Translations under genes and position numbers: made by a program
Part shown: positions 1-64,000 of the stretch, in pieces
How positions within the stretch are numbered: position 1 is the first letter of the stretch
Layout of the letters: every line of letters begins with the position of its first letter
Notes under the pieces: generated by a model
The model's database searches: none
What the model was told of the DNA's origin: nothing
Seen by the model: the letters and a program-made list of their open reading frames with translations, nothing else
NCBI RefSeq assembly: GCF_014303395.1
Contig: NZ_CP060298.1
Coordinates: forward strand, 4,049,001-4,113,000
Direction of reading: 5' to 3'
Origin: Nakamurella sp. PAMC28650
Lineage (GTDB): Bacteria; Actinomycetota; Actinomycetes; Mycobacteriales; Nakamurellaceae
DNA: 64,000 nucleotides

Positions 1-801
1 GCAGTGGGCGATCTGACGACGGCGACGAACGTGGCCGTGATCGTGCCCGGCATCAGCAACTCGCCGTCGGACATGGGTGGTGGCATCGAACTGGCCGGCG
101 ATCTGCGCGACGAGGCGGAGCGGCAGGATCCGGCCGGACGGACCGCGGTCGTCGCCTGGTACGGGTACGACATCCCGATGTCGTGGACCAAGGACCCTGG
201 GAGCCGTCCGGCGATCGACGTCCTGGACACGCTCGCGGTCGGATCCGCGGCGAACGCGGCCGCCGGAGCGCCCGTCCTGGCTGCGGATCTGATGAGCATC
301 AAGGCCATGTCGCAGCCCTCGGTTCGCACCACCCTGATCGGCTTCTCGATGGGCTCCACCACCGTCTCGGAGGCGGCCAGGTACGCCCTGCCCGTGGACT
401 CCCTCGTGCTGCTGGGATCACCCGGGGCGGGCTGGGACACCGACTCCGCCGCCGGGTACCGGAACGTGCCGGCCTCCGACGTCTACACGCTGAGCTACGA
501 CCAGGACCCGGTCACCCTTCCGGTCGCCGACGATCTGGCCAGGAGACAACTGGGCCTCGCCGACCCGTTCGGCCCGGATCCTGCCGCTGACTCGTTCGGC
601 GGCCACCACATCGACGCCGGCACGAATGTTCCGCTCGCGGTCGGCACCGGGCTCCTGCCGTCGCTGGGCCGGATTCTGGGCGATCCGCGTCACCATTCGA
701 TGAAGAATTACATGCAGGGCAGGGCTTTGAGCGCGGAAGGGTCGATCGTCGTCGGCCGGCGGGAACAGGTCCCGACCAAGCCTGGCCGCAGCCGGCGCTA
801 G
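1..801 (+). CDS. DUF1023-type alpha/beta hydrolase, 5' end cut off by the window
   Basis: C-terminal part of an alpha/beta hydrolase of the actinobacterial DUF1023 family. The reading frame is already open at base 1, so the true start probably lies upstream, although a GTG at 4 could be read as a start. The visible protein begins with a beta-strand followed by VPGISNS, then a nucleophile elbow GFSMGS (Ser codon near 346), an acidic DQDPV segment and a late DPRHHS histidine pair, which together fit a Ser-Asp-His triad. No signal peptide is visible in the part present. Substrate is unknown; members of this family are usually annotated only as hydrolases. The next gene is in the same direction. 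Confidence 0.75.
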   Translation, partial: AVGDLTTATNVAVIVPGISNSPSDMGGGIELAGDLRDEAERQDPAGRTAVVAWYGYDIPMSWTKDPGSRPAIDVLDTLAVGSAANAAAGAPVLAADLMSIKAMSQPSVRTTLIGFSMGSTTVSEAARYALPVDSLVLLGSPGAGWDTDSAAGYRNVPASDVYTLSYDQDPVTLPVADDLARRQLGLADPFGPDPAADSFGGHHIDAGTNVPLAVGTGLLPSLGRILGDPRHHSMKNYMQGRALSAEGSIVVGRREQVPTKPGRSRR

Positions 802-861
802 GGTGGCCGTCCCGGCGACCAGGTGCCATCGATCCCTGTGCTGGTCGGCGACAATGACGAG

Positions 862-1593
862 ATGCCGACCACCGCCGGGAATCCGTTCCAGGTCGCCGCC
901 CTGGCCTACTACCGGGCGGTCGAAGCCACCCTGCTGACCCACCTGCGTGGCCGTCGCGTCCAGGGTTTCGGTCACGCTTCCGGCCAGGCCGCGCAGGAGG
1001 ATGCCCACGCCGTCGATCTGCACATCGCCGACCTCGCCGACCTGGACGAGGCGATCCGCAGCGGCATCGCGTTCTTCCGACTCCCGGGGCTGACCGGGCC
1101 CGGTCTGGTCAGCCTGCGGATCCGTCCCGGCGACGGCAGCGGCATCGACACGGTGGCCACCGCCACCCTCGCGTTGGCGCAGGCCATGTCGCAGGACGGG
1201 ATCGCGGCCGCCGTGATGACCGACGGCCTCGACGGCCTCTACCTGATCGGTTTCGCGGTCGGTCCGGTGGCGCCGTCGGCGGTGGCCGTGCGGTACGCCG
1301 CCGAGCTGACCCTCCGCGCCCCGGAGATCGCCACCACCGACCCGGCCGACTTCGACGGGCGGACCCTGATCTGTCCCCTGCCGGTGCCCGGTGGCCGGGC
1401 GGTGCCTGCGCCCTATTCGCTGGTCTCCCGGGCGGGCGGACCCGGTGTCGCCGCCCCCCTGACGATGGACGAGGTCGCGGCCACGAGCGCGGGCATGCCC
1501 TTGGAGATCGAACCTGACGACGTGGTCGACCGTCTCGGGAGCTACGGCGATCTGGCTGCCGGGTTGGGCGAGGCGACGGCCCTGCCCGCGTAG
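862..1593 (+). CDS. Degenerate LigD polymerase-domain-like protein
   Basis: About 243 residues that align by eye with the primase-polymerase (POL) domain of the NHEJ ligase LigD. An N-terminal YYRAVEATLLTHLRGRRV matches the YY..VAP.LLPHLRGRPVT start of POL domains, and near the end APYSLVSR followed by PLTMDEVAA matches the conserved VAPYSxRxR...PLxWDEL stretch. The segment where POL domains carry the metal-binding DxD (FDLDPG) reads LRIRPG here, and the SGxxGLHL segment reads DGLDGLYL. The acidic catalytic pair is therefore missing and the protein is probably not an active polymerase. Start is uncertain: ATG 862 has no clear Shine-Dalgarno, and GTG 823 in the same frame is an alternative. 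Family assignment is inferred from motif order and is moderately sure. Confidence 0.6.
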   Translation: MPTTAGNPFQVAALAYYRAVEATLLTHLRGRRVQGFGHASGQAAQEDAHAVDLHIADLADLDEAIRSGIAFFRLPGLTGPGLVSLRIRPGDGSGIDTVATATLALAQAMSQDGIAAAVMTDGLDGLYLIGFAVGPVAPSAVAVRYAAELTLRAPEIATTDPADFDGRTLICPLPVPGGRAVPAPYSLVSRAGGPGVAAPLTMDEVAATSAGMPLEIEPDDVVDRLGSYGDLAAGLGEATALPA

Positions 1594-1652
1594 GGTGATG
1601 GCGCCGTCGAAGAACCGCTCGTCCAACGAGCCGCGGGATCCGGGAACGGTCT

Positions 1653-1700
1653 GGTCCGTGAACGGTTCGGTCCGGCAACGGTTGGTCCGGCAACGCCGGG
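1653..1700 (+). repeat. Three 16-bp tandem copies ahead of the TetR gene
   Basis: Three consecutive 16-bp units beginning GGTCCG/GTCCGG and carrying GAACGG or CAACGG (1653-1668, 1669-1684, 1685-1700). A looser fourth copy lies at about 1635-1652. The array ends just before the Shine-Dalgarno (GGAAGGGAG, 1702-1710) of the TetR gene, so it lies in its leader or promoter. Confidence 0.6.
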
Positions 1701-1717
1701 TGGAAGGGAGTAGCGCG

Positions 1718-2332
1718 ATGGCCGAGTCGACGACGCGCGCGACTCCCCGACTGAGCAGGTCCGACCGGCGGACCCAGCTGATTGCCGCGGCCAAGGGCGC
1801 GTTCGTCGCCCAGGGCTATCACGCGGCGGCGATGGACGACATCGCCGAGCGAGCCGGTGTCAGCAAACCCGTTCTCTACCAGCACTTCCCATCAAAGCTC
1901 GACCTGTACCTCGCGTTGCTGGGCGAGTCGGCGGACGAGATGGTCCGACTGGTCGAGGAAGCCCTGCACGGGACCAACGACAACAACGAACGCGTCCACC
2001 GCGCGGTCGAGGCCTACTTCTCGTTCGTCGCGGACAACGACCAGGCCTACCGGCTGATCTTCGAGTCCGACCTGCGGGGTCAGGTGCAGGTGGAGCAGAT
2101 CGTGGATCGCGCGACGGACTCGTGCATCGCCGCCATCACCGACACGATCACCACCGACACCGGAGTCGATCCGCAACGCTCGCGACTGCTGGCCTCGGCG
2201 TTGGTCGGCCTGTCACAGGTCAGTGCGCGGTACTGGTTGACGCAGAGCCCTGGGGTGCCGCGGGCCGAGGCGATCGAGATGCTCTCGACGTTGGCCTGGC
2301 GGGGAATCTCCCGATTCCCCCGCCAGGCCTGA
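1718..2332 (+). CDS. TetR regulator resembling mycobacterial FasR (Rv3208)
   Basis: TetR-family repressor/activator of 204 residues. The helix-turn-helix lies at about residues 20-65, with the core GYHAAAMDDIAERAGVSKP followed by VLYQHFPSKLDLY. The ligand-binding half contains FSFVADNDQAYRLIFE and ARYWL. As I recall it, the sequence closely resembles M. tuberculosis Rv3208, the TetR-type FasR that controls fatty-acid synthase genes with acyl-CoA as ligand. The pairing with a convergent DUF3107 gene is the same as Rv3208-Rv3208A, which supports the assignment. ATG 1718 is chosen because GGAAGGGAG lies 7 nt upstream; the open frame extends to 1595 without a better start. What it regulates here is inferred. 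Confidence 0.85.
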   Translation: MAESTTRATPRLSRSDRRTQLIAAAKGAFVAQGYHAAAMDDIAERAGVSKPVLYQHFPSKLDLYLALLGESADEMVRLVEEALHGTNDNNERVHRAVEAYFSFVADNDQAYRLIFESDLRGQVQVEQIVDRATDSCIAAITDTITTDTGVDPQRSRLLASALVGLSQVSARYWLTQSPGVPRAEAIEMLSTLAWRGISRFPRQA

Positions 2333-2351
2333 ACGCCGGATTCCGGCTGAC

Positions 2352-2594
2352 TCAGCCGGTGGTGGAGAAGCCCACCCGGCGCACGTCGGCCGGGGCGATC
2401 TCGATGTAGGAGATCCGCGCCGACGGCACCATCACCCGGCGGCCCTTCTCGTCGACCAGCACCAGGGTGCCGGTCGGATTCTTCAGCGCCTCGTTGACCA
2501 GCGCCTCGATCTCGTCGGGCTGGGACGCCGACGTGACCACCAATTCGCGTCCACTGTCGGTCACACCGATCTTGATATCCACGCCGGTCCTCAT
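2352..2594 (-). CDS. DUF3107 small protein (TB9.4-like)
   Basis: An 80-residue protein of the DUF3107 family, universal in actinobacteria and of unknown function. Hallmarks are the opening VDIKIGVTDSGRELVV, a central PDEIEALVNEAL helix and ISYIEIAPADVRRVGF near the C-terminus. It is predicted cytoplasmic, with no signal or membrane segment. It converges on the TetR gene with a 19-bp gap, an arrangement also seen in mycobacteria. Confidence in the gene and family is high; no function is claimed. Confidence 0.88.
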   Translation of the reverse strand: MRTGVDIKIGVTDSGRELVVTSASQPDEIEALVNEALKNPTGTLVLVDEKGRRVMVPSARISYIEIAPADVRRVGFSTTG

Positions 2595-2759
2595 TTCATG
2601 TCCACAGGAGAAGCACTACCGCTCCGAGGCTAATGCAGGCCGGGTGCACGCAGGGACGGACCGGGGCGGCCGGCCCTGCGCCGAGGGCGAACAGAGGGCC
2701 TCGCGCCCGCGCTCGCCTGCTCGCAACGGGCGGCAGGCCGAAAACCCGTCACCGACTGC

Positions 2760-3419
2760 TCAGAACAGACGTCCGACCGTGTCGTCCAGCCCGCGTAGTT
2801 GGTCGTAATCCAGCACCAGACAACGGATCCCACGATCCTCGGCCAGCGTGCGGGCCTGCGGCTTGATCTGCTGGGCGGCGAAAACCCCGGTGACCGTGCC
2901 CAGCAGCGGATCCCGGCTGAGCAGGTTGACGTACCGGGTCAGTTGTTCCACCCCGTCGATCTCGCCGCGACGTTTGATCTCCACCGCCACCACCGCCCCG
3001 GTTTCGTCCCGGCACAGCAGATCCACCGGGCCGACCGGGGTCGGATACTCGCGCCGGATCAGGGTGTAACCGGCGCCGAGGGTCTGGATCTGTTCGGCCA
3101 GCAGGGCCTGCAGATGCGCCTCGACACCATCCTTGACCAACCCCGGGTCGATGCCGAGTTCGTGCTGCGAATCGTGCAGCACCTCCTCGATGGTGATGAT
3201 CAGCTGCTCGCCGGCCTTGTTCTCGACCCGCCAGACACCGTCCTGCTGCACGAGCCAGCACGGTGGGCTCATCCAGTTCAAGGGCTTGTAGGCGCGATCG
3301 TCTGCATGGATCGACACCGATCCGTCGGCCTTCACCAGGAGCAGCCGGGTAGCCATCGGGAGGTGAGCCGTCAGACGACCCACGTAGTCGACTGAGCACC
3401 GGGCCACCACGAGACGCAC
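2760..3419 (-). CDS. nucS: Mismatch-specific endonuclease NucS/EndoMS
   Basis: NucS (EndoMS) cuts both strands at G-T, G-G and T-T mismatches and carries out mismatch repair in actinobacteria, which lack MutS/MutL. The 219-residue length is normal. The N-terminal DNA-binding/dimerisation half contains the diagnostic [14 protein letters not shown] and SYKPLNW-like (here YKPLNWM) stretches. The C-terminal RecB-like nuclease half has GPVDLLCRD and [17 protein letters not shown], supplying the D, E and K active-site residues. The protein ends in VGRLF, the short clamp-binding motif by which NucS docks on the beta-clamp. It is flanked by DUF3107 upstream and a divergent gene at 3516. Confidence 0.95.
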
Positions 3420-3515
3420 CCGACCACCCTAGCGGCTGCCGCCCCCCTGGCCGCCCGCAGACATGCCGCCTCCAGCAGGCCGTCCGCCTGCCGAATGCCA
3501 GGGAGAATGGACCCG

Positions 3516-4373
3516 GTGACGACTCCCCTGCCCGTCCTCTGCTCGCAGGCTGCCAAGGACTGCGGCGACGACCCGGCCGGTACCGCTGCGACGTTCTCCT
3601 CGTTCCTGCTCCTGCGGCACCCGGGGCCTTGGAGCGCGAACGCCGCCGAGGATGCGACCGGTCTGCTGCCCCCCGGGACCGCAGCCGCGGTGGCGGCCAC
3701 CAGCGGTCTGCGTGCCTTTGCCATCCGTGACGTCCATCCCCGTCGCCGCTCCCACCCGCCGGCCGGATACTGCGGTGTCAACGGCCCGTCGGGGTACGTC
3801 GCCCCCCTCCGGGAGGCATCAGATGCCTCGGTGCCACCCGCACGGCGAGAGGCCCTGGTGGGGCCCCTGTTCGCCGTCTGCACGAACGGGCGCCGCGACC
3901 GGTGCTGCGCCATCGTGGGTCGCGGGGTCGCCGTCGGGCTGCACGCCGAGTTCGGTGATCGCGTGGTCGAGATCAGCCACCTCGGCGGTCACCGTTACGC
4001 CGGCACCATGCTCGTGCTGCCGTGGGGCTACGCCTACGGATTCCTCGATCTGGCCGGTGCCCGGGCCGTCGTCCGTGCCGCCGACCGGGGACTGGTCCAT
4101 CCGCAGGGACTTCGTGGCCGGGCGGACCTGCCACCGGCCGCGCAGGCCGCCGACGTCCCGCTCCGCCGCGACCTGGGACCGGCGGCCCCGGATGCGGTGC
4201 TCATCCGCGCGGTACCGGCGGGTCACGGCGATCGGGTCAGCGTCGATGCCAGCGTTCTCGGTGAGCCCGTGACGGTGCGCCTGCGACGTGAGAGCGGACC
4301 AACCGTGGGCGAAACACTATGCGGTGGAAAACTTTTCGCCACCGGGCGATGGATCAGGGACCAGCTCGACTAG
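3516..4373 (+). CDS. Sucrase/ferredoxin-like family protein
   Basis: About 285 residues of the Suc_Fer-like (sucrase/ferredoxin-like) family, which has a thioredoxin-like [2Fe-2S] ferredoxin fold. Visible hallmarks are an N-terminal [17 protein letters not shown], a central [12 protein letters not shown] cysteine cluster, then [17 protein letters not shown]. The cysteines probably bind the cluster; the biochemical role is not known. GTG 3516 is chosen because GGGAGA (3501-3506) lies 9 nt before it; ATG 3507 and ATG 3495 in the same frame are alternatives. It is divergent from nucS, and its stop overlaps the murA stop by 4 bases, so the two genes converge without an intergenic terminator. Confidence 0.85.
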
Positions 4374-5626
4374 AGAGCGACCCGCTCGATCTCGGCCCCG
4401 AGCGACTGCAGATCCTCCACGAAGCGCGGGTACCCGCGGTCGATGTGGCCCACCTCGTGCACCTCGGTGACGCCTTCGGCGACCAACCCGGCGAGCACCA
4501 GGCCCGCACCGGCGCGGATGTCGGTCGACCACACCGGGGCACTGGACAGCTTCGGCCGGCCGCGCAGCGAAGCGTGATGACCATCGGTCCGCGCGTCCGC
4601 GCCCATGCGGATCAACTCGTCCACGAAACGAAAACGGGCCTCGAACACGTTCTCGGTGATCAGCGAATTCCCGTCGGCCACGGCGGCCAGCGCAAGCGCC
4701 ATGGGCTGCAGATCGGTCGGGAAGCCCGGGTAGGGCATCGTGATGAAATCGACCGCGCGTGGACGCCCCTGCATGTCGACGGAGAATCCGTCGTCGAGCA
4801 TTTCGATGTGCGCTCCGGCCTGCGTCAGCCGCTCGAGCGGGGCGGCCAGGTGCCGGGCGTCGACGCCGCGGACCAGCACGTTGCCCCGGGTGACGGCCGC
4901 GGCATAGGCCCAGGTGCCGCCGACCACCCGGTCGCCGACCGTGCGGTGCTCGGTCGGATGCAGGACGTCGACACCCTCGATCGTGATCATCGCACTGCCC
5001 GCGCCGCTGATCCGGGCGCCCATCCGGCCCAGCATCAGGGCCAGGTCGATGATCTCCGGTTCGCGGGCCGCGTTGTCGATCACCGTGGTGCCCTGGGCGA
5101 GGACGGCGGCCATCAGGATGTTCTCGGTCGCCCCCACACTCGGGAAGTCGAGACCGATCTGTGCGCCGCGCAGACGTTCCGCCTCACCGACGACCATGCC
5201 GTGCTCGATGCTCATCGTGGCACCGAGCGCACGCAGTCCGTTCTGGTGCATGTCCAGCGGGCGGGAGCCGATGGCGTCACCGCCGGGGAGTGCCACCCGC
5301 GCACGGTGACAGCGACCCATCAACGGGCCGAGCACGCAGACCGAGGCGCGAAGTCGCCCAACGGCCGGGAAGTCCGCTTCGTACGAGAGCTCCGCCGGAG
5401 CCGTGATCGAGACCTTGTCGCCGACCATCTCCACCCGGCAGCCCAGACCGATCAGGACGTCCGCCATCAACGGGACGTCCAGGATGGCCGGGCAGTTCGT
5501 GATCACCGTGGTGCCCTCGGCCAGGAGCGCGGCCGCCATCAGTTTGAGCACGCTGTTCTTCGCGCCCGCCACCGACACCTCGCCGCAGAGGCGGGCGCCG
5601 CCGGTCACCAGGAAGCGTTCGTCCAC
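4370..5626 (-). CDS. murA: UDP-N-acetylglucosamine 1-carboxyvinyltransferase
   Basis: MurA transfers enolpyruvate from PEP to UDP-GlcNAc, the first committed step of peptidoglycan synthesis in the cytoplasm. The 418-residue length and the inside-out alpha/beta barrel repeats are normal. [10 protein letters not shown] near the N-terminus supplies the conserved Lys-Asn pair. The active-site loop reads [13 protein letters not shown], so position 117 is Asp where E. coli has Cys115. Mycobacterial MurA has the same substitution, and it is known to make the enzyme insensitive to fosfomycin; resistance here is therefore an inference from family knowledge. It is divergent from the cobalamin adenosyltransferase gene, the order found in mycobacteria. 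Confidence 0.96.
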
Positions 5627-5735
5627 GCCGGGGACTCTAGTGCCCTGAGGGCTGCGCTTCCTCCCGTTCCAGGTCGTGGGCCTGTCGCAGGCCCTCGAAC
5701 GGGCCCGGACACCGACCTTGCGTACGCTCGGCGGA

Positions 5736-6311
5736 ATGGCCGTTCATCTCACCCGCATCTACACCCGCACCGGCGACGACGGGACCACCGGGCTGTCGGA
5801 TTTCTCCAGGGTCGCCAAGACCGATCCGCGGCTGATCGCCTACGCGGACTGCGACGAGACCAACGCCGCCCTGGGGGTGGTGATGACTCTCGGGTCGCCC
5901 TCCGCCGAGCTCGCCACGGTGATCTCCCGGGTGCAGAACGAGCTGTTCGACCTCGGTGCCGATCTGGCCACGCCGATCGAACCGGAACCGAAGTACCCCC
6001 CGCTCCGGGTCACGCAGGAGTACGTCGACCGGCTGGAAGCGGACTGCGACCGGTTCAACGAGCTACTGGCGCCGTTGAAGTCGTTCATCCTGCCCGGTGG
6101 CACTCCGGCGGGCGCACTGCTCCATGTCGCACGGACCATCGCCCGACGCGCCGAACGCGCCGCCTGGGCCCTGATGGCCGTCGATGCCGAACGGACCAAC
6201 CCGCTCGCGCCGATGTACCTGAACCGGCTCTCCGACCTGCTCTTCATCCTCGGCCGGGTCGCCAACCCTGAGGGTGACATCCAGTGGATACCCGGCGGCG
6301 ACCGGTCCTGA
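5736..6311 (+). CDS. PduO-type cob(I)alamin adenosyltransferase
   Basis: Adenosylates cob(I)alamin with ATP to give coenzyme B12. The 191-residue protein shows the N-terminal [14 protein letters not shown]-binding motif, [37 protein letters not shown] (here interrupted only for description), and the late [13 protein letters not shown], all hallmarks of the PduO trimer family. ATG 5736 starts immediately before [14 protein letters not shown], the usual family N-terminus. An in-frame upstream extension to 5676 has no family similarity. It is divergent from murA and convergent with the DUF2550 gene, with a hairpin between the stops. Confidence 0.93.
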
Positions 6312-6321
6312 AACGCAGCAT

Positions 6322-6341
6322 AGGCTCCCGTCGGGGAGCCT
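6322..6341. terminator. Hairpin between convergent genes
   Basis: Perfect 8-bp stem AGGCTCCC/GGGAGCCT with a GTCG loop between the stops of the adenosyltransferase and DUF2550 genes. A wider pair of arms, CTGAAAC at 6308-6314 and GTTTCAG at 6362-6368, encloses it. There is no T-run, as is common for actinobacterial terminators. It could serve both strands. Confidence 0.6.
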
Positions 6342-6365
6342 CGATCGATGCCCGGTAGCGGAGTT

Positions 6366-6824
6366 TCAGACCTCGCGCAGCCCGCCGTGCTGTCGGCCGC
6401 TGATGCTGCCGGTGGCCGGTGGCACCGACTCCAGCCACGAGCGCAGCCCGGTGATGGCCTCTTCGGACAGCGCCAACTCCATCGGGGTCCTGCCGTCGGT
6501 ACATCGCACCACCACGGAGCCGAACGGCAGCAGATCCGGTTCGGTGCCGGCCAATGGACGTCGCTCCCCGAGGGCAAGACGGTCACGCCGGAGCACCTTC
6601 GAAGCGACAGGCAGCGGGCTGAACGAGCGGTACAGCGTTAGCTCGCCCTCGCGGTACCGGCCCTGACCGAAGATCCACCCGCTGCCGTCGGAGGCCGTGG
6701 ATTTTCGCCAGCAGAAGTCGACACCGCCGGACTTGGTCAACATCGAACGACGGAATGCGATCGCGATGATCGACGCCACCAGGACGAGGAGCAACGCGAC
6801 CCCGGCGATCTCAGCGCTGACCAT
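6366..6824 (-). CDS. DUF2550 membrane-anchored protein
   Basis: A 152-residue protein with one N-terminal membrane helix (about residues 5-24, IAGVALLLVLVASIIAIAF) followed by a cytoplasmic domain containing GGVDFCWRKS, WIFGQGRYREGELTLYRSFS and LRRDRLALGERRPL. These match DUF2550, which lies directly downstream of atpC in mycobacteria (Rv1312) and many actinobacteria. Function is unknown. It is the last gene of the minus-strand atp block, 30 nt after the atpC stop, and is probably co-transcribed with it. Confidence 0.88.
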   Translation of the reverse strand: MVSAEIAGVALLLVLVASIIAIAFRRSMLTKSGGVDFCWRKSTASDGSGWIFGQGRYREGELTLYRSFSPLPVASKVLRRDRLALGERRPLAGTEPDLLPFGSVVVRCTDGRTPMELALSEEAITGLRSWLESVPPATGSISGRQHGGLREV

Positions 6825-6853
6825 GTCGTCTCCCCTGCCGTCGAGTCGTCGGG

Positions 6854-7246
6854 TCAGACGGTCTCGCCGGTGGCCAGCAGTTGTGCGCGTGCTCGGCGCA
6901 GATCTGCCTCGGTCTCGGCGGTTTCGGTTCCGGTGGCCTTGGCACGCTCGTAGGCGGCACGGGCCTGGGTGACATCGATGTTCTCGCTGAGTTCCGCGTC
7001 CTCGGCCAGGATCGATACACGCTCCTTGGTCACCGACAGGAACCCGCCGTGCACCGCAACGCCCCGCACGGTGCCGTCCGGTTCGATGATGCGCGCTGCA
7101 AAGCCCTCACGGAGCTGGGCCAGCAGCGGGGCATGTCCGGGCATCACACCGATGTCGCCGTCGACCGTCCTTGCCACGACCATTTGGGCGGGACCGGACC
7201 AGATCTGCCGCTCCACGGCAACCAGATCAACCTGCATCTCAGACAC
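6854..7246 (-). CDS. atpC: F1 ATP synthase epsilon subunit
   Basis: About 130 residues. Epsilon is the central-stalk subunit that links gamma to the c-ring and tunes ATP hydrolysis. The beta-sandwich motifs VDLVAVERQIWSGPA, GDIGVMPGHAPLLAQL and VHGGFLSVTKERVSILAE are present. The C-terminal helix is short, as usual in actinobacteria. GTG 7246 is chosen because GGAG lies 6 nt upstream and the family N-terminus begins there; the open frame runs further to 7354 without similarity. A 219-nt gap containing a hairpin separates it from atpD, which is unusual inside this operon. Confidence 0.94.
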   Translation of the reverse strand: MSEMQVDLVAVERQIWSGPAQMVVARTVDGDIGVMPGHAPLLAQLREGFAARIIEPDGTVRGVAVHGGFLSVTKERVSILAEDAELSENIDVTQARAAYERAKATGTETAETEADLRRARAQLLATGETV

Positions 7247-7345
7247 TGATGGCTCCGCCTCTTCGCTTGGTGGATGGGCCGAGTCTAGCCGACGATGCGC
7301 ATCGCTCGACTGAGCTAACTGTGCAGATCGGCCGGACCAGGAAGA

Positions 7346-7378
7346 AGGCCCCATCTCCCCGCAGGGGAAATAGGGCCT
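7346..7378 (-). terminator. Hairpin in the atpD-atpC gap
   Basis: Nested inverted repeat with outer arms AGGCCC/GGGCCT and an inner TCCCC-GCA-GGGGA hairpin. On the minus strand it is followed by TCTTCC. It lies about 90 nt after the atpD stop and 100 nt before atpC. It looks like a weak terminator, processing site or attenuator inside the operon; its role is inferred. Confidence 0.5.
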
Positions 7379-7465
7379 CCCACAACATTTTTCAGGTGGA
7401 GCGACGGTTGAGATTCCGATGCACAGGCATCAATCTTTCACCGCACGGTGATCTCGGAAGCAGCG

Positions 7466-8893
<1,428 letters not shown>

Positions 8894-9820
8894 CTAGTCC
8901 TCTTCGCTTCCTGCTGCAGCCAAGGCGGCGGCGCCGCCGACGATCTCGCTGAGTTCCTGGGTGATCTGCGCCTGCCGGGCCTGGTTGGCCTGCCGGGACA
9001 GAATCTTGATGATGTCGTTGGCGTTGTCGGTCGCCGCCTTGCAGGCAGCGCGACGGGCGGCGGACTCGCTGGCCGCCGAATCGAGCAACGCCGCGAAGAT
9101 CCTGGTCGTCACGTACTTCGGGAGCAACGCATCCAGCAGCGCCCCCGGTTCGGGTTCGAACTCGTAGGCCGGTAGCAGCGGCGTATTCGCAGTGCTCTCC
9201 ACGTACTCGATCTCCATCGGCGCCACCCTGCGCACCGTCGGCGTCTGGGTGATCATCGACTCGAAGTGCGTCGACACGAGATGGATCTCGTCGATGCCGG
9301 CGGTGCCGTCGTCGAGCTGCCCGTCGCTGCCCGTCACGAACGCCGGCAGCAGCGACTCGCAGGCCGCGACCGCGTCGTCGTAGGACGGCTGCTCCGAGAA
9401 ACCGGTCCACGAACGCTCGATCGCGCGCTGGCGGAAGCTGAAGTAGCCGACGCCCTTGCGGCCGATCACGTAGTAGACCGGCTCCTTGCCCTGCGAGCGC
9501 AGGAGCGAGGTCAGCTCCTCTGTCGCCTTCAGCACGTTGGCGTTGTAGCCCCCGCAGAGACCGCGATCCGATGTCACGACCAGGATGCCGGCGCGCCTGG
9601 CGTTCGGCCTCTGCACCAACAGCGGGTGGTCGAGCGTCGAGGCGGTGGCCAGAGCGGTCAGGACGTCGGTGATCTGCGCCGAGTACGGAGCGGCCGCCAG
9701 CACCTTGGCCTGCGCCCTGGCGATGCGGGAGGTGGCGATCATCTCCATCGCCTTAGTGGTCTTCTGCGTCGACTGCACGGACTTGACCCGTTGACGCAGC
9801 ACCCTCACCTGGGCTGCCAT
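8894..9820 (-). CDS. atpG: F1 ATP synthase gamma subunit
   Basis: Central rotor shaft of F1, 308 residues. N-terminal helix RQRVKSVQSTQKTTKAMEMI and C-terminal helix SRQANQARQAQITQELSEIVGGA are the two coiled-coil strands characteristic of gamma. The Rossmann-like middle has VTSDRGLCGGYNANV. Slightly longer than the E. coli protein because of a loop around residues 165-175 (GSDGQLDDGTAG), as in other actinobacteria. Lies 37 nt downstream of atpA and 3 nt upstream of atpD. Confidence 0.97.
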   Translation of the reverse strand: MAAQVRVLRQRVKSVQSTQKTTKAMEMIATSRIARAQAKVLAAAPYSAQITDVLTALATASTLDHPLLVQRPNARRAGILVVTSDRGLCGGYNANVLKATEELTSLLRSQGKEPVYYVIGRKGVGYFSFRQRAIERSWTGFSEQPSYDDAVAACESLLPAFVTGSDGQLDDGTAGIDEIHLVSTHFESMITQTPTVRRVAPMEIEYVESTANTPLLPAYEFEPEPGALLDALLPKYVTTRIFAALLDSAASESAARRAACKAATDNANDIIKILSRQANQARQAQITQELSEIVGGAAALAAAGSEED

Positions 9821-9857
9821 GGATCACCTCCTCCGTTCGATCCTGCTCGCGTCGGGG

Positions 9858-11501
9858 TCACTTGGTCGGAGCAGGCTTGCGGACCTGCACCTTCTCCTGG
9901 CCGACCTTGGCCGGATCCATCGCCTCGAACTTCTGCTCCCGCCCGAGGATGGTGCCGTCCGAGGTGGTGAAGCCGTCGGCGAAATCACCGAAGGCAGCCA
10001 CCAACGCCTTCTCGGTGTCCGGCGTCAGGTCCTTCGATGTCCTGATGACCTCGAGCGGACCACCCGGCGCATGACGCAGATACTGGAGGAACTCGGCCTC
10101 GAAGCGGCGGATGTCCTGCACGGGCACCCGGTCGAGATGACCGCGGGTGCCGGTCCAGAGCGAGACGACCTGCTCCTCGACCGCGAACGGCGCGAACTGA
10201 GCCTGCTTCAGCAGTTCCACCAGCCGTGAACCTCGGGACAGCGCCCGCTTGGAGACGGCATCCAGATCGGATCCGAAGGCCGCGAAGGCCTCCAGCTCGC
10301 GGTAGGCCGACAGGTCGAGACGCAGCGTGCCGGACACCTTCCGCATGGCCTTGACCTGGGCAGCGCCGCCGACCCGGGACACCGACACGCCGACGTTGAC
10401 GGCCGGGCGGACGCCCGAGTTGAACAGGTCACCCTCCAGGAAGCACTGGCCGTCGGTGATCGAGATGACGTTGGTGGGGATGTAGGCCGAGACGTCACCG
10501 GCCTTCGTCTCGATGATCGGGAGACCGGTCATCGATCCGGCACCCAGCTCGTCGGAGAGCTTGGCGCAACGCTCGAGCAGACGGGAGTGCAGGTAGAAGA
10601 CGTCACCCGGGTACGCCTCGCGCCCGGGCGGGCGACGGAGCAGCAGCGAAATGGCACGGTAGGCCTCGGCCTGCTTGGACAGGTCGTCGAAGATGATCAG
10701 GACGTGCTTCCCCTGGTACATCCAGTGCTGTCCGATGGCCGAGCCGGTGTACGGGGCGAGCCACTTGAAGCCGGCGGAGTCGGACGCAGGGGCGGCCACG
10801 ATGGTGGTGTAGGCCAGCGCGCCGGCGTCCTCGAGGGACTGCCGGACACCGGCGATCGTGGTCCCCTTCTGGCCGATGGCGACGTAGATGCAGCGCACCT
10901 GCTGCTTCGGGTCCCCGGTCTCCCAGTTGGCCTTCTGGTTCAGGATGGTGTCGACGCAGACCGCGGTCTTGCCGGTCTTGCGGTCACCGATGATCAGCTG
11001 GCGCTGGCCGCGGCCGATCGGAGTCATCGCGTCGATGGCCTTGATGCCGGTCTGCATGGGTTCGCTGACACCCTGGCGCTCGACGACCGAAGCAGCCTGC
11101 AACTCGAGGGCGCGGTTCTTCTCGGCCTTGATCTCTCCGAGACCGTCGATCGGCTGCCCGAGCGGATTGATCACCCGGCCGAGGAACGCGTCCCCCACCG
11201 GTACGGAGAGCACTTCGCCGGTACGGGTGACCTGCTGACCCTCCTGCAACGTGTTGGCGTCGCCCAGGATGACGGCGCCGATCGTCCGGACGTCGAGGTT
11301 GAGGGCGACGCCGAGCACACCGCCGGGAAAACTCAGCAGCTCGTTCGCCATCGCGGAGGGCAGGCCCTCGATCGTGGCGATCCCGTCCCCGGTGCTCGAG
11401 ATGATGCCGATCTCTTCTCGGGTCACCTCGGGTGCGTACTCGGAGACATAGCCTTCGATCGCAGAGCGGATCTCGTCTGCGGAGATCGTCAACTCGGTCA
11501 T
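9858..11501 (-). CDS. atpA: F1 ATP synthase alpha subunit
   Basis: Non-catalytic nucleotide-binding subunit of F1, 547 residues. The N-terminal helix [20 protein letters not shown] would contact delta. The barrel carries [21 protein letters not shown], the P-loop is [11 protein letters not shown], and [18 protein letters not shown] is the Walker B region. The C-terminal tail is extended by about 30 residues past the E. coli end, as in mycobacterial alpha subunits, where the extension limits ATP hydrolysis; whether it does so here is inference. ATG 11501 is the first family-like start. Confidence 0.98.
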
Positions 11502-11616
11502 CGCGTTCCCGTTCTTTGTCGTCAGTGCGTTCGGTGCAGAGCGGTGGATATCTGTGCGTTCCTACTGTGGGTGGCCGGGTCCCTGCGGAGCCCCGCACGC
11601 CCGGGTGGTCCAGGTG

Positions 11617-12438
11617 TCAGCTTGCCAACCGGCGGCGTAGTGCGTCCAGCCGGCCGGCCACGCTTCCGTCGATGACCTCGTCACCGACCCGGACCAGGAT
11701 CCCGCCCTGCAGGGCCGGTTCCACCAGCACGTGCACCGAGACGGGCCGGCCGTACATCTTGGCCAGCGCGGCCGTCAGCCGGGAGGTCTGCTCGATCGTC
11801 AGCGTGGTGGCCGAGTGCACGGTGGCCACCACCTTGTCCTTGCGCTCGGCGGCCTGCCTGACGATCTCGCCGACCCCGTGGGTGAACGAGCGCGACCCCG
11901 GGTCGGTGGCCAGCTGAGCGAGCAGCTCGGAGGTCAACCGGTGAGCCCGGCCGTCCAGCAGGCGCGCGACGAGAGACGCCCTGGCCGGACCGGGCGTGGT
12001 CGGGTCGTCCAGGATGACGGACAGTCCCGGCGCACCGTCGATGATCCGGCCGAACCGGAACAACTGATCCTCGACCTCGTCCAGTTCGCCGGAGCGCTCT
12101 GCGCGCAGGAACATCGCGGTGCGGCCCAAGCGGACGAGGCCGTCGGCGAGATCGCGACCGGTCGCCCAGGACTGCCGCACCGTGAAATCGACGATCGCGG
12201 CAGCGGGCCCGCCCACCTTGCCGGCCAGCAGCGACCTCATCACGCCGGCCCGGTGGTCGACGTCGGTGGTCGCCTCGGACAGGGTCCGGCGCAGGACGGG
12301 GTTCTGGCTCAGCAGACTCCCGACGCCCGCGAGATCCGAACCGAGAACTCCCAGACCGGTGTCGTCCAGCGTCGCGGCCTGCAGCAGCAACGTGCCGCTG
12401 GCCGCGGCCAGGGCCTGCGTGCTCGCGATGTGCTCCAT
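11617..12438 (-). CDS. atpH: F1 ATP synthase delta subunit
   Basis: Peripheral-stalk subunit that joins alpha to the b subunit. At 273 residues it is about 95 longer than E. coli delta, which is normal for streptomycete-type actinobacteria. The C-terminal OSCP signature VVATVHSATTLTIEQTSRL and GGILVRVGDEVIDGSVAGRLDALRR-type ending (here ...LDALRRRLAS) are present. It is not fused to a b-like domain, unlike the b-delta fusion of mycobacteria. Its ATG shares base 12438 with the atpF stop, so the two genes overlap and are probably translationally coupled. Confidence 0.95.
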   Translation of the reverse strand: MEHIASTQALAAASGTLLLQAATLDDTGLGVLGSDLAGVGSLLSQNPVLRRTLSEATTDVDHRAGVMRSLLAGKVGGPAAAIVDFTVRQSWATGRDLADGLVRLGRTAMFLRAERSGELDEVEDQLFRFGRIIDGAPGLSVILDDPTTPGPARASLVARLLDGRAHRLTSELLAQLATDPGSRSFTHGVGEIVRQAAERKDKVVATVHSATTLTIEQTSRLTAALAKMYGRPVSVHVLVEPALQGGILVRVGDEVIDGSVAGRLDALRRRLAS

Positions 12439-12971
12439 CAGTTCTCCAGCTCGGCCAGGAACCGCTCGACGGTGCGACGCTGGCGGGCTTCGTCCTCGAG
12501 GGACTCACCCACCACCTTGCTGGCCAGTTCGACCGACACCCGGCCGAGATCGCCACGGAGTTCGGCGACGATCTGCGCCCTCTGCGCGTCGAGCTGGGCC
12601 CGGCCGGCCGCCGCGATCCGCTCGGTCTCCGCGTGCGCCGCAGCCAGCATGTCGTCGCGGATGGACTGGGCCTGAGCCCTCGCGTCCTCGCGGATCTTGC
12701 CGGCCTCCTCGCGCGCTCCGGCCAGCTGCCGCTGGTACTCGGCCAGCGCCGCAGCGGCCTCGGTCTGCGCCTCTGCAGCCTGCGCTATCCCGCCCTCGAT
12801 GGCGGCAGTTCTTGCTGAGTAAGCCTTCTCGAACATCGGCCAGGCCAATTTGCGCAGGACGAAGAACAACAGGCCAAACCCGACGACGGCGATGATCAGT
12901 TCACCGACGGGGACCCCGATCGGACTGATCACCGGGTCAGCGGCCAGCGTTGCGACGGGATACATCAGCAC
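12438..12971 (-). CDS. atpF: F0 ATP synthase b subunit
   Basis: Peripheral-stalk b subunit, 177 residues. One membrane helix lies at about residues 22-44 (VGELIIAVVGFGLLFFVLRKLAW). A long Ala/Glu/Arg-rich helix from about 50 to 175 (EAQTEAAAALAEYQRQLAGAREEAGKI... in short pieces) forms the dimeric coiled coil. Placed between atpE and atpH as expected. ATG 12971 gives the usual short periplasmic N-terminus; its stop overlaps the atpH start. Confidence 0.95.
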   Translation of the reverse strand: MLMYPVATLAADPVISPIGVPVGELIIAVVGFGLLFFVLRKLAWPMFEKAYSARTAAIEGGIAQAAEAQTEAAAALAEYQRQLAGAREEAGKIREDARAQAQSIRDDMLAAAHAETERIAAAGRAQLDAQRAQIVAELRGDLGRVSVELASKVVGESLEDEARQRRTVERFLAELEN

Positions 12972-13016
12972 TTACCTCCCGGCAGTATTTGCGGATTCAG
13001 GCACGACACGGAGGGA

Positions 13017-14148
<1,132 letters not shown>

Positions 14149-14158
<10 letters not shown>

Positions 14159-14490
14159 TCGGTCTCCCTTCGGGTGCTGGCCGGAGGCGGCCCGGGCTGG
14201 GGGTCGGGGTGACGTCTGCCGGATCGGTAGAGACCCGGGTTGTATTGGGTGGGCTTCGCGGAGGTTGGCTGGCTGCGCTTGAAGCCGCCCTGCCTGGCCA
14301 CCACTGCGTAGATCCCGAGTGCCATGCCGACGATGAGTCCCGTCGGCGTGAGGAACGAGGTTCCCCACCACCGGTCAAGGGCAAATCCGATGCCACCCCA
14401 CAGGACGAATCCGCCGATCAAGGTGGTCAGAACGGCCCAACCCTCGTCAGCCCCGGTAGAGGTGGAGTCGGCATTGGCCCGCTTCTTCAT
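14149..14490 (-). CDS. AtpZ/AtpI-like small membrane protein
   Basis: A 113-residue protein with two membrane helices separated by a DRWWGTS turn: GWAVLTTLIGGFVLWGGIGF, then TPTGLIVGMALGIYAVV. This two-helix pattern with GxxxDRWxGT resembles AtpZ, an assembly or magnesium-transport partner of F0F1. The C-terminal 40 residues are polar and Pro/Arg-rich. It overlaps atpB and lies directly after the AtpI-like gene, so it is the second accessory gene of the operon. The family call is by motif and position. Confidence 0.75.
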
Positions 14491-14590
14491 GGCTCCCGGA
14501 CAGTATCAGTAACCCACAGGTAACCCTGCACCCGGGAGGCTCCCTTTCTACAACGTGTCGAAGTTCGCGTCGTCACCTGACTGGGTGCCC

Positions 14591-15067
14591 TCAGTGGGGG
14601 TCGACGTAGAAAACCTTCGTGGTCCACACGTATCTCATGTGGGCGCCGAGCCAGGTGAACAAGCCGAGACCGATCGCGCCCGCCATCCATCTGGTGTCGA
14701 AAACGCCGTCTCTCGGCATCGCCACCAGGACCACGCCCAGAACGACGATCTTGAACGCGTAGGCGCCGAGGGCCGCCAACATGACGAGCTGGGGGTTGTG
14801 TCGACCGACCCTGGCGATCACCAGGGCGGAGAAGCTGAAGAAGAGACCGACGATCAGGGTCCCGAGGGCGGCACCTGCGGCCGCCTTGCTCCCGCTGACC
14901 AGCGAGGCGACCAGGGTCATCACCAGACCGGCGGCGAGCAGTGCGATCCAGCAGATCCGCAGGTGCCCCAGCGACCACACGCCGCCGGTCCGGCTGCGGT
15001 TGGCCGCGCGCTCGGCGGCCAGCACGTTCGCCGCGAGGTCGTGGCCGGCGGGCTTGCTCCTGTTCAC
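14591..15067 (-). CDS. AtpI-like membrane protein (Rv1303-type)
   Basis: A 158-residue protein with four predicted membrane helices: ICWIALLAAGLVMTLVASLV, AGAALGTLIVGLFFSFSALV, LVMLAALGAYAFKIVVLGVVL and WMAGAIGLGLFTWLGAHM. This is the layout of ATP synthase I proteins, which help assemble the c-ring. Mycobacteria have the equivalent gene (Rv1303) in the same place between rfe and atpB. GTG 15067 is the start; it overlaps the wecA stop by 4 nt (GTGA), so the two genes are coupled. Confidence 0.8.
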   Translation of the reverse strand: MNRSKPAGHDLAANVLAAERAANRSRTGGVWSLGHLRICWIALLAAGLVMTLVASLVSGSKAAAGAALGTLIVGLFFSFSALVIARVGRHNPQLVMLAALGAYAFKIVVLGVVLVAMPRDGVFDTRWMAGAIGLGLFTWLGAHMRYVWTTKVFYVDPH

Positions 15068-16311
15068 GCCGCCGATTCTCCCCCACCGCGACCGGCGTCG
15101 TTCCCGCGCTCGCGCGGCGTGACGCCGCGTTCCCGGCGCGCGACCGCCCACTGGGCCTCTTCCGCCCGCCGACGGCCGAGACGCCGTGCCCGCACCCACG
15201 GCCACATCGAGATCACCATGGCCACCGCCAGCGCCAGCACGATCGGGGTGATGACCACCTGCCAGCGCGCGAACACCAACGACACCGAACCGGCGGAGAG
15301 CACGAACGCCCAGAGGTAGAAAATCAGCACCGCCTGACGGTGCGTGTGACCGATCGCCAGCATTCGATGGTGCAGGTGGCGCTTGTCCGCGCTGAAGGGA
15401 TGACGGCCCTCCTTGGTGCGCCGGATCACCGCCAGCAGGAAATCGAGCAGCGGGATGAACACCACGGCCAGCACGACGATCACCGGCGCCAGCAGGGCGA
15501 CCGTGCTCCGCGCACCGAAGTTGGCGCTGTCCGAACTCAGCTGCCCGCTGGCCGTGATCGTCGCTGCTGCCATCGTCAGCCCGATGAACATCGACCCGGA
15601 GTCGCCCATGAAGATCCGGGCCGGATAGAAGTTGTGCGGCAGGAAGCCAAGGCACGCGCCGACCAGAGCAGCCGCGATCAGCGGTGGTTCCGAGCTCACG
15701 GTGTCGTTGCCGGAGACCATGAACTGGTGCACCGAGAAGATGAAGACCGCTATCCCGGAGATGGTGGCCACGCCCGCCAGCAGCCCGTCGAGGCCGTCGA
15801 TGAAGTTCATCGCGTTGGCCAGCACCACCGTGATCAGCACCGTGATCAAGGCGCCCTGGGTCTGATCGAAGGTGACCGAGGAACCGCCGTCGGCCGAGGG
15901 CACCCAGACCACCAGCCAGGTCACGCCATAGAGCACGAGGACGCCGGCCGCGAGGATCTGCCCGAAGAGCTTGGTGACGGCATCCAGGTCGAACCGGTCG
16001 TCCAGCACTCCGACCAGCACGATGACGGCGCCCGCCACCAGGACACCCTGCAGCGCCGAAGACGAATCGAAAGCCTTGCTCAGGGCCGGGATCCGGCGCG
16101 CCACCAGGATGGCCGACGCGACCCCCAGGTAGACCGCGACCCCGCCCATTCTCGGCTTCGGGATCTGGTGCACGTCCCGGTCCCGGATCGGTGTGAAGGC
16201 CCCGATCCTGGTGGCCAGCAGTCGCACTCCCCCGGTGGCCACATAGGTCACCAGAGCGGCGATCGCGAAGACGATCGCGTACTCGCGCCCCGGGATCACG
16301 ATGTCGGCCAC
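15064..16311 (-). CDS. wecA: Undecaprenyl-phosphate GlcNAc-1-phosphate transferase (WecA/Rfe type)
   Basis: Polytopic membrane enzyme that transfers a sugar-1-phosphate from a UDP-sugar to polyprenyl phosphate, starting arabinogalactan or other wall-polymer linkers. Eleven hydrophobic stretches fit the MraY/WecA superfamily. Signatures are KPRMGGVAVYLG, VGVLDDRFDLD (the DDx(D/N) motif), NAMNFIDGLDGL, PARIFMGDSGSMFIG and the cytosolic DKRHLHHRML His-rich loop. The protein ends in a basic tail of about 45 residues. It matches rfe of the mycobacterial block by position. The predicted product is inner-membrane; the exact acceptor and sugar are inferred from the family. Confidence 0.9.
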   Translation of the reverse strand: MADIVIPGREYAIVFAIAALVTYVATGGVRLLATRIGAFTPIRDRDVHQIPKPRMGGVAVYLGVASAILVARRIPALSKAFDSSSALQGVLVAGAVIVLVGVLDDRFDLDAVTKLFGQILAAGVLVLYGVTWLVVWVPSADGGSSVTFDQTQGALITVLITVVLANAMNFIDGLDGLLAGVATISGIAVFIFSVHQFMVSGNDTVSSEPPLIAAALVGACLGFLPHNFYPARIFMGDSGSMFIGLTMAAATITASGQLSSDSANFGARSTVALLAPVIVVLAVVFIPLLDFLLAVIRRTKEGRHPFSADKRHLHHRMLAIGHTHRQAVLIFYLWAFVLSAGSVSLVFARWQVVITPIVLALAVAMVISMWPWVRARRLGRRRAEEAQWAVARRERGVTPRERGNDAGRGGGESAA

Positions 16312-16668
16312 CGAAACAGCCTAGATCCGCAGGGACGCACCTCCGGCCACCTCTGCCCGGAGCGTCGGATCGGATCCGCCGGCATCGGGGCTTCCACCAG
16401 CACGGACGGCTGCACGGACGGCCCGGAGCGCGGCGGCCCGGACTTTCAGACGATCATTCCGCGCAGCCGCGGAACCAACCGGGGTGGCCGGGCGTCCCAG
16501 GAGTGCCTGCCATTCTGGAGCGGAAACCGAGAACCCATGCCGGGTCGCACGTTCGGTGGCCGGAACATCTCCGGATCGGCGGCGCTCCCACGCCGGGAGA
16601 AGCCGCTACGGCCCGGTCCGACCGCCTCGGACCGGGCCCGTGCGGGTCCGGTCCGCGCAGCGGACCGA
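16312..16668. other. Non-coding gap between wecA and tsaC
   Basis: A 357-nt stretch with no convincing gene. A short frame at 16446-16715 on the minus strand has no family features and overlaps tsaC. The right half contains the two hairpins listed separately; the left half should hold the promoter of the wecA-atp operon, but I cannot point to a convincing -10/-35 pair. Confidence 0.6.
16610..16667 (-). terminator. Two hairpins after tsaC
   Basis: Reading from the tsaC stop on the minus strand, an 8-bp hairpin (CGGTCCGC/GCGGACCG, 3-nt loop, 16649-16667) begins 2 nt after the stop. A 12-bp hairpin (GGCCCGGTCCGA/TCGGACCGGGCC, loop CCGCC, 16610-16638) follows. No T-run is present; this is the U-less type often seen in actinobacteria. 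Both stems share the GGTCCG core. Confidence 0.6.
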
Positions 16669-17316
16669 TCACTCACCGACACCCAGAACCTGACCGGCCA
16701 CTTCCCGCAGCGCATCGAGCGAGACCGCCCCCTGACGCAGCACGACCGGGATCGGACCGGTCACGTCGACGACGGTCGACGCCACGCCGATCGGCGCCGG
16801 GCCCCCGTCGAGGTAGACGCTGACCAGTTCACCGAGTTGCTGCGTTGCCTCGTCGGCCGTCACCGCCGGCGGATGCCCGCTGCGGTTGGCACTGGAGACC
16901 GCCATCGGTCCGACCGAGCGGAGCAGGTCGAGCGCCACCGGGTGCAACGGCATCCGCACCATCACGGTCCCCTTCGCATCGCCCAGGTCCCAGGACAGCG
17001 ACGGTGCGTGCTCGACGACGAGCGAGAGACCGCCCGGCCAGAACGCCTCGACCAGCTTCGTGGCCACCGGTGGTACCGCCAGCACCAGACCTTCGATCGT
17101 CTTCCACGACCCGACCAGCACGGGGACGGGCATGTCCGGACCCCGACCCTTGGCCGCGAGCAGGGCTCGCACGGCCGCGGCGTTGAACGCATCGGCCCCG
17201 ATGCCGTAGACCGTGTCCGTCGGCATCACCACGAGTTCGCCGGCGGCGGCCGCGGCGGCGGCGGCCTCGAGTCCGGCTCGGCGCGCCACCGGATCACTGC
17301 ATTGAAAAGTCGTCAC
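16669..17316 (-). CDS. tsaC: L-threonylcarbamoyladenylate synthase
   Basis: Makes threonylcarbamoyl-AMP from Thr, bicarbonate and ATP, the first step of t6A37 tRNA modification. The 215-residue protein is a single YrdC/Sua5 domain without the C-terminal Sua5 extension. Hallmarks are VVMPTDTVYGIGADAFN, KGRGPDMPVPVLV, WPGGLSLVVE, VMVRMPLHPVALDLLRSVGPMAVSSANRSGHPP in pieces, and the late GVASTVVDVTG. It follows prmC by 84 nt in the same direction, the order seen in mycobacteria (hemK-Rv1301). Confidence 0.93.
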   Translation of the reverse strand: MTTFQCSDPVARRAGLEAAAAAAAAGELVVMPTDTVYGIGADAFNAAAVRALLAAKGRGPDMPVPVLVGSWKTIEGLVLAVPPVATKLVEAFWPGGLSLVVEHAPSLSWDLGDAKGTVMVRMPLHPVALDLLRSVGPMAVSSANRSGHPPAVTADEATQQLGELVSVYLDGGPAPIGVASTVVDVTGPIPVVLRQGAVSLDALREVAGQVLGVGE

Positions 17317-17400
17317 GGCTGCATCCTTCCAGCTTGCCCGGACCGAACCTGCACACCGGTCCGACGTCGAGGGGAAACCTCGTGGTCGCCGAAGGTCTGA

Positions 17401-18279
17401 TCAGCGCGGCGGCAGGGTGACGCGCCGGGCGGTCACGAAGCGCGGGCGTCCGGTGAGGTCCAGATGGTCCTCCACATCGGCCAGCACGCGCCGGGCGGAC
17501 AGCAGCGCCGGCACCGAATCCCCATGGCTGTCGTCGTGCTCGATGGCCAGGAAACCGCCGAGTTTCAGCAGCCCGGCGCACACCGACACCAGAGGCCGGA
17601 TGGCATCCAGCCCGTCGACGCCGGCGAACACCGCCTCTGCGGGGTCGTGGTCGGCGACCTCGGGGTCGACCCTCGTGCCGCTGGGCACGTAGGGCGGATT
17701 GGCCGTCACCAGGTCCGCCGTGCCGTCGAGATCGGTGATCAGGCGCTGGTCGGTGAAGTCCCCACCCCGCAGGTCGATCGGCGTGCCACCGGCGTCGATG
17801 TGGAGTTCGGCATTGCGCCGGGCCCAGGCCAGAGCGCCAGCCGCTCGTTCCACGGCGTGGACCCGGGCGTCCGGCCGGGCCTGGGCGATGGCCAGCGCGA
17901 TGGCGCCGCTCCCCGAGCAGAGGTCGACGACCACCGGTGCCTCGATGTCCCTGATGGCCGCCAGCGCCCACTCGAGCAGAACCTCGGTCTCCGGCCTGGG
18001 GATGAAGACCCCGGGACCGACCTGCACCGTGGTGCGGCCGAGGTAGGCCTCCCCGGTCAGGTGCTGCAGGGGAACGCGGGACGCCCGCCGACCGATCAGT
18101 GCGTGATAGCCGACCACCCAGTCCGGCTCGACAAGCGGCTGCAGCCCCAGCTTGGTCCGCGAGATCCCGAGGAGGTGGGCGGCCAGTTCCTCGGCGTCGA
18201 ACTGTGGGCTGGGCACGCCGGCTTCAGCCAGCTGCTGCGCCGCCGAGATGATATGCACCCGTAGGGATTCACGTGCCAC
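17401..18279 (-). CDS. prmC: Release factor glutamine methyltransferase
   Basis: PrmC (HemK) methylates the Gln of the GGQ motif in RF1 and RF2. The protein has an N-terminal helical domain that reads release factors ([26 protein letters not shown]) and a C-terminal SAM-binding Rossmann domain with [16 protein letters not shown], then the catalytic [10 protein letters not shown]. Its substrate gene prfA is immediately upstream, and the start overlaps the prfA end by 11 nt. GTG 18279 opens the family-like [11 protein letters not shown]-terminus. Confidence 0.94.
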
Positions 18280-19411
18280 GGGGGCCACTTCCTGCCAGCC
18301 GCTCGGCGCGGTCGGCCTGGTCGAGGCTGTCCAGCACCGCGTCCAGGTCGCCGTCGAGCACCGCATCAAGGTTGTAGGCCTTGTAGCCGACCCGGTGGTC
18401 GGCGATGCGGTTCTCCGGGTAGTTGTACGTCCGGACCCGCTCCGAACGGTCGACGGTGCGCACCTGCGACCGTCGGGCGTCGGCGACCACAGAGGCGGCG
18501 GCGTCGCGGGCCGCGGCCAGCATGCGGGCCCGCAGGATCCGCATTGCGGACTCCTTGTTCTGCAGCTGTGACTTCTCGTTCTGGCAGGACACCACGATCC
18601 CGGTCGGCAGGTGGGTGATGCGTACGGCGGAGTCGGTGGTGTTGACGCTCTGGCCGCCCGGACCCGACGACCGGAAGACGTCGATGCGCAGGTCGTTGGG
18701 ATCGATGGTGACGTCGACTGCCTCCTCGGCTTCGGGTGCCACGAACACGCCGGCCGCCGAGGTGTGGATGCGACCCTGGGACTCGGTCACCGGCACCCGT
18801 TGGACGCGGTGCACACCCCCCTCGAACTTCAGCCGGGCCCAGACCCCGTCCTCGGGGGCCGGCGAACCGGGTGCCTTCACGGCCATCGTGACGTCCTTGT
18901 AGCCGCCGAGATCGGACTCGGACGCCGAGATCATCTCGGTCTTCCAACCGTGACGCTCGGCGTACCGCAGGTACATCCGGAGCAGGTCGCCGGCGAACAG
19001 CGCCGATTCCTCGCCGCCCTCGCCCGCCTTGATCTCGACGATGGCGTCCTTGGCGTCGTCCGGATCCCGCGGGGTGAGCAGTTCGGCGAGCTTGGACTCC
19101 AGGTCCGACACCTGCCCGGTGAGCGTCACCACCTCTTCGGCGAACGACGAATCCTCGGCGGCGAACTCGACGGCGGTGGTCAGATTGCCGCGGGCTTCCT
19201 CGAGGGCGTTCGCGGTGTTGACGATGGGCGTGAGTTCGGCGTATCTACGTCCCAACCGGCGCGCGGTGGCCTGATCGGCGTGCACTGCCGGGTCGCTGAG
19301 CCGGGTCTGCAGTTCGAGGTACTCGGCGACCAGCCCCGAGGCCGGTCCCCCGGTGGACCTGGGCACCGCGGAGTGCCCAGGGGTCGAGCCCGGAGCAGCG
19401 GAGGCGGCCAT
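18269..19411 (-). CDS. prfA: Peptide chain release factor 1
   Basis: RF1 terminates translation at UAA/UAG. The 380-residue protein carries [19 protein letters not shown] (domain 2 start), the peptidyl-transferase motif [17 protein letters not shown], and an anticodon-mimic tripeptide region around [18 protein letters not shown] 19411 is chosen because AGAAGGGAG lies 5 nt upstream. The N-terminus carries about 20 extra Ala/Ser/Pro/Gly-rich residues compared with E. coli RF1. The next gene downstream encodes the enzyme that methylates it. Confidence 0.95.
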
Positions 19412-19425
19412 CGGCGCTCCCTTCT

Positions 19426-19473
19426 GTTCGTGGAGCTCTGTGCCGTTCGTGGAGCTCTGTTCGTGGAGCTCTG
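19426..19473 (-). repeat. Three 15-bp copies in the prfA leader
   Basis: GTTCGTGGAGCTCTG occurs at 19426-19440, 19445-19459 and 19459-19473, with a partial CCGTGGAGC copy after. They lie 15-62 nt upstream of the prfA ATG on the minus strand, inside its untranslated leader. Each contains the palindrome GAGCTC. Confidence 0.7.
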
Positions 19474-19558
19474 CCGTGGAGCAGAGGCGGGTTTCAGTTG
19501 CGCCGCATCCGAGCCGGAGAAGCGAGGCGGCATGACCGAAACCCTCCGGAGACGCGAA

Positions 19559-19594
19559 ACGGCGCCCGCCGGTCACAGGACCGACGGGCGCCGT
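19559..19594 (-). terminator. Terminator hairpin downstream of rpmE
   Basis: Sixteen-position stem from ACGGCGCCCG/CGGGCGCCGT outward to GGTC/GACC near the ACAG loop, with one mismatch. It starts 7 nt after the rpmE stop on the minus strand and is followed by a short TTTCG. It separates rpmE from prfA. Confidence 0.8.
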
Positions 19595-19601
19595 GGCGGA
19601 A

Positions 19602-19814
19602 CTAGCGGCTGCGCTTGCCGTAACGAGCCTCGAAGCGTGCGACCCGGCCACCGGTGTCCAGGATCTTCTGCTTGCCGGTGTAGAACGGGTGGCAGTTCGA
19701 GCAGACCTCGACGGTGATCTTCCCGCTGGTCTTGGTGCTGTGGGTCTCGAACGTGTTCCCGCAGCTGCAGACCACCTCGGTGGCCACGTACTCGGGATGG
19801 ATGCCGGTCTTCAT
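19602..19814 (-). CDS. rpmE: 50S ribosomal protein L31, zinc-binding form
   Basis: A 70-residue L31 with four cysteines in the C-type zinc ribbon arrangement: C16 and C18 ([11 protein letters not shown]) and C38 and C41 ([13 protein letters not shown]). This is the zinc-containing paralogue, in contrast to the C-minus form made under zinc starvation. The C-terminus is basic ([14 protein letters not shown]). Between rho and prfA, as in mycobacteria. Confidence 0.96.
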
Positions 19815-19947
19815 GGGGTGATTCCTCTCCTGGAGTCACGGATCAGCCGCCGGGTCGCCCGCGCTGGTGCGCAGGACGTGAACCGGAGCCGGACTCAACC
19901 TCTCAGTCTGCCAGAAGGCACCGACCGTTGCCTAAACGAAGACCGGC

Positions 19948-20373
19948 TCACGCCGTCGCCGGACCGGGTGCCGTCCCCCGGTCCAAGGTGATCGCGACCC
20001 CGCCCACCGGTCGCTGCGGTCGTCCCAGTACAGCGTTCAACTTGGTCGGCAGCGTCGTCATCCTGGCGACCAGACCATATTTTCTGATCAGTGCCGGTAC
20101 CACCGCGCCGAGCTCGTCCGAACCGAGAATCCTTGCCGTGCCGGGGACCGAACGACCCAGGGGCCGGCCCCCGCGTCCACACGGCCCGATCTCGACCCGG
20201 GAGTTCCGGCGGATTCGTTTGACCTTGCCGGCCGTCGGGTTGGTCCACACCAGCAGTTCGTCGCCGACGCGCACTACCCAGACCGGTGTCGGAACCGGAG
20301 TGCCGTCCCGGCGAAATGTGGTCAGGAGCACGTACGGCGACCGGGCCAACAGGTCCAGCGGAGTAGCCATCAT
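19948..20373 (-). CDS. PPOX-class F420/flavin-binding oxidoreductase
   Basis: A 141-residue split-barrel protein of the pyridoxamine-phosphate-oxidase-like class, subgroup with F420-dependent enzymes (Rv2061-like). Motifs: YVLLTTFRRDGTPVPTPVWVV at the N-terminus, then LLVWTNPTAGKVKRIRRNSRVEIGPCGRGG-type cofactor-binding segment in the middle (KVKRIRRN...VEIGPC). The substrate is unknown. It is divergent from the EamA transporter gene, with a 40-bp shared promoter region. Confidence 0.8.
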   Translation of the reverse strand: MMATPLDLLARSPYVLLTTFRRDGTPVPTPVWVVRVGDELLVWTNPTAGKVKRIRRNSRVEIGPCGRGGRPLGRSVPGTARILGSDELGAVVPALIRKYGLVARMTTLPTKLNAVLGRPQRPVGGVAITLDRGTAPGPATA

Positions 20374-20413
20374 CTGCCGAACGTACCGCGCGCGCCGCTG
20401 CTAACCTGCGGCC

Positions 20414-21277
20414 GTGACGATCCTGCTGGCCCTGCTGTCCGGGCTGATGTGGGGAGCCGCGGACTACTTCGGCGGTAGCGCCTCACGGCGTGCACCGGCA
20501 CTGCTGGTGGTGCTGATCTCGCAGGCCGCAGGCTGGACGTTCGTCATCCTGACGGCGTGGGCGAGCGGCGGCTTCTCGGCGCCGACGGGGTATCTGCCCT
20601 GGGGGATCGCCGCGGGCCTGGCCGGTGCAGCCGCCCTGCTCCTGTTCTACCGGGCGCTGGCGATCGGGGCGATGGGGGTCGTCTCCCCCATCGCCGCTCT
20701 CGGAGTCGTGGTACCGGTCGGCATCGGACTGCTCACCGGGGCACTGCCGTCCATGCTGTCCGTGGCCGGGATCGCGGTGGCGGTGGCCGGTGTCGTCGCC
20801 ACCGCCGGTCCCGGCCGGGGCGGGGCACACGGCGTGCGGCATCGTCGATCGGTCCTGATGGCCATCGGATCGGCCGCGGGCTTCGGGCTGGTCCTCGCAG
20901 CGATCTCGCGTGGGTCCGCGTCGTCGACGGTGATGACGATGGTCGTGATGCGCAGCACCTCGGTGCCCCTGTTGGTGGTCGTGGCAGCGATCTCCTTCCG
21001 TAGCGGCCTCCGCCCTGCGGTACGGCAGATCCTGCGCACGCCCCGCCTCGTCGGGATCATCCTGGTCTGCGGCGTGTTCGATGTCGGGGCCAACCTGCTG
21101 TTCGGCATCGCCAGCCACGGCGGGGCACTCGCCATCGTCGCGGTGCTCGGCTCCCTCTACCCGGCCGGCACGGTGCTGCTGGCCCGCGTGCTAGACGAGG
21201 AGCGATTGTCCGGGGTGCAGAACGCCGGTGTGGTGGCAGCCCTGGCCGGCGTCGCGATGATCGCAGCCGGCTCGTGA
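20414..21277 (+). CDS. EamA/DMT-family transporter
   Basis: A 287-residue integral membrane protein with ten predicted helices arranged as two EamA repeats. It opens with LLALLSGLMWGAADYFGG, the usual first helix of drug/metabolite transporters, and each half ends in a hydrophobic helix before a Gly-rich turn (AGVVATAGPGRGG; ALAGVAMIAAGS). The substrate cannot be told from sequence. It sits between rho and rpmE, an insertion relative to the mycobacterial order. GTG 20414 is used. Confidence 0.85.
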   Translation: MTILLALLSGLMWGAADYFGGSASRRAPALLVVLISQAAGWTFVILTAWASGGFSAPTGYLPWGIAAGLAGAAALLLFYRALAIGAMGVVSPIAALGVVVPVGIGLLTGALPSMLSVAGIAVAVAGVVATAGPGRGGAHGVRHRRSVLMAIGSAAGFGLVLAAISRGSASSTVMTMVVMRSTSVPLLVVVAAISFRSGLRPAVRQILRTPRLVGIILVCGVFDVGANLLFGIASHGGALAIVAVLGSLYPAGTVLLARVLDEERLSGVQNAGVVAALAGVAMIAAGS

Positions 21278-21290
21278 ACGTGACGAAGAA

Positions 21291-21326
21291 GCGGCCGCCC
21301 CCGGGAGTAATCCCGGGGGCGGCCGC
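21291..21326. terminator. Perfect 16-bp hairpin between convergent EamA and rho
   Basis: Stem GCGGCCGCCCCCGGGA and its exact complement, separated by a GTAA loop, lies between the EamA stop (21277) and rho stop (21349). On the plus strand it is preceded by AAGAA and on the minus strand followed by TTCTTCG, giving a modest U-rich tail for rho. It is a strong bidirectional terminator candidate. Confidence 0.85.
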
Positions 21327-21348
21327 TGCGTCGGTGTGCCGGGAAGTG

Positions 21349-23604
21349 CTAAACGCCGCTGGTGGTCTTGGCCACCTGCATCAGGAACTCCACGTTGCTC
21401 TTGGTCTTGCGCAGCCGGTCGAGCAGCAGTTCCAGCGCCTGCTGGGAATCCAGTGCCGACAGCACCCGGCGGAGCTTGACCGTGATCGCCAGTTCATCCG
21501 GCGAGAGCAGCAGGTCTTCCTTGCGGGTCGAGCTCTGATCGACGTCGATGGCCGGGAAGATCCTCTTGTCGGCGATCCGGCGGTCGAGCTTGAGCTCGGC
21601 GTTGCCGGTGCCCTTGAACTCCTCGAAGATCACCGTGTCCCCTGCTGAGCCGGTCTCGACCAGCGCCGAGGCGAAGATGGTGAGCGATCCACCGTTCTCG
21701 ATGTTCCGGGCCGCTCCGAGGAAACGCTTCGGCGGGAACAGCGCGGTGGAATCGACACCACCGGACAGGATCCGGCCGGACGCCGGGGCGGCCAGGTTGT
21801 AGGCCCGGCCGAGGCGGGTGATCGAATCCAGGAGCACGACTACGTCGCGGCCCATCTCGACGAGCCGCTTGGCCCGCTCGATGGACAGCTCGGCGACCAT
21901 CGTGTGGTCGGCCGGGGGCCGGTCGAAGGTGGAGGCGATGACCTCACCCTTCACCGAGCGCTGCATGTCGGTGACTTCTTCCGGACGCTCGTCGACCAGC
22001 ACGACCATGAGGTGGACCTCGGGGTTGTTGGTGGTGATCGCGTTTGCGATGGCCTGCAGGATCGAGGTCTTGCCGGCCTTCGGGGGCGACACGATCAGCG
22101 CACGCTGCCCCTTGCCCACTGGCATCACCAGATCGATGATGCGGGTGGTCAGGATGTGCGACTCGGTCTCCAGACGTAGCCGGTCGTTCGGATAGAGCGG
22201 AGTCAGCTTGGTGAACTCCGGTCGGTCCTTCGCGAGTTCCGGGTCCTGGCCGTTGACCGAGTCGAGCCGGACGAGCGCGTTGAACTTCTGCCTGGCAGCG
22301 GCACTCTCGCCCTCGCGGGGCGCACGGACGGCGCCGGTGACGGCGTCGCCACGGCGTAGCCCGTTCTTGCGGATTTGCGACAGCGAGACGTAGACGTCGT
22401 TCGGGCCGGACAGGTAGCCGGAGGTGCGGATGAAGGCGTAGGAGTCCAGTACGTCGACGATGCCGGCGACGGGCACCAGCACGTCGTCGTCCCGCACCTC
22501 GGTGTCGGTCGGCGCGTCGGCGAAGCGGTCGCGGGTGCGCCGGTTGCGATCGCGGAATCGACGACCACGCCGGCCGTCCTCGTCGCCGTCCAGGCCGCCG
22601 TTGCGATCCTGACCACCGTTACGATCCTGGCCGCCGTTGCGATCCTGGCCGCCGTTGCGATCCTGGCCGCCGTTGCGATCCTGGCCGCCGTTGCGATCCT
22701 GGCCGCCGTTGCGGTCCTGGCCCTGGCGGTTGCCGTCCTGACGGGTGTCCTTGCCGTTGCTGCGGGGGTTCTGCCCGTCGCGGTTCTGGTTGCCCTGGCT
22801 CTCACGGTTCTGCCCGTTCTGACCCTGCGCGGGCGGGCTGGCCTGAGCCTCCCGCGGAGCGTCCGCGGCCGCGGTCTGCCCGTCGTTGGTGTTGCTCTCG
22901 CCCCGACCGTCGCGGTCGCGGCGGTTCCGCCGGTTCCGGCGGCTGTTGCGGGGGCCGTCGTCGCCGTCGTAGGGCTGACGATCCTGACGATCGCCACCAC
23001 CGCCGTTGGACGGCCCTTCGTCCGGCGTACCGGCCGGTCCGTGATCGTTCGACGCATGGTCTTCGGACGGGTGCGCGGCGGCAGCCGGCGGGCGCTCGGC
23101 CGTCGGGCGCTCGGTCATCGGGGCCTGGGCCTGGGCGACAGGTGCCGCATCGACCGCGGAGGCGGGCGCCTGCGTGGTGGGCGCGCCTTCGGCGCGCCCC
23201 GCTGCACGCCGACGGGTCGTCCGCGGTGGCAGGTTGAGATCGAGCGACAGGGTCGCGCCCGACCCGTTGCCGTTGCCGGCCGACGAGGCATTGGCGGCCG
23301 ACGAGCCATTGGCGGGCGGCGCTGATGCTGCCGGGGATTCCGCACCGTTGGGGGTCGCGGCCTTCGGCTCGGCGCCGTTGGAGTCCCCCCTGGTCTGCGT
23401 GCTCCGGGTCTTGGGTGCGGCTGAATTCTGGTGGGAGGCGATGGCGGACACGAGGTCGCCCTTGCGCAGTCCCGAGGTGCCCTTGATGCCGAGCTGCGTG
23501 GCCATGGCCTTCAGATCGGCAAGCACCATGCCCGAGAGTCCTTCACCGCGGCGCACGCGCGACGCGGTGGTGGAGGAGACGGGCTGCTCCGTGGTTTCGG
23601 TCAC
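21349..23604 (-). CDS. rho: Transcription termination factor Rho with long inserted domain
   Basis: Rho is the hexameric RNA-dependent ATPase that terminates transcription. The 751-residue protein has a Rho_N helical domain ([15 protein letters not shown], about residues 26-60). A low-complexity insertion follows at about residues 70-370, rich in Asn, Gln, Arg, Asp and Gly. The S1-like RNA-binding domain starts near 374 ([22 protein letters not shown] in pieces), and the ATPase has P-loop SPPKAGKTS, then [16 protein letters not shown] and the C-terminal core. GTG 23604 is chosen because AGGAAGGA lies 5 nt upstream. Inserts of this type are known in actinobacterial Rho and add RNA contacts. 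The core is clearly intact. Confidence 0.97.
22595..22720 (-). repeat. Seven 18-bp in-frame repeats within rho
   Basis: Seven tandem 18-bp units encoding QDRNGG seven times, at about residues 295-336 of Rho. Units 3-6 are identical; unit 1 differs at its last base, unit 2 at several bases and unit 7 at one base. The copy number could vary among strains by slippage while keeping the frame. Confidence 0.9.
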
Positions 23605-24100
23605 GAAGATCCTTCCTGTCCGACGCGGAAGATTGCCGGTCGGGTTCGAGGAGCCGGCGCACGAGCGGCGGCTGCAGCTCCACACCCGGCGGGTGTGGAG
23701 AAATTGATCACAGAGGAGTCGGTTCTTGCGCCATGGCCCGGGTTCCCGCAGTCGCTGCCCTCGTCGGTGGGAGAACAGGACGGACGACTGCGTACTCGGT
23801 ACTGCTGACTCGGGGAAAGTCGCCAGAGGTGGAACCTTCGGGAGATCTGCATCGACGGCCCTGATCTGTATCGACAGCTCGGTGCGGAGCACCAGGAGGG
23901 CGAGGCAGTGGAGTTCGTGAAACGAATCCCCGAGATTCCGGCGGCACAGTTCACGACCGGTGATCGTCACCAGCGTAGCCGCACATTTGCTCCAGCGGCA
24001 ACATCCCGCCCCGTGTCGTGTCGAACCACGGTCCACCTCGGCATGGCCGATTGCATCGAAAGGCCCCCGGACCCGGCCGGTCGGCTCCGTAAGCTTGCCG
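23605..24100. other. Non-coding gap between rho and the MFS gene
   Basis: About 500 nt containing no convincing gene on either strand. It should hold the rho promoter and leader. A hairpin with 8-bp arms CCACACCC/GGGTGTGG and a 3-nt loop lies at 23680-23698, about 76 nt upstream of the rho start on the minus strand, followed by a C/G-rich stretch toward the start. Rho leaders are often self-regulated by Rho, so this leader is a candidate for autogenous control. Confidence 0.5.
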
Positions 24101-24119
24101 GTGCTAACAGTTGTAGCAC
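24101..24119 (+). promoter_or_regulatory. Inverted repeat upstream of MFS-MarR
   Basis: Arms GTGCTA and TAGCAC, 6 bp each, around a 7-nt centre, 35 nt upstream of the MFS start. It is a likely operator for the MarR protein encoded just downstream in the same operon. Confidence 0.5.
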
Positions 24120-24153
24120 CACAAGCTAAAGAGCAAACGGAGCGACCTCGTCC

Positions 24154-25626
24154 ATGCCCAAACTCACCACCAGGCGAAAGACCCTCATCCTGGCGATCTG
24201 TTGCATGAGCCTGCTGATCGTCGGCATGGACGGCACGATCGTGAACGTCGCACTGCCGTCGATCCGCCGGGATCTCGGGGCCGACGTCTCCGGCCTCCAG
24301 TGGGTGATCGACGCGTACACGCTCACCCTGGCCAGCTTCCTGATCCTGTCCGGATCCACCGCGGACCGCATCGGCCGCCGCCGGACCTTCCAGATCGGCC
24401 TCGCCTCGTTCACCGTCGGCTCGGCGCTCTGCAGCGTCGCGCCCAACCTCCAACTCCTGATCATCGCCCGGATCGTCCAGGCGCTCGGCGGCTCGATGCT
24501 CAATCCCGTCGCGATGTCCATCATCACCAACGTGTTCACCGAGCGGCGCGAGAGGGCCAAGGCCATCGGGATCTGGGGCGGCGTGGTCGGTATCAGCATG
24601 GGGCTGGGTCCGGTGATCGGCGGGGTGCTCATCGAGACGATCGGGTGGCGCTGGATCTTCTGGATCAACGTGCCCATCGGGATCGCGGCCATCGTGCTGG
24701 CCAAGCTCTTCGTGCCCGAGTCCAAGGCGGCCAGGGCCAGACGAGTCGACCCCGTCGGACAGGTGCTGGTGATCGTCGTGCTCGCCTCGCTCACCTATGC
24801 GATCGTCGAATCCAGCCGGCTGCACTGGCACTCGGTCGAGGTGTGGTCGATCCTGGCGCTCTCGCTCGCCGCGCTGCTGGTCCTGGTCGCGTACGAACCC
24901 CGCCGCGCCGATCCGCTGATCGACCTGCGCTTCTTCTCCAGCGCACCGTTCTCCGGTGCCACCGTCATCGCCATCAGTGCCTTCGGCGGCTACGCCGGGT
25001 TCCTGTTCCTCAACAGCCTGTATCTCCAGGATGTGCGGGGCTTCTCGGCGTTGCAGGCCGGGCTGACCGTGCTCCCGATGGCCGTCATGACCATGGTCTT
25101 CGCGCCGCTGTCCGGACGCCTGGTCGCAGCGGGCCGGGTCCGGTTCGCACTGATGGGGGCGGGCGTCGCGATGGCCGTCGCCGGTACCGGGCTGACGGTG
25201 ATGACGAGTTCGACGCCGCTGGGGTATCTGATCGGGTGCTACGTCCTGTTCGCGATCGGATTCGGGCTGGTGAACGCGCCGATCACCAACACGGCCGTGT
25301 CCGGGATGCCGATCAGCCAGGCGGGTGTGGCTGCCGCGATCGCCTCGACCAGCCGTCAGATCGGGGCGACGCTGGGTGTGGCCGTCATCGGATCGGTGCT
25401 CGCCGCCGGCACGATCAGCGCCGGCAGCAAGGGCCACCCGGCCGGCCAGGCCGCCGGGATCCTCGAGAGCGCTGCCACCGCCTGGTGGATCGTGGCCGGT
25501 TGCGGCCTCTCCGTCCTGCTGCTGGGTCTGCTGACCACCGGAAGTTGGGCACGGTCGACGGCCGGCCGCGCCGCCGAATTGATGAAGGCGGAAGAACTGT
25601 CGGTCCCCGAACCTGCCGCCCGATGA
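24154..25626 (+). CDS. MFS multidrug transporter, DHA2 (14-helix) family
   Basis: A 490-residue proton-driven efflux transporter of the EmrB/QacA type. Motif D1 appears in [19 protein letters not shown], motif A in [16 protein letters not shown] and motif C in [16 protein letters not shown]. Fourteen membrane helices are predicted. Exported compounds are unknown. Its stop overlaps the next gene's start (ATGA), so the pair is one transcription unit with a MarR regulator. Not part of the mycobacterial block; likely an insertion in this lineage. Confidence 0.92.
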
Positions 25627-26057
25627 GTGACCGGAACGCCCAGATCGCCGCCTGGCAGACAGTTCGCGACGTGGTGATGGAGCATCTCGCGCTGCGGCGC
25701 GCCGAGGTGCACGCCCGGTTGGGCCTGAGTTTCACCAGGGTCAAGGCCCTGGGACGGCTGGCCGGCGGGCGTCTGTCGATGGGCGAACTGGCCGCGGCGC
25801 TCGATACGGATCCGCCGTACACCAGCGTCATCGTGGACGACCTGGTGCAGCGACAGCTGGTAGTGCGCAGCGCGGATCCCGACGACCGTCGACGCAAGCT
25901 GGTCGGTCTGACCGCAGCCGGCGCGGAATACGCATCCACCGCCGAGTCGATCCTGGGTCAGCCGCCCGAGGGGTTCGCGTCTCTGGGCGCCGCCGAACTC
26001 GGGGCCCTCACCGCAGCGTTCCGGCGACTGGGCCACGGAGCCGTCACGACTCGGTGA
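25623..26057 (+). CDS. MarR-family regulator
   Basis: A 144-residue winged-helix regulator. The recognition region [46 protein letters not shown]-type pattern (described in pieces: [19 protein letters not shown] and [14 protein letters not shown]) is typical of MarR. It is coupled to the upstream efflux gene by an ATGA overlap, so it probably controls its own operon in response to a compound the pump exports. The 3' end overlaps the thrB end by 14 nt in convergent orientation. Confidence 0.88.
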
Positions 26058-26925
26058 TCGTCGCCCCGGTGTCGCAGATCGGCACCTGCCGGCCGGCGAA
26101 ACCCCTGCGCTGCCACCGCTGCAGGTCCATGTCCGACGTCACCAGCGCCAGCACCGACGGCCCGGCACCGGAGATGACCGCAGCGATCCCGGCGCCGCGC
26201 AGGTCGTCCATCAACGCGGCCGACTCCGGCATCGAGGACGCCCGGTACGGCTGGTGCAGGCGGTCCTGGCTGGCCTCCAGCAGGTAACCGGGATCCACGG
26301 TCATGGCGTGCACCATCAGCGCGGCTGCGGCCGAGTTCGCCGCCGCAGCGGCATGCGGAACCGTCTGCGGCAGCAGCGTTCTGGAGTGATGCGTCGACGA
26401 AGCCTTCGAGGCCGAGAAGATGACCGCCCTGATGTCCGGGTGCACCTGCAGCCGAACGGCGGCCGCCGACGAGTCGGCCCTTGTCCACGCCAGGGTGAAG
26501 CCGCCCAGCAGTGCCGGGGCGACGTTGTCGGGATGACCCTCCATCTCGTTCGCCAACTGCAGCACTGCATCGTCGGAAAGTCGCGCGGGGTCGGCGAGCA
26601 GTGCGCGACCCAGCAGGAGACCCGTCACGATCGCCGCCGCCGACGAACCCTGGCCCCCACCGTGCGGAATGCAGTTGCGGCAGCGCAGATGAATCGACGG
26701 AAGCTCCAGATCGACTGCAGCCCATGCCTTAGCCATGGCCTGCACCACGAGATGAGTGGCGTCGGTGGGTACCTCACCGGCCCCGGCCCCCTCGACCTCG
26801 ACCCGGAGGCCGCCCGGGTGCAGCGCGGCCGAGGCTTCGTCGTAGCGCTGCAGCGCCAGTCCGAAGCAGTCGTAGCCAGGTCCGAGATTCGCCGAGGTGG
26901 CCGGCACCCTGACGGTCACGCTCAC
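26044..26925 (-). CDS. thrB: Homoserine kinase
   Basis: Phosphorylates homoserine to O-phosphohomoserine in threonine synthesis. GHMP-kinase fold, 293 residues: [21 protein letters not shown] at the N-terminus, the ATP loop [16 protein letters not shown], and the C-terminal [13 protein letters not shown] 26925 overlaps the thrC stop by 4 nt (GTGA), which fits coupled translation. It is the last gene of hom-thrC-thrB. Confidence 0.95.
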
Positions 26926-28019
26926 GTGAGATCCAGCGCCTGCGCAACGGCTTCGGCGGCCACCGGGATCACCGTGGGGGTCTCCATCGCCATCAGAGCG
27001 GTCTGCGGGTCCTTGAGCCCGTGACCGGTCACCGTGCAGACCACCAGCGAGCCCCTGGGCAGTCGGCCGTCCCGCGCGGTCGCGAGCAGTCCGGCGATGG
27101 ACGCGGCCGAGGCGGGCTCCACGAACACGCCCTCGGTGGTGGCCAACAGGCGGTAGGCGTGCAGGATCTGATCGTCGGTGACCATGTCGATCAGCCCACC
27201 CGACGCGTCCCTGGCGTTGATGGCACCGTTCCAGGACGCCGGCGCACCGATCCTGATCGCGGTGGCGATCGTCTCCGGATCGGAGATCGGGTGCCCGAGC
27301 ACCAGGGGCGCGGCGCCGGAGGCCTGGAAACCGAACATCCGCGGCACGGCGGTGATGATGCCGTCCGCGAGGTACTCGGTGTAGCCCTTCCAGTACGCGG
27401 TGATGTTCCCGGCATTGCCGACCGGCAGGAAGTGCAGATCCGGCGCCCGGCCCAACACGTCGCAGACCTCGAAGGCCGCCGTCTTTTGGCCCTCGATCCG
27501 GACCGGGTTGACCGAGTTGACGAGGGCGATCTCCTCGTGCGCGGCAGCCGTTTTGCGGGCCAGCTCCAGGCAGTCGTCGAAGTTGCCCTGCACCTGCAGG
27601 ATCTGCGCCCCGTACATGACGGCCTGGGCCAGCTTCCCGGTGGAGATCTTGCCCTCGGGGATCAACACCGCGCAGGACAGGCCGGCCCTGGCGGCGTAGG
27701 CCGCCGCCGATGCGGAGGTGTTCCCGGTGGAGGCACAGATGACGGCTCTGGCCCCGGACGCCAGCGCGTGGGTGACGGCGACCGTCATACCGCGGTCCTT
27801 GAACGATCCGGTGGGATTGGCGCCCTCGATCTTGAGCCACACGTCGGCTTCGACCAGGGCCGAGAGTGCCGGTGCCGCAAGCAATGGGGTGCCGCCCTCG
27901 AGCAGGGTGACCGGCCTGGCACCGGGCGGGATCGCGACCCGGTCGGCGTAGGCGGCGATCAGGCCGGGCCAGCCCACGGCGGCCTTCGCAGCCGCTGTCG
28001 ATGGGGAACTGGTGCTCAC
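26922..28019 (-). CDS. thrC: Threonine synthase
   Basis: PLP enzyme that converts O-phosphohomoserine to threonine, 365 residues. The PLP lysine is in [31 protein letters not shown] is the phosphate/substrate loop; [16 protein letters not shown] is also conserved. Both ends overlap neighbours by 4 nt (hom upstream, thrB downstream), indicating a tightly coupled operon. Confidence 0.96.
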
Positions 28020-29308
28020 GCCACATCTCCTATGACTCGCATGACCGAGGTCACCCGGTTGACCGAATCCAGCTCCGAGAGCCTGCCGACCGTGGCCGAC
28101 AGGGCGGCATCAGGGGCCGAGTGGGTGACGACCACCAGGGTGGCCTCGGCTCCCCGGCCCTGCTGTCGCACCGTCGAGATGGAGATGCCGGCCTCGGCGA
28201 ACGCGGTGGCGACGGCGGCCAGCACGCCGGCCCTGTCGTCCACGTCGAGGCTGATGTGGTACCGGCAGGAGACCTGGCCCATCGGCTGCACCGGCAGCGC
28301 CGCGTACGCCGACTCCCGCGGGCCACGCCCGCCGCTGATCTTGTTGCGGGCCACCGCGACCAGGTCGCCCAACACGGCCGAAGCGGTCGGCGCACCGCCC
28401 GCGCCGGGCCCGTAGAACATCAGCCGGCCGGCTGATTCGGCCTCCACGTAGACCGCGTTGTAGGCCCCGTCGACGCCGGCCAGGGGATGCGTCCTGGGCA
28501 GCATCACCGGATGCACCCTGGCCGACACCGCGTCCCCGTGCTTCCCGGTGACCCGTTCGCAGATGGCCAGCAGCTTGATCACGCAGTTCAGCTCGGCGGC
28601 GGCCTGGATGTCGGCCGCCGTGACGTCGGCCATGCCCTCGCGGTGCACGTCGGCGGCACCGACCCGGCTGTGGAAGCCGATGGAGGCCAGGATGGCGGCC
28701 TTCGCCGCCGCGTCGAAGCCGTCGACGTCGGCCGTCGGGTCGGCTTCGGCGTAGCCGAGCCGGGTGGCCTCCTCGAGTGCCGCTTCGTAGCTCGATCCCT
28801 CGGACGTCATGGCCGAGAGGATGAAGTTGGTGGTGCCGTTGACGATTCCCATGATCCGGGAGATCCGGTCGCCGGCCAGCGATTCCCGGATCGGTCGGAT
28901 CAGCGGGATGGCCCCGGCCACCGCCGCCTCGAAGTAGAGGTCGGCGCCGGCCGCGTCCGCCGCCTCGTAGAGCACCGGGCCCTCCTCGGCCAGCAGCGCC
29001 TTGTTGGCCGTCACCACCGCGGCACCCCGTCGGAGCGCGGTGAGCAGCAGTTCCCTGGTCGGATCGATCCCGCCGATGACCTCGATGACCACATCGACGT
29101 CCTCGCGGGCTACCACGGCGGCGGCGTCGTCGGTGAGGAGCTCGCTCGGGATGTCCGGATGGTGGTGGAGCCGGCGAACGGCGACGACGACGAGCTCCAG
29201 GGGGGCACCGACGCGGGCGGAGAGTTCCTCGCCCTGCTCGCGCAGCAGCCGGACCACCTGGGACCCGACGACGCCCGCGCCAAGGACGGCCACCCGTACC
29301 GACTTCAC
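28016..29308 (-). CDS. hom: Homoserine dehydrogenase
   Basis: NAD(P)H-dependent reduction of aspartate semialdehyde to homoserine, the branch to Thr and Met. The 430-residue protein has the Rossmann [17 protein letters not shown], the [16 protein letters not shown] loop, the catalytic [14 protein letters not shown] region with NPADDVSG-like [16 protein letters not shown], and a C-terminal ACT domain ([25 protein letters not shown] in pieces) that gives threonine feedback inhibition in relatives. GTG 29308 overlaps the preceding small membrane gene by 4 nt. Confidence 0.96.
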
Positions 29309-29532
29309 CGCCGGCCCCGCCGGGCGTTGTCCCGGAACAGGATGGCCGCGTAGATCAGCAGGGCGATGACCACGAGCACCGCCAGCAGGGCGATCGTCAG
29401 CTTCAGCCACTGGGGCATGCTGGGTTTGATCAGGACCACCACGATCAGGACGGCGGCAAGTCCCAGCAGGATGGCGGCCGGCACCGCCGACGGTTGCTTC
29501 GGCGGGGTGGTCGGTGCATCAGGCATGGTCAC
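29305..29532 (-). CDS. Small two-helix membrane protein in the lysA-hom gap
   Basis: A 75-residue protein with two hydrophobic helices, AAILLGLAAVLIVVVLIK and LKLTIALLAVLVVIALLIYAAIL, and an Arg-rich C-terminus (RDNARRGRR). The GTG start at 29532 overlaps the lysA stop (GTGA), and the 3' end overlaps hom, so it is translated as part of the lysA-hom-thrC-thrB operon. No family is recognised and I propose no function; the two overlaps make it very likely to be real. Confidence 0.75.
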   Translation of the reverse strand: MTMPDAPTTPPKQPSAVPAAILLGLAAVLIVVVLIKPSMPQWLKLTIALLAVLVVIALLIYAAILFRDNARRGRR

Positions 29533-30959
29533 CAGGTCTCCAGGAGCTGCAGATCGTCGTCGGTCTCACGGCGCAGCAGCTGACGGGAGGTTCCGTCGGC
29601 CACCGCGACCAGAGGCGGCCGGGGAAGCCGGTTGTAGTTGCTGGCCATCGCGTAGCAGTAGGCACCGGTTGCCGCCACCGCGATCAGGTCGCCCACCGCG
29701 AGGTCCGCAGGAAGATAGCAGTCCCGGACGACGATGTCGCCGCTCTCGCAGTGCTTGCCGACCACGCGGCATCGGGCGGCCGGTGCGGTGGACGATCTGG
29801 AGGCCAGCACCACGGTGTAGTCGGCGTCGTACAGAGCCGTCCGGATGTTGTCACTCATCCCTCCGTCGACCGAGACGTACCGCCGGACCACGCCGCCGTC
29901 GAGGTTGACGTCCTTGATCGTGCCGACCTCGTACACGGTCACCGTTCCGGGGCCGACGATGGCGCGGCCCGGTTCCACCGCGATGCGGGGGACGGCGAGC
30001 CCGGCGACCTGGCACTCCCGCTCGACGATCTCGGTCAGCGACTTGGCCATCGCATCCACCGGCGGCGGGGTATCCGCAGAGGTGTAGGCGATGCCCAACC
30101 CGCCGCCCAGATCCAGGGTGGTGATGGAAGCCGCCAACCGGGGGTGGTCCGCGATGACCGATTTCAGCAGCACCACCAGACGGTGGGCCGAGACCTCGAA
30201 TCCCGACGGGTCGAAGATCTGCGACCCGATGTGCGAATGCAGGCCGATCAGTTCCAGGCCGTGGCAGGCCACGATCCGCCGGACGCCCTCGGCGGCATCG
30301 CCACCCGCCAGCGAGAAGCCGAACTTCTGGTCCTCGTGGGCGGTGGCGATGAACTCGTGGGTGTGGGCCTCGACCCCGACCGTCACCCTGATCATCACCG
30401 GGATGCGGCGGGTGGAGCCGTTGACGGTGCCCGCCTCGAGGTTCACCCGCTCGGAAATCCCGGCCAGCCGGCCGATCTCGTCGAACGAGTCGATGACGAT
30501 GGCGCCGATCCCGGCCTCCACCGCCATCTCCAGTTCGTGCTGCGACTTGTTCGAGCCGTGCAGCGCGATCCGCTCGGGCGGGAATCCGGCGCGCAACGCC
30601 AGCCGGAGCTCGCCACCGGAGCACACATCGAGCGAAAGACCCTCCTGCGTCAGCCATTTCACGATGTGCGAAGACAGGAACGCCTTGGCCGCGTAGTGCA
30701 CGTCGGCAGCCGAGCCGAAGGCGTCGGCGAAGTCGTGGCACCGACTGCGGAAGTCCTGCTCGTCCATGGCCAGCAGGGGGGTGCCGTAGAGCGCGGCCAG
30801 ATCGCGGACGTCGTTGCCCGCCAGTGTCATCACGCCGTGGTCGCGTCGCGCACCGCGGGGCCACACGGCCGGGTCGAGGTCGTTCAGGTCGGCGGGCACC
30901 ACCGACGTGCGGTCCGCCGGGATCTCGCCGTGCCGTGGGCCGGCCGGATGTGCTCTCAT
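29529..30959 (-). CDS. lysA: Diaminopimelate decarboxylase
   Basis: PLP enzyme for the last step of lysine synthesis, 476 residues. The PLP Lys is K92 in HYAAKAFLSSH; GGELRLALRAGF, LGGGLGIAY, AVEPGRAIVG and the C-terminal CESGDIVVRDC (active-site Cys) and GAYCYAMASNYN follow. The first 45 residues are an extension before the family core. It starts the lysA-(small membrane gene)-hom-thrC-thrB unit, next to the ArgS-like gene, as in mycobacteria. Confidence 0.96.
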   Translation of the reverse strand: MRAHPAGPRHGEIPADRTSVVPADLNDLDPAVWPRGARRDHGVMTLAGNDVRDLAALYGTPLLAMDEQDFRSRCHDFADAFGSAADVHYAAKAFLSSHIVKWLTQEGLSLDVCSGGELRLALRAGFPPERIALHGSNKSQHELEMAVEAGIGAIVIDSFDEIGRLAGISERVNLEAGTVNGSTRRIPVMIRVTVGVEAHTHEFIATAHEDQKFGFSLAGGDAAEGVRRIVACHGLELIGLHSHIGSQIFDPSGFEVSAHRLVVLLKSVIADHPRLAASITTLDLGGGLGIAYTSADTPPPVDAMAKSLTEIVERECQVAGLAVPRIAVEPGRAIVGPGTVTVYEVGTIKDVNLDGGVVRRYVSVDGGMSDNIRTALYDADYTVVLASRSSTAPAARCRVVGKHCESGDIVVRDCYLPADLAVGDLIAVAATGAYCYAMASNYNRLPRPPLVAVADGTSRQLLRRETDDDLQLLETW

Positions 30960-30963
30960 GTCA

Positions 30964-31035
30964 AATCCCGGCTCTCTGTCGAATCCTGGCTCTGCGTTGA
31001 ATCCTGGCTGTGCGTTGATTCCTGGCTGTGCGTTG
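30964..31035 (-). repeat. Four 18-bp tandem copies between ArgS-like gene and lysA
   Basis: Four contiguous 18-bp units, consensus AATCCTGGCTGTGCGTTG, with units 2-4 differing at one or two bases and unit 1 more diverged. They occupy most of the 108-nt gap directly upstream of lysA. A fifth broken copy runs to about 31050. Confidence 0.8.
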
Positions 31036-31067
31036 ATTACTGCTGTGATTTGGCACCGTCGACGTGG

Positions 31068-32147
31068 TCACAGGCGTTCCGGTGCACTGACGCCGAGGAC
31101 CGCCAGGCCGTTCGCCAGCACCTGACGGACCGCGGCGCAGAGCCACAGCCGAGCCACATGGGCGGCGCCCGGGGCCTCGTCACCCATCGGCAGGACCCGG
31201 GTGGCCTCGTGGAACCTGTCGTAGCCGGACGCGAGATCCTCGAGGTAGCGGGCGATCCGATGCGGCGCGCGGGAATCGGCAGCTTTCGTCAGGACCTGCG
31301 GGTAGGCCGCCAGCAGGGCGATGAGTTCCGACTCCTGCGGAGTGTTGAGCAGGGCCGGGTCGTAGTCGGTGCCGAGGTCGATGCCGAGATCCCGGGCCGA
31401 GCGCGCGAGCGCCGCCAGTTGCGCATGGGCGAACCGGACGTGGAACACCGGGTTGTCCGGAATCTGTTTCGTCCAGAGGTCCAGATCCGGTTCGAGCGTG
31501 GTGTCGACGGTGTCGCGCGTGGTGTCGACGGTGTTGACCATGTCGACGGTGGACCGGATCAGCCAGTAGCGGGCCGCATCGACCCCGAGCGAATCGATCA
31601 GGTCCTCGAGCCGGAACACCTTCGGCCCGATCACGACCTCCTCCGCGGCCGGGAGGTACTGCCGGACGACGGTGGCGCCCTGGGTGGCGAGCACCCGACC
31701 CAGCGCATCGCCGACGGCGGCCCGGCGGGCGTCCCCGATGAACACGGGTCCGATCGGATCTGCGGCGGCGAACACCAGGCTGATCTGCCGGCCCCGCAAC
31801 ACCTCCGAGGATCCATAGGCGGAACCGGCCGCGATCACCTCGCCGACCGGGGCGCCGGCCGCGGCGATGTCCAGCCGGATGTTCACGAAGCCCGGCCCCG
31901 CGACATCCACGTCGCAGATCCCGTTCTCCTGCGACAGATGGCCGGCGAGGACCGCGGCGATCCTGCGCGGTGCCAGGCCGGCGGTCCCGGCCAGCTCCAG
32001 AGCCACCGGAGTGGCGTAGTCGCCGTGGTCCCGCGAGCGCGGCCGGTCGAGGGTGATCGTGTCCGGCACCATGACGGCGAGGTCACCGGCGGCGACCGCC
32101 CGGGTCAGGGCAGCCCGAACTGCGGCGGCCAGTTGGACGTGGTTCAC
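31068..32147 (-). CDS. ArgS-like anticodon-binding protein lacking the catalytic core
   Basis: A 359-residue relative of arginyl-tRNA synthetase, about 200 residues short. The N-terminal tRNA D-loop domain is kept (RSRDHGDYATPVALELA, GPGFVNIRLD). The HIGH region reads ADPIGPVFIGDARRAAVGDAL, with HxGH changed to FIGD. The rest of the Rossmann domain and the KMSKS loop are absent: the sequence jumps to FRLEDLIDSLGVDAARYWLIR. The anticodon-binding domain is intact to the end (NPVFHVRFAHAQLAAL ... LGVSAPERL). It resembles the streptomycete family sometimes called NrtL. It cannot be a normal synthetase; a true argS must lie elsewhere. Confidence 0.85.
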   Translation of the reverse strand: MNHVQLAAAVRAALTRAVAAGDLAVMVPDTITLDRPRSRDHGDYATPVALELAGTAGLAPRRIAAVLAGHLSQENGICDVDVAGPGFVNIRLDIAAAGAPVGEVIAAGSAYGSSEVLRGRQISLVFAAADPIGPVFIGDARRAAVGDALGRVLATQGATVVRQYLPAAEEVVIGPKVFRLEDLIDSLGVDAARYWLIRSTVDMVNTVDTTRDTVDTTLEPDLDLWTKQIPDNPVFHVRFAHAQLAALARSARDLGIDLGTDYDPALLNTPQESELIALLAAYPQVLTKAADSRAPHRIARYLEDLASGYDRFHEATRVLPMGDEAPGAAHVARLWLCAAVRQVLANGLAVLGVSAPERL

Positions 32148-32303
32148 CCTGTCATTCTAGGAAGAGGACGCACCCGGTTTGTGCCACGGCCTGTGCCATG
32201 GCCCACGCCGCCGCTCCCGCAGGCTCACAACGAGGTCACCGGTGACCCCCGTAGACTCCAGCCGTCTCCTCCGGCGCCGCCCAGCCCGGTCCAGCGCACG
32301 AAG

Positions 32304-33260
32304 ATGAACGAGGTCGAAGCTCCGATGATGGCAAGCGGCAAGAACGCCAAGAAGTCCCGATCGGTGGCCCCGGTGGTCAGCCGGAGACAGGGACTGCCCT
32401 GGCTCACCATCGGTGCGGTCGTCGTGGTGCTGTTGCTGGTCGGCGGGATCTTCACCGTCGTCTACTCCAAAAAGCAGTCGAACGACAACGCAGCCGCGGC
32501 GGTCGCGCCCTTCATCCCGTCGGCCACCGACAAGGATCCGTCGACCAAGATCACGGGGATCTACGCCGGCAAGAGCACCGTGGCCGCCAACGGCACGCTG
32601 AGCTTCACCGAATACAAGGCCGCACTGCACGTCGATGCCACCCAGCGGGTCGCCTACGACCGATACCCGCCCGTCGGCGGACCCCACGACGCCGAGTGGG
32701 CCGACTGCAACGGTGACGTGTACACCGTCGCCGTCCGCAACGAGAACATGGTGCATCCGCTGGAACACGGCGCCGTCTGGATCACCTACAACCCGACCAC
32801 CATCGCGTCGGGGGACCTGGACAAGCTGAAGGCCCTCGTCACGGGCAAGACCTACATCTTCCTGAGCCCCTACCCGAACCTCGATTCACCCATCTCGCTG
32901 CAGGCCTGGGCCCACCAGCTCAAGGTCACCTCCGCCGACGACGTCCGGATCAAGCAGTTCATCACCGCGTTGCAGCAGAACACCTACATCGCACCGGAGC
33001 CGGGCGGCAACTGCGACCAACCCGGATTCGCCGCGAGCCCGCCGGCCTTCGTGGCCACCGCGCCGGGCGCCGGAGCGATCCAGATGAACGGTGCCGGCCT
33101 GACCGCGGTCACCACGGAGGGCATCGTCAATGCCGGCGGCAGCTCCGCCCCGTCCTCGGGCGCAGCGGTCAGCGGCTCCGGCGCCGCGACCTCCGCAGCA
33201 GCCGTGCCGGCCCCGCCGTCGCCGGCCGTGAGTTCAGCGGTCACGAGTTCCAGCAAGTAG
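32304..33260 (+). CDS. DUF3105 membrane-anchored protein
   Basis: About 318 residues. An N-terminal cytoplasmic basic stretch, one membrane helix (LPWLTIGAVVVVLLLVGGIFTVVYS, about residues 31-55) and an extracytoplasmic domain with the DUF3105 hallmarks YPPVGGPHDAEWADCNGDVY, MVHPLEHGAVWITYNP and LSPYPNLDSPISLQAW. The His and Cys residues in this domain could bind metal. The C-terminal 60 residues are Ser/Ala/Pro-rich. ATG 32304 is used; ATG 32325 or 32328 are alternatives. It sits 5 nt before the DUF305 gene, a pairing common in actinobacteria. Function is unknown. Confidence 0.85.
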   Translation: MNEVEAPMMASGKNAKKSRSVAPVVSRRQGLPWLTIGAVVVVLLLVGGIFTVVYSKKQSNDNAAAAVAPFIPSATDKDPSTKITGIYAGKSTVAANGTLSFTEYKAALHVDATQRVAYDRYPPVGGPHDAEWADCNGDVYTVAVRNENMVHPLEHGAVWITYNPTTIASGDLDKLKALVTGKTYIFLSPYPNLDSPISLQAWAHQLKVTSADDVRIKQFITALQQNTYIAPEPGGNCDQPGFAASPPAFVATAPGAGAIQMNGAGLTAVTTEGIVNAGGSSAPSSGAAVSGSGAATSAAAVPAPPSPAVSSAVTSSSK

Positions 33261-33265
33261 GTCGG

Positions 33266-34084
33266 ATGACGAAGCTTGGACGAGAGGACGCCACCTACGG
33301 TCCGGAGGACGCCGGCGCGGTGCGACCCGCGGCGAGCCCACCGGACCGGGGGTCGCTCCCGTACTCCTCGATCCTGACCAGATGGGGGGCCCGCGGCACC
33401 GCGGCCATCCTCGGCATCGGGGCGCTGGTGATGTTGTTGATCGGGGCGACCGTCGGTCTTGCACTGGCGCATTCGGGTCCGCAGACGGTGTCGATCAGCT
33501 CCGACGGGCAGGATCCGGTGGACACCGGCTTCGCCAGGGACATGGTCGTGCACCACACGCAGGGCGTACTGATGGCCCACATCGCCGAGCTGAACTCCAC
33601 CGACAAGGAGGTCAGGCTGATGGCGTACGACATCGAGTTCTCCCAGACCTCCCAGATCGGCGCCATGCAGGGCTGGCTCGACCTCTGGGGCGTACCGCGC
33701 CTCACCGACGGCGCGCACATGTCCTGGATGGGCTCGGTCGGCATGGCGGACATGGCCGGCATGAACGGCACGACCACACCCGCATCCTCCGGGGGTCTGT
33801 CCGACGGCGCGGTGATGCCCGGCATGGCCACCACCGCGGAGGTCGACAAGCTGTACAGCCTGCGGGGCACTGCTTCGGACATCTTGTTCCTGCAGCTGAT
33901 GATCAGGCACCACGAGGGTGGAGCGGCCATGATGACGTACGCGGCCAACCACGCGGCGTCAGCGGTGGTGCAGAACTTCGCGAGCAAGATGCTGGAGTCC
34001 CAGACCTCCGAGGTCGGCGTGATGACCGGCATGCTGACCGCCCGTGGTGCGAAGCCGTTGCCCTACACCGCACCCACCGGCTGA
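33266..34084 (+). CDS. DUF305 membrane-anchored protein
   Basis: A 272-residue protein with one membrane helix at about residues 45-70 (AAILGIGALVMLLIGATVGLAL) and an outside domain of two DUF305 ferritin-like repeats. The conserved histidine pairs DMVVHHTQGVLMAH and MIRHHEGGAAMMTY are present, and a Met-rich stretch (HMSWMGSVGMADMAGMNG, about residues 152-170) suggests copper binding. Forms a two-gene unit with DUF3105. Metal handling is an inference from the His/Met pattern. Confidence 0.87.
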   Translation: MTKLGREDATYGPEDAGAVRPAASPPDRGSLPYSSILTRWGARGTAAILGIGALVMLLIGATVGLALAHSGPQTVSISSDGQDPVDTGFARDMVVHHTQGVLMAHIAELNSTDKEVRLMAYDIEFSQTSQIGAMQGWLDLWGVPRLTDGAHMSWMGSVGMADMAGMNGTTTPASSGGLSDGAVMPGMATTAEVDKLYSLRGTASDILFLQLMIRHHEGGAAMMTYAANHAASAVVQNFASKMLESQTSEVGVMTGMLTARGAKPLPYTAPTG

Positions 34085-34159
34085 CTGCGTAGCGGTGCGT
34101 GCGGCCCGGTCGTTCGTCGTGCGGCCGGGCGGATGCAATGCGGTAGAGTTCCATCTCGC

Positions 34160-34231
34160 GCCCCCGTAGCTCAGGGGATAGAGCACCGCCCTCCGGAGGC
34201 GGGAGCGCAGGTTCGAATCCTGCCGGGGGCA
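34160..34231 (+). tRNA. tRNA-Arg (anticodon CCG)
   Basis: 72-nt cloverleaf: acceptor GCCCCCG/CGGGGGC, D-arm GCTC...GAGC, anticodon stem CCGCC/GGCGG with loop CTCCGGA (anticodon CCG), T-stem GCAGG/CCTGC with loop TTCGAAT, discriminator A. The CCA is not encoded. It reads CGG arginine codons. A tRNA-Arg is found close to argS in many actinobacteria. Confidence 0.97.
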
Positions 34232-34249
34232 CAGGCGCATCCATGACAT

Positions 34250-34290
34250 CGGGCCCGTTTTCCTCGTTCGAGGAAGCCGGGCCCGCTTTC
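34250..34290 (+). terminator. Terminator after tRNA-Arg
   Basis: Nested inverted repeat: outer GGGCCC/GGGCCC and inner TTCCTCG/CGAGGAA with a TT loop, starting 19 nt after the tRNA and followed by GCTTTC. It fits an intrinsic terminator of the tRNA. Confidence 0.7.
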
Positions 34291-34359
34291 ATGTCCGGAC
34301 GCCCGGTCTCCGGAAGTCCTTGCCGGCGGCGGTGTCCCGATCGGACGCGTCTGCGGGCC

Positions 34360-35364
34360 TCAGGCGGTCTTGGAGCGGGGCTCTGCTTTCGTGGTCTTCG
34401 CCGGCACCGCCTTGCCGGCCCGGGCCTTGGTGGCCGCGGGCTTTGCTGTCGCGGATCGAGAGCGGCCTGCGGATTTGGGCTTGTCGTCGGGATCGTCGGT
34501 AGCGGCAGGCTTGTGGGCCCTCGGTTTCTTGGCCGGGCCCGACCCTCCGTCCGCGTCAGCGGAACGGGCCGTCGACCTGACGCTCTCGGCGCCCTTGCTG
34601 CGCTGCACGCTCCGCTGTAGCGCAGCCAGCAGGTCGAGCACCTCGGCGTCCTCGCCCTCGGACTCGACGACGTCCGGGAACGCCTGCTCCCCCTCCAGTT
34701 TCGCGTCGATCATCTGCTGGAGTTCGGCCCGATAGCTGTCCTCGTGCTGCTCGGGGTGGAAATCGTCGGCGTAGGAGTCGACCAGCAGCGCAGCCATCTG
34801 CTTCTCGGCGGGCGACAGCGAAACCGGCGTCTCCAGGGACTTGAACGACGCCTCGCGCATCTCGTCCGGCCAGCGCAGGGTCTGGATGACCAGGACTTCG
34901 CCGCGGACGCGCAGCGCCGCCAGCCTCACCTTCTGCCGGAGTGCGAAATGGACGATCGCCACCCGGTCGTTCTCCGCCAGGGTTTCCCTCAGGAGAACGT
35001 AGGCCTTGGCGGACTTCGACGCAGGCTCGAGGAGGTAGCTCGCGTCGTAGAGCACCGGATCGATCTGGTCGGCCGGTACGAAGGACAGCAGGTCGATCTC
35101 GCGCTCTGAACTGGTCGGAAGGCTCTTGAGGTCGTCGTCGGTGATGATGGCGGTCCGTCCGTCGTCGGCCTCGTAGGACTTGGCGATATCACCGAACGGC
35201 ACTACCTCGCCGTCGATCTCGCAGGTGCGCTGATAGCGGATCCGTCCGCCGTCCTTCTCGTGCACCTGGTGGAACTTGATGTCGTGGTCCTCGGTGGCCG
35301 AATAGACGGCCACCGGCACATTGACCAGCCCGAAGACCAGGGAACCCTTCCAAATGGAGCGCAT
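34360..35364 (-). CDS. ku: Non-homologous end-joining protein Ku
   Basis: Homodimeric ring that binds DNA double-strand ends and recruits LigD. The 334-residue protein has the Ku core at about residues 1-255, with MRSIWKGSLVFGLVNVPV, VHEKDGGRIRYQRTC, SYLLEPASKSAKAYVLLRETL, and RVAIVHFALRQKVRLAALRV as typical segments. The last 80 residues are a Lys/Ala/Pro-rich tail (AKPAATKARAGKAVPAK), as seen in Ku proteins of Streptomyces and mycobacteria, probably for DNA binding. No LigD gene lies nearby. It is divergent from a coiled-coil protein at 35587. Confidence 0.96.
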   Translation of the reverse strand: MRSIWKGSLVFGLVNVPVAVYSATEDHDIKFHQVHEKDGGRIRYQRTCEIDGEVVPFGDIAKSYEADDGRTAIITDDDLKSLPTSSEREIDLLSFVPADQIDPVLYDASYLLEPASKSAKAYVLLRETLAENDRVAIVHFALRQKVRLAALRVRGEVLVIQTLRWPDEMREASFKSLETPVSLSPAEKQMAALLVDSYADDFHPEQHEDSYRAELQQMIDAKLEGEQAFPDVVESEGEDAEVLDLLAALQRSVQRSKGAESVRSTARSADADGGSGPAKKPRAHKPAATDDPDDKPKSAGRSRSATAKPAATKARAGKAVPAKTTKAEPRSKTA

Positions 35365-35586
35365 GGGGACATGATTGCCCAGATCGACGGCTCCTGACAC
35401 CCCATGGGACGAATTGGGCGCTGTTGATTCCTGTTCGGTTTTCGCTGTGAGCTGAACTGCTGACAGATGGAATCGTTGCGCCCCAACGAGGTCGGGACCA
35501 CATTCGAACCCGGATTCGGGCGGATCGTGGCGTGGAAGTCGTGATCGGGTAGGACCGGTGCGGCGGACGTGCGCCAAGATGGACCG

Positions 35587-36579
35587 GTGACCGGCCCAAC
35601 GCTGCACGGAGCCGTCGAAGAGCTGTATTCCAGCCCGACGGCTGAGTTCACCCGGCGCAGGAAGCTCCTCTCGGTGGCCGCACGGTCGGGTGGAGATCGG
35701 GAACTCGCCGTCCAGATCGCCGCCCTGCGCAAACCCACCCTTTCCGCGGACACGCTGAACCGTCTGGTCCGGGAAGCGCCGCAGTCGGTCCAGGAACTCG
35801 TGGATCTGGGCACCGCTTTCCGGTCGGCCGAGAAGGAGCTCGACGCGACCGCTCTCCGGGAGCTGTCGCGCACACGGCGCAGCCTGGTCCATGATCTGGC
35901 CCAGCTGGCCTTCGACATCACCGAGCAGACGACGCCGTCCGCGTCGACCAGGGAGGAGGTGGTGGCCACCCTCAACGCTGCGCTGGCCGACGAAGAGGTG
36001 GCTGATCGCCTCATGTCCGGATCACTGGTCACCCAGGCCAGGTGGGATGGTTTCGGATCGGCGTCGCTCCCGGAGCTCGCGGCCGTGATCCCGATGCCCC
36101 GTGCGCGCTCGCAGCCGGCCGGCCGGGCCGGGGCCGCGGCGGCAGAACCCGGGCCGGCAGAGCCAGAGCCGGGAACACCTGAGTCAGCAGAACCTGAGCC
36201 GGCAGAGCCAGAGCCGGCCGGGCGCCGGCCGGCGGCACCCGATCCAGGGGCCGCGCAGCGGCAGGCAGCACAAGCGCAGGCCACCGAGCGGGCCGCGGCC
36301 GAGCAACGCCAGGCCGCAACCCGACAGCGCAAGACCGAAGAGGAGAGACTTCACCGGCTCGAGGCCGCCCGACGGGAGGCGGAGGAGGCTGGGCGGGCTG
36401 CAGCGGTTGCGGTGCAGGAAGTGGCCGAGATCGATCGCCGGATCAGCGAGCTCGGGTTGCAGATCGCCCATCAACGCGAGTTGCTCGCTGTCGCCCAGCG
36501 GAGTGCCCGGTCGACAGAAATCCGCCGACGGGCCGCGCAACTGGCCCTGACCAGAGCCGGCGGGAGCGCTTCTGGTTGA
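35587..36579 (+). CDS. Coiled-coil protein of unknown function divergent from ku
   Basis: About 330 residues, unrecognised. The N-terminal half (to about 170) is helical and conserved-looking: AVEELYSSPTAEFTRRRKLL, IAALRKPTLSADTLNRLV and DEEVADRLMSGSLVTQARWDGF. A Pro/Glu linker follows (repeats of EPEPAEPEP, about 180-220). The C-terminal part is a charged Ala/Gln/Arg/Glu coiled coil (QRKTEEERLHRLEAARREAEEA region, about 235-310). Similar proteins occur in other actinobacteria as hypothetical. Position beside ku suggests a DNA-repair link, but that is inference. GTG 35587 or GTG 35569 may be the start; neither has a strong ribosome site. Confidence 0.75.
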   Translation: MTGPTLHGAVEELYSSPTAEFTRRRKLLSVAARSGGDRELAVQIAALRKPTLSADTLNRLVREAPQSVQELVDLGTAFRSAEKELDATALRELSRTRRSLVHDLAQLAFDITEQTTPSASTREEVVATLNAALADEEVADRLMSGSLVTQARWDGFGSASLPELAAVIPMPRARSQPAGRAGAAAAEPGPAEPEPGTPESAEPEPAEPEPAGRRPAAPDPGAAQRQAAQAQATERAAAEQRQAATRQRKTEEERLHRLEAARREAEEAGRAAAVAVQEVAEIDRRISELGLQIAHQRELLAVAQRSARSTEIRRRAAQLALTRAGGSASG

Positions 36580-36597
36580 GTCGCACGCGACCGAAGC

Positions 36598-37395
36598 TCA
36601 ACGCCGGCAGAGGATCTCACCATTGACGACGGCGAACCACGCGTCGGGGTCTGCAGCCCACTCACGCCAACCATCGGACAGGGCGGCCAGCTGAGCAGCG
36701 TCGGCGAAGCCACGATCGATCGCCTGCCCGGCGAAATTCGACGCGACCACGCGGTCGGCCCAGAGGCCACCCCACCACTGCCGCTCCGACTCGGTCGAGT
36801 AGCACCAGACGGACGCCGAGGACGTCACGTCGGTGAACCCGGCCCGGTGCGCCCAGTGACGCAGGAACCGCCCACCGTCCGGCTCGGCGCCGTTGCTCCG
36901 GGCGACCTGCTGGTAGAGCACCATCCAGTCGGCCAACGCCGGAATCCGTGGGTACCAGGCCATCGCCGCGTAGTCGGCATCCCGGGCGGCGACGATACCG
37001 CCGGGACGGCACACCCGGCGCATCTCGCGGAGCGCCGCCACCGGGTCGGTCAGGTGTTGCAGGACCTGATGCGCATGGACGACGTCGAAGGAACCGTCGT
37101 CATCGGACAACCCGCGGACGTCCCCGACCGCGAAGCTCAGGTTGGTCACCCCGGCGCCCGCCGCCGAGGCCTCGGCCACCACCGCAGACTCGTAGTCGAT
37201 TCCCGAGACCCGTCCCGGTGCCACCAGTGCCGCCAGATCGATCGTGATGGTGCCGGGGCCACAACCGATGTCGAGCACCGACATTCCGCACGCGAGGTGC
37301 GGCAGCAGGTACGCCGCCGAATTCGTGGCGGTGCGCCGGCGATGGGAGCGCAGCACAGAATCATGGTGACCATGGGTGTACTGCGACGAGGTCAT
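36598..37395 (-). CDS. Class I SAM-dependent methyltransferase
   Basis: A 265-residue UbiE/Methyltransf_11-type enzyme. SAM motif I is VLDIGCGPGTITIDLAAL, motif II/post-I is VSGIDYESAVV, and the SFDVVHAHQVLQHLTDPVAALREM stretch is motif III plus helix. The C-terminal half has a Trp-rich region (SERQWWGGLWADRVV) as in SAM methyltransferases acting on small molecules. The substrate is not recognisable. It converges on the coiled-coil gene, and its start faces the oxidoreductase gene. Confidence 0.88.
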   Translation of the reverse strand: MTSSQYTHGHHDSVLRSHRRRTATNSAAYLLPHLACGMSVLDIGCGPGTITIDLAALVAPGRVSGIDYESAVVAEASAAGAGVTNLSFAVGDVRGLSDDDGSFDVVHAHQVLQHLTDPVAALREMRRVCRPGGIVAARDADYAAMAWYPRIPALADWMVLYQQVARSNGAEPDGGRFLRHWAHRAGFTDVTSSASVWCYSTESERQWWGGLWADRVVASNFAGQAIDRGFADAAQLAALSDGWREWAADPDAWFAVVNGEILCRR

Positions 37396-37591
37396 GAGCG
37401 CAACACCTTCGATCTGACGGTGGATTCGGGTCTGATCGACCATATACCCGGTTTCACTGCATGGGAATTGATTCCCGTCTGTCGGGATACGGGGACCTGG
37501 CAGGAATTGTTCAGCCGCTGGCACTAATCTGGGCGGGCAACGCAACGAGCGTCGGGTCAACGACGGCCGACGCATCTTCCAGGGAGCAACG

Positions 37592-38779
37592 ATGTCCTCT
37601 TCAGGTCCATTGCGGGTCGGCATGGTCGGGTACGCCTTCATGGGCGCGGCCCACTCCCACGCCTGGCGCACCGCGTCCCGATTCTTCGACCTGCCCCTCG
37701 TCCCCGAGTTGACCGCTCTCGCGGGCCGGAACGCCGTCGCGGCGCGGACGGCGGCCGACAGGATGGGCTGGTCGTCGGTGGAAACCGACTGGCGGCGACT
37801 GATCGAGCGCGACGACATCGACCTGATCGACATCTGCACCCCGGGCGACACCCACGCCCAGATCGCGATCGCGGCGCTCGAGGCCGGCAAGCACGTGCTC
37901 TGCGAGAAGCCGCTGGCGAACTCGGTACCCGAGGCCGAAGCGATGACGGCCGCCGCCGAACGTGCGGCGGCCGACGGGGTGATGGCCATGTGCGGCTTCA
38001 CCTATCGCCGCACCCCGGCCCTGGCCCTGTTCAAGCAGATGATCGCAAACGGCGAGGTCGGCACGATCCGTCAGGTCCGCGCGCAGTACCTGCAGGACTG
38101 GCTGTCCGACGAGAACGCACCGCTGACCTGGCGGATGGACAAGGAGAAGGCCGGCTCCGGCGCCCTCGGCGACATCGGGGCACACATCATCGACGCGTCG
38201 CAGTTCGTCACCGGTCAGCAGATCACCGGCGTCTCGGCGCTCATGGAGACGTTCGTCGCGCGGCGACCGCTGGGCGGCGATCTGGTCGGTCTCGGCGGTC
38301 GCGGCCAGGTCGGCGAAGACGTCCCCAGTGGCCCGGTCACCGTCGATGACGCAGCTGTCTTCACCGCCCGGTTCGACGGCGGCCCGATCGGCGTCTTCGA
38401 GGCCACCCGCTTCGCCCTGGGACGACGAAATGCTCTTCGGCTGGAGGTCAACGGCTCCCTCGGGTCGATCGCCTTCGACTTCGAGGACATGAACACCCTG
38501 CAGTACTACGACGGGACGAACGAGCCGGGACGCCAGGGTTTCCGGCGCATCCTGGTCACCGAACCGGAGCATCCCTACGTGAGCCACTGGTGGCCGGCCG
38601 GCCACGGCTTGGGCTACGAGCACGGCTTCACCCACCAGGTCGTCGACCTCGTGACGGCCATCGGATCCGGTGAGCAGCCCACTCCCTCCTTCGCCGATGC
38701 GCTGGGTGTCCAACGGGTGCTGGCCGCCGTCGAGGCCAGTGCCGGCAACAACTCCACCTGGCAGTTCGTCGACGGCTGA
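37592..38779 (+). CDS. Gfo/Idh/MocA-family oxidoreductase
   Basis: A 395-residue NAD(P)-dependent sugar or inositol oxidoreductase. The Rossmann motif VGMVGYAFMGAAHSHAW is at the N-terminus, the catalytic EKPLANSVPEAEAM appears near residue 110, and the C-terminal domain has GSGALGDIGAHIIDASQFVTG with the usual His. SD AGGGAG lies 5 nt before ATG 37592. It is a single gene; no sugar transporter or other catabolic gene is next to it, so the substrate is unknown. Confidence 0.9.
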   Translation: MSSSGPLRVGMVGYAFMGAAHSHAWRTASRFFDLPLVPELTALAGRNAVAARTAADRMGWSSVETDWRRLIERDDIDLIDICTPGDTHAQIAIAALEAGKHVLCEKPLANSVPEAEAMTAAAERAAADGVMAMCGFTYRRTPALALFKQMIANGEVGTIRQVRAQYLQDWLSDENAPLTWRMDKEKAGSGALGDIGAHIIDASQFVTGQQITGVSALMETFVARRPLGGDLVGLGGRGQVGEDVPSGPVTVDDAAVFTARFDGGPIGVFEATRFALGRRNALRLEVNGSLGSIAFDFEDMNTLQYYDGTNEPGRQGFRRILVTEPEHPYVSHWWPAGHGLGYEHGFTHQVVDLVTAIGSGEQPTPSFADALGVQRVLAAVEASAGNNSTWQFVDG

Positions 38780-38991
38780 CCCCGCCCCGGCCCCGCGCTG
38801 ATCAACTTCGCCGGCGCTCACGAAGATGGACCGAATGGGACCCAGGTGACACGAGTCGACCCGATCATGAGCGCGAGGCCCGGCCCGGCGCTGCCCCCGC
38901 CGGAATCATGTCCGACCCGTCCGTGTTGGCCCGGGAGAGCGGCGGCAAGCTGCCGCCCGATCACCTCACCGTTGAAAAGGACCAGCACATC

Positions 38992-39414
38992 ATGAGCGTT
39001 CTCTACACCGCATCCGCCACCGCCACCGGCGACGGACGCAACGGCCACACCCGGAGCTCGGACGGCCTCGTCGATCACGATCTGGCCACGCCGGTGGAGA
39101 TGGGCGGCGCGGGCGGCGCGACGAACCCGGAACAGCTGTTCGCCGCGGGCTACTCCGCGTGCTTCCTGTCCGCACTCAAGCTGATCGCCGGGAGGCAGAA
39201 GGCTCCGATCGCCGACGCCGCGGTGTTCGCCGACGTGGGGATCGGCCCGAACGACACGGGCGGCTTCGGTCTGAGCGTTGCCCTGCACGTCGAGATGTCC
39301 GGTGTCGACCAGGCCACTGCCGAGGCCCTCGTGGAGGCCGCCCACCAGGTCTGCCCCTACTCGAACGCCACCAGGGGCAACATCGAGGTCACCCTCGACA
39401 CCATCACCGCCTGA
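38992..39414 (+). CDS. ohr: Organic hydroperoxide resistance protein (Ohr)
   Basis: Ohr reduces organic hydroperoxides by a dithiol mechanism. The 140-residue protein has both catalytic cysteines, in YSACFLSALK and QVCPYSNATRGN, and the conserved Arg/Glu-type DLATPVEMGGAGGATNPEQLF region. The opening SVLYTASATATGDGRNG is the usual Ohr N-terminus, so ATG 38992 (GAAAAGGA upstream) is chosen over earlier starts. The typical partner ohrR is not adjacent; a candidate lies 21 kb downstream at 60509. Confidence 0.95.
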   Translation: MSVLYTASATATGDGRNGHTRSSDGLVDHDLATPVEMGGAGGATNPEQLFAAGYSACFLSALKLIAGRQKAPIADAAVFADVGIGPNDTGGFGLSVALHVEMSGVDQATAEALVEAAHQVCPYSNATRGNIEVTLDTITA

Positions 39415-39844
39415 GATCCGCACCGACAAATTCTGGGTCCGGACCACCCGGCGTCATCCGGTACCGATCGGTAGACGGATCGGCACCACCTTCGGAATTT
39501 GCGCCGATGACGCCAGACCCGGCCGACCCACGGCCGCACCCCGGGGTCCGTCTGCTCCCCGCGGGAACGCGAGGCGCTGAGATCGCCTCTGCGGAATCAG
39601 CTGGGGCAGTTAGTAGGCAGCCGATGGCCCTCGGCTGCGGGTACCGCCCGGGGTTCCAGCGAAAACGACATCGTTGGAGTAGTTCGGTGCCCGAGTACAG
39701 GCACCGAACTACGGCAGTCATGCGAATTTCTGGACTGAACGTCGGCCACTCGGGCCAACCCGGCGCGGACGGGACCCACCATCGGTGGAGTGCGCTGCGT
39801 GATGACCGGCGCCTGCTGGATTCTCGCCGACGACGATCCATCGG
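39415..39844. other. Non-coding gap between ohr and tRNA-Val
   Basis: A 430-nt stretch where I see no gene. It holds one very strong hairpin (listed separately) and a smaller imperfect CCGATCGG/CGGATCGG-type repeat at about 39462-39482. It includes the region just 3' of the minus-strand tRNA-Val. Confidence 0.6.
39679..39712. other. Isolated 13-bp perfect hairpin
   Basis: Arms GTAGTTCGGTGCC and its exact complement, with an 8-nt loop CGAGTACA. On the minus strand, after the hairpin, the sequence runs into TCGTTTTCGC, 12 nt away. It could terminate the tRNA-Val transcript, whose 3' end is about 130 nt away, or be part of an unannotated RNA. Confidence 0.6.
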
Positions 39845-39916
39845 TGGGCGCGGAGGGTTTCGAACCCCCGACCGCCCGGGTGTAAACCGGGAGCTCTTCC
39901 GCTGAGCTACGCGCCC
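39845..39916 (-). tRNA. tRNA-Val (anticodon TAC)
   Basis: 72-nt cloverleaf on the minus strand: acceptor GGGCGCG/CGCGCCC, D-arm GCTC...GAGC, anticodon stem CCCGG/CCGGG with loop TTTACAC (anticodon TAC), T-arm GGGGG/CCCTC-type stem around TTCGAAA, discriminator A. No encoded CCA. Confidence 0.97.
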
Positions 39917-40085
39917 TGGTGCAGGTGACAGCACCGAACGTCGCGAAGTTCAGGCTGGTCGGCGAATCATCCCACGTCCGGGACCGCCGCAGCGCACCAC
40001 CGCACGCCCGGAGGCTTCCGCAGCACACCGCCGACCCGAGGACCTCGACAGCGAACGAGCGCCGGCCGACAGGCGGACGCGGAGA

Positions 40086-40553
40086 TCAGCCGGCCGGCAG
40101 GGCCGCGACGGCCCGCTTCCAGGAGGCCTGGTCCCTTGCCTCGCCCGGTCCGTTGACCTCGGCGAAGGTGACCACACCATCGAGGCCGACGAGGAAAGTG
40201 CCGCGCACGGCCATACCGCCCTGGTCGTGGAAGACGCCATAGGTCTTGGCGACCTCGCCGTGCGGCCAGAAGTCGGACAGCAGCGGGAAGTCGTAGCCCT
40301 GCGCGGCCGCCCATGCCTTGAGGGACGGCGCCGGGTCGGTGGAGACGGCAACGACCTGTACCCGCTCGTTCTGGAACGAGGCCAGATCGTCGCGCAGGCT
40401 GCACAGCTCGGCCGTGCAGGTCCCCGAGAAGGCGAACGGGTAGAAGACCACGAGAACGGCCTTCCTGCCCCGGTGTTCGGACAGCTTGAACGGCGCCCGA
40501 TCCGAGTCCGGAAGGGTGAAATCCGGGGCGAGCGATCCGACTTCGACTGACAT
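40086..40553 (-). CDS. Peroxiredoxin (AhpE/BCP-like)
   Basis: A 155-residue thiol peroxidase. The peroxidatic Cys is C46 in FYPFAFSGTCTAEL; a second Cys (C51, ELCSLRD) lies five residues later, the spacing used by PrxQ/BCP enzymes for an intra-helix disulfide. Mycobacterial AhpE, which occupies the same genomic position next to DUF3052 and aceE, is described as one-Cys, so this protein may work differently. The N-terminus APDFTLPDSDRAPFKLSEHRG is typical. Starts at ATG 40553. Confidence 0.92.
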   Translation of the reverse strand: MSVEVGSLAPDFTLPDSDRAPFKLSEHRGRKAVLVVFYPFAFSGTCTAELCSLRDDLASFQNERVQVVAVSTDPAPSLKAWAAAQGYDFPLLSDFWPHGEVAKTYGVFHDQGGMAVRGTFLVGLDGVVTFAEVNGPGEARDQASWKRAVAALPAG

Positions 40554-40622
40554 GCATCCTGCCTTTGGTGAGGGGTGGGGTGGGTGGGGAAACTGAACGA
40601 GAAAGGTTGGTGGACAGCAGCT

Positions 40623-41051
40623 TCAGCGCCTGATGCGGCCCTGTTTCGCCCGGGCCAGCTTGGCCGTCATCCACAGCAGGCCGCCGGGCACGGTGGTGGT
40701 CTGGGCCAGCCCGGCCGTCCTGGTCGCCTCCGCGATGTCGCTCGGTTCGACGTAGCCCTGGCTGCCCGTCTTGGGTGTCAGCAACCAGATCACCCCGGTG
40801 TCGGCGAGCAGGGTGATGGCATCGACCAACGCGTCGGTCAGATCCCCGTCCTCCTCGCGCCACCAGAGGATCACTGCATCCAGGACGTCGTCTGCATCCT
40901 CGTCGAGCAGTTCCGAGCCGATGATTCCCTCGACGGCTTCCCGTAGATCGTGGTCGACGTCGTCGTCGTATCCGATTTCGCCGACCACGTCGCCCGCCTT
41001 CAGGCCGAGCCGGACAGCGACGGCTTCCGCCTGCCCCGAGACCTCAGTCAC
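40623..41051 (-). CDS. DUF3052 protein
   Basis: A 142-residue protein of the actinobacterial DUF3052 family, function unknown. Hallmarks: VAVRLGLKAGDVVGEIGYDDDVD at the start, an acidic middle, DAVILWWREEDGDLTDALVDA, and VIWLLTPKTGSQGYVEPSDIAEA near the end. It is divergent from aceE and followed by the peroxiredoxin, matching the Rv2239c-ahpE pair in mycobacteria. Confidence 0.88.
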   Translation of the reverse strand: MTEVSGQAEAVAVRLGLKAGDVVGEIGYDDDVDHDLREAVEGIIGSELLDEDADDVLDAVILWWREEDGDLTDALVDAITLLADTGVIWLLTPKTGSQGYVEPSDIAEATRTAGLAQTTTVPGGLLWMTAKLARAKQGRIRR

Positions 41052-41371
41052 TGTTGTTCTCGTGCCTTCCTACCCGGTGATCCCTGGATGGTGCTCGCAC
41101 CCCGGACCCTTGCGATCCGACGCACCTGGCCAGACTTCGTGACGAATCACTGCCCCGGCGTGCCCAACATTATGCAAGTGTTGGCCGGTTCGAGAACTTC
41201 GACCCACCATCAGCCCTGCCGAACCGGCCCGCGGCGGCAGAGCGGGGGCGGATGCGGAAGGATGACGGGTGGCGGTCGCTCCCACCCGGCGCGACCAGAT
41301 AATCCACCCGTTCGACGGCGGAGTGCTCATTGGCGCTGCCACGTCCGTCGGACGTATGACGAGGAGATCCC
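41052..41371. other. Divergent promoter region between DUF3052 and aceE
   Basis: A 320-nt gap without a gene. At 41164-41184 there is an inverted repeat with arms CCAACA and TGTTGG around a 9-nt centre, a possible regulator site for aceE or the DUF3052 gene. The aceE Shine-Dalgarno AGGAGA is at 41362-41368. Confidence 0.55.
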
Positions 41372-44194
41372 TTGGCTTCCTCCCTGACGCCGCGCCCGGC
41401 CGGAACAGATTCCGGCCCCTCGCGTCATCACCTCATCCAGGACGGCTTCGCCGCCCAGTTCCCGGACGCCGACCCCGAAGAGACCCAGGAGTGGCTCGAC
41501 TCGTTCGACGCCATGGTCGACGCGGGCGGGCAGCAGCGTGCCAGGTACCTGATGATGCGGCTGCTCGGCCGCGCGAACGAGCAGCACGTCGGCCTGCCCG
41601 CCCTGACGACCACCGACTACATCAACACCATCGCCACCGAGTCGGAGCCGTTCTTCCCGGGCGACGAAGAAATCGAGCGCCGCTACCGGAACTGGATCCG
41701 CTGGAACGCGGCGATCATGGTCCACCGGGCCCAGCGGCCCGGCGTCGGCGTCGGCGGCCACATCTCCACCTATGCCTCCTCCGCCAGCCTCTACGAAGTC
41801 GGCTACAACCACTTCTTCCGCGGCAAGAACCATCCGGGCGGCGGCGACCACGTCTTCTTCCAGGGCCACGCCTCCCCCGGCATGTACGCCAGAGCTTTTC
41901 TCGAAGGACGGCTCAGCGCCGACAAGCTGGACGGCTTCCGTCAGGAGGTCTCGCACCCGGGCGGCGGCATGCCGTCGTACCCGCACCCGCGGCTGATGCC
42001 CGACTTCTGGGAGCACCCGACGGTCTCGATGGGTCTGGGCCCGATGAACGCCATCGCCCAGGCCAGGGTCAACCGGTACCTGCACCACCGCGGCATCAAG
42101 GACACCTCGCAGCAGCACGTCTGGGCCTTCCTGGGCGACGGCGAGCTGGACGAGGTGGAATCGCGCGGCCTGATCCATCTGCCGGCCATCGACGGCCTCG
42201 ACAACCTGACGTACGTCATCAACTGCAACCTGCAGCGCCTCGACGGTCCGGTACGCGGCAACGGCAAGATCATCCAGGAACTCGAGTCGTTCTTCCGCGG
42301 AGCGGGCTGGAACGTCATCAAGGTCGTCTGGGGACGCGAGTGGGACGCCCTCCTGCACGCGGACAAGGACGGCGCCCTTGTCAACCTTATGAACACCACC
42401 GCGGACGGCGACTACCAGACCTACAAGGCCAACGACGGTGCCTACGTCCGGGAGCACTTCTTCGGGCGTGATCCGCGCACCAAGGCGATGACCGCCGCCA
42501 TGAGCGACGACGAGATCTGGGCCCTCAAGCGGGGCGGCCACGACTACAAGAAGGTCCACGCCGCCTATCACGCGGCCACCCACCACGTGGGGCAGCCGAC
42601 CGTCATCCTGGCCAAGACCATCAAGGGCTTCCACCTCGGATCCTCCTTCGAGGGCCGCAACGCCACGCACCAGATGAAGAAGCTGACCCTGGACAACCTC
42701 AAGTCCTTCCGGGACGAGCTGCACATCCCGATCAGCGATGCGCAACTGGAGGAGAACCCGTACCAGCCTCCCTACTACCACCCAGGCGAGGACGCTCCGG
42801 AGATCCAGTACCTGCAGGAGCGCCGGTCCCGGCTGGGCGGCTACGTGCCGGAACGACGGGTCACCGCGAAGCCGCTGAAGCTGCCCGGCGACGAGACGTA
42901 CAAGGTGGTGAACCGCGGTTCGGGCAAGCAGGAGATCGCCACCACGATGGCCTTCGTCCGGTTGGTCCGCGACCTGTTCAAGGATCCGGAGATCGGCAAG
43001 CGCATCGTGCCGATCATCCCGGACGAGGCGCGCACCTTCGGCATGGACTCGTTCTTCCCGTCGCAGAAGATCTACAACCCGGCGGGCCAGCTCTACACCG
43101 CCGTTGACGCCAATCTCATGTTGGCGTACAAGGAATCCGAGCAGGGCGTGATCCTGCACGAGGGCATCAACGAGGCCGGCTCGGTCGCCACCTTCACGGC
43201 CGTCGCCAGCACCTACGCCGCACACGGCGAGCCGATGATCCCGATGTACATCTTCTACTCGATGTTCGGTTTCCAGCGGACCGGTGACGGACTGTGGGCC
43301 GCGGGCGACCAGATGTGCCGCGGGTTCGTGCTCGGCGCGACCGCCGGCCGCACGACCCTCACCGGCGAGGGGCTGCAGCACGCCGACGGGCACTCGCACC
43401 TGCTCGCCGCGACCATGCCGCACGTGGTCGCCTACGACCCGGCCTACGGGTACGAGATCGGCCACATCGTCAAGGACGGCATGCGCCGGATGTACGGCGG
43501 CCCGGAAGCCTCCGGTTCCGGGATCACCGCGTCGGCCGGCGAGTTCGGCGGCGAGGACATCGTCTACTACATCACCTTGTACAACGAGCCCTATGTACAA
43601 CCGGCCCAGCCGGAGAACCTGGATGTCGAGGGACTGCTCAAGGGCATGTACCTGCTGGCCCCCGCGACGGAGACCGACGGAAGGGCCCGCGTTCAATTGC
43701 TGGCCTCCGGGGTCGGGGTGCGCTGGGCGCTGGAAGCCCAGGAGCTGCTCGCCCGGGACTGGGACGTGGCGGCCGACGTGTGGTCGGTCACGAGTTGGTC
43801 GGAGCTGCGGCGCGAGGGTGACGCCATCGAGCGCGCCAAGTTGCTGGACCCGTCCGGGCACCACACCGAGCCGTACGTCACCACGGCCCTGGCCGACCGT
43901 CCGGGCCCGGTGATCGCCACGAGCGACTTCCAGCGGGCGGTGCAGAACCAGATCGCTCCCTGGGTGCCCGGCGATTTCGTGGCCCTGGGTGCGGATGGTT
44001 TCGGCTTCTCCGATACCAGGGCGGCCGCGCGTCGTCACTTCCTGATCGACGGCCCGTCGATGACGGTCGCCGCGCTGGCCGCGCTGGAGCGTCAGGGCGG
44101 CTATCGCGAGGGCGCGGCATCGGAGGCGGTCGAGCGCTACCAGCTGCACGACGCGAAGGCCGGAACCTCCGGGAACGCGGGCGGAGACGCCTGA
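41372..44194 (+). CDS. aceE: Pyruvate dehydrogenase E1 component, homodimeric type
   Basis: Thiamine-diphosphate enzyme that decarboxylates pyruvate and passes acetyl groups to the E2 lipoyl domain, feeding acetyl-CoA to the lipid genes that follow. The 940-residue protein is of the long homodimeric class. Conserved blocks include [23 protein letters not shown], the TPP motif [13 protein letters not shown] with the later [22 protein letters not shown] region, and [19 protein letters not shown] 41372 is chosen because AGGAG lies 5-6 nt upstream and the next in-frame ATG would cut conserved sequence. E2 and E3 genes are not in the window. Confidence 0.96.
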
Positions 44195-44204
44195 GCAAGG
44201 TTCC

Positions 44205-44233
44205 CCGGCGGGTCCCGTAGAGGGACTCGCCGG
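44205..44233 (+). terminator. Terminator hairpin after aceE
   Basis: Twelve-bp stem CCGGCGGGTCCC/GGGACTCGCCGG with one G-T wobble and a GTAGA loop, starting 11 nt after the aceE stop. No T-run follows. Confidence 0.6.
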
Positions 44234-44419
44234 TGCTGCATCCTCGCTCCGGCGGGACCCTAGCCAGCCGTGGGAGTGCGTTGTATCTTTGGGCCGTTGT
44301 CGCCCTTCCCCCTCGCCCGCGCGGTGGGAACGGACGCATCCCCCCGATCGGATTCGTCCCGGCCGGGGAGCAGGAAGCCCGCGGCCCAGGGCCGCGGTCA
44401 CGGCTCGAGGAGAGCAGGT

Positions 44420-44623
44420 ATGGCACAGGGAACTGTGAAGTGGTTCAACGCGGAGAAGGGCTACGGCTTCATCTCCCCAGAAGACGGGACCGGCGATGTC
44501 TTCGTCCACTACTCCGCCATCGGTGGGTCGGGGTACAAGTCGCTCGAAGAGGGCCAGCGGGTGACCTTCGAGGTGGAGCAGTCCCCGAAGGATCCCCAGG
44601 CCACGAACGTCACGCCCGAATAG
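44420..44623 (+). CDS. Cold-shock domain protein
   Basis: A 67-residue CspA-type RNA chaperone. RNP1 is KGYGFI and RNP2 is VFVHYSAI, both in the OB-fold [20 protein letters not shown] Lys/Arg-poor C-terminus ends in [11 protein letters not shown] 44420 has GAGGAGAGC upstream. About 185 nt separates it from the aceE terminator, enough for the long leader typical of cold-shock genes. Single gene. Confidence 0.95.
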
Positions 44624-44731
44624 GCCGAGGGTTCCGCGCATCGAGCGGTGACCCGGAACGGGCAAATCGCCCGTGAAGTGACCAGAAGTCGCCGCTCGAC
44701 GCACCTTGACCGGCCGTGCGACGCTGGACGG

Positions 44732-46003
44732 GTGAACCCCACCGATCCCTCGGCGTCCGAGCGGAGGTCGGTCGTCAGCGAGCCCACGCTGCGGAAGGTG
44801 GAGCGCGCGGCCAGCGGCCTGGCCACCCGGTCGGTGGCGTTGATGGACGAGCGTCTGCCCTGGTTCCGATCCCTGCCCGCCCTGCAACGGAGTTGGGTCA
44901 CGCTCGTCGCGCAGGCCGGGATCGCCGGCTACGTCGGTTGGGTCGGCGGCGGGCTCGACGGATTCAAGCTGACCGAGGCGGTGTTCGGTGCGGCGCCGAG
45001 GGAGCTGGCGCGGAGCGTCACGCTGCACCGCACCGTCGAGCTGGTGAGGATCGCGATCTCGGTCGCCGAGGACCATCTGCCGGCGCTGGCCGCCGACCCG
45101 GCCGAGTCTGCCGTGCTGGCCGACTCGCTGCTGCGGTACTCCCGGGAGGTCGCCTTCTCGGCGGCCGGCGTCTACGCCGCGGCGGCCGAATCACGGGGGG
45201 CCTGGGACCAGCGACTGGAGGCCCTGGTCGTGGACAGCATCGTCCGCGGAGAGGGGGGCGACTCCCTCGCCTCCCGGGCGGCCGCGTTGAGCTGGGACTT
45301 CTCCGGCCCGGTGACGGTGGTGGTCGGGTCGCCCCCGGCCTCGTCGAGGCCCGAGAGCGACCCGTCCGAGGCGAGACGCCAAACCAGGTTCGGTGCCGCG
45401 TCCTCGGCCGAGCGCATTCGGCAGTCGGCCCTGATCGCCGGTGCGGCGGAACGAGCCGCCGGCCTGGGTGTCGCCGCCCTGGCCGGTCTCCACGGTGACC
45501 GCCTCATCCTGGTGCTGTCGGCTCCGGACGAACAAGCCCTTTCGACCGGCGTGGACGCGCTGCTGGACACCTATGGACCCGGCCCGATCGTCCGCGGCCC
45601 CATCGGCACCGGGCTGTCCGGTGCGATGAACTCGGCCCGCTCGGCCCTTTCCGGGATCAGGGCGGTGCGGGCCTGGCCCTGGGCTCCGCGCGGTGTCGAT
45701 GCCGACAGCCTCCTGCCCGAGCGGGTCATGGCCGGCGATGACGAGGCACGGGAATACTTGCGCCGCAGCGTCTATACCCCCCTGATGGTCGCCGGCGATC
45801 CGTTGCCGAACACCCTGGACACCTACCTCGCCACCGGCGGCGCACTGGAACCCACCGCGCGTCTGCTCTTCGTGCACGCCAACACCGTCCGGTACCGGTT
45901 GCGCCGGATCGCCGACATCACCGGCCTGGACGCGACCACCAGTCGGGAGGCGTTCGTCCTGCAGACGGCCATGGCCATCGGCCGGCTCGACGATCTCCTG
46001 TGA
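44732..46003 (+). CDS. fasR: PucR-type fatty-acid regulator FasR
   Basis: About 423 residues. The C-terminal PucR helix-turn-helix has NTLDTYLATGGALEPTARLLF and HANTVRYRLRRIADITGLD, and the N-terminal part carries a ligand domain with ATRSVALMDERLPWFRSL and WDQRLEALVVDSIVRGE. A PucR-type regulator in this position directly upstream of fabD is the Streptomyces coelicolor FasR, which activates fabD-fabH-acpP-fabF; the mycobacterial equivalent is Rv2242. GTG 44732 is used but has a weak ribosome site; an earlier in-frame start at 44648 is possible. Confidence 0.87.
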   Translation: MNPTDPSASERRSVVSEPTLRKVERAASGLATRSVALMDERLPWFRSLPALQRSWVTLVAQAGIAGYVGWVGGGLDGFKLTEAVFGAAPRELARSVTLHRTVELVRIAISVAEDHLPALAADPAESAVLADSLLRYSREVAFSAAGVYAAAAESRGAWDQRLEALVVDSIVRGEGGDSLASRAAALSWDFSGPVTVVVGSPPASSRPESDPSEARRQTRFGAASSAERIRQSALIAGAAERAAGLGVAALAGLHGDRLILVLSAPDEQALSTGVDALLDTYGPGPIVRGPIGTGLSGAMNSARSALSGIRAVRAWPWAPRGVDADSLLPERVMAGDDEAREYLRRSVYTPLMVAGDPLPNTLDTYLATGGALEPTARLLFVHANTVRYRLRRIADITGLDATTSREAFVLQTAMAIGRLDDLL

Positions 46004-46035
46004 GCGAGGATCCTCCCGTGAGCGAGGATCTCTCG
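46000..46035 (+). repeat. Two 18-bp copies over the fasR stop
   Basis: GTGAGCGAGGATCCTCCC at 46000-46017 is followed at once by GTGAGCGAGGATCTCTCG at 46018-46035. The first copy spans the fasR stop codon. It lies in the 197-nt fasR-fabD gap. Confidence 0.8.
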
Positions 46036-46117
46036 TGGGCAGGGGAGCCTGGGCGCGGAGCCGTCACCCGCGGTGCGGCGCACTCGTGCCATTTTGGACG
46101 AACACACCAGCCGCTTT

Positions 46118-46130
46118 GTAGGATTCCTAC
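46118..46130 (+). promoter_or_regulatory. Inverted repeat in the fabD promoter
   Basis: Perfect 5-bp arms GTAGG and CCTAC around ATT, about 70 nt upstream of the fabD start, with a further GGTAGGA copy at about 46150-46156. It is a candidate FasR site, by analogy with Streptomyces, where FasR binds the fabD promoter. No sequence match to the known FasR site is claimed. Confidence 0.45.
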
Positions 46131-46200
46131 TAATCATCGGTCGCGACTTGGTAGGACTGCCGAACACTCAACCGAACGTCGGCCGTGGTTTGCTAAGGGC

Positions 46201-47163
46201 GTGCTGGCCATCGTCGCCCCTGGACAGGGAGCTCAGAAGCCCGGAATGTTGATTCCCTGGCTGGAGGTTCCCGGGCTCTCCCCATTGGCGGCGACGTTCG
46301 CCGAGGCGGCCGGCATCGACCTGCCGCGCCTCGGCACCACAGCTGGCGCCGAGGAGATCAAGGACACCGCGGTGACGCAGCCGCTGGTCGTCGCCTCCGC
46401 CCTGCTGGCCGCGGCCGTCCTGCCACTTCCGCAGGACTTCGCCTGCGCCGGACATTCGGTCGGCGAACTCGCCGCCGCGGCCCTGGCCGGCATCATCGAC
46501 CCGAAGACCGCGGTCAGGGCCGCCGGCATCCGCGGTGCCGCCATGGGCCTGGCCTGCGCCCTGGCCCCGACGTCGATGTCCGCCGTCCTCGGCGGCGACA
46601 GCGACGTCGTCCTCGCCGCGCTCGACGCGCTGGACCTGGTGGGCGCCAACGTCAACGGCGGCGGTCAGATCGTGGCCGCCGGTACCACCGACGCCCTTGC
46701 CGCGCTCGCCGCGGATCCGCCCGCCGGGGCACGGATCATCCCGCTACCGGTGGCCGGGGCGTTCCACACCCGCTACATGGCGCCGGCGCAACAGGCGGTG
46801 GAGGACTTCCTGCGGGGTGTCACCGCGGTCGATCCGACCAGGCCGTTGCTGACGAACTCCGACGGGTCCGTCGTCCCCACCGGCCGCGCCTACCTGGATC
46901 TGCTGTCGGCCCAGGTGACCCGCCCGGTGCGCTGGGATGCCTGCATGGCCATGCTGTCCCGGCTCGGGGTGACGGGCGTGCTGGAGCTTCCCCCGGCCGG
47001 CACCCTGGTCGGGCTGGTCAAACGGGACCTGAAGGGGGTGGCCACGCTGGCCCTGAAGAGCCCCGATGACCTCGACAAGGCCGCGGCCTTCATCGCCGAA
47101 CACAGCACGGCAGCACCGACCAGCACCGCATCACCGTCGAGTCCAGTGAGGTCCCAGGTATGA
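46201..47163 (+). CDS. fabD: Malonyl-CoA:ACP transacylase
   Basis: Loads malonyl groups onto ACP. The 320-residue protein shows VAPGQGAQKPGM, the nucleophile CAGHSVGELAAAALAG (Ser), GAFHTRYMAPA (catalytic His) and NVNGGGQIV. GTG 46201 follows AAGGGC. Its stop overlaps fabH by 4 nt (ATGA). First gene of the fatty-acid synthesis operon, downstream of the FasR gene. Confidence 0.95.
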   Translation: MLAIVAPGQGAQKPGMLIPWLEVPGLSPLAATFAEAAGIDLPRLGTTAGAEEIKDTAVTQPLVVASALLAAAVLPLPQDFACAGHSVGELAAAALAGIIDPKTAVRAAGIRGAAMGLACALAPTSMSAVLGGDSDVVLAALDALDLVGANVNGGGQIVAAGTTDALAALAADPPAGARIIPLPVAGAFHTRYMAPAQQAVEDFLRGVTAVDPTRPLLTNSDGSVVPTGRAYLDLLSAQVTRPVRWDACMAMLSRLGVTGVLELPPAGTLVGLVKRDLKGVATLALKSPDDLDKAAAFIAEHSTAAPTSTASPSSPVRSQV

Positions 47164-48143
47164 GCGCGGTCCAGATTTCCCACCCGGCCACGAGGAACGG
47201 GTCGAAGATCGTCGGCCTCGGGCACTTCCGGCCGGAGCAGATCGTCACCAACGACGACCTGTCCAAGATCATGGAGACCAACGACGAGTGGATCCAGAGT
47301 CGCGTCGGCATCGCCGAGCGGCACGTCGCGGGCGATCAGGACACCGTCGCCTCGATGGGCGCCATCGCCGGCGGGAAGGCGCTGGCCGACGCGGGTCTCG
47401 AGCCGTCGGACATCGACACCGTCATCGTCGCGACCTGCACCACCGAGTCCCAGGTGCCGCACACGTCCACCCAGATCGCCCTGGCGCTGGACATCTCCGC
47501 TCCCGGCTCGTTCGACCTGAACGCGGCCTGCGCCGGGTTCTGCTACGCACTGGCCGCAGCCGACCACGCCATCCGGGCCGGCAGTGCCAGGAACGTCCTG
47601 GTGGTCGGCTCCGAGAAGCTCACCGCCTGGACCGATCCGGTCGACCGCGCGACGGCCATCATCTTCGCCGACGGCGCCGGAGCGGCCGTGGTCTCGGCGT
47701 CGGACGAACCGGGTATCGGCCCGGTCGCCTGGGGAAGCGACGAGCACCAGACCAGGGCCATCCGGATCGAGTCCCGTGATGCGAGCTTCATCCAGGAGGG
47801 CCAGGCGGTGTTCCGCTGGGCCACCACGGCCATCGCGCCGGTCGCGATCAGGGCGGTCGAGCTGGCCGGCCTGCAGCTTTCCGACATCGACGTCCTGGTG
47901 ACGCACCAGGCCAACCTGCGCATCGTCGAGTCCATCGCCAAGAAGCTGGTGGCCGCCGGCGCCAACCCGCAGATGCGGGTGGCGAAGGACATCGTCACCT
48001 CCGGCAACACGTCGTCGGCGTCGATCCCGATCGCCCTCGACCGGATGCGCCAGGCCGGCCACGTATCCCCCGGAGAAATCGTCCTGGCCGTCGGCTTCGG
48101 CGCCGGGCTCACCTACGCGGGCCAGGTCTTCCGCTGTCCGTGA
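47160..48143 (+). CDS. fabH: 3-oxoacyl-ACP synthase III
   Basis: Condenses acyl-CoA primer with malonyl-ACP to start chains. The 327-residue protein carries the Cys-His-Asn triad in LNAACAGFCYALAAADHA, VTHQANLRIVESI and TSGNTSSASIPIAL. The opening SKIVGLGHFRPEQIVTNDDL is typical. In actinobacteria the primer is often a branched or isobutyryl-CoA, but that is not visible here. Overlaps fabD; 142 nt before acpP. Confidence 0.96.
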   Translation: MSAVQISHPATRNGSKIVGLGHFRPEQIVTNDDLSKIMETNDEWIQSRVGIAERHVAGDQDTVASMGAIAGGKALADAGLEPSDIDTVIVATCTTESQVPHTSTQIALALDISAPGSFDLNAACAGFCYALAAADHAIRAGSARNVLVVGSEKLTAWTDPVDRATAIIFADGAGAAVVSASDEPGIGPVAWGSDEHQTRAIRIESRDASFIQEGQAVFRWATTAIAPVAIRAVELAGLQLSDIDVLVTHQANLRIVESIAKKLVAAGANPQMRVAKDIVTSGNTSSASIPIALDRMRQAGHVSPGEIVLAVGFGAGLTYAGQVFRCP

Positions 48144-48285
48144 GGCGATCCGCGGCGGGCCTGCGGCACGCGGAGGCCGCTGCGGCTGGAACACTGTGCC
48201 TGCGGTGCTCGCTGAGTTCGTCCGTGCAGCGCCAACTTCCTCCCGGGTCCCCGGGAAGAGGACATCACCACCGAAAGGAATCACC

Positions 48286-48528
48286 GTGAGCAACGAGGAC
48301 ACCCTCGCCGGCCTCGGCGAGATCGTCGAAGAGGTCGCCGGCGTCCCGGCTGCCGACGTCACCGCCGACAAGTCCTTCACCGACGACCTGGACATCGACT
48401 CGCTGTCGATGGTCGAGATCGCGGTGCAGGCCGAGGACAAGTTCGGTGTGAAGATCCCGGACGACGAGCTGGCCAAGCTCAAGACCGTTGGTGACGCCGT
48501 CACCTACATCGAGGCCAACAAGGTATGA
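48286..48528 (+). CDS. acpP: Acyl carrier protein
   Basis: An 80-residue ACP that carries growing chains on a phosphopantetheine arm. The Ser is in FTDDLDIDSLSMVEIAVQ (DSLS). GTG 48286 follows AAAGGAATCACC. The gene is in the fabD-fabH-acpP-fabF order, with 142 nt to the fabH stop. Confidence 0.97.
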   Translation: MSNEDTLAGLGEIVEEVAGVPAADVTADKSFTDDLDIDSLSMVEIAVQAEDKFGVKIPDDELAKLKTVGDAVTYIEANKV

Positions 48529-48628
48529 GCGAGCAGCACAGCTCGGCCCGGATCGAGTCGGGAACACAGTCGGGAACACTGGGCGCACGGCAGAGGCCGT
48601 CCGCCTGCGGAAGGCTCGTGAGCGCGGT

Positions 48629-49852
48629 ATGAGCAACGACCGCGACGTCGTCGTCACCGGCATCGGCGCGACCACCCCCATCGGCGGAACTGCCCAGGAG
48701 ACCTGGCAGGCATTGCTGGACGGAGTCAGCGGGGTCGGTCCGCTGACCGACCCCAGGGTGGCGCAGTACGACCTGCCGGTCCGCATCGGTGCAGCTCTCA
48801 AGGTGGATCCGTCCGAGGTGCTCTCCCGCGTGGAGGCCCGTCGGCTGGATCGGAGCGAACAGGTCGCCCTGATCGCCGCCCGCGAGGCCTGGGCCGATGC
48901 CGGTGCTCCGGAGATGGATCCGGAGCGGCTCGGCGTCGTGGTCGGTACCGGAATCGGTGGAGCCGTCAGCCTGATGAACCAGGACGACCTCCTGGAGACG
49001 GAGGGGCTGCGGAAGGTCGCCGTCCTCACCGTCCCCATGTTGATGCCGAACGGACCGGCGTCCACGGTCGCCCTGTGGGTGAAGGCCCGCGGGGCGGTCC
49101 ACGCGCCCGTTTCCGCCTGCGCATCCGGTGCGGAGGCCCTGGCGTGGGCGTTCCGGCTGATCAAGTCCGGTGAGGTCGACGTGGTCATCGCCGGTGGCGC
49201 GGAGGCCTGCATCCACCCACTGCCGATCGCCGGGTTCTCGCAGATGCGGGCGATGAGCACCCGGAACGACGACCCCGAGACCGCCTCGCGCCCCTGGGAC
49301 GTCGATCGGGACGGGTTCGTGCTCGGTGAGGGCGCCGGAATGGTGGTCCTGGAGGACGCCGACCACGCGAGAGCCCGCGGCGCCAAAATCTACGGCAGGC
49401 TCGCCGGGGTGGGGATGTCCAACGACGCCTACCACGTCAGCGCCCCCGACCCGAACGGCAACGGCGCGGCCCGCGCCATCGGCAAGGCGCTCGTGTCAGC
49501 GGACATGTCGGCGTCCGAGATCGGCCACGTCAACGCCCATGCGACGTCGACGCCGGTCGGCGACATCCCGGAGGCCAACACGGCGGTGCAGATCTTCGGC
49601 GACCAGGTCGTGCTGACCGCGAACAAGTCGATGACGGGCCACATGCTCGGCGCAACCGGCGCCGTCGAGAGCATCGCCACCGTCCTGACGCTCAAGTACG
49701 GGATCATCCCCGGCACCCGCAACATCTTCAATCTCGACCCTGCGGTGCACGCCGACATCGCCACCAAGAACCGCGAGACCACGATTACGGCGGCCGTCAA
49801 CAACTCGTTCGGCTTCGGCGGTCACAACGTCGCCCTCGTGTTCACCAAATAG
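48629..49852 (+). CDS. fabF: 3-oxoacyl-ACP synthase II
   Basis: Elongating condensing enzyme, 407 residues. Catalytic Cys in VSACASGAEALAWAF, His residues in NAHATSTPVGD and ANKSMTGHMLGATGAVE, and the Phe-gate GFGGHN near the end. ATG 48629 begins the usual NDRDVVVTGIGATTP. Ends just ahead of the hairpin-repeat array and accD, so it may share a transcript with accD. Confidence 0.95.
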   Translation: MSNDRDVVVTGIGATTPIGGTAQETWQALLDGVSGVGPLTDPRVAQYDLPVRIGAALKVDPSEVLSRVEARRLDRSEQVALIAAREAWADAGAPEMDPERLGVVVGTGIGGAVSLMNQDDLLETEGLRKVAVLTVPMLMPNGPASTVALWVKARGAVHAPVSACASGAEALAWAFRLIKSGEVDVVIAGGAEACIHPLPIAGFSQMRAMSTRNDDPETASRPWDVDRDGFVLGEGAGMVVLEDADHARARGAKIYGRLAGVGMSNDAYHVSAPDPNGNGAARAIGKALVSADMSASEIGHVNAHATSTPVGDIPEANTAVQIFGDQVVLTANKSMTGHMLGATGAVESIATVLTLKYGIIPGTRNIFNLDPAVHADIATKNRETTITAAVNNSFGFGGHNVALVFTK

Positions 49853-49870
49853 CCCCTCCCGCACCGATCG

Positions 49871-50061
49871 TCGCCTCCCGGCGAACAAGTCATCGCCTCC
49901 CGGCGAACAAGTCATCGCCTCCCGGCGAACAAGTCATCGCCTCCCGGCGAACAAGTCATCGCCTCCCGGCGAACAAGTCATCGCCTCCCGGCGAACAAGT
50001 CATCGCCTCCCGGCGAACAAGTCATCGCCGTCCGGCGAGGGATTCATCGCCTCCCGGCGAA
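49871..50061 (+). repeat. Array of nine short hairpin repeats between fabF and accD
   Basis: Seven perfect 22-bp units (49872-50025), an eighth diverged unit (50026-50047) and a partial ninth. Each unit contains a self-complementary TCGCC/GGCGA stem around the loop TCCC, followed by an 8-nt spacer ACAAGTCA. In the eighth unit the loop is GTCC and the spacer is GGGATTCA, but the 5-bp stem is unchanged. It lies in the 230-nt fabF-accD gap on the coding side of the mRNA. Confidence 0.85.
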
Positions 50062-50082
50062 GCACAGATGTCAGGAGTTGCT

Positions 50083-51513
50083 GTGAGCATGACCGCTGAA
50101 CAGCCGGCCCAGGCGGCCGGGCCCGGCCCGCGAAAGCTCGACTTCCGCGAGCCCGAGGTCAGGTTGGCCAAGTTGCTCGACCCGGAGACGGTGGTCCCGC
50201 TGCATGCCACCGACACCTCCGGTGTCTCGGTCGTCCGGGGGCGGATCGACGGGTCCAAGGTGATCGCCTACTGCACAGACGCCACCCGGATGGGCGGGGC
50301 CATGGGCTCGGCCGGTTGCCGTCACATCGTGGACGCCATCGACGCTGCGATCCGGGAACGCATCCCGGTGATCGGCATCTGGCACTCCGGCGGCGCGCGC
50401 CTGGCCGAGGGTGTAGAGGCGCTGGACGGTGTCGGGCAGGTGTTCGCGGCGATGGTCAGGGCCTCGGGTCGCGTCCCGCAGATCTCGGTGGTCCTCGGCC
50501 CGGCCGCCGGGGGTGCGGCCTACGGTCCGGCGCTGACCGATGTCGTCATCATGTCGCCCGAAGGCAGGGTGTTCGTGACCGGGCCTGACGTGGTCCGGTC
50601 GGTGACCGGCGAGCAGGTCGACATGGAAGCGCTCGGCGGACCGTCTGCGCACGGCCGCAAATCCGGTGTGGTGCACATCGTGTCGGATTCGGAGGAGGAC
50701 GCCTACGTCCGCGCCCGCCGCGTCTTCGCGCTGTTCTCGCGGCCGGGGATCGCGGGCGTCGCCGGCATGGCCGACGATCCGGAACTGGGCAACGTGCTGC
50801 CCGAGCAGCGCAACCGGGCCTACAACGTCCGGCCGGTGATCGACCGCATCCTGGACGAGCCGATGGAGGAGCTCCAGGCCAAGTGGGCGCCGAACATCGT
50901 CATCGGGCTGGGTCGGCTGGCCGGTCGCAGCGTCGGGGTGGTGGCGAACAATCCGATTCGCCTTGGCGGCTGCCTGGACTCCACCTCGGCCGAGAAGGCC
51001 TCACGGTTCGTCCGGATGTGTGACGCCTTCGGCATCCCCCTGCTGGTCATCGTCGACGTCCCCGGGTATCTGCCGGGTGTCGGACAGGAGTGGGACGGCG
51101 TCGTGCGGCGGGGGGCGAAGCTGTTGCACGCCTTCGCTGAGGCAGTGGTCCCCCGCGTCACCCTGGTCACCAGGAAGGCGTACGGCGGGGCCTACATCGC
51201 GATGAACTCCAAAGCCCTCGGCGCGACGGCGGTCTTCGCGTGGCCCGATGCCGAGATCGCGGTGATGGGGGCGAAGGCCGCCGTCGGGATCCTGCACAAG
51301 CGCAAGCTGGCCGCCGCTCCGGACGACGAGCGCGAGGCTCTGCACGCGGCGCTGGCGATCGAGCACGAGAAGGTCGCGGGCGGTGTCAATCGCGCAATCG
51401 AACTCGGTGTCGTCGACGAGGTCATCACGCCGGCCGAGACCCGCCGTCGCGTCGCAGAGGCGCTCGCCTCCGCACCGGCCGGCCGCGGAGCGCACAGCAA
51501 CATCCCGCTGTAG
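50083..51513 (+). CDS. accD6: Acyl-CoA carboxylase carboxyltransferase (AccD type)
   Basis: Carboxyltransferase that makes malonyl-CoA from acetyl-CoA and biotinylated carrier, feeding FabD. About 476 residues with both CT halves in one chain: GIWHSGGARLAEGVEAL, VVLGPAAGGAAYGPALTD, then FVTGPDVVRSVTGEQVD, and in the second half NNPIRLGGCLDSTSAEKASRF and RKAYGGAYIAMNSKALGAT. GTG 50083 is chosen because AGGAG lies 5 nt upstream; ATG 50068 and ATG 50089 are in frame. Mycobacterial accD6 also ends the fab cluster. The biotin carrier subunit is elsewhere. Confidence 0.95.
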   Translation: MSMTAEQPAQAAGPGPRKLDFREPEVRLAKLLDPETVVPLHATDTSGVSVVRGRIDGSKVIAYCTDATRMGGAMGSAGCRHIVDAIDAAIRERIPVIGIWHSGGARLAEGVEALDGVGQVFAAMVRASGRVPQISVVLGPAAGGAAYGPALTDVVIMSPEGRVFVTGPDVVRSVTGEQVDMEALGGPSAHGRKSGVVHIVSDSEEDAYVRARRVFALFSRPGIAGVAGMADDPELGNVLPEQRNRAYNVRPVIDRILDEPMEELQAKWAPNIVIGLGRLAGRSVGVVANNPIRLGGCLDSTSAEKASRFVRMCDAFGIPLLVIVDVPGYLPGVGQEWDGVVRRGAKLLHAFAEAVVPRVTLVTRKAYGGAYIAMNSKALGATAVFAWPDAEIAVMGAKAAVGILHKRKLAAAPDDEREALHAALAIEHEKVAGGVNRAIELGVVDEVITPAETRRRVAEALASAPAGRGAHSNIPL

Positions 51514-51565
51514 CGGACGCCGGAGCTGCCACCGTCAACCGACGACCGGCGACCGGCGACCGGCG

Positions 51566-52345
51566 TCAGCACTTGACGTAGTCGACACTTCCGTCGACCG
51601 TCGATCCGATGGCCAACCGGCCGTCCTGATCGGCGAGCTGATAGGTCAGGGTCCAGTGGATGCAGCCGACCTTCAGGTCGACCGGGGCCAGATCCGGGTC
51701 CTGTTGCGACGTGAAGTGGATCTGGACCTGCAGGGGGTCGTCCCGCATCGACTGCATCCAGATGCTCGAGTCGACGGTCGTCGCGTACGCCAGAAGCCAC
51801 TGCTGACCTGTCTGGTGAGAGGCAAGGGTCTTCGTCACCGACTGGGTCCAGCTGGAGTAGTCGTGCTGGTTGATCGCGTCGAAGTAGGTCTGCAGCACCT
51901 GTTGGACATCCTGCGAGCGTGCGTGGGTGCGGGTGGACGGCGACATCTGCACCGTGAGGTTGTTCGACGGACCCACCGGGGCCGTCGCGGGATCGGTCTC
52001 CGGCGCCGGCCCGGCGTCGGTGGATGCCGACGCCATCGGCGAAGCCGCCGCCGACGACGCCGGGGGCGCCTCGCCCGTCGACCTGACCGGCTGCTGGGTG
52101 CCCTGGCCTTCGGTGGACGTGGCACCGCCGGCCGAACTGCCCGGCGCCTGCTGGGGGTGCGGCGGGAGCCGGGACGCGGCCGGGTCCGGCGCAGCCACCC
52201 CGGCGGACCCGCGTTGGTGACGGGCGATCGCGAACGCGCCGGCACTGCCGATCACCAGCAGCACGACCACAGCGGTCAGGAGGCCGACGGTCAACCGACC
52301 ACTTCGTGTTGCCAAGAGCCCACGCACCCCTTCGACCGGCCCCAC
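51566..52345 (-). CDS. Membrane-anchored secreted protein of unknown function
   Basis: A 259-residue protein with one N-terminal helix (LTVGLLTAVVVLLVIGSAGAFAIA, about 18-42), a Pro/Ser/Ala-rich linker (about 45-130) and a folded C-terminal domain (about 135-259) beginning QDVQQVLQTYFDAINQHDYSSWT, which looks like an NTF2-like/DUF4878 fold. It ends in a free Cys. Most likely outside the membrane. No function is assigned. Confidence 0.78.
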   Translation of the reverse strand: MGPVEGVRGLLATRSGRLTVGLLTAVVVLLVIGSAGAFAIARHQRGSAGVAAPDPAASRLPPHPQQAPGSSAGGATSTEGQGTQQPVRSTGEAPPASSAAASPMASASTDAGPAPETDPATAPVGPSNNLTVQMSPSTRTHARSQDVQQVLQTYFDAINQHDYSSWTQSVTKTLASHQTGQQWLLAYATTVDSSIWMQSMRDDPLQVQIHFTSQQDPDLAPVDLKVGCIHWTLTYQLADQDGRLAIGSTVDGSVDYVKC

Positions 52346-52398
52346 CGATCGTGGGGACCGCCGGAAGGACGTCCAAGACCCGTGTCGGTTGTGCCCGC

Positions 52399-52920
52399 TC
52401 AGCCGACCTGGTGCAGCCAGGTCACGGGGGTGCCCTCGCCAGCGCGCCGGAAGGGCTCCAGCTCGGCGTCCACCTCGGACCCGATGGCCGACGACAGCGC
52501 ATGACGCAGACCGTCCAGGCTCGTGGCCCGTTCCATCAGCGAGCGGATCTGGTCCTCGCCGAGAACGACGTCACCGTTGGCAGACATCCCGGACCGCCAG
52601 ATGCCGCGACCCGGGACGTGGCAGACGCGCTCCCCGTCGGCTGTCCCGCTCGCGTTCTCGGTGATCTCGAAGCGCAGCATCGGCCAGGCGCGCAGAGCGG
52701 ACGCAATCCGTCCGGCGGTGCCGGCCTCGCCCTTCCAGCCGACCTCGGCGCGCAGCTGACCCGGAGACGCCGGTTGCGCCGTCCAGGACAGCGACACCCG
52801 ATCCCCGATCACGCCCGAGATCGCCCACTCGACGTGCGGGCAGATCGCCGCCGGTGCCGAGTGCACAAAGATGACGCCCTGAGAATTTCCTCCGGACGCA
52901 TTCGACCCACGAGTCACCAC
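52399..52920 (-). CDS. DUF3145 protein
   Basis: About 173 residues. It has the DUF3145 hallmarks GVIFVHSAPAAICPHVEWAISGV, SLSWTAQPASPGQLRAEVGW, and the C-terminal HALSSAIGSEVDAELEPFRRAGEGTPVTWLHQVG-type ending in pieces. The family is actinobacterial and uncharacterised. GTG 52920 (or the adjacent GTG 52917) is chosen because GGAGG lies 6 nt upstream; the frame runs to TTG 52944 without benefit. Confidence 0.85.
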   Translation of the reverse strand: MVTRGSNASGGNSQGVIFVHSAPAAICPHVEWAISGVIGDRVSLSWTAQPASPGQLRAEVGWKGEAGTAGRIASALRAWPMLRFEITENASGTADGERVCHVPGRGIWRSGMSANGDVVLGEDQIRSLMERATSLDGLRHALSSAIGSEVDAELEPFRRAGEGTPVTWLHQVG

Positions 52921-53167
52921 AGTCCACCTCCGATCGAGCTCCAACGTCTTCCCCGACGTGGATACATCTGACCGACGCGTGATCCTGCTGTTCTCGCCCT
53001 GATCCTGTCTTCAAATCTCGACTGTCGCTGACGGCACCGTGTGACCGGTGTGCAGCAACTGCAGTGCTGAGGTCATTGTGCACTGTGATCAGACGGTTAC
53101 GCCAGCTTTCGGACCGAATCCGACGGCGAGCACACATCGACCTGACGGCGACGAGTACGCCGAGCCG

Positions 53168-55321
53168 TCACCGGCAACGACTCAAGGCGTCCGTGATGAC
53201 CGAGGCATACAGCTCGCCGCCCGGCCCCGACGGGTGGATGCCGTCCGCACCGAGCAGCCCGGGTCGTGCGCTGATCGCTCCGTGCCAGTCCGCCACGCAG
53301 GTATGCGGTCGCGAAGCCGCCGCCGTGGCGAGACTGGTATTGGCCACGTCCTGCCAGCCGTCCGGCACGTAGCTGTTCACCAGCACCACCACCGTGGAGG
53401 CCGGGACCTGGGTGAGTGCGGCCTCGATGTGGCCGGCCGAGTCCGTCCCGTTGGTCCCGAGGCCGACCACCAGATCGCGCCGCAGGGTGCCCTCGGCGAT
53501 TTTCGGCGCGATCACCGAACCCAGATCCCACAGCTGCCGGCCCACCACCGCATCGAGATCGGCGCCGGGAAAGCGTGCCAGGAGGGCCGGCGCCGAGGCC
53601 AGCATCACCGAGTCGCCGATGGCGCTCAGATCGCCGCCCGTGATGGCCGGCACCTCCGGTGGCGCCCGTACGGCAACGGTGACCGGGCGCCGGACGGCCC
53701 TCGACGGCGGTGGCGCCGCCGTGGTGTGCTGCGGCGATCGCGGGTTCGTCGACGGCGGGAGCGACGGCGTCATGAGGGGCTTCCCCGGCGACCTCGAAGT
53801 CGAGGTCGAGCTCGTGGTCGAGGTCGAACCGGAGTTCGTGGTCGTGGTCGAGGTCGAGGTCGAGGTCGTGGTCGTGCTCGAGGTGGGGAGCCCGTTCATC
53901 ACCGGAGCGGCGACCGACGACGATTGCCGGTGCGACACGGCCGGCGCCGTCCTGGGTGACGGATCCGGGTCCGTCGAGTGGCCGGCGGCCGCGATGGCCT
54001 GCTCCCCCGCCGCCAGCGACACAGCGAGCTCGCTCTCGCGCGGAGCGGCGACGACGCTGCACGCGGCCAGGGCCAGCACGAGGGCGAACGATCCGGCGGC
54101 CGCCCACCCGGCGCTGCGACGACGGACCCGGACCGGACCGCCGAGCAGGGTGACCCGGATCGATGCCAGGTAGCCGGCCACGCCCCACCGGCGCACGGGT
54201 TGCTCGACGATGCGCCAGGAGACCTCCGCCGCCACCACCGCCACGCCGATCGCAATGGCGGCGGACGCCGTTCGGCCGACGATCGCCGACAGCGTCCGGT
54301 CGGCGATCACCAACGCAGGCCAGTGCCACAGGTACAGCGCATAGGAACGCAGCCCCCACCAACGAAGAGCCCGATGGCCGAGGAGCCGGGCGACCGGACC
54401 CGCCCCGCGCACGGTGACGGCGACCAGCACGACCGCCGCGATGTCGATGCCGAACAGACCGCCGCGGAAGGTGAGCGGGGAGGAGTCCGTGAGCACCGCC
54501 ACCCCGGTCAGCACCGTGAGGAGGGCGATCGGCCCGGCGGAGCAGGCGAGCCCGGTCGGAGCGATCGGCCTGGTCCGTCGAACCGGATCGACGTCGGAGG
54601 ACGGCCGGCCCAGAGCCAGTGCGGCGCCCAGGAGGAGGCCGAACCCGTGCGTGTCGGTCCCGACGTAGACCCTGGTCGGATCCATCCCGGAGGAGAACGT
54701 GGTGGCCATCAACGCACCCGATGCGAGCGCAGCCGCGAGGACGAGTCCCACCCGGCGGTGCCGGGCTCCGACGGCGCCGAGCAACAACAGGGCGATCGCC
54801 GGCCACAGCAGGTAGAACTGCTCCTCGACGGCAAGTGACCACAGGTGGGTCAGCACCGCCGGTTCCGCCCGGTCGACGTAGGACGACCCGGTCGAGATCT
54901 GCACCCAGTTGCTGGAGAAGGTGAAGGCCCCCAGTAGTTGGCTCCGCAGACCGGCTCCCAGGTCCCGCCCGAGCATCAAGGTCGCGGCACAGACGACGAC
55001 GAGCATGAATCCCAGCGCGGGCAGCAGACGTGTGGCACGCCGCCGGAAGAACGCGGGTACGTCCAGGCGTCCGGTCAGATCGTGTTCCCGTTGCATCAGG
55101 GTCGTCACCAGGTACCCGGACAGCACGAAGAACAGGTCGACGCCGACGAAGCCGCCGCGAAAGCCGGGCACCCCCGCGTGATATAGCACCACGCAGACGA
55201 CGGCGATGGCTCGGATGCCATCCAGACCGGTGGCGTAGGGGCGCTGTCCACGACGAGTCTGCCCGGCGGCCCGGCCCGGCGCGGCCAGACCCGTCCGGCC
55301 GTCCCGGGATTTCGACGTCAT
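53168..55321 (-). CDS. Acyltransferase-3/SGNH fusion (OatA-like)
   Basis: A 717-residue protein that joins an acyltransferase-3 membrane domain (about 30-400, ten or eleven helices, starting GLDGIRAIAVVCVVLYHAGV and including THLWSLAVEEQFYLLWP) to an extracytoplasmic SGNH esterase/transferase domain (about 540-717). Block I is AIGDSVML, the later blocks GLGTNG and DGIHPSG supply the Asn and the Asp-His pair. Such fusions O-acetylate peptidoglycan or polysaccharides. The linker is a long Ser/Thr tract at about 480-530. ATG 55321 has GGAGGGAG upstream. Confidence 0.93.
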   Translation of the reverse strand: MTSKSRDGRTGLAAPGRAAGQTRRGQRPYATGLDGIRAIAVVCVVLYHAGVPGFRGGFVGVDLFFVLSGYLVTTLMQREHDLTGRLDVPAFFRRRATRLLPALGFMLVVVCAATLMLGRDLGAGLRSQLLGAFTFSSNWVQISTGSSYVDRAEPAVLTHLWSLAVEEQFYLLWPAIALLLLGAVGARHRRVGLVLAAALASGALMATTFSSGMDPTRVYVGTDTHGFGLLLGAALALGRPSSDVDPVRRTRPIAPTGLACSAGPIALLTVLTGVAVLTDSSPLTFRGGLFGIDIAAVVLVAVTVRGAGPVARLLGHRALRWWGLRSYALYLWHWPALVIADRTLSAIVGRTASAAIAIGVAVVAAEVSWRIVEQPVRRWGVAGYLASIRVTLLGGPVRVRRRSAGWAAAGSFALVLALAACSVVAAPRESELAVSLAAGEQAIAAAGHSTDPDPSPRTAPAVSHRQSSSVAAPVMNGLPTSSTTTTSTSTSTTTTNSGSTSTTSSTSTSRSPGKPLMTPSLPPSTNPRSPQHTTAAPPPSRAVRRPVTVAVRAPPEVPAITGGDLSAIGDSVMLASAPALLARFPGADLDAVVGRQLWDLGSVIAPKIAEGTLRRDLVVGLGTNGTDSAGHIEAALTQVPASTVVVLVNSYVPDGWQDVANTSLATAAASRPHTCVADWHGAISARPGLLGADGIHPSGPGGELYASVITDALSRCR

Positions 55322-55530
55322 CGCGCTCCCTCCGCACCGGGACCTGCCCCTGCGAACAGCCAGGACGGGATCGGTGGCAAGCTATCGACAACGGCGGCCG
55401 GATCTTCAGAACCCATGGGCACGAACAACTATCCGGAGGCTCGCTGAGCGCCCGCTGCCATTCGGAGTGTCCGTCAGCCTAGTGCTGACGGGTAGGGGTT
55501 CGGGTGGTCCGACACGCCGACCGCCACCGG

Positions 55531-55608
55531 GTGCGCGATGGACACCGAGTGCGATGGACACCGAGTGCGATGGACACCGGGTGCGATGGACACCGGGTGG
55601 GCGATGGA
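55531..55608 (-). repeat. Four 16-18-bp tandem copies, GTGCGATGGACACCGA
   Basis: One 18-bp variant copy (55531-55548), three 16-bp copies (55549-55564, 55565-55580, 55581-55596) and a partial fifth to 55608. The array lies between the GGDEF gene stop and the acyltransferase start on the minus strand, about 210 nt upstream of the latter. Confidence 0.8.
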
Positions 55609-55625
55609 TCAGCCCCGCGGTCCGC

Positions 55626-57080
55626 TCAGTCGGCGGATGGCGCGGTCGAATCGGCGGCCCCGACCACGCGGTTGCGACCCTCCCGCTTGGCGCGGTAGAG
55701 CATGGAGTCTGCTCGCACGAGGCACTCGGTCGGCGATTCGGTGGGCAACAGGGTCGCGTACCCGATCGAGCAGGTCTGGCCGTCCGGGACGACCTGCCGC
55801 AGGCGGTCGAGCAGTGGTCCGGCGTCCGCGGCTCCGCAGCCCGGCAGTCCGATCGCGAACTCCTCACCGCCCCACCGGGCGATCACGTCCGCCTTGCGCA
55901 GCATGCCCTGGGCCCGTGCCGCAAAATTCCGCAGCAGCACGTCGCCGTGGTGATGACCGTAGGCATCGTTGTACGACTTGAAGTGATCGAGATCGATCAG
56001 GGCCAGGGTCAACGGGCGGCCGGACTGCCGCGCCGTCGAGGCCAGATCCCGCAGGCTCGCCTGCCACCCCCGCCGATTCGACAGACCCGTCAGGGCATCG
56101 GTGTCGGCCAGTGTCTCGAGTTCCATCCGTACCCTCGCGGCGGTCAGCACCGAGGCGGCTTCGTCGGCCAGAGCTCTGACCGATGTCACCGACCGGCCGT
56201 CGGGTCCGTCGACGACGTGGTCCCAGGTCACGACCAGAACGCCGATGATGCTCTCGCTGTCCGACAGCGGCTGCCACCAGGAGCTTGCGGTCGACGCCGG
56301 GACGGGTAGGTCGCCGAAGCCCCAGTCGTCGTCGCCGGCCTCGGTGATGAACTCGGGTGGCCCGCCCAGCCAGATGCGCAGGATCGCGCCGGTCATCGTC
56401 CGGATCTGGACGCCGGCCAGTTCGTGTCCCAGACTGTGGGTCACCGTCAGGGTGCCCACCCCGGTCGACTCCAGGATCGTGACCGACGACGCCTGGGAGA
56501 GCCAGCGGACCTCGGCGGCCAGCACGGGACGAGGATCCTCACCGGACTGCACGCAGTGGGCGACCCGTGCCACCGCGGTCAGGGTGTTCTGCGACTGCTG
56601 CAGTTCCGACTCGACGCGCTTGCGTTCGGTCAGGTCCTGCGCGTGGGCCAGGGTCCACTTCTCGCCGGCCGGGCCGTGCACGGAAGCGACCGACAGCCAG
56701 CCCCACCGGATTTCGCCGTCCGGCCGGACCCATCGCCGCTCGACCCGGAGCACGCCGTCCTCGTCGATCGTCCGCCCGGGGAGTTCTCCCGTCGGGCTGC
56801 GTTGGCGCAGGTCCTCGTCGTGGATGAACTCCGTCGCCGAATGCCCGAGCAAGGCCTCGGGGGGACGCCCGAGCAGTGCACACCAGGCCGGGTTGACCTC
56901 GACGAACAACCCGTTCTCGTCGGCCAGCGCCATCCCCACCGGGCTGGCCAGGAAGACCTCTCGGAATCTTCGCTCGGATTCCAGGCGGGCCCCGGTCCCG
57001 CCGCGGCCGAACAGCCGACCGGCGCGCCGACGCCCTCCGCGCAGGGCGCGGCCAAGTCTGTCTACCGCCCTTCCGCCCAT
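55626..57080 (-). CDS. PAS-GAF-like-GGDEF diguanylate cyclase
   Basis: A 484-residue signalling protein. The PAS domain (about 34-155) begins RRFREVFLASPVGMALADENG. A GAF-like domain (about 165-320) has VARVAHCVQSGEDPRPVLAA and ESIIGVLVVTW. The C-terminal GGDEF domain (about 330-480) has LADTDALTGLSNRRGW, LALIDLDHFKSYND and the active-site RWGGEEFAIGLP, so it should make cyclic-di-GMP. No membrane segment or EAL domain. The signal sensed is unknown. Next gene is adenosine-deaminase-like. Confidence 0.93.
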   Translation of the reverse strand: MGGRAVDRLGRALRGGRRRAGRLFGRGGTGARLESERRFREVFLASPVGMALADENGLFVEVNPAWCALLGRPPEALLGHSATEFIHDEDLRQRSPTGELPGRTIDEDGVLRVERRWVRPDGEIRWGWLSVASVHGPAGEKWTLAHAQDLTERKRVESELQQSQNTLTAVARVAHCVQSGEDPRPVLAAEVRWLSQASSVTILESTGVGTLTVTHSLGHELAGVQIRTMTGAILRIWLGGPPEFITEAGDDDWGFGDLPVPASTASSWWQPLSDSESIIGVLVVTWDHVVDGPDGRSVTSVRALADEAASVLTAARVRMELETLADTDALTGLSNRRGWQASLRDLASTARQSGRPLTLALIDLDHFKSYNDAYGHHHGDVLLRNFAARAQGMLRKADVIARWGGEEFAIGLPGCGAADAGPLLDRLRQVVPDGQTCSIGYATLLPTESPTECLVRADSMLYRAKREGRNRVVGAADSTAPSAD

Positions 57081-57207
57081 GCTTCGCAGCCTCCACGGAT
57101 CCGATGACGAACGACAGACCGATCGACCGACACCACTCGGGCCGCCGGTCGATTCAGCCCCTGTGACAGTGCACCAGTGACATTCAGTGAGATGCTAGAG
57201 GTAAATG

Positions 57208-58239
57208 TTACGCAATGTCGCGGTACACGGCGAGATACTGGCGTATTTCTTCCAGAATCCGGGCCTTGTCCGGCGGCGCAGCGAACGAGGCGAGCACGGC
57301 TGCCTCGGCCAGGCCGGCTACACCGGGGGCGTCCAGTCCCAGGATCGAGGCCGCCACGCCGTACTCCCGGTCCAGGGTGGTGGAGAACATGGGAGGGTCG
57401 TCGGAGTTGATCGTGATCGGTACCCCGGCCGCCATTAAAGCCGGCAGCGGGTGCTCCGCGAGCGAGGCCACCGACCGGGTGCAGACATTGGAGGTCGGGC
57501 ACACTTCCAACGAGATGTGGTGCTGCGCCAGGTACGTCATCAGGAGTGGGTCCTGAGCCGCGGTGATGCCATGCCCGATCCGTTCGGCGCCCAACGTCTG
57601 GATCGCGTCCCAGATGGTCTGCGGGCCGGTCGATTCGCCCGCGTGCGGCACGCTGTGCAACCCGGCCGCCCTCGCGGCGGCGAAATGCCGCGCGAACTGC
57701 GGGCGGGGCACGCCGATTTCCGGTCCTCCGAGTCCGAAGCTGACCAGGCCCGCCGGCTGCAGGGACAGGGCGATGTCCAGCGTGACATCGGCGGCCGGGA
57801 CGCCGGCCTCGCCGGGGATGTCGAAGCACCAGCGGAGCAGGATCCCGAAGTCGCGTTCGGCCTGGACCCGGGCGTCCTCGATGGCGGCGCAGAACTCCGG
57901 GGCCGGCACGCCGCTGCGGACCGACGTGAACGGGGTGACCGTCAGTTCCGCATAGCGGACGTTCTGCTCGGCCAGGCCCCTGGCCACGTCGTAGGTGAGC
58001 TGGTGGACGTCCTGTGCGTCCCGGATCAGGTCGACGACGGCGAGGTAGACCTCGATGAAGTGGGCGAAGTCGGTGAAGGTGAAGAAGTCGGCCAGTCGGT
58101 CCGGATCGCTGGGGACGGTGGTCTGCCCCTCGTACCGCGCGGCGAGCGCGGCGACGGTGGCCGGTGAGGCGGACCCGACCTGGTGGACGTGCAGTTCGGC
58201 TTTCGGGAGCCCGGAGATGAAGGCGCTGAGATCGTTCAC
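57208..58239 (-). CDS. Adenosine deaminase family protein
   Basis: A 343-residue metal-dependent amidohydrolase. Metal and catalytic residues are in AELHVHQVGSASP (HxH), VPHAGESTG (His/Glu), LGAERIGHGITAAQDP and INSDDPPMFSTTL (Asp pair). It lies in the same subgroup as the streptomycete 6-aminodeoxyfutalosine deaminase (SCO5662-like), whose members also have SASP after the HxHxVG motif. Both adenosine and aminodeoxyfutalosine are possible substrates. GTG 58239 overlaps the LysR stop (GTGA). Confidence 0.87.
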   Translation of the reverse strand: MNDLSAFISGLPKAELHVHQVGSASPATVAALAARYEGQTTVPSDPDRLADFFTFTDFAHFIEVYLAVVDLIRDAQDVHQLTYDVARGLAEQNVRYAELTVTPFTSVRSGVPAPEFCAAIEDARVQAERDFGILLRWCFDIPGEAGVPAADVTLDIALSLQPAGLVSFGLGGPEIGVPRPQFARHFAAARAAGLHSVPHAGESTGPQTIWDAIQTLGAERIGHGITAAQDPLLMTYLAQHHISLEVCPTSNVCTRSVASLAEHPLPALMAAGVPITINSDDPPMFSTTLDREYGVAASILGLDAPGVAGLAEAAVLASFAAPPDKARILEEIRQYLAVYRDIA

Positions 58240-59189
58240 GCCCCCGAGCCTGGCAGACGCCCCGACCAGATCGCCACCGCCACCAGCGCTCTGGCCGGAC
58301 CGGCCGGCGGTTGGGCGCTGGACCGCCAGACCGCCCGCAGTTCGCGACGCAGGTCGAGACCGGCGATCGACACCTCCACCAGACGGCCGAGGGCGAGATC
58401 GTCGGCGACCGCCAGCGCGCTGATCGCGCCCGGAGCGGTACCGGCGGCGATCGCAGCGCGGACCGCCGCGGCGGTGGCCAGCTCGATCGCCGGCGGAGCC
58501 GATGGCGCGGCGCGGGGCAGCGTCGCCTGGAGCGCCCTGACGAACGCATCCCGGGTCCCGGATCCCACTTCTCTGCTCACCAGCGGTGTGCCGGCGAGTT
58601 CTTCCACCGTGACCTGACGCCCTGGCCGTCCCCACGGGTGACCGGGGGCCACGACGACGACCAGGTGGTCGTGGTCCACCACCTTCGACCGGACGGCCGT
58701 CGGGACACCGGGCGCCTCGATGAAGCCGAGATCGGCGGAGCCGTCGATCACCGCCCTCACCACCGCCCCGCTGTTGGTCGTGGTCAGCTCCAGGTCCGTC
58801 AGGTCCTGCCCGGATCGCAGCTGGCCGGCCCGGAGCGCGAGGAACCATCGGGGGGCGAGGTGCTCGGCGATGGTCAGACTCGCCGCGATTCGCAGGTGCG
58901 CGTCCCGGGTGTTCTGCAATGATCCGATCCCGGCGTCCAGTCGGTCGGCGGAGGCGATCACCGGCGCCGCCCACTGGGCGACCAGCGCTCCGGCGGCCGT
59001 CAGGGACGATCCGTGGCTGCTGCGCATCAGCAACGGCACGCCGATCTGCGCCTCCATGGCCTTCATCCGCAGCGATGCGGCCTGCTGGGTGATCCCGAGA
59101 GCGGCCCCCGCCGAGGCCAGGCTGCCGGAACCCTGCACGGCCAGGAGCAGCTGCAGTGCGATCAGATCGGGGACGCGGCGGCTCAGCAT
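58236..59189 (-). CDS. LysR-family regulator
   Basis: A 317-residue regulator with an N-terminal winged helix (LIALQLLLAVQGSGSLASAGAALGITQQAASLRMK in pieces, about residues 8-45) and a PBP2-like substrate domain (TDLELTTTNSGAVVRAVIDG and VAPGHPW). It forms a two-gene operon with the deaminase. It is divergent from the TehA-like transporter with an 87-nt shared gap that contains a perfect palindrome. The probable role is control of the transporter and itself in response to a transported acid. Confidence 0.9.
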   Translation of the reverse strand: MLSRRVPDLIALQLLLAVQGSGSLASAGAALGITQQAASLRMKAMEAQIGVPLLMRSSHGSSLTAAGALVAQWAAPVIASADRLDAGIGSLQNTRDAHLRIAASLTIAEHLAPRWFLALRAGQLRSGQDLTDLELTTTNSGAVVRAVIDGSADLGFIEAPGVPTAVRSKVVDHDHLVVVVAPGHPWGRPGRQVTVEELAGTPLVSREVGSGTRDAFVRALQATLPRAAPSAPPAIELATAAAVRAAIAAGTAPGAISALAVADDLALGRLVEVSIAGLDLRRELRAVWRSSAQPPAGPARALVAVAIWSGRLPGSGA

Positions 59190-59200
59190 CCTTCCATGGT

Positions 59201-59221
59201 GACACAAGCTCCACTTGTGTC
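59201..59221. promoter_or_regulatory. 21-bp palindromic LysR operator
   Basis: Perfect arms GACACAAG and CTTGTGTC around CTCCA, centred in the divergent gap between the LysR gene (start 59189) and the transporter (start 59277). It has the size and symmetry of a LysR recognition site. A third half-site-like GACAAG follows at 59224-59229. Confidence 0.75.
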
Positions 59222-59276
59222 GGGACAAGCAATTGCCCTCTACCCGCGGGTCGTGCCGACCGGCATCGTGGTCGTC

Positions 59277-60443
59277 ATGAGCACTGCGACCCACCTGCGT
59301 CCCCCAGCCACCGCCGACCACTGCGCCGCCACCGCAGGATCGAGCTCCGGCCACCGGTTGCTCGGCGCCCTGGAACATCCCGGAGCGGTGTTCGAGAACA
59401 TCACGCCCAACTGGTTCGCCGCCGTGATGGGCACCGGCATCGTGGCCAACGCCGCTGCCACCCTGCCCGTCCACGTGATCGGGCTCCGCGTGTTCGCGGT
59501 CTGCGTCTGGCTCTCGGCGGCGTTCGCCCTGGTCGCCCTCTCGGCCGCCTTCTCCGTGCACTGGGTCCGCCATCGCGCGAACGCGCGCCGGTACGCCCGG
59601 CATCCGGTGATGGGTCAGTTCTACGGCGCCCCGCCGATGGCCCTGTTGACGGTCGGTGCCGGCACCCTGCTGGTCGGCCGGGACGTCATCGGGACGAATG
59701 CGGCCGTCGCCGTGGACTTCGTGCTCTGGGGCGCTGGCACCGTCACCGGTCTGGCCACCAGCCTCTGGGTGCCCTTCCGGATGATCACCCGTCATGACAA
59801 GAGCACCGCGACGGCCCTGCCTGCGTGGCTGATGCCCATCGTCCCGCCCATGGTGTCCGCCTCCACCGGCGCCCTCCTGCTGCCCCACATGCCCGCCGGA
59901 CAGGCCCGCCTCACCCTTCTGCTGGCCTGCTACGCGATGTTCGGGATGAGCCTGGTCATCGGCATGATGACGATGACGTTGATCTACTCGCGTCTGCTGC
60001 ACGCCGGCATGCCTGCGGTGCAGGCCGCTCCGACGGTCTGGATCACCCTGGGCATGATCGGCCAGTCCGTCACCGCCGTCAACCTGCTCGGCAACGCCGC
60101 CGGATCCGCCATCGCCGATCCGTTCGCCCAGGGTCTGCGGGTGTTCGGACTGATCTACGGCATCTCCATGGGCGGGTTCGGCGCGTTGATGTTCGTCCTC
60201 GCGACCGCCCTGACCGTTCATGCAGCCCGTCAGCACCTGAGGTTCTCCCTCACCTGGTGGAGTTTCACCTTCCCGATCGGCACCTGCGTGACCGGCGCGA
60301 CCGGCCTCGGCACCACTGCGGGATCGTCGGCGATCCACGGCCTCGCGGTCGCGCTGTACGTCGTCCTGCTCGCAGCGTGGGGCACGGTCGCCCTGCGCAC
60401 CCTGCGCAGTGCGGTGTCCGGCCGGGTGTTCCTGCCCGCCTGA
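59277..60443 (+). CDS. TDT-family (TehA/SLAC1-like) transporter
   Basis: A 388-residue membrane protein with ten predicted helices. The conserved ITPNWFAAVMGTGIVANA opening and the GxxxxAxG-type helices match the tellurite-resistance/dicarboxylate transporter (TDT) family, related to SLAC1 anion channels and C4-dicarboxylate carriers. Substrate could be malate, sulfite or another anion. ATG 59277 is used. Divergent from LysR-deaminase, with the operator in between. Confidence 0.88.
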   Translation: MSTATHLRPPATADHCAATAGSSSGHRLLGALEHPGAVFENITPNWFAAVMGTGIVANAAATLPVHVIGLRVFAVCVWLSAAFALVALSAAFSVHWVRHRANARRYARHPVMGQFYGAPPMALLTVGAGTLLVGRDVIGTNAAVAVDFVLWGAGTVTGLATSLWVPFRMITRHDKSTATALPAWLMPIVPPMVSASTGALLLPHMPAGQARLTLLLACYAMFGMSLVIGMMTMTLIYSRLLHAGMPAVQAAPTVWITLGMIGQSVTAVNLLGNAAGSAIADPFAQGLRVFGLIYGISMGGFGALMFVLATALTVHAARQHLRFSLTWWSFTFPIGTCVTGATGLGTTAGSSAIHGLAVALYVVLLAAWGTVALRTLRSAVSGRVFLPA

Positions 60444-60466
60444 GCAGCTCGACTGCAAGGATTCTC

Positions 60467-60487
60467 TCGTGCACGACCCAATCGCAC
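60467..60487 (+). promoter_or_regulatory. Operator-like motif at the MarR/OhrR promoter
   Basis: The perfect palindrome TCGTGCACGA followed by 5 nt and TCGCAC. Ten nt after it, TAGTCT (60497-60502) fits a -10 box six nt before the ATG at 60509, so the mRNA may be leaderless. The same motif recurs upstream of the hydrolase gene at 61005 (18 of 21 bases the same). Confidence 0.6.
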
Positions 60488-60508
60488 ACTGTTGGCTAGT
60501 CTGGGTGG

Positions 60509-60961
60509 ATGAAGTTGATTGCCGGAGCCGAGGCCAAGCCCCTGGACGAGAAGCTGTGCCTAGCGCTCTACAGCGCCTCCAGAGCCATGACGGCCCGCTA
60601 CCGGGACCCACTGGCACCGCTGGGGCTCACCTATCCCCAGTACCTGGTGATGGTGCTGCTGTGGGAGGACGGTCACAGCAGCGTCGGGCAGATCGGTGCA
60701 CGACTGCGACTGGAGTCCTCCACGCTGTCGCCGCTGCTGAAGCGCCTGGAGATGATGGGCCTGGTCCATCGGAGCCGCGATCCGCAGGACGAACGCTCGG
60801 TGGTCGTCGCACTGACGCGTCAGGGACGCGTCCTGGAACGGCGAGCAGTCGGGGTGGCCAGCCAGATCTGCGACGCAGCAGGTCTTTCCCTCGAGGAACA
60901 GGGCGAACTCGTGGCCGAGATCAAGGCCCTGACGGCCAAACTGACTGCGGTCCGCGCGTAA
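60509..60961 (+). CDS. OhrR-type MarR redox regulator
   Basis: A 150-residue winged-helix regulator with the OhrR N-terminal signature LDEKLCLALYSASRAMTARY; the sensing Cys is C17. GLTYPQYLVMVLLWE, RLRLESSTLSPLLKRLEMMGL and DPQDERSVVVALT follow. A second Cys lies in the C-terminal helix (ASQICDAAG). Members of this group release DNA when the Cys reacts with organic hydroperoxides. The ohr gene is 21 kb away, and the neighbour here is a chloroperoxidase-like hydrolase with the same upstream motif. ATG 60509 may be used without a leader. Confidence 0.88.
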   Translation: MKLIAGAEAKPLDEKLCLALYSASRAMTARYRDPLAPLGLTYPQYLVMVLLWEDGHSSVGQIGARLRLESSTLSPLLKRLEMMGLVHRSRDPQDERSVVVALTRQGRVLERRAVGVASQICDAAGLSLEEQGELVAEIKALTAKLTAVRA

Positions 60962-61004
60962 TTTGCACACCCGACCGCACCGTTCTTCTTTTCACTCTCT
61001 TCTG

Positions 61005-61025
61005 TCGTGCACGATCTAGTCGCAC
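61005..61025 (+). promoter_or_regulatory. Operator-like motif upstream of the hydrolase gene
   Basis: Second copy of the TCGTGCACGA-(N5)-TCGCAC motif, 54 nt upstream of the hydrolase start. TAGGCT at 61030-61035 follows and could be a -10 box. It suggests that the upstream regulator also controls this gene. Confidence 0.55.
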
Positions 61026-61079
61026 CTACTAGGCTCGGGGTGTACTCGCACGATCCGATCAGAACGAGGAGAGATCATC

Positions 61080-61913
61080 ATGGCGAAATTCACCGTCGGG
61101 ACCGAGAACGATGCCCCGATCGAGCTGCACTACGAGGACCTGGGCACCGGCACACCGGTCGTGCTGATCCACGGCTGGCCCCTGAGCGGGCGCTCGTGGG
61201 AGAACCAGGTCCCCGCCCTGGTCGCGGCCGGGCACCGCGTCATCACCTACGACCGTCGCGGTTTCGGCGCGTCGTCGCAGGTCTGGAACGGATACGACTA
61301 CGACACCTTCGCCGCCGACCTTGACGCTCTGCTGACCCATCTCGATCTGCACGAGGTTACCCTGGTCGGCTTCTCCATGGGCGGCGGTGAAGTGGTGCGC
61401 TACATCGGCACCTACGGAACCTCCCGGGTGTCGAAGGCCGTGCTGGCCGCTGCCGTCCCGCCCTTCCTCTACAAGACCGACGGCAACCCGGACGGCGGCC
61501 TGGACGACGCCACCATCGCCGGCTTCCAGGACGGGATCACGGGCGACCGGATCGCCTTCCTGGACGGCTTCACCACCAACTTCTTCACGGCCGGCGACAA
61601 GCTCACCGTCAGCGAGGCGCAGCGCGTCTACGCGCGGGAGATCGCCTCCTTCGCTTCGCCCAAGGGCACGCTGGACTGCGTCACGGCGTTCGGCAAGACC
61701 GACTTCCGCGGCGACGTCGCCAAGATCGACATCCCGACGTTGGTCATCCACGGTGACTCCGACGCAGTGGTGCCGTTCGAGGTCAGCGGCAAGCGTTCGG
61801 CCGAACTGATCCCGGGCGCCAAGCTGGTGTTGATCCAGGGCGGCCCCCACGCGATCAACGCGAGCCACGTCGCCGAGTTCAACGCCGCGCTGCTGGATTT
61901 CATCGCCGGCTGA
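61080..61913 (+). CDS. Alpha/beta hydrolase, non-heme chloroperoxidase-like
   Basis: A 277-residue esterase/perhydrolase-type protein. The oxyanion-hole HGWPLSG, the nucleophile GFSMGGGEVVRYI (Ser), a late HGDSDAVVPFEVSG (Asp) and GGPHAINASH (His) form the triad. It belongs to the bacterial cofactor-free haloperoxidase/arylesterase group, which can make peracids and degrade esters. SD GAGGAGAG lies upstream of ATG 61080. It is probably controlled by the OhrR-type regulator next door, given the shared motif. Confidence 0.9.
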   Translation: MAKFTVGTENDAPIELHYEDLGTGTPVVLIHGWPLSGRSWENQVPALVAAGHRVITYDRRGFGASSQVWNGYDYDTFAADLDALLTHLDLHEVTLVGFSMGGGEVVRYIGTYGTSRVSKAVLAAAVPPFLYKTDGNPDGGLDDATIAGFQDGITGDRIAFLDGFTTNFFTAGDKLTVSEAQRVYAREIASFASPKGTLDCVTAFGKTDFRGDVAKIDIPTLVIHGDSDAVVPFEVSGKRSAELIPGAKLVLIQGGPHAINASHVAEFNAALLDFIAG

Positions 61914-61968
61914 CGCAACGGCTCGGGTCCCGGCCGTCTCCGGTCGTCGGTGGTGCGAGGACGACCAC

Positions 61969-62898
61969 TCACTCGGAGTCGGCGCGGGCCCCGGCCATCT
62001 CGACGACGTGCGGCCGCGCGCCGTCCTCCTGGGTCGGGTGCTCCTCGACGGGCGCCAGACTCAGGATGGCCGGCGACCGGACCAGCAGCGCCACCCCGCC
62101 GCAGATCACCAGGACCGCCCCGCCGATCACGCTCAGATGGCCCGGTCCGGTCGGCAGTCTCTCGTGCAGCAGCAGGCCGCCGGCCACGACGGCGACCAAG
62201 GGATTCAGCACGGTCGTGGCCGCGATCGAGGCGGCGAAGTGGCCGGCGCGATAGGCGCCCTGGAGCAGAAGGTATCCGTACGGCCCGAGCAGAGCGATCG
62301 CGACCGACACCGCGATCACCACCGGGCCGGATGCTGGCTGCCTTACCGATATCAGCAGGGTCCTGACCAGCACCGCCGTCAGGCCGAACGCGGTGCCGGC
62401 GGCTCCGGCCAGCAGCAACGCCCGAGGTCGACCCGGCGCGAGATGCGCCCCGAAGGTCAGCGCGGTGACCGCGGCCAACACCCCGGCGACCATCCACACC
62501 ACCGACCACACGGACGGAACGCCGGCGCTCGCGTTCGACGGCAGGGATTTCAGCAGCGCGATCAGCCCGCCGACGACGCCGACCGCAGCCAGGATGTCGA
62601 GCCGCCGGATGCGTTGCCGCCGCAGGACGGCGGCGAGGGGGATCGCGAAGACCAGTCCGGTCACCCCCAGCGGCTGGACCAGGGCCAGGGTGCCCAGCGA
62701 GAGGGCCAGGATGTGCAACGACATCGACCCGAGATCGGCGACCGTGCCGGCCAGCCACCACGGACGATGGCACAGCTTCCAGAGCAGACGGACGTCGGCG
62801 ACGTGGGCGCTCGGCACCACCAGCGCCTCGCGATGCTGCAGGGCCGCGCCCAGTGCGAAGCAGAAAGCACTCGCCAGCGCGGCGAGAACCGCTACCAC
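61969..62898 (-). CDS. DMT-superfamily membrane protein
   Basis: About 309 residues with nine or ten hydrophobic helices, such as AVLAALASAFCFALGAALQH, ILALSLGTLALVQPLGVTGL and VIGGAVLVICGGVALLV. The DMT/EamA-like topology and the repeated small-residue-rich helices suggest a transporter, and the pattern GxxLQHREAL at the first helix is seen in an actinobacterial DMT subgroup. GTG 62898 is chosen because GGGAGGGAG lies about 7 nt upstream; GTG 62901 is equivalent. Substrate is unknown. It converges on the hydrolase gene. Confidence 0.78.
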   Translation of the reverse strand: MVAVLAALASAFCFALGAALQHREALVVPSAHVADVRLLWKLCHRPWWLAGTVADLGSMSLHILALSLGTLALVQPLGVTGLVFAIPLAAVLRRQRIRRLDILAAVGVVGGLIALLKSLPSNASAGVPSVWSVVWMVAGVLAAVTALTFGAHLAPGRPRALLLAGAAGTAFGLTAVLVRTLLISVRQPASGPVVIAVSVAIALLGPYGYLLLQGAYRAGHFAASIAATTVLNPLVAVVAGGLLLHERLPTGPGHLSVIGGAVLVICGGVALLVRSPAILSLAPVEEHPTQEDGARPHVVEMAGARADSE

Positions 62899-63017
62899 CA
62901 CAAGGCTCCCTCCCGTCCGACCGGGGCTGCGTCCAGCCCACCCGTGTGGGGTCGACCGCCCCCCTGTTCGCAAGCTAGCAGCATCAGATCAGAGGGTGGT
63001 GAGAACGGCAGGAATGG

Positions 63018-63641
63018 TCAGCTCCGGCGCTCCGGTGCCGCCGGCGGCGCCTCGTCGGCGCGGTACTCGTTCGCGCGGGACTCGTCCTCGAGCTCCTGCC
63101 TCTCCTCGATCCGCTTCTTCACCCGACCGAGTCCCGGGACGGCGCCCAGCATCTCGTTGAACTCCTTCGAGACATCCAGCAGGTCGCGCACATCCGGCGC
63201 GACCGTACCGAGGGTGTCCAGGACGGGCAGGATGTCCTTCTGCAACTTGTCGACGATCTCCGGCAGGGCGTCGACCAGCTGCACGATGGCGTCCACCTCG
63301 GCCGGGCTGGTGGTCTCGGCCAACCGGGCGATCATCGGCTGGAGCAGCTCCAGCGCCGGCTGGTAGCTGTCCAGCAGCGGCGTCACCCTGGCCGTCAGCG
63401 ACTCGGCGCGGCCGACCACCCGCTCGACCCTGGCCACCACGTTCTCGGTACGGACGACGACGCCTGCCGAGTGCACGGCGATCTCCTGGATCTCGGCGTC
63501 GACCACCTGTACCTGGGCGAGCAGATCCTCGACCTGGTCGATCACGACCACCAGGCGCGGAACCAGGGCGATGGCCCGCTCGGCGGCATCGAAGCCCTGC
63601 CCGACGAGCCGGAACAGATCCTGAGGTCCTGGCAGTCTCAT
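63018..63641 (-). CDS. Helical protein of unknown function
   Basis: A 207-residue protein, unrecognised. Most of it (about 10-165) is predicted to be long amphipathic helices with regular Val/Leu and Glu/Asp spacing (VEDLLAQVQVVDAEIQEIAV, VENVVARVERVVGRAESL-type segments), without a signal or membrane helix, so it probably forms a coiled coil or binds membranes. The C-terminal 40 residues are charged and end in an Ala/Pro/Glu tail. ATG 63641 has AAAGG 8 nt upstream. Similar proteins occur in actinobacteria, often annotated only as hypothetical. Confidence 0.72.
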   Translation of the reverse strand: MRLPGPQDLFRLVGQGFDAAERAIALVPRLVVVIDQVEDLLAQVQVVDAEIQEIAVHSAGVVVRTENVVARVERVVGRAESLTARVTPLLDSYQPALELLQPMIARLAETTSPAEVDAIVQLVDALPEIVDKLQKDILPVLDTLGTVAPDVRDLLDVSKEFNEMLGAVPGLGRVKKRIEERQELEDESRANEYRADEAPPAAPERRS

Positions 63642-63990
63642 GTCGCGCACCTTTGCTCGAGTCATCCTTGCTGCAACAGATCGCACCGATCGCGGTGGAC
63701 CCGAGCCCACTCGGCCCGCTCCGGTCCGGTACCCATCTACACGATGGATCAGTCGGAGCCCGCGCCGGAGGGGTCGAGCCGGTGACGTTCTTCACCCGTC
63801 ACCGTGACCGGAGAAGGTTTGCCGGTCACCGAGCCGGATCCTGATGCTGACACTCCCATTTCCGGGGCATCCCGGGGACCTGTTCCCCGAGCCGGCCGGG
63901 CCCGCCCGGGTGATGCGCCCGGGCGGTGTGGTCTGCTGAGATCGGCCGGACCGGCCCCGGTATCGGCACCGTGCCCGGAAGGACGCCGTC
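63642..63990. other. Non-coding gap near the right end
   Basis: A 349-nt stretch with no gene that I can support. It contains several overlapping inverted repeats around 63780-63835, including CGGTGACG/CGTCACCG with a 9-nt loop and TGACCGG/CCGGTCA. These may be terminators or regulator sites for the flanking genes. Confidence 0.5.
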
Positions 63991-64000
63991 ATGACCCTGC
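63991..64000 (+). CDS. Possible start of a gene cut by the window end
   Basis: ATG at 63991 is preceded by GGAAGGA with a 7-nt spacer, a good ribosome site. Only three codons are visible, so no product can be named. Confidence 0.35.

What the first reader, a model, noticed from the sequence alone, without database searches (positions are those of the whole stretch)
49871..50061. Array of nine micro-hairpins between fabF and accD
Seven exact 22-bp copies, one diverged and one partial copy fill the gap between two fatty-acid genes. Each unit holds a TCGCC/GGCGA stem with a 4-nt loop. In the diverged eighth unit the loop and spacer change but the stem is intact, so the stem looks like the selected feature. 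The copies could act as an RNA structure that tunes accD relative to fabF, a stacked protein-binding site, or a variable-number repeat altering malonyl-CoA supply.
Basis: partly seen in the sequence, partly recalled or inferred. Interest (0 to 1): 0.62.

Follow-up and report, generated by a model that had tools for sequence, protein, structure and literature searches.

The report
Species-specific tandem repeat before accD
Between two fatty-acid genes of an actinobacterium a 22-letter DNA word has been copied about nine times in a row, much as dozens of unrelated short words have been elsewhere in the same genome; its small hairpins look incidental, so this is most likely an ordinary, recently formed repeat rather than a switch.

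Summary
The array is real: 22 bp x 8.7 at 49871-50061, eight [14-nt hairpin + 8-nt spacer] units plus a ninth hairpin, taking 191 of the 230 nt between the fabF stop and the likely accD start (GTG 50083). Units 1-7 are identical; unit 8 has six changes, none in the stem.

It is private to this genome: no other copy in it within 3 mismatches, no significant match in 16 genus mates, pattern absent from 393 other class genomes. Thirteen genus mates have different fabF-accD spacers of 2-233 nt.

Unrelated arrays are common here: 53 in 464 kb, 31 called intergenic, stems not enriched. Shuffled units hold so long a stem 8% of the time; with repetition kept, 56 of 500 permuted arrays fold as well.

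Best reading: a species-specific minisatellite, passively carried. Open lead: 5 of 7 long fabF-accD spacers of genus mates fold unusually well against 28 of 130 control spacers, a small post hoc test.

The parts
48629..49852 (+). fabF (beta-ketoacyl-ACP synthase II), last gene before the spacer; stop TAG 49850-49852
   Evidence: NCBIfam NF005589 E 1.6e-143, above its cut-off; start from a home-made caller
49853..49870 (+). 18-nt 5' part of the spacer, before the array
   Evidence: sequence
49871..50024 (+). units 1-7, identical 22-bp copies TCGCCTCCCGGCGAACAAGTCA
   Evidence: 7 exact copies and no other match with up to 3 mismatches in the genome
50025..50046 (+). unit 8, six changes at unit positions 6, 7, 15, 16, 17, 19; stem intact
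50047..50060 (+). ninth hairpin; the following 8 nt match the unit spacer at 3 of 8 positions
50073..50077 (+). likely ribosome-binding site AGGAG of accD
   Evidence: TCAGGAG also precedes the GTG in the closest relative (L003)
50083..51513 (+). accD (acyl-CoA carboxylase carboxyltransferase, AccD5/AccD6-like by recall), likely start GTG
46285..48528 (+). upstream fatty-acid genes fabD, fabH and acpP, same strand
   Evidence: (TIGR00128, below its cut-off; NF006829 and NF002147, above theirs), coordinates

Best explanation
A species-specific minisatellite (VNTR-type tandem repeat). A 22-bp segment that happened to hold a 5-bp inverted repeat was duplicated in the poorly constrained fabF-accD spacer, most likely after this species split from its nearest sequenced relative, and then amplified by slipped-strand replication or unequal recombination. 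Units 1-7 are the recent expansion; unit 8 and the ninth hairpin are older copies at the downstream edge. It is probably transcribed as part of a fab-accD message, where it lengthens the spacer and adds weak (about -7 kcal/mol) hairpins, with at most a small effect on accD and no dedicated function. Shown: the array, its uniqueness in the sets searched, the different spacers of relatives, the abundance of other arrays. Inferred: the mechanism and time of amplification, co-transcription, and lack of function.
For: One locus in its genome (no other site within 3 mismatches); no significant match in 16 of 16 genus mates (best E 0.015 over 19 nt); tandem pattern absent from 60 of 60 other relatives and 393 of 393 other genomes of a class sample. 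Spacers of 13 genus mates are 2-233 nt and show no array, so the gap tolerates change. The same genome holds many unrelated arrays: 53 non-overlapping with score 70 or more in 464 kb, 31 called intergenic; 11 per 100 kb in the 400-kb sample against 5 and 7 in 200-kb samples of two relatives. Arrays called coding have periods divisible by 3 in 19 of 22 cases, arrays called intergenic in 9 of 31, as expected if slippage is kept where it does no harm. The stem is not unusual: P 0.079 for this unit; 4 of 27 testable intergenic arrays have P below 0.1, this one included. Repeat-preserving fold null: 56 of 500 as low. No sigma-70-like promoter and no stem with U tract in 49400-50400; no Rfam match over the array.
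Against: The array starts and ends at the hairpin, and unit 8 and the ninth copy keep the stem while their spacers differ. It is the highest-scoring array of the 464 kb examined. Long fabF-accD spacers of genus mates are structured more often than control spacers. Strain-level copy-number variation was not seen, only suggested by the seven identical copies.
Confidence: 0.72

Rival explanations
1. Intercistronic RNA element: the nine short hairpins act together, after the fabF stop, as a partial terminator or as a barrier to 3'-5' RNA decay, setting accD expression below fabF, with strength depending on copy number.
For: Nine stems of about -6.8 kcal/mol each, the first 18 nt after the fabF stop. 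Five of seven long fabF-accD spacers of genus mates have fold z below -2 against 28 of 130 control co-directional spacers (Fisher P 0.009). Local stem-loops of -25 to -41 kcal/mol, matched by 0 or 1 of 20 shuffles, start 1-36 nt after the stop in L003, L007, L010, L011 and L015. PMC8355165 (start of abstract and passages seen) argues that clusters of short hairpins terminate transcription and cites better termination by two tandem hairpins after M. smegmatis gyrA.
Against: The array's fold is not beyond a repeat-preserving null (56 of 500); its best local stem-loop is matched by 2 of 20 shuffles. Six of 13 genus mates have spacers of 45 nt or less. No U-tract terminator. Seven long spacers from other families of the order show no trend (mean z 0.32). 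The genus test is post hoc and small, and L003 gave z -1.93 in one run, which would make it 4 of 7.
Confidence: 0.15
2. Contingency locus: copy number changes often between cells and tunes accD translation or transcription, as is proposed for promoter tandem repeats in M. tuberculosis (PMC12817950).
For: Seven identical copies suggest recent expansion; the array ends about 12 nt before the SD; precedent of a 58-bp tandem repeat 12 bp upstream of lpdA in M. tuberculosis that varies between strains (PMC12817950, abstract and one section read).
Against: No second strain of the species was available, so variation is unseen; no promoter-like site found; relatives show no array here.
Confidence: 0.1
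3. Stacked binding sites of a DNA-binding protein recognising TCGCC-N4-GGCGA.
For: Inverted repeat at a regular 22-bp spacing, about two helical turns; 18 other sites in the genome against 10 for the reversed pattern, 6 of them outside called genes.
Against: The excess over the control is small, none of the 18 has the same loop, and 12 lie in called genes.
Confidence: 0.03

Closest known systems
Intergenic minisatellites / VNTR loci of actinobacteria (MIRU-VNTR, promoter tandem repeats of M. tuberculosis)
   Same: Head-to-tail near-identical copies in a gap between genes, close upstream of a gene.
   Different: 22-bp unit, against 54-58 bp for the cysG and lpdA promoter repeats (PMC12817950, section read); single locus, whereas MIRUs are a dispersed family (recalled); no evidence yet of strain variation or effect.
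REP/BIME palindromic intergenic elements
   Same: Short GC-rich hairpins in an intercistronic stretch (REP features recalled).
   Different: REPs are dispersed; this unit has one locus, and no match to the REP-type transposase family PF01797 was found in this genome.
Hairpin-cluster intrinsic terminators (PMC8355165, passages seen)
   Same: Several short hairpins less than 15 nt apart after a stop codon.
   Different: Here between two genes of one apparent operon, with no mapped 3' end.

Membership tests
VNTR / minisatellite | Tandem head-to-tail near-identical copies | tested here: met
   8.7 copies, 94% matches
VNTR / minisatellite | Copy number differs between strains of the species | not testable with these tools
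   the genome sets hold one genome per species; no second strain was available
VNTR / minisatellite | Locus not conserved between species | tested here: met
   no array in the genus mates
REP/BIME element | Dispersed in many copies over the genome | tested here: not met
   one locus only
CRISPR array | Repeats separated by unique spacers | tested here: not met
   the 8-nt spacers of units 1-7 are identical
Intrinsic terminator | Stem followed by a U tract | tested here: not met
   0 found in 49400-50400
Hairpin-cluster terminator | Transcript ends map to the cluster | not testable with these tools
   no RNA data
Operator array of a regulator | Same motif upstream of other genes | tested here: inconclusive
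   18 other sites against 10 control, 12 in called genes, 6 outside, none with the same loop; the 6 were not studied further

The most novel reading that the evidence does not exclude
The fabF-accD junction of this genus needs, whenever it is long, a folded RNA element to set the FabF:AccD ratio. Each lineage has built its own, unrelated in sequence, and this species has built it from a tandem array of micro-hairpins whose copy number makes the setting adjustable.
Probability: 0.1. Interest if true: 0.55.

Novelty: new member of a known kind. Interest (0 to 1): 0.2.

Why it matters
It shows that an eye-catching hairpin array can be explained by repetition of a single chance stem once a repeat-preserving control is used, in a genome where tandem arrays are common. 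If the rival reading held, it would be a simple test case for how lineages replace intercistronic RNA structures and for tuning of malonyl-CoA supply by repeat number.

Tried and rejected
Plasmid origin: the 211-bp query gave no match in 72,556 plasmid records. Same architecture elsewhere: the pattern TCGCCTCCCGGCGA-N8-TCGCC gave 13 stretches in genome contigs, 9 of them in Pseudoflavitalea rhizosphaerae and one each in 4 MAGs; in the 60 nt before and 90 nt after each of these and of the single viral hit I saw no 22-bp array. The two-hairpin pattern with free loop and spacer was found only in this genome among 61. Known RNA: the only Rfam match with E up to 5 in 49400-50400 is far below its threshold and lies over fabF. 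Operator regulon: little support. Coding array: the period is not a multiple of 3, and the minus-strand ORF 49496-49915 that enters the array is antisense to fabF; taken as spurious. Dropped rows: fold z-scores of L006, L012 and L013, because the automatic start lay inside the gene; their spacers read by eye are 7, 8 and 8 nt. G004, G009 and G011 showed no orthologous AccD among the hits and gave no spacer, so 13 of 16 genus mates were compared. Fold z-scores move with the number of shuffles: L003 gave -2.76 (100), -2.15 (300) and -1.93 (40). The 130 control spacers include this array and the fabF-accD spacers of the two relatives sampled. Gene calls come from a simple codon-usage caller that I wrote and are approximate. 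The second dispersed motif tested in passing was rare (2 sites in this genome, 4 in G001).

Full report
What is there. The array is real and as placed. In hairpin register: 18 nt after the fabF stop come seven identical TCGCCTCCCGGCGA-ACAAGTCA units, an eighth TCGCCGTCCGGCGA-GGGATTCA, a ninth hairpin without the spacer, then AGCACAGATGTCAGGAGTTGCT and GTG. The likely accD start is GTG 50083, preceded by AGGAG, a pattern also seen in the nearest relative. The spacer is 230 nt and the array takes 191. Genes on the same strand are a regulator with weak CdaR-family matches, fabD, fabH, acpP, fabF and accD.

Where it is. The window lies in a 5,629,850-bp single-contig genome. One genus mate, G002, has exactly the length published for Nakamurella multipartita, 6,060,298 bp (PMC3035273, passages seen; contig length), so the genus is probably Nakamurella; the species itself was not identified.

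Who else has it. The unit occurs seven times exactly and nowhere else within three mismatches in its own genome. BLAST of the spacer finds nothing significant in the 16 other genomes of the genus (best E 0.015). The tandem pattern is absent from 60 of 60 other relatives (loop and spacer free) and from 393 of 393 other class members sampled (exact hairpin). An AccD relative is found in 61 of 61 genomes; for the 13 of 16 genus mates with a clear orthologue next to fabF the spacer is 2, 7, 8, 8, 21, 45, 56, 84, 128, 144, 145, 187 and 233 nt. Tandem Repeats Finder (minimum score 40) finds nothing there in these 13 except a 2.2-copy, 21-bp repeat at the beginning of accD in L010. By eye, likeness to the nearest relative within the spacer is confined to TCAGGAG and the start.

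Is the hairpin special? A 5-bp stem with a loop of 3-10 occurs in 7.9% of 20,000 shuffles of the unit. Plain dinucleotide shuffles give z -3.41 for the transcript strand (0 of 200 as low) and -2.12 for the other (8 of 200), but they destroy the repetition that multiplies any stem. When the positions of the unit are permuted identically in all copies, 56 of 500 arrays fold at least as well (z -1.20). Each hairpin is worth about -6.8 kcal/mol, nearly matched by a pairing between neighbouring units of -6.3. The stem-sparing changes of unit 8 are suggestive only: 0.012 under independence, 3 of 22 under rotation, one unit.

How ordinary is it? In 464 kb (20 evenly spread 20-kb stretches plus the window) there are 53 non-overlapping arrays with score at least 70; 31 fall outside called genes; of the 27 with units of 10 bp or more, 4 have a stem with P below 0.1, this one included, about what chance gives, median P 0.85. 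This array is the largest by score. The density is 11 per 100 kb here and 5 and 7 in two relatives. This is the profile of a genome in which short tandem duplications are common and are kept where harmless (inference).

What remains open. Among the 7 genus mates whose fabF-accD spacer is 56 nt or longer, 5 have fold z below -2 with 300 shuffles: L003 -2.15, L009 -2.06, L010 -3.13, L011 -2.49, L015 -2.77; L007 -1.33 and L005 -0.05 do not. Control co-directional spacers of 80-300 nt reach z below -2 in 14 of 58 in the own genome (printed as the fraction 0.24, array included), 5 of 36 and 9 of 36 in two relatives: 28 of 130. Fisher P is 0.009, chosen after looking, with controls from three genomes only and fewer shuffles (40). 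Local stem-loops matched by at most 1 of 20 shuffles sit within 36 nt of the stop in L003, L007, L010, L011 and L015; in L009 and L005 the best one is matched by 17 and 9 of 20. Seven long spacers of other families in the order show no trend (mean z 0.32). So a folded element after fabF may be a recurrent feature of this genus, and the micro-hairpin array could stand in for it; but six of 13 genus mates have 45 nt of spacer or less.

How it most likely works. Formation by slippage or unequal recombination, recent expansion of units 1-7, older copies downstream (inferred from the pattern of divergence). Probably transcribed with fabF and accD, since simple consensus scans found no promoter or U-tract terminator; such scans do not cover all actinobacterial promoters. 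Its effect on accD is expected to be small. Precedent that such arrays can matter exists in M. tuberculosis, where promoter tandem repeats vary in copy number (PMC12817950, abstract and one section read), and hairpin clusters have been proposed as terminators (PMC8355165, passages seen). I made no search aimed at this very locus in print; some searches were on the genus, on accD6 and on tandem repeats and terminators in general.

Noticed in passing
G000 (55 sites) and G001 (58 sites); examples L122-L129; none in the window: The 15-mer GGCGTGGATCAACTT is dispersed in this genome and its nearest relative and absent from the 15 other genus genomes (control pattern 0). In G001 17 pairs stand inverted 67 bp apart; in G000 four pairs stand 86 or 105 bp apart, forming an interspersed element with inverted ends of about 82 bp or more. 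No PF01797 REP-type transposase was found in either genome.
   Followed up: partly
L036, L038-L040, L043, L045-L048 (Pseudoflavitalea rhizosphaerae): A dispersed palindromic family holding TCGCCTCCCGGCGA between larger inverted arms, in 9 fetched stretches, apparently unrelated to this array.
   Followed up: no
L003, L007, L010, L011, L015, within 36 nt after the fabF stop: Strong stem-loops of different sequence in the fabF-accD spacer of genus mates, matched by at most 1 of 20 shuffles.
   Followed up: partly
window 22589-22722, 30952-31047, 55525-55608: Other tandem arrays of 16- to 18-bp units in the window, among more; the last two lie largely outside genes called by my simple caller.
   Followed up: no
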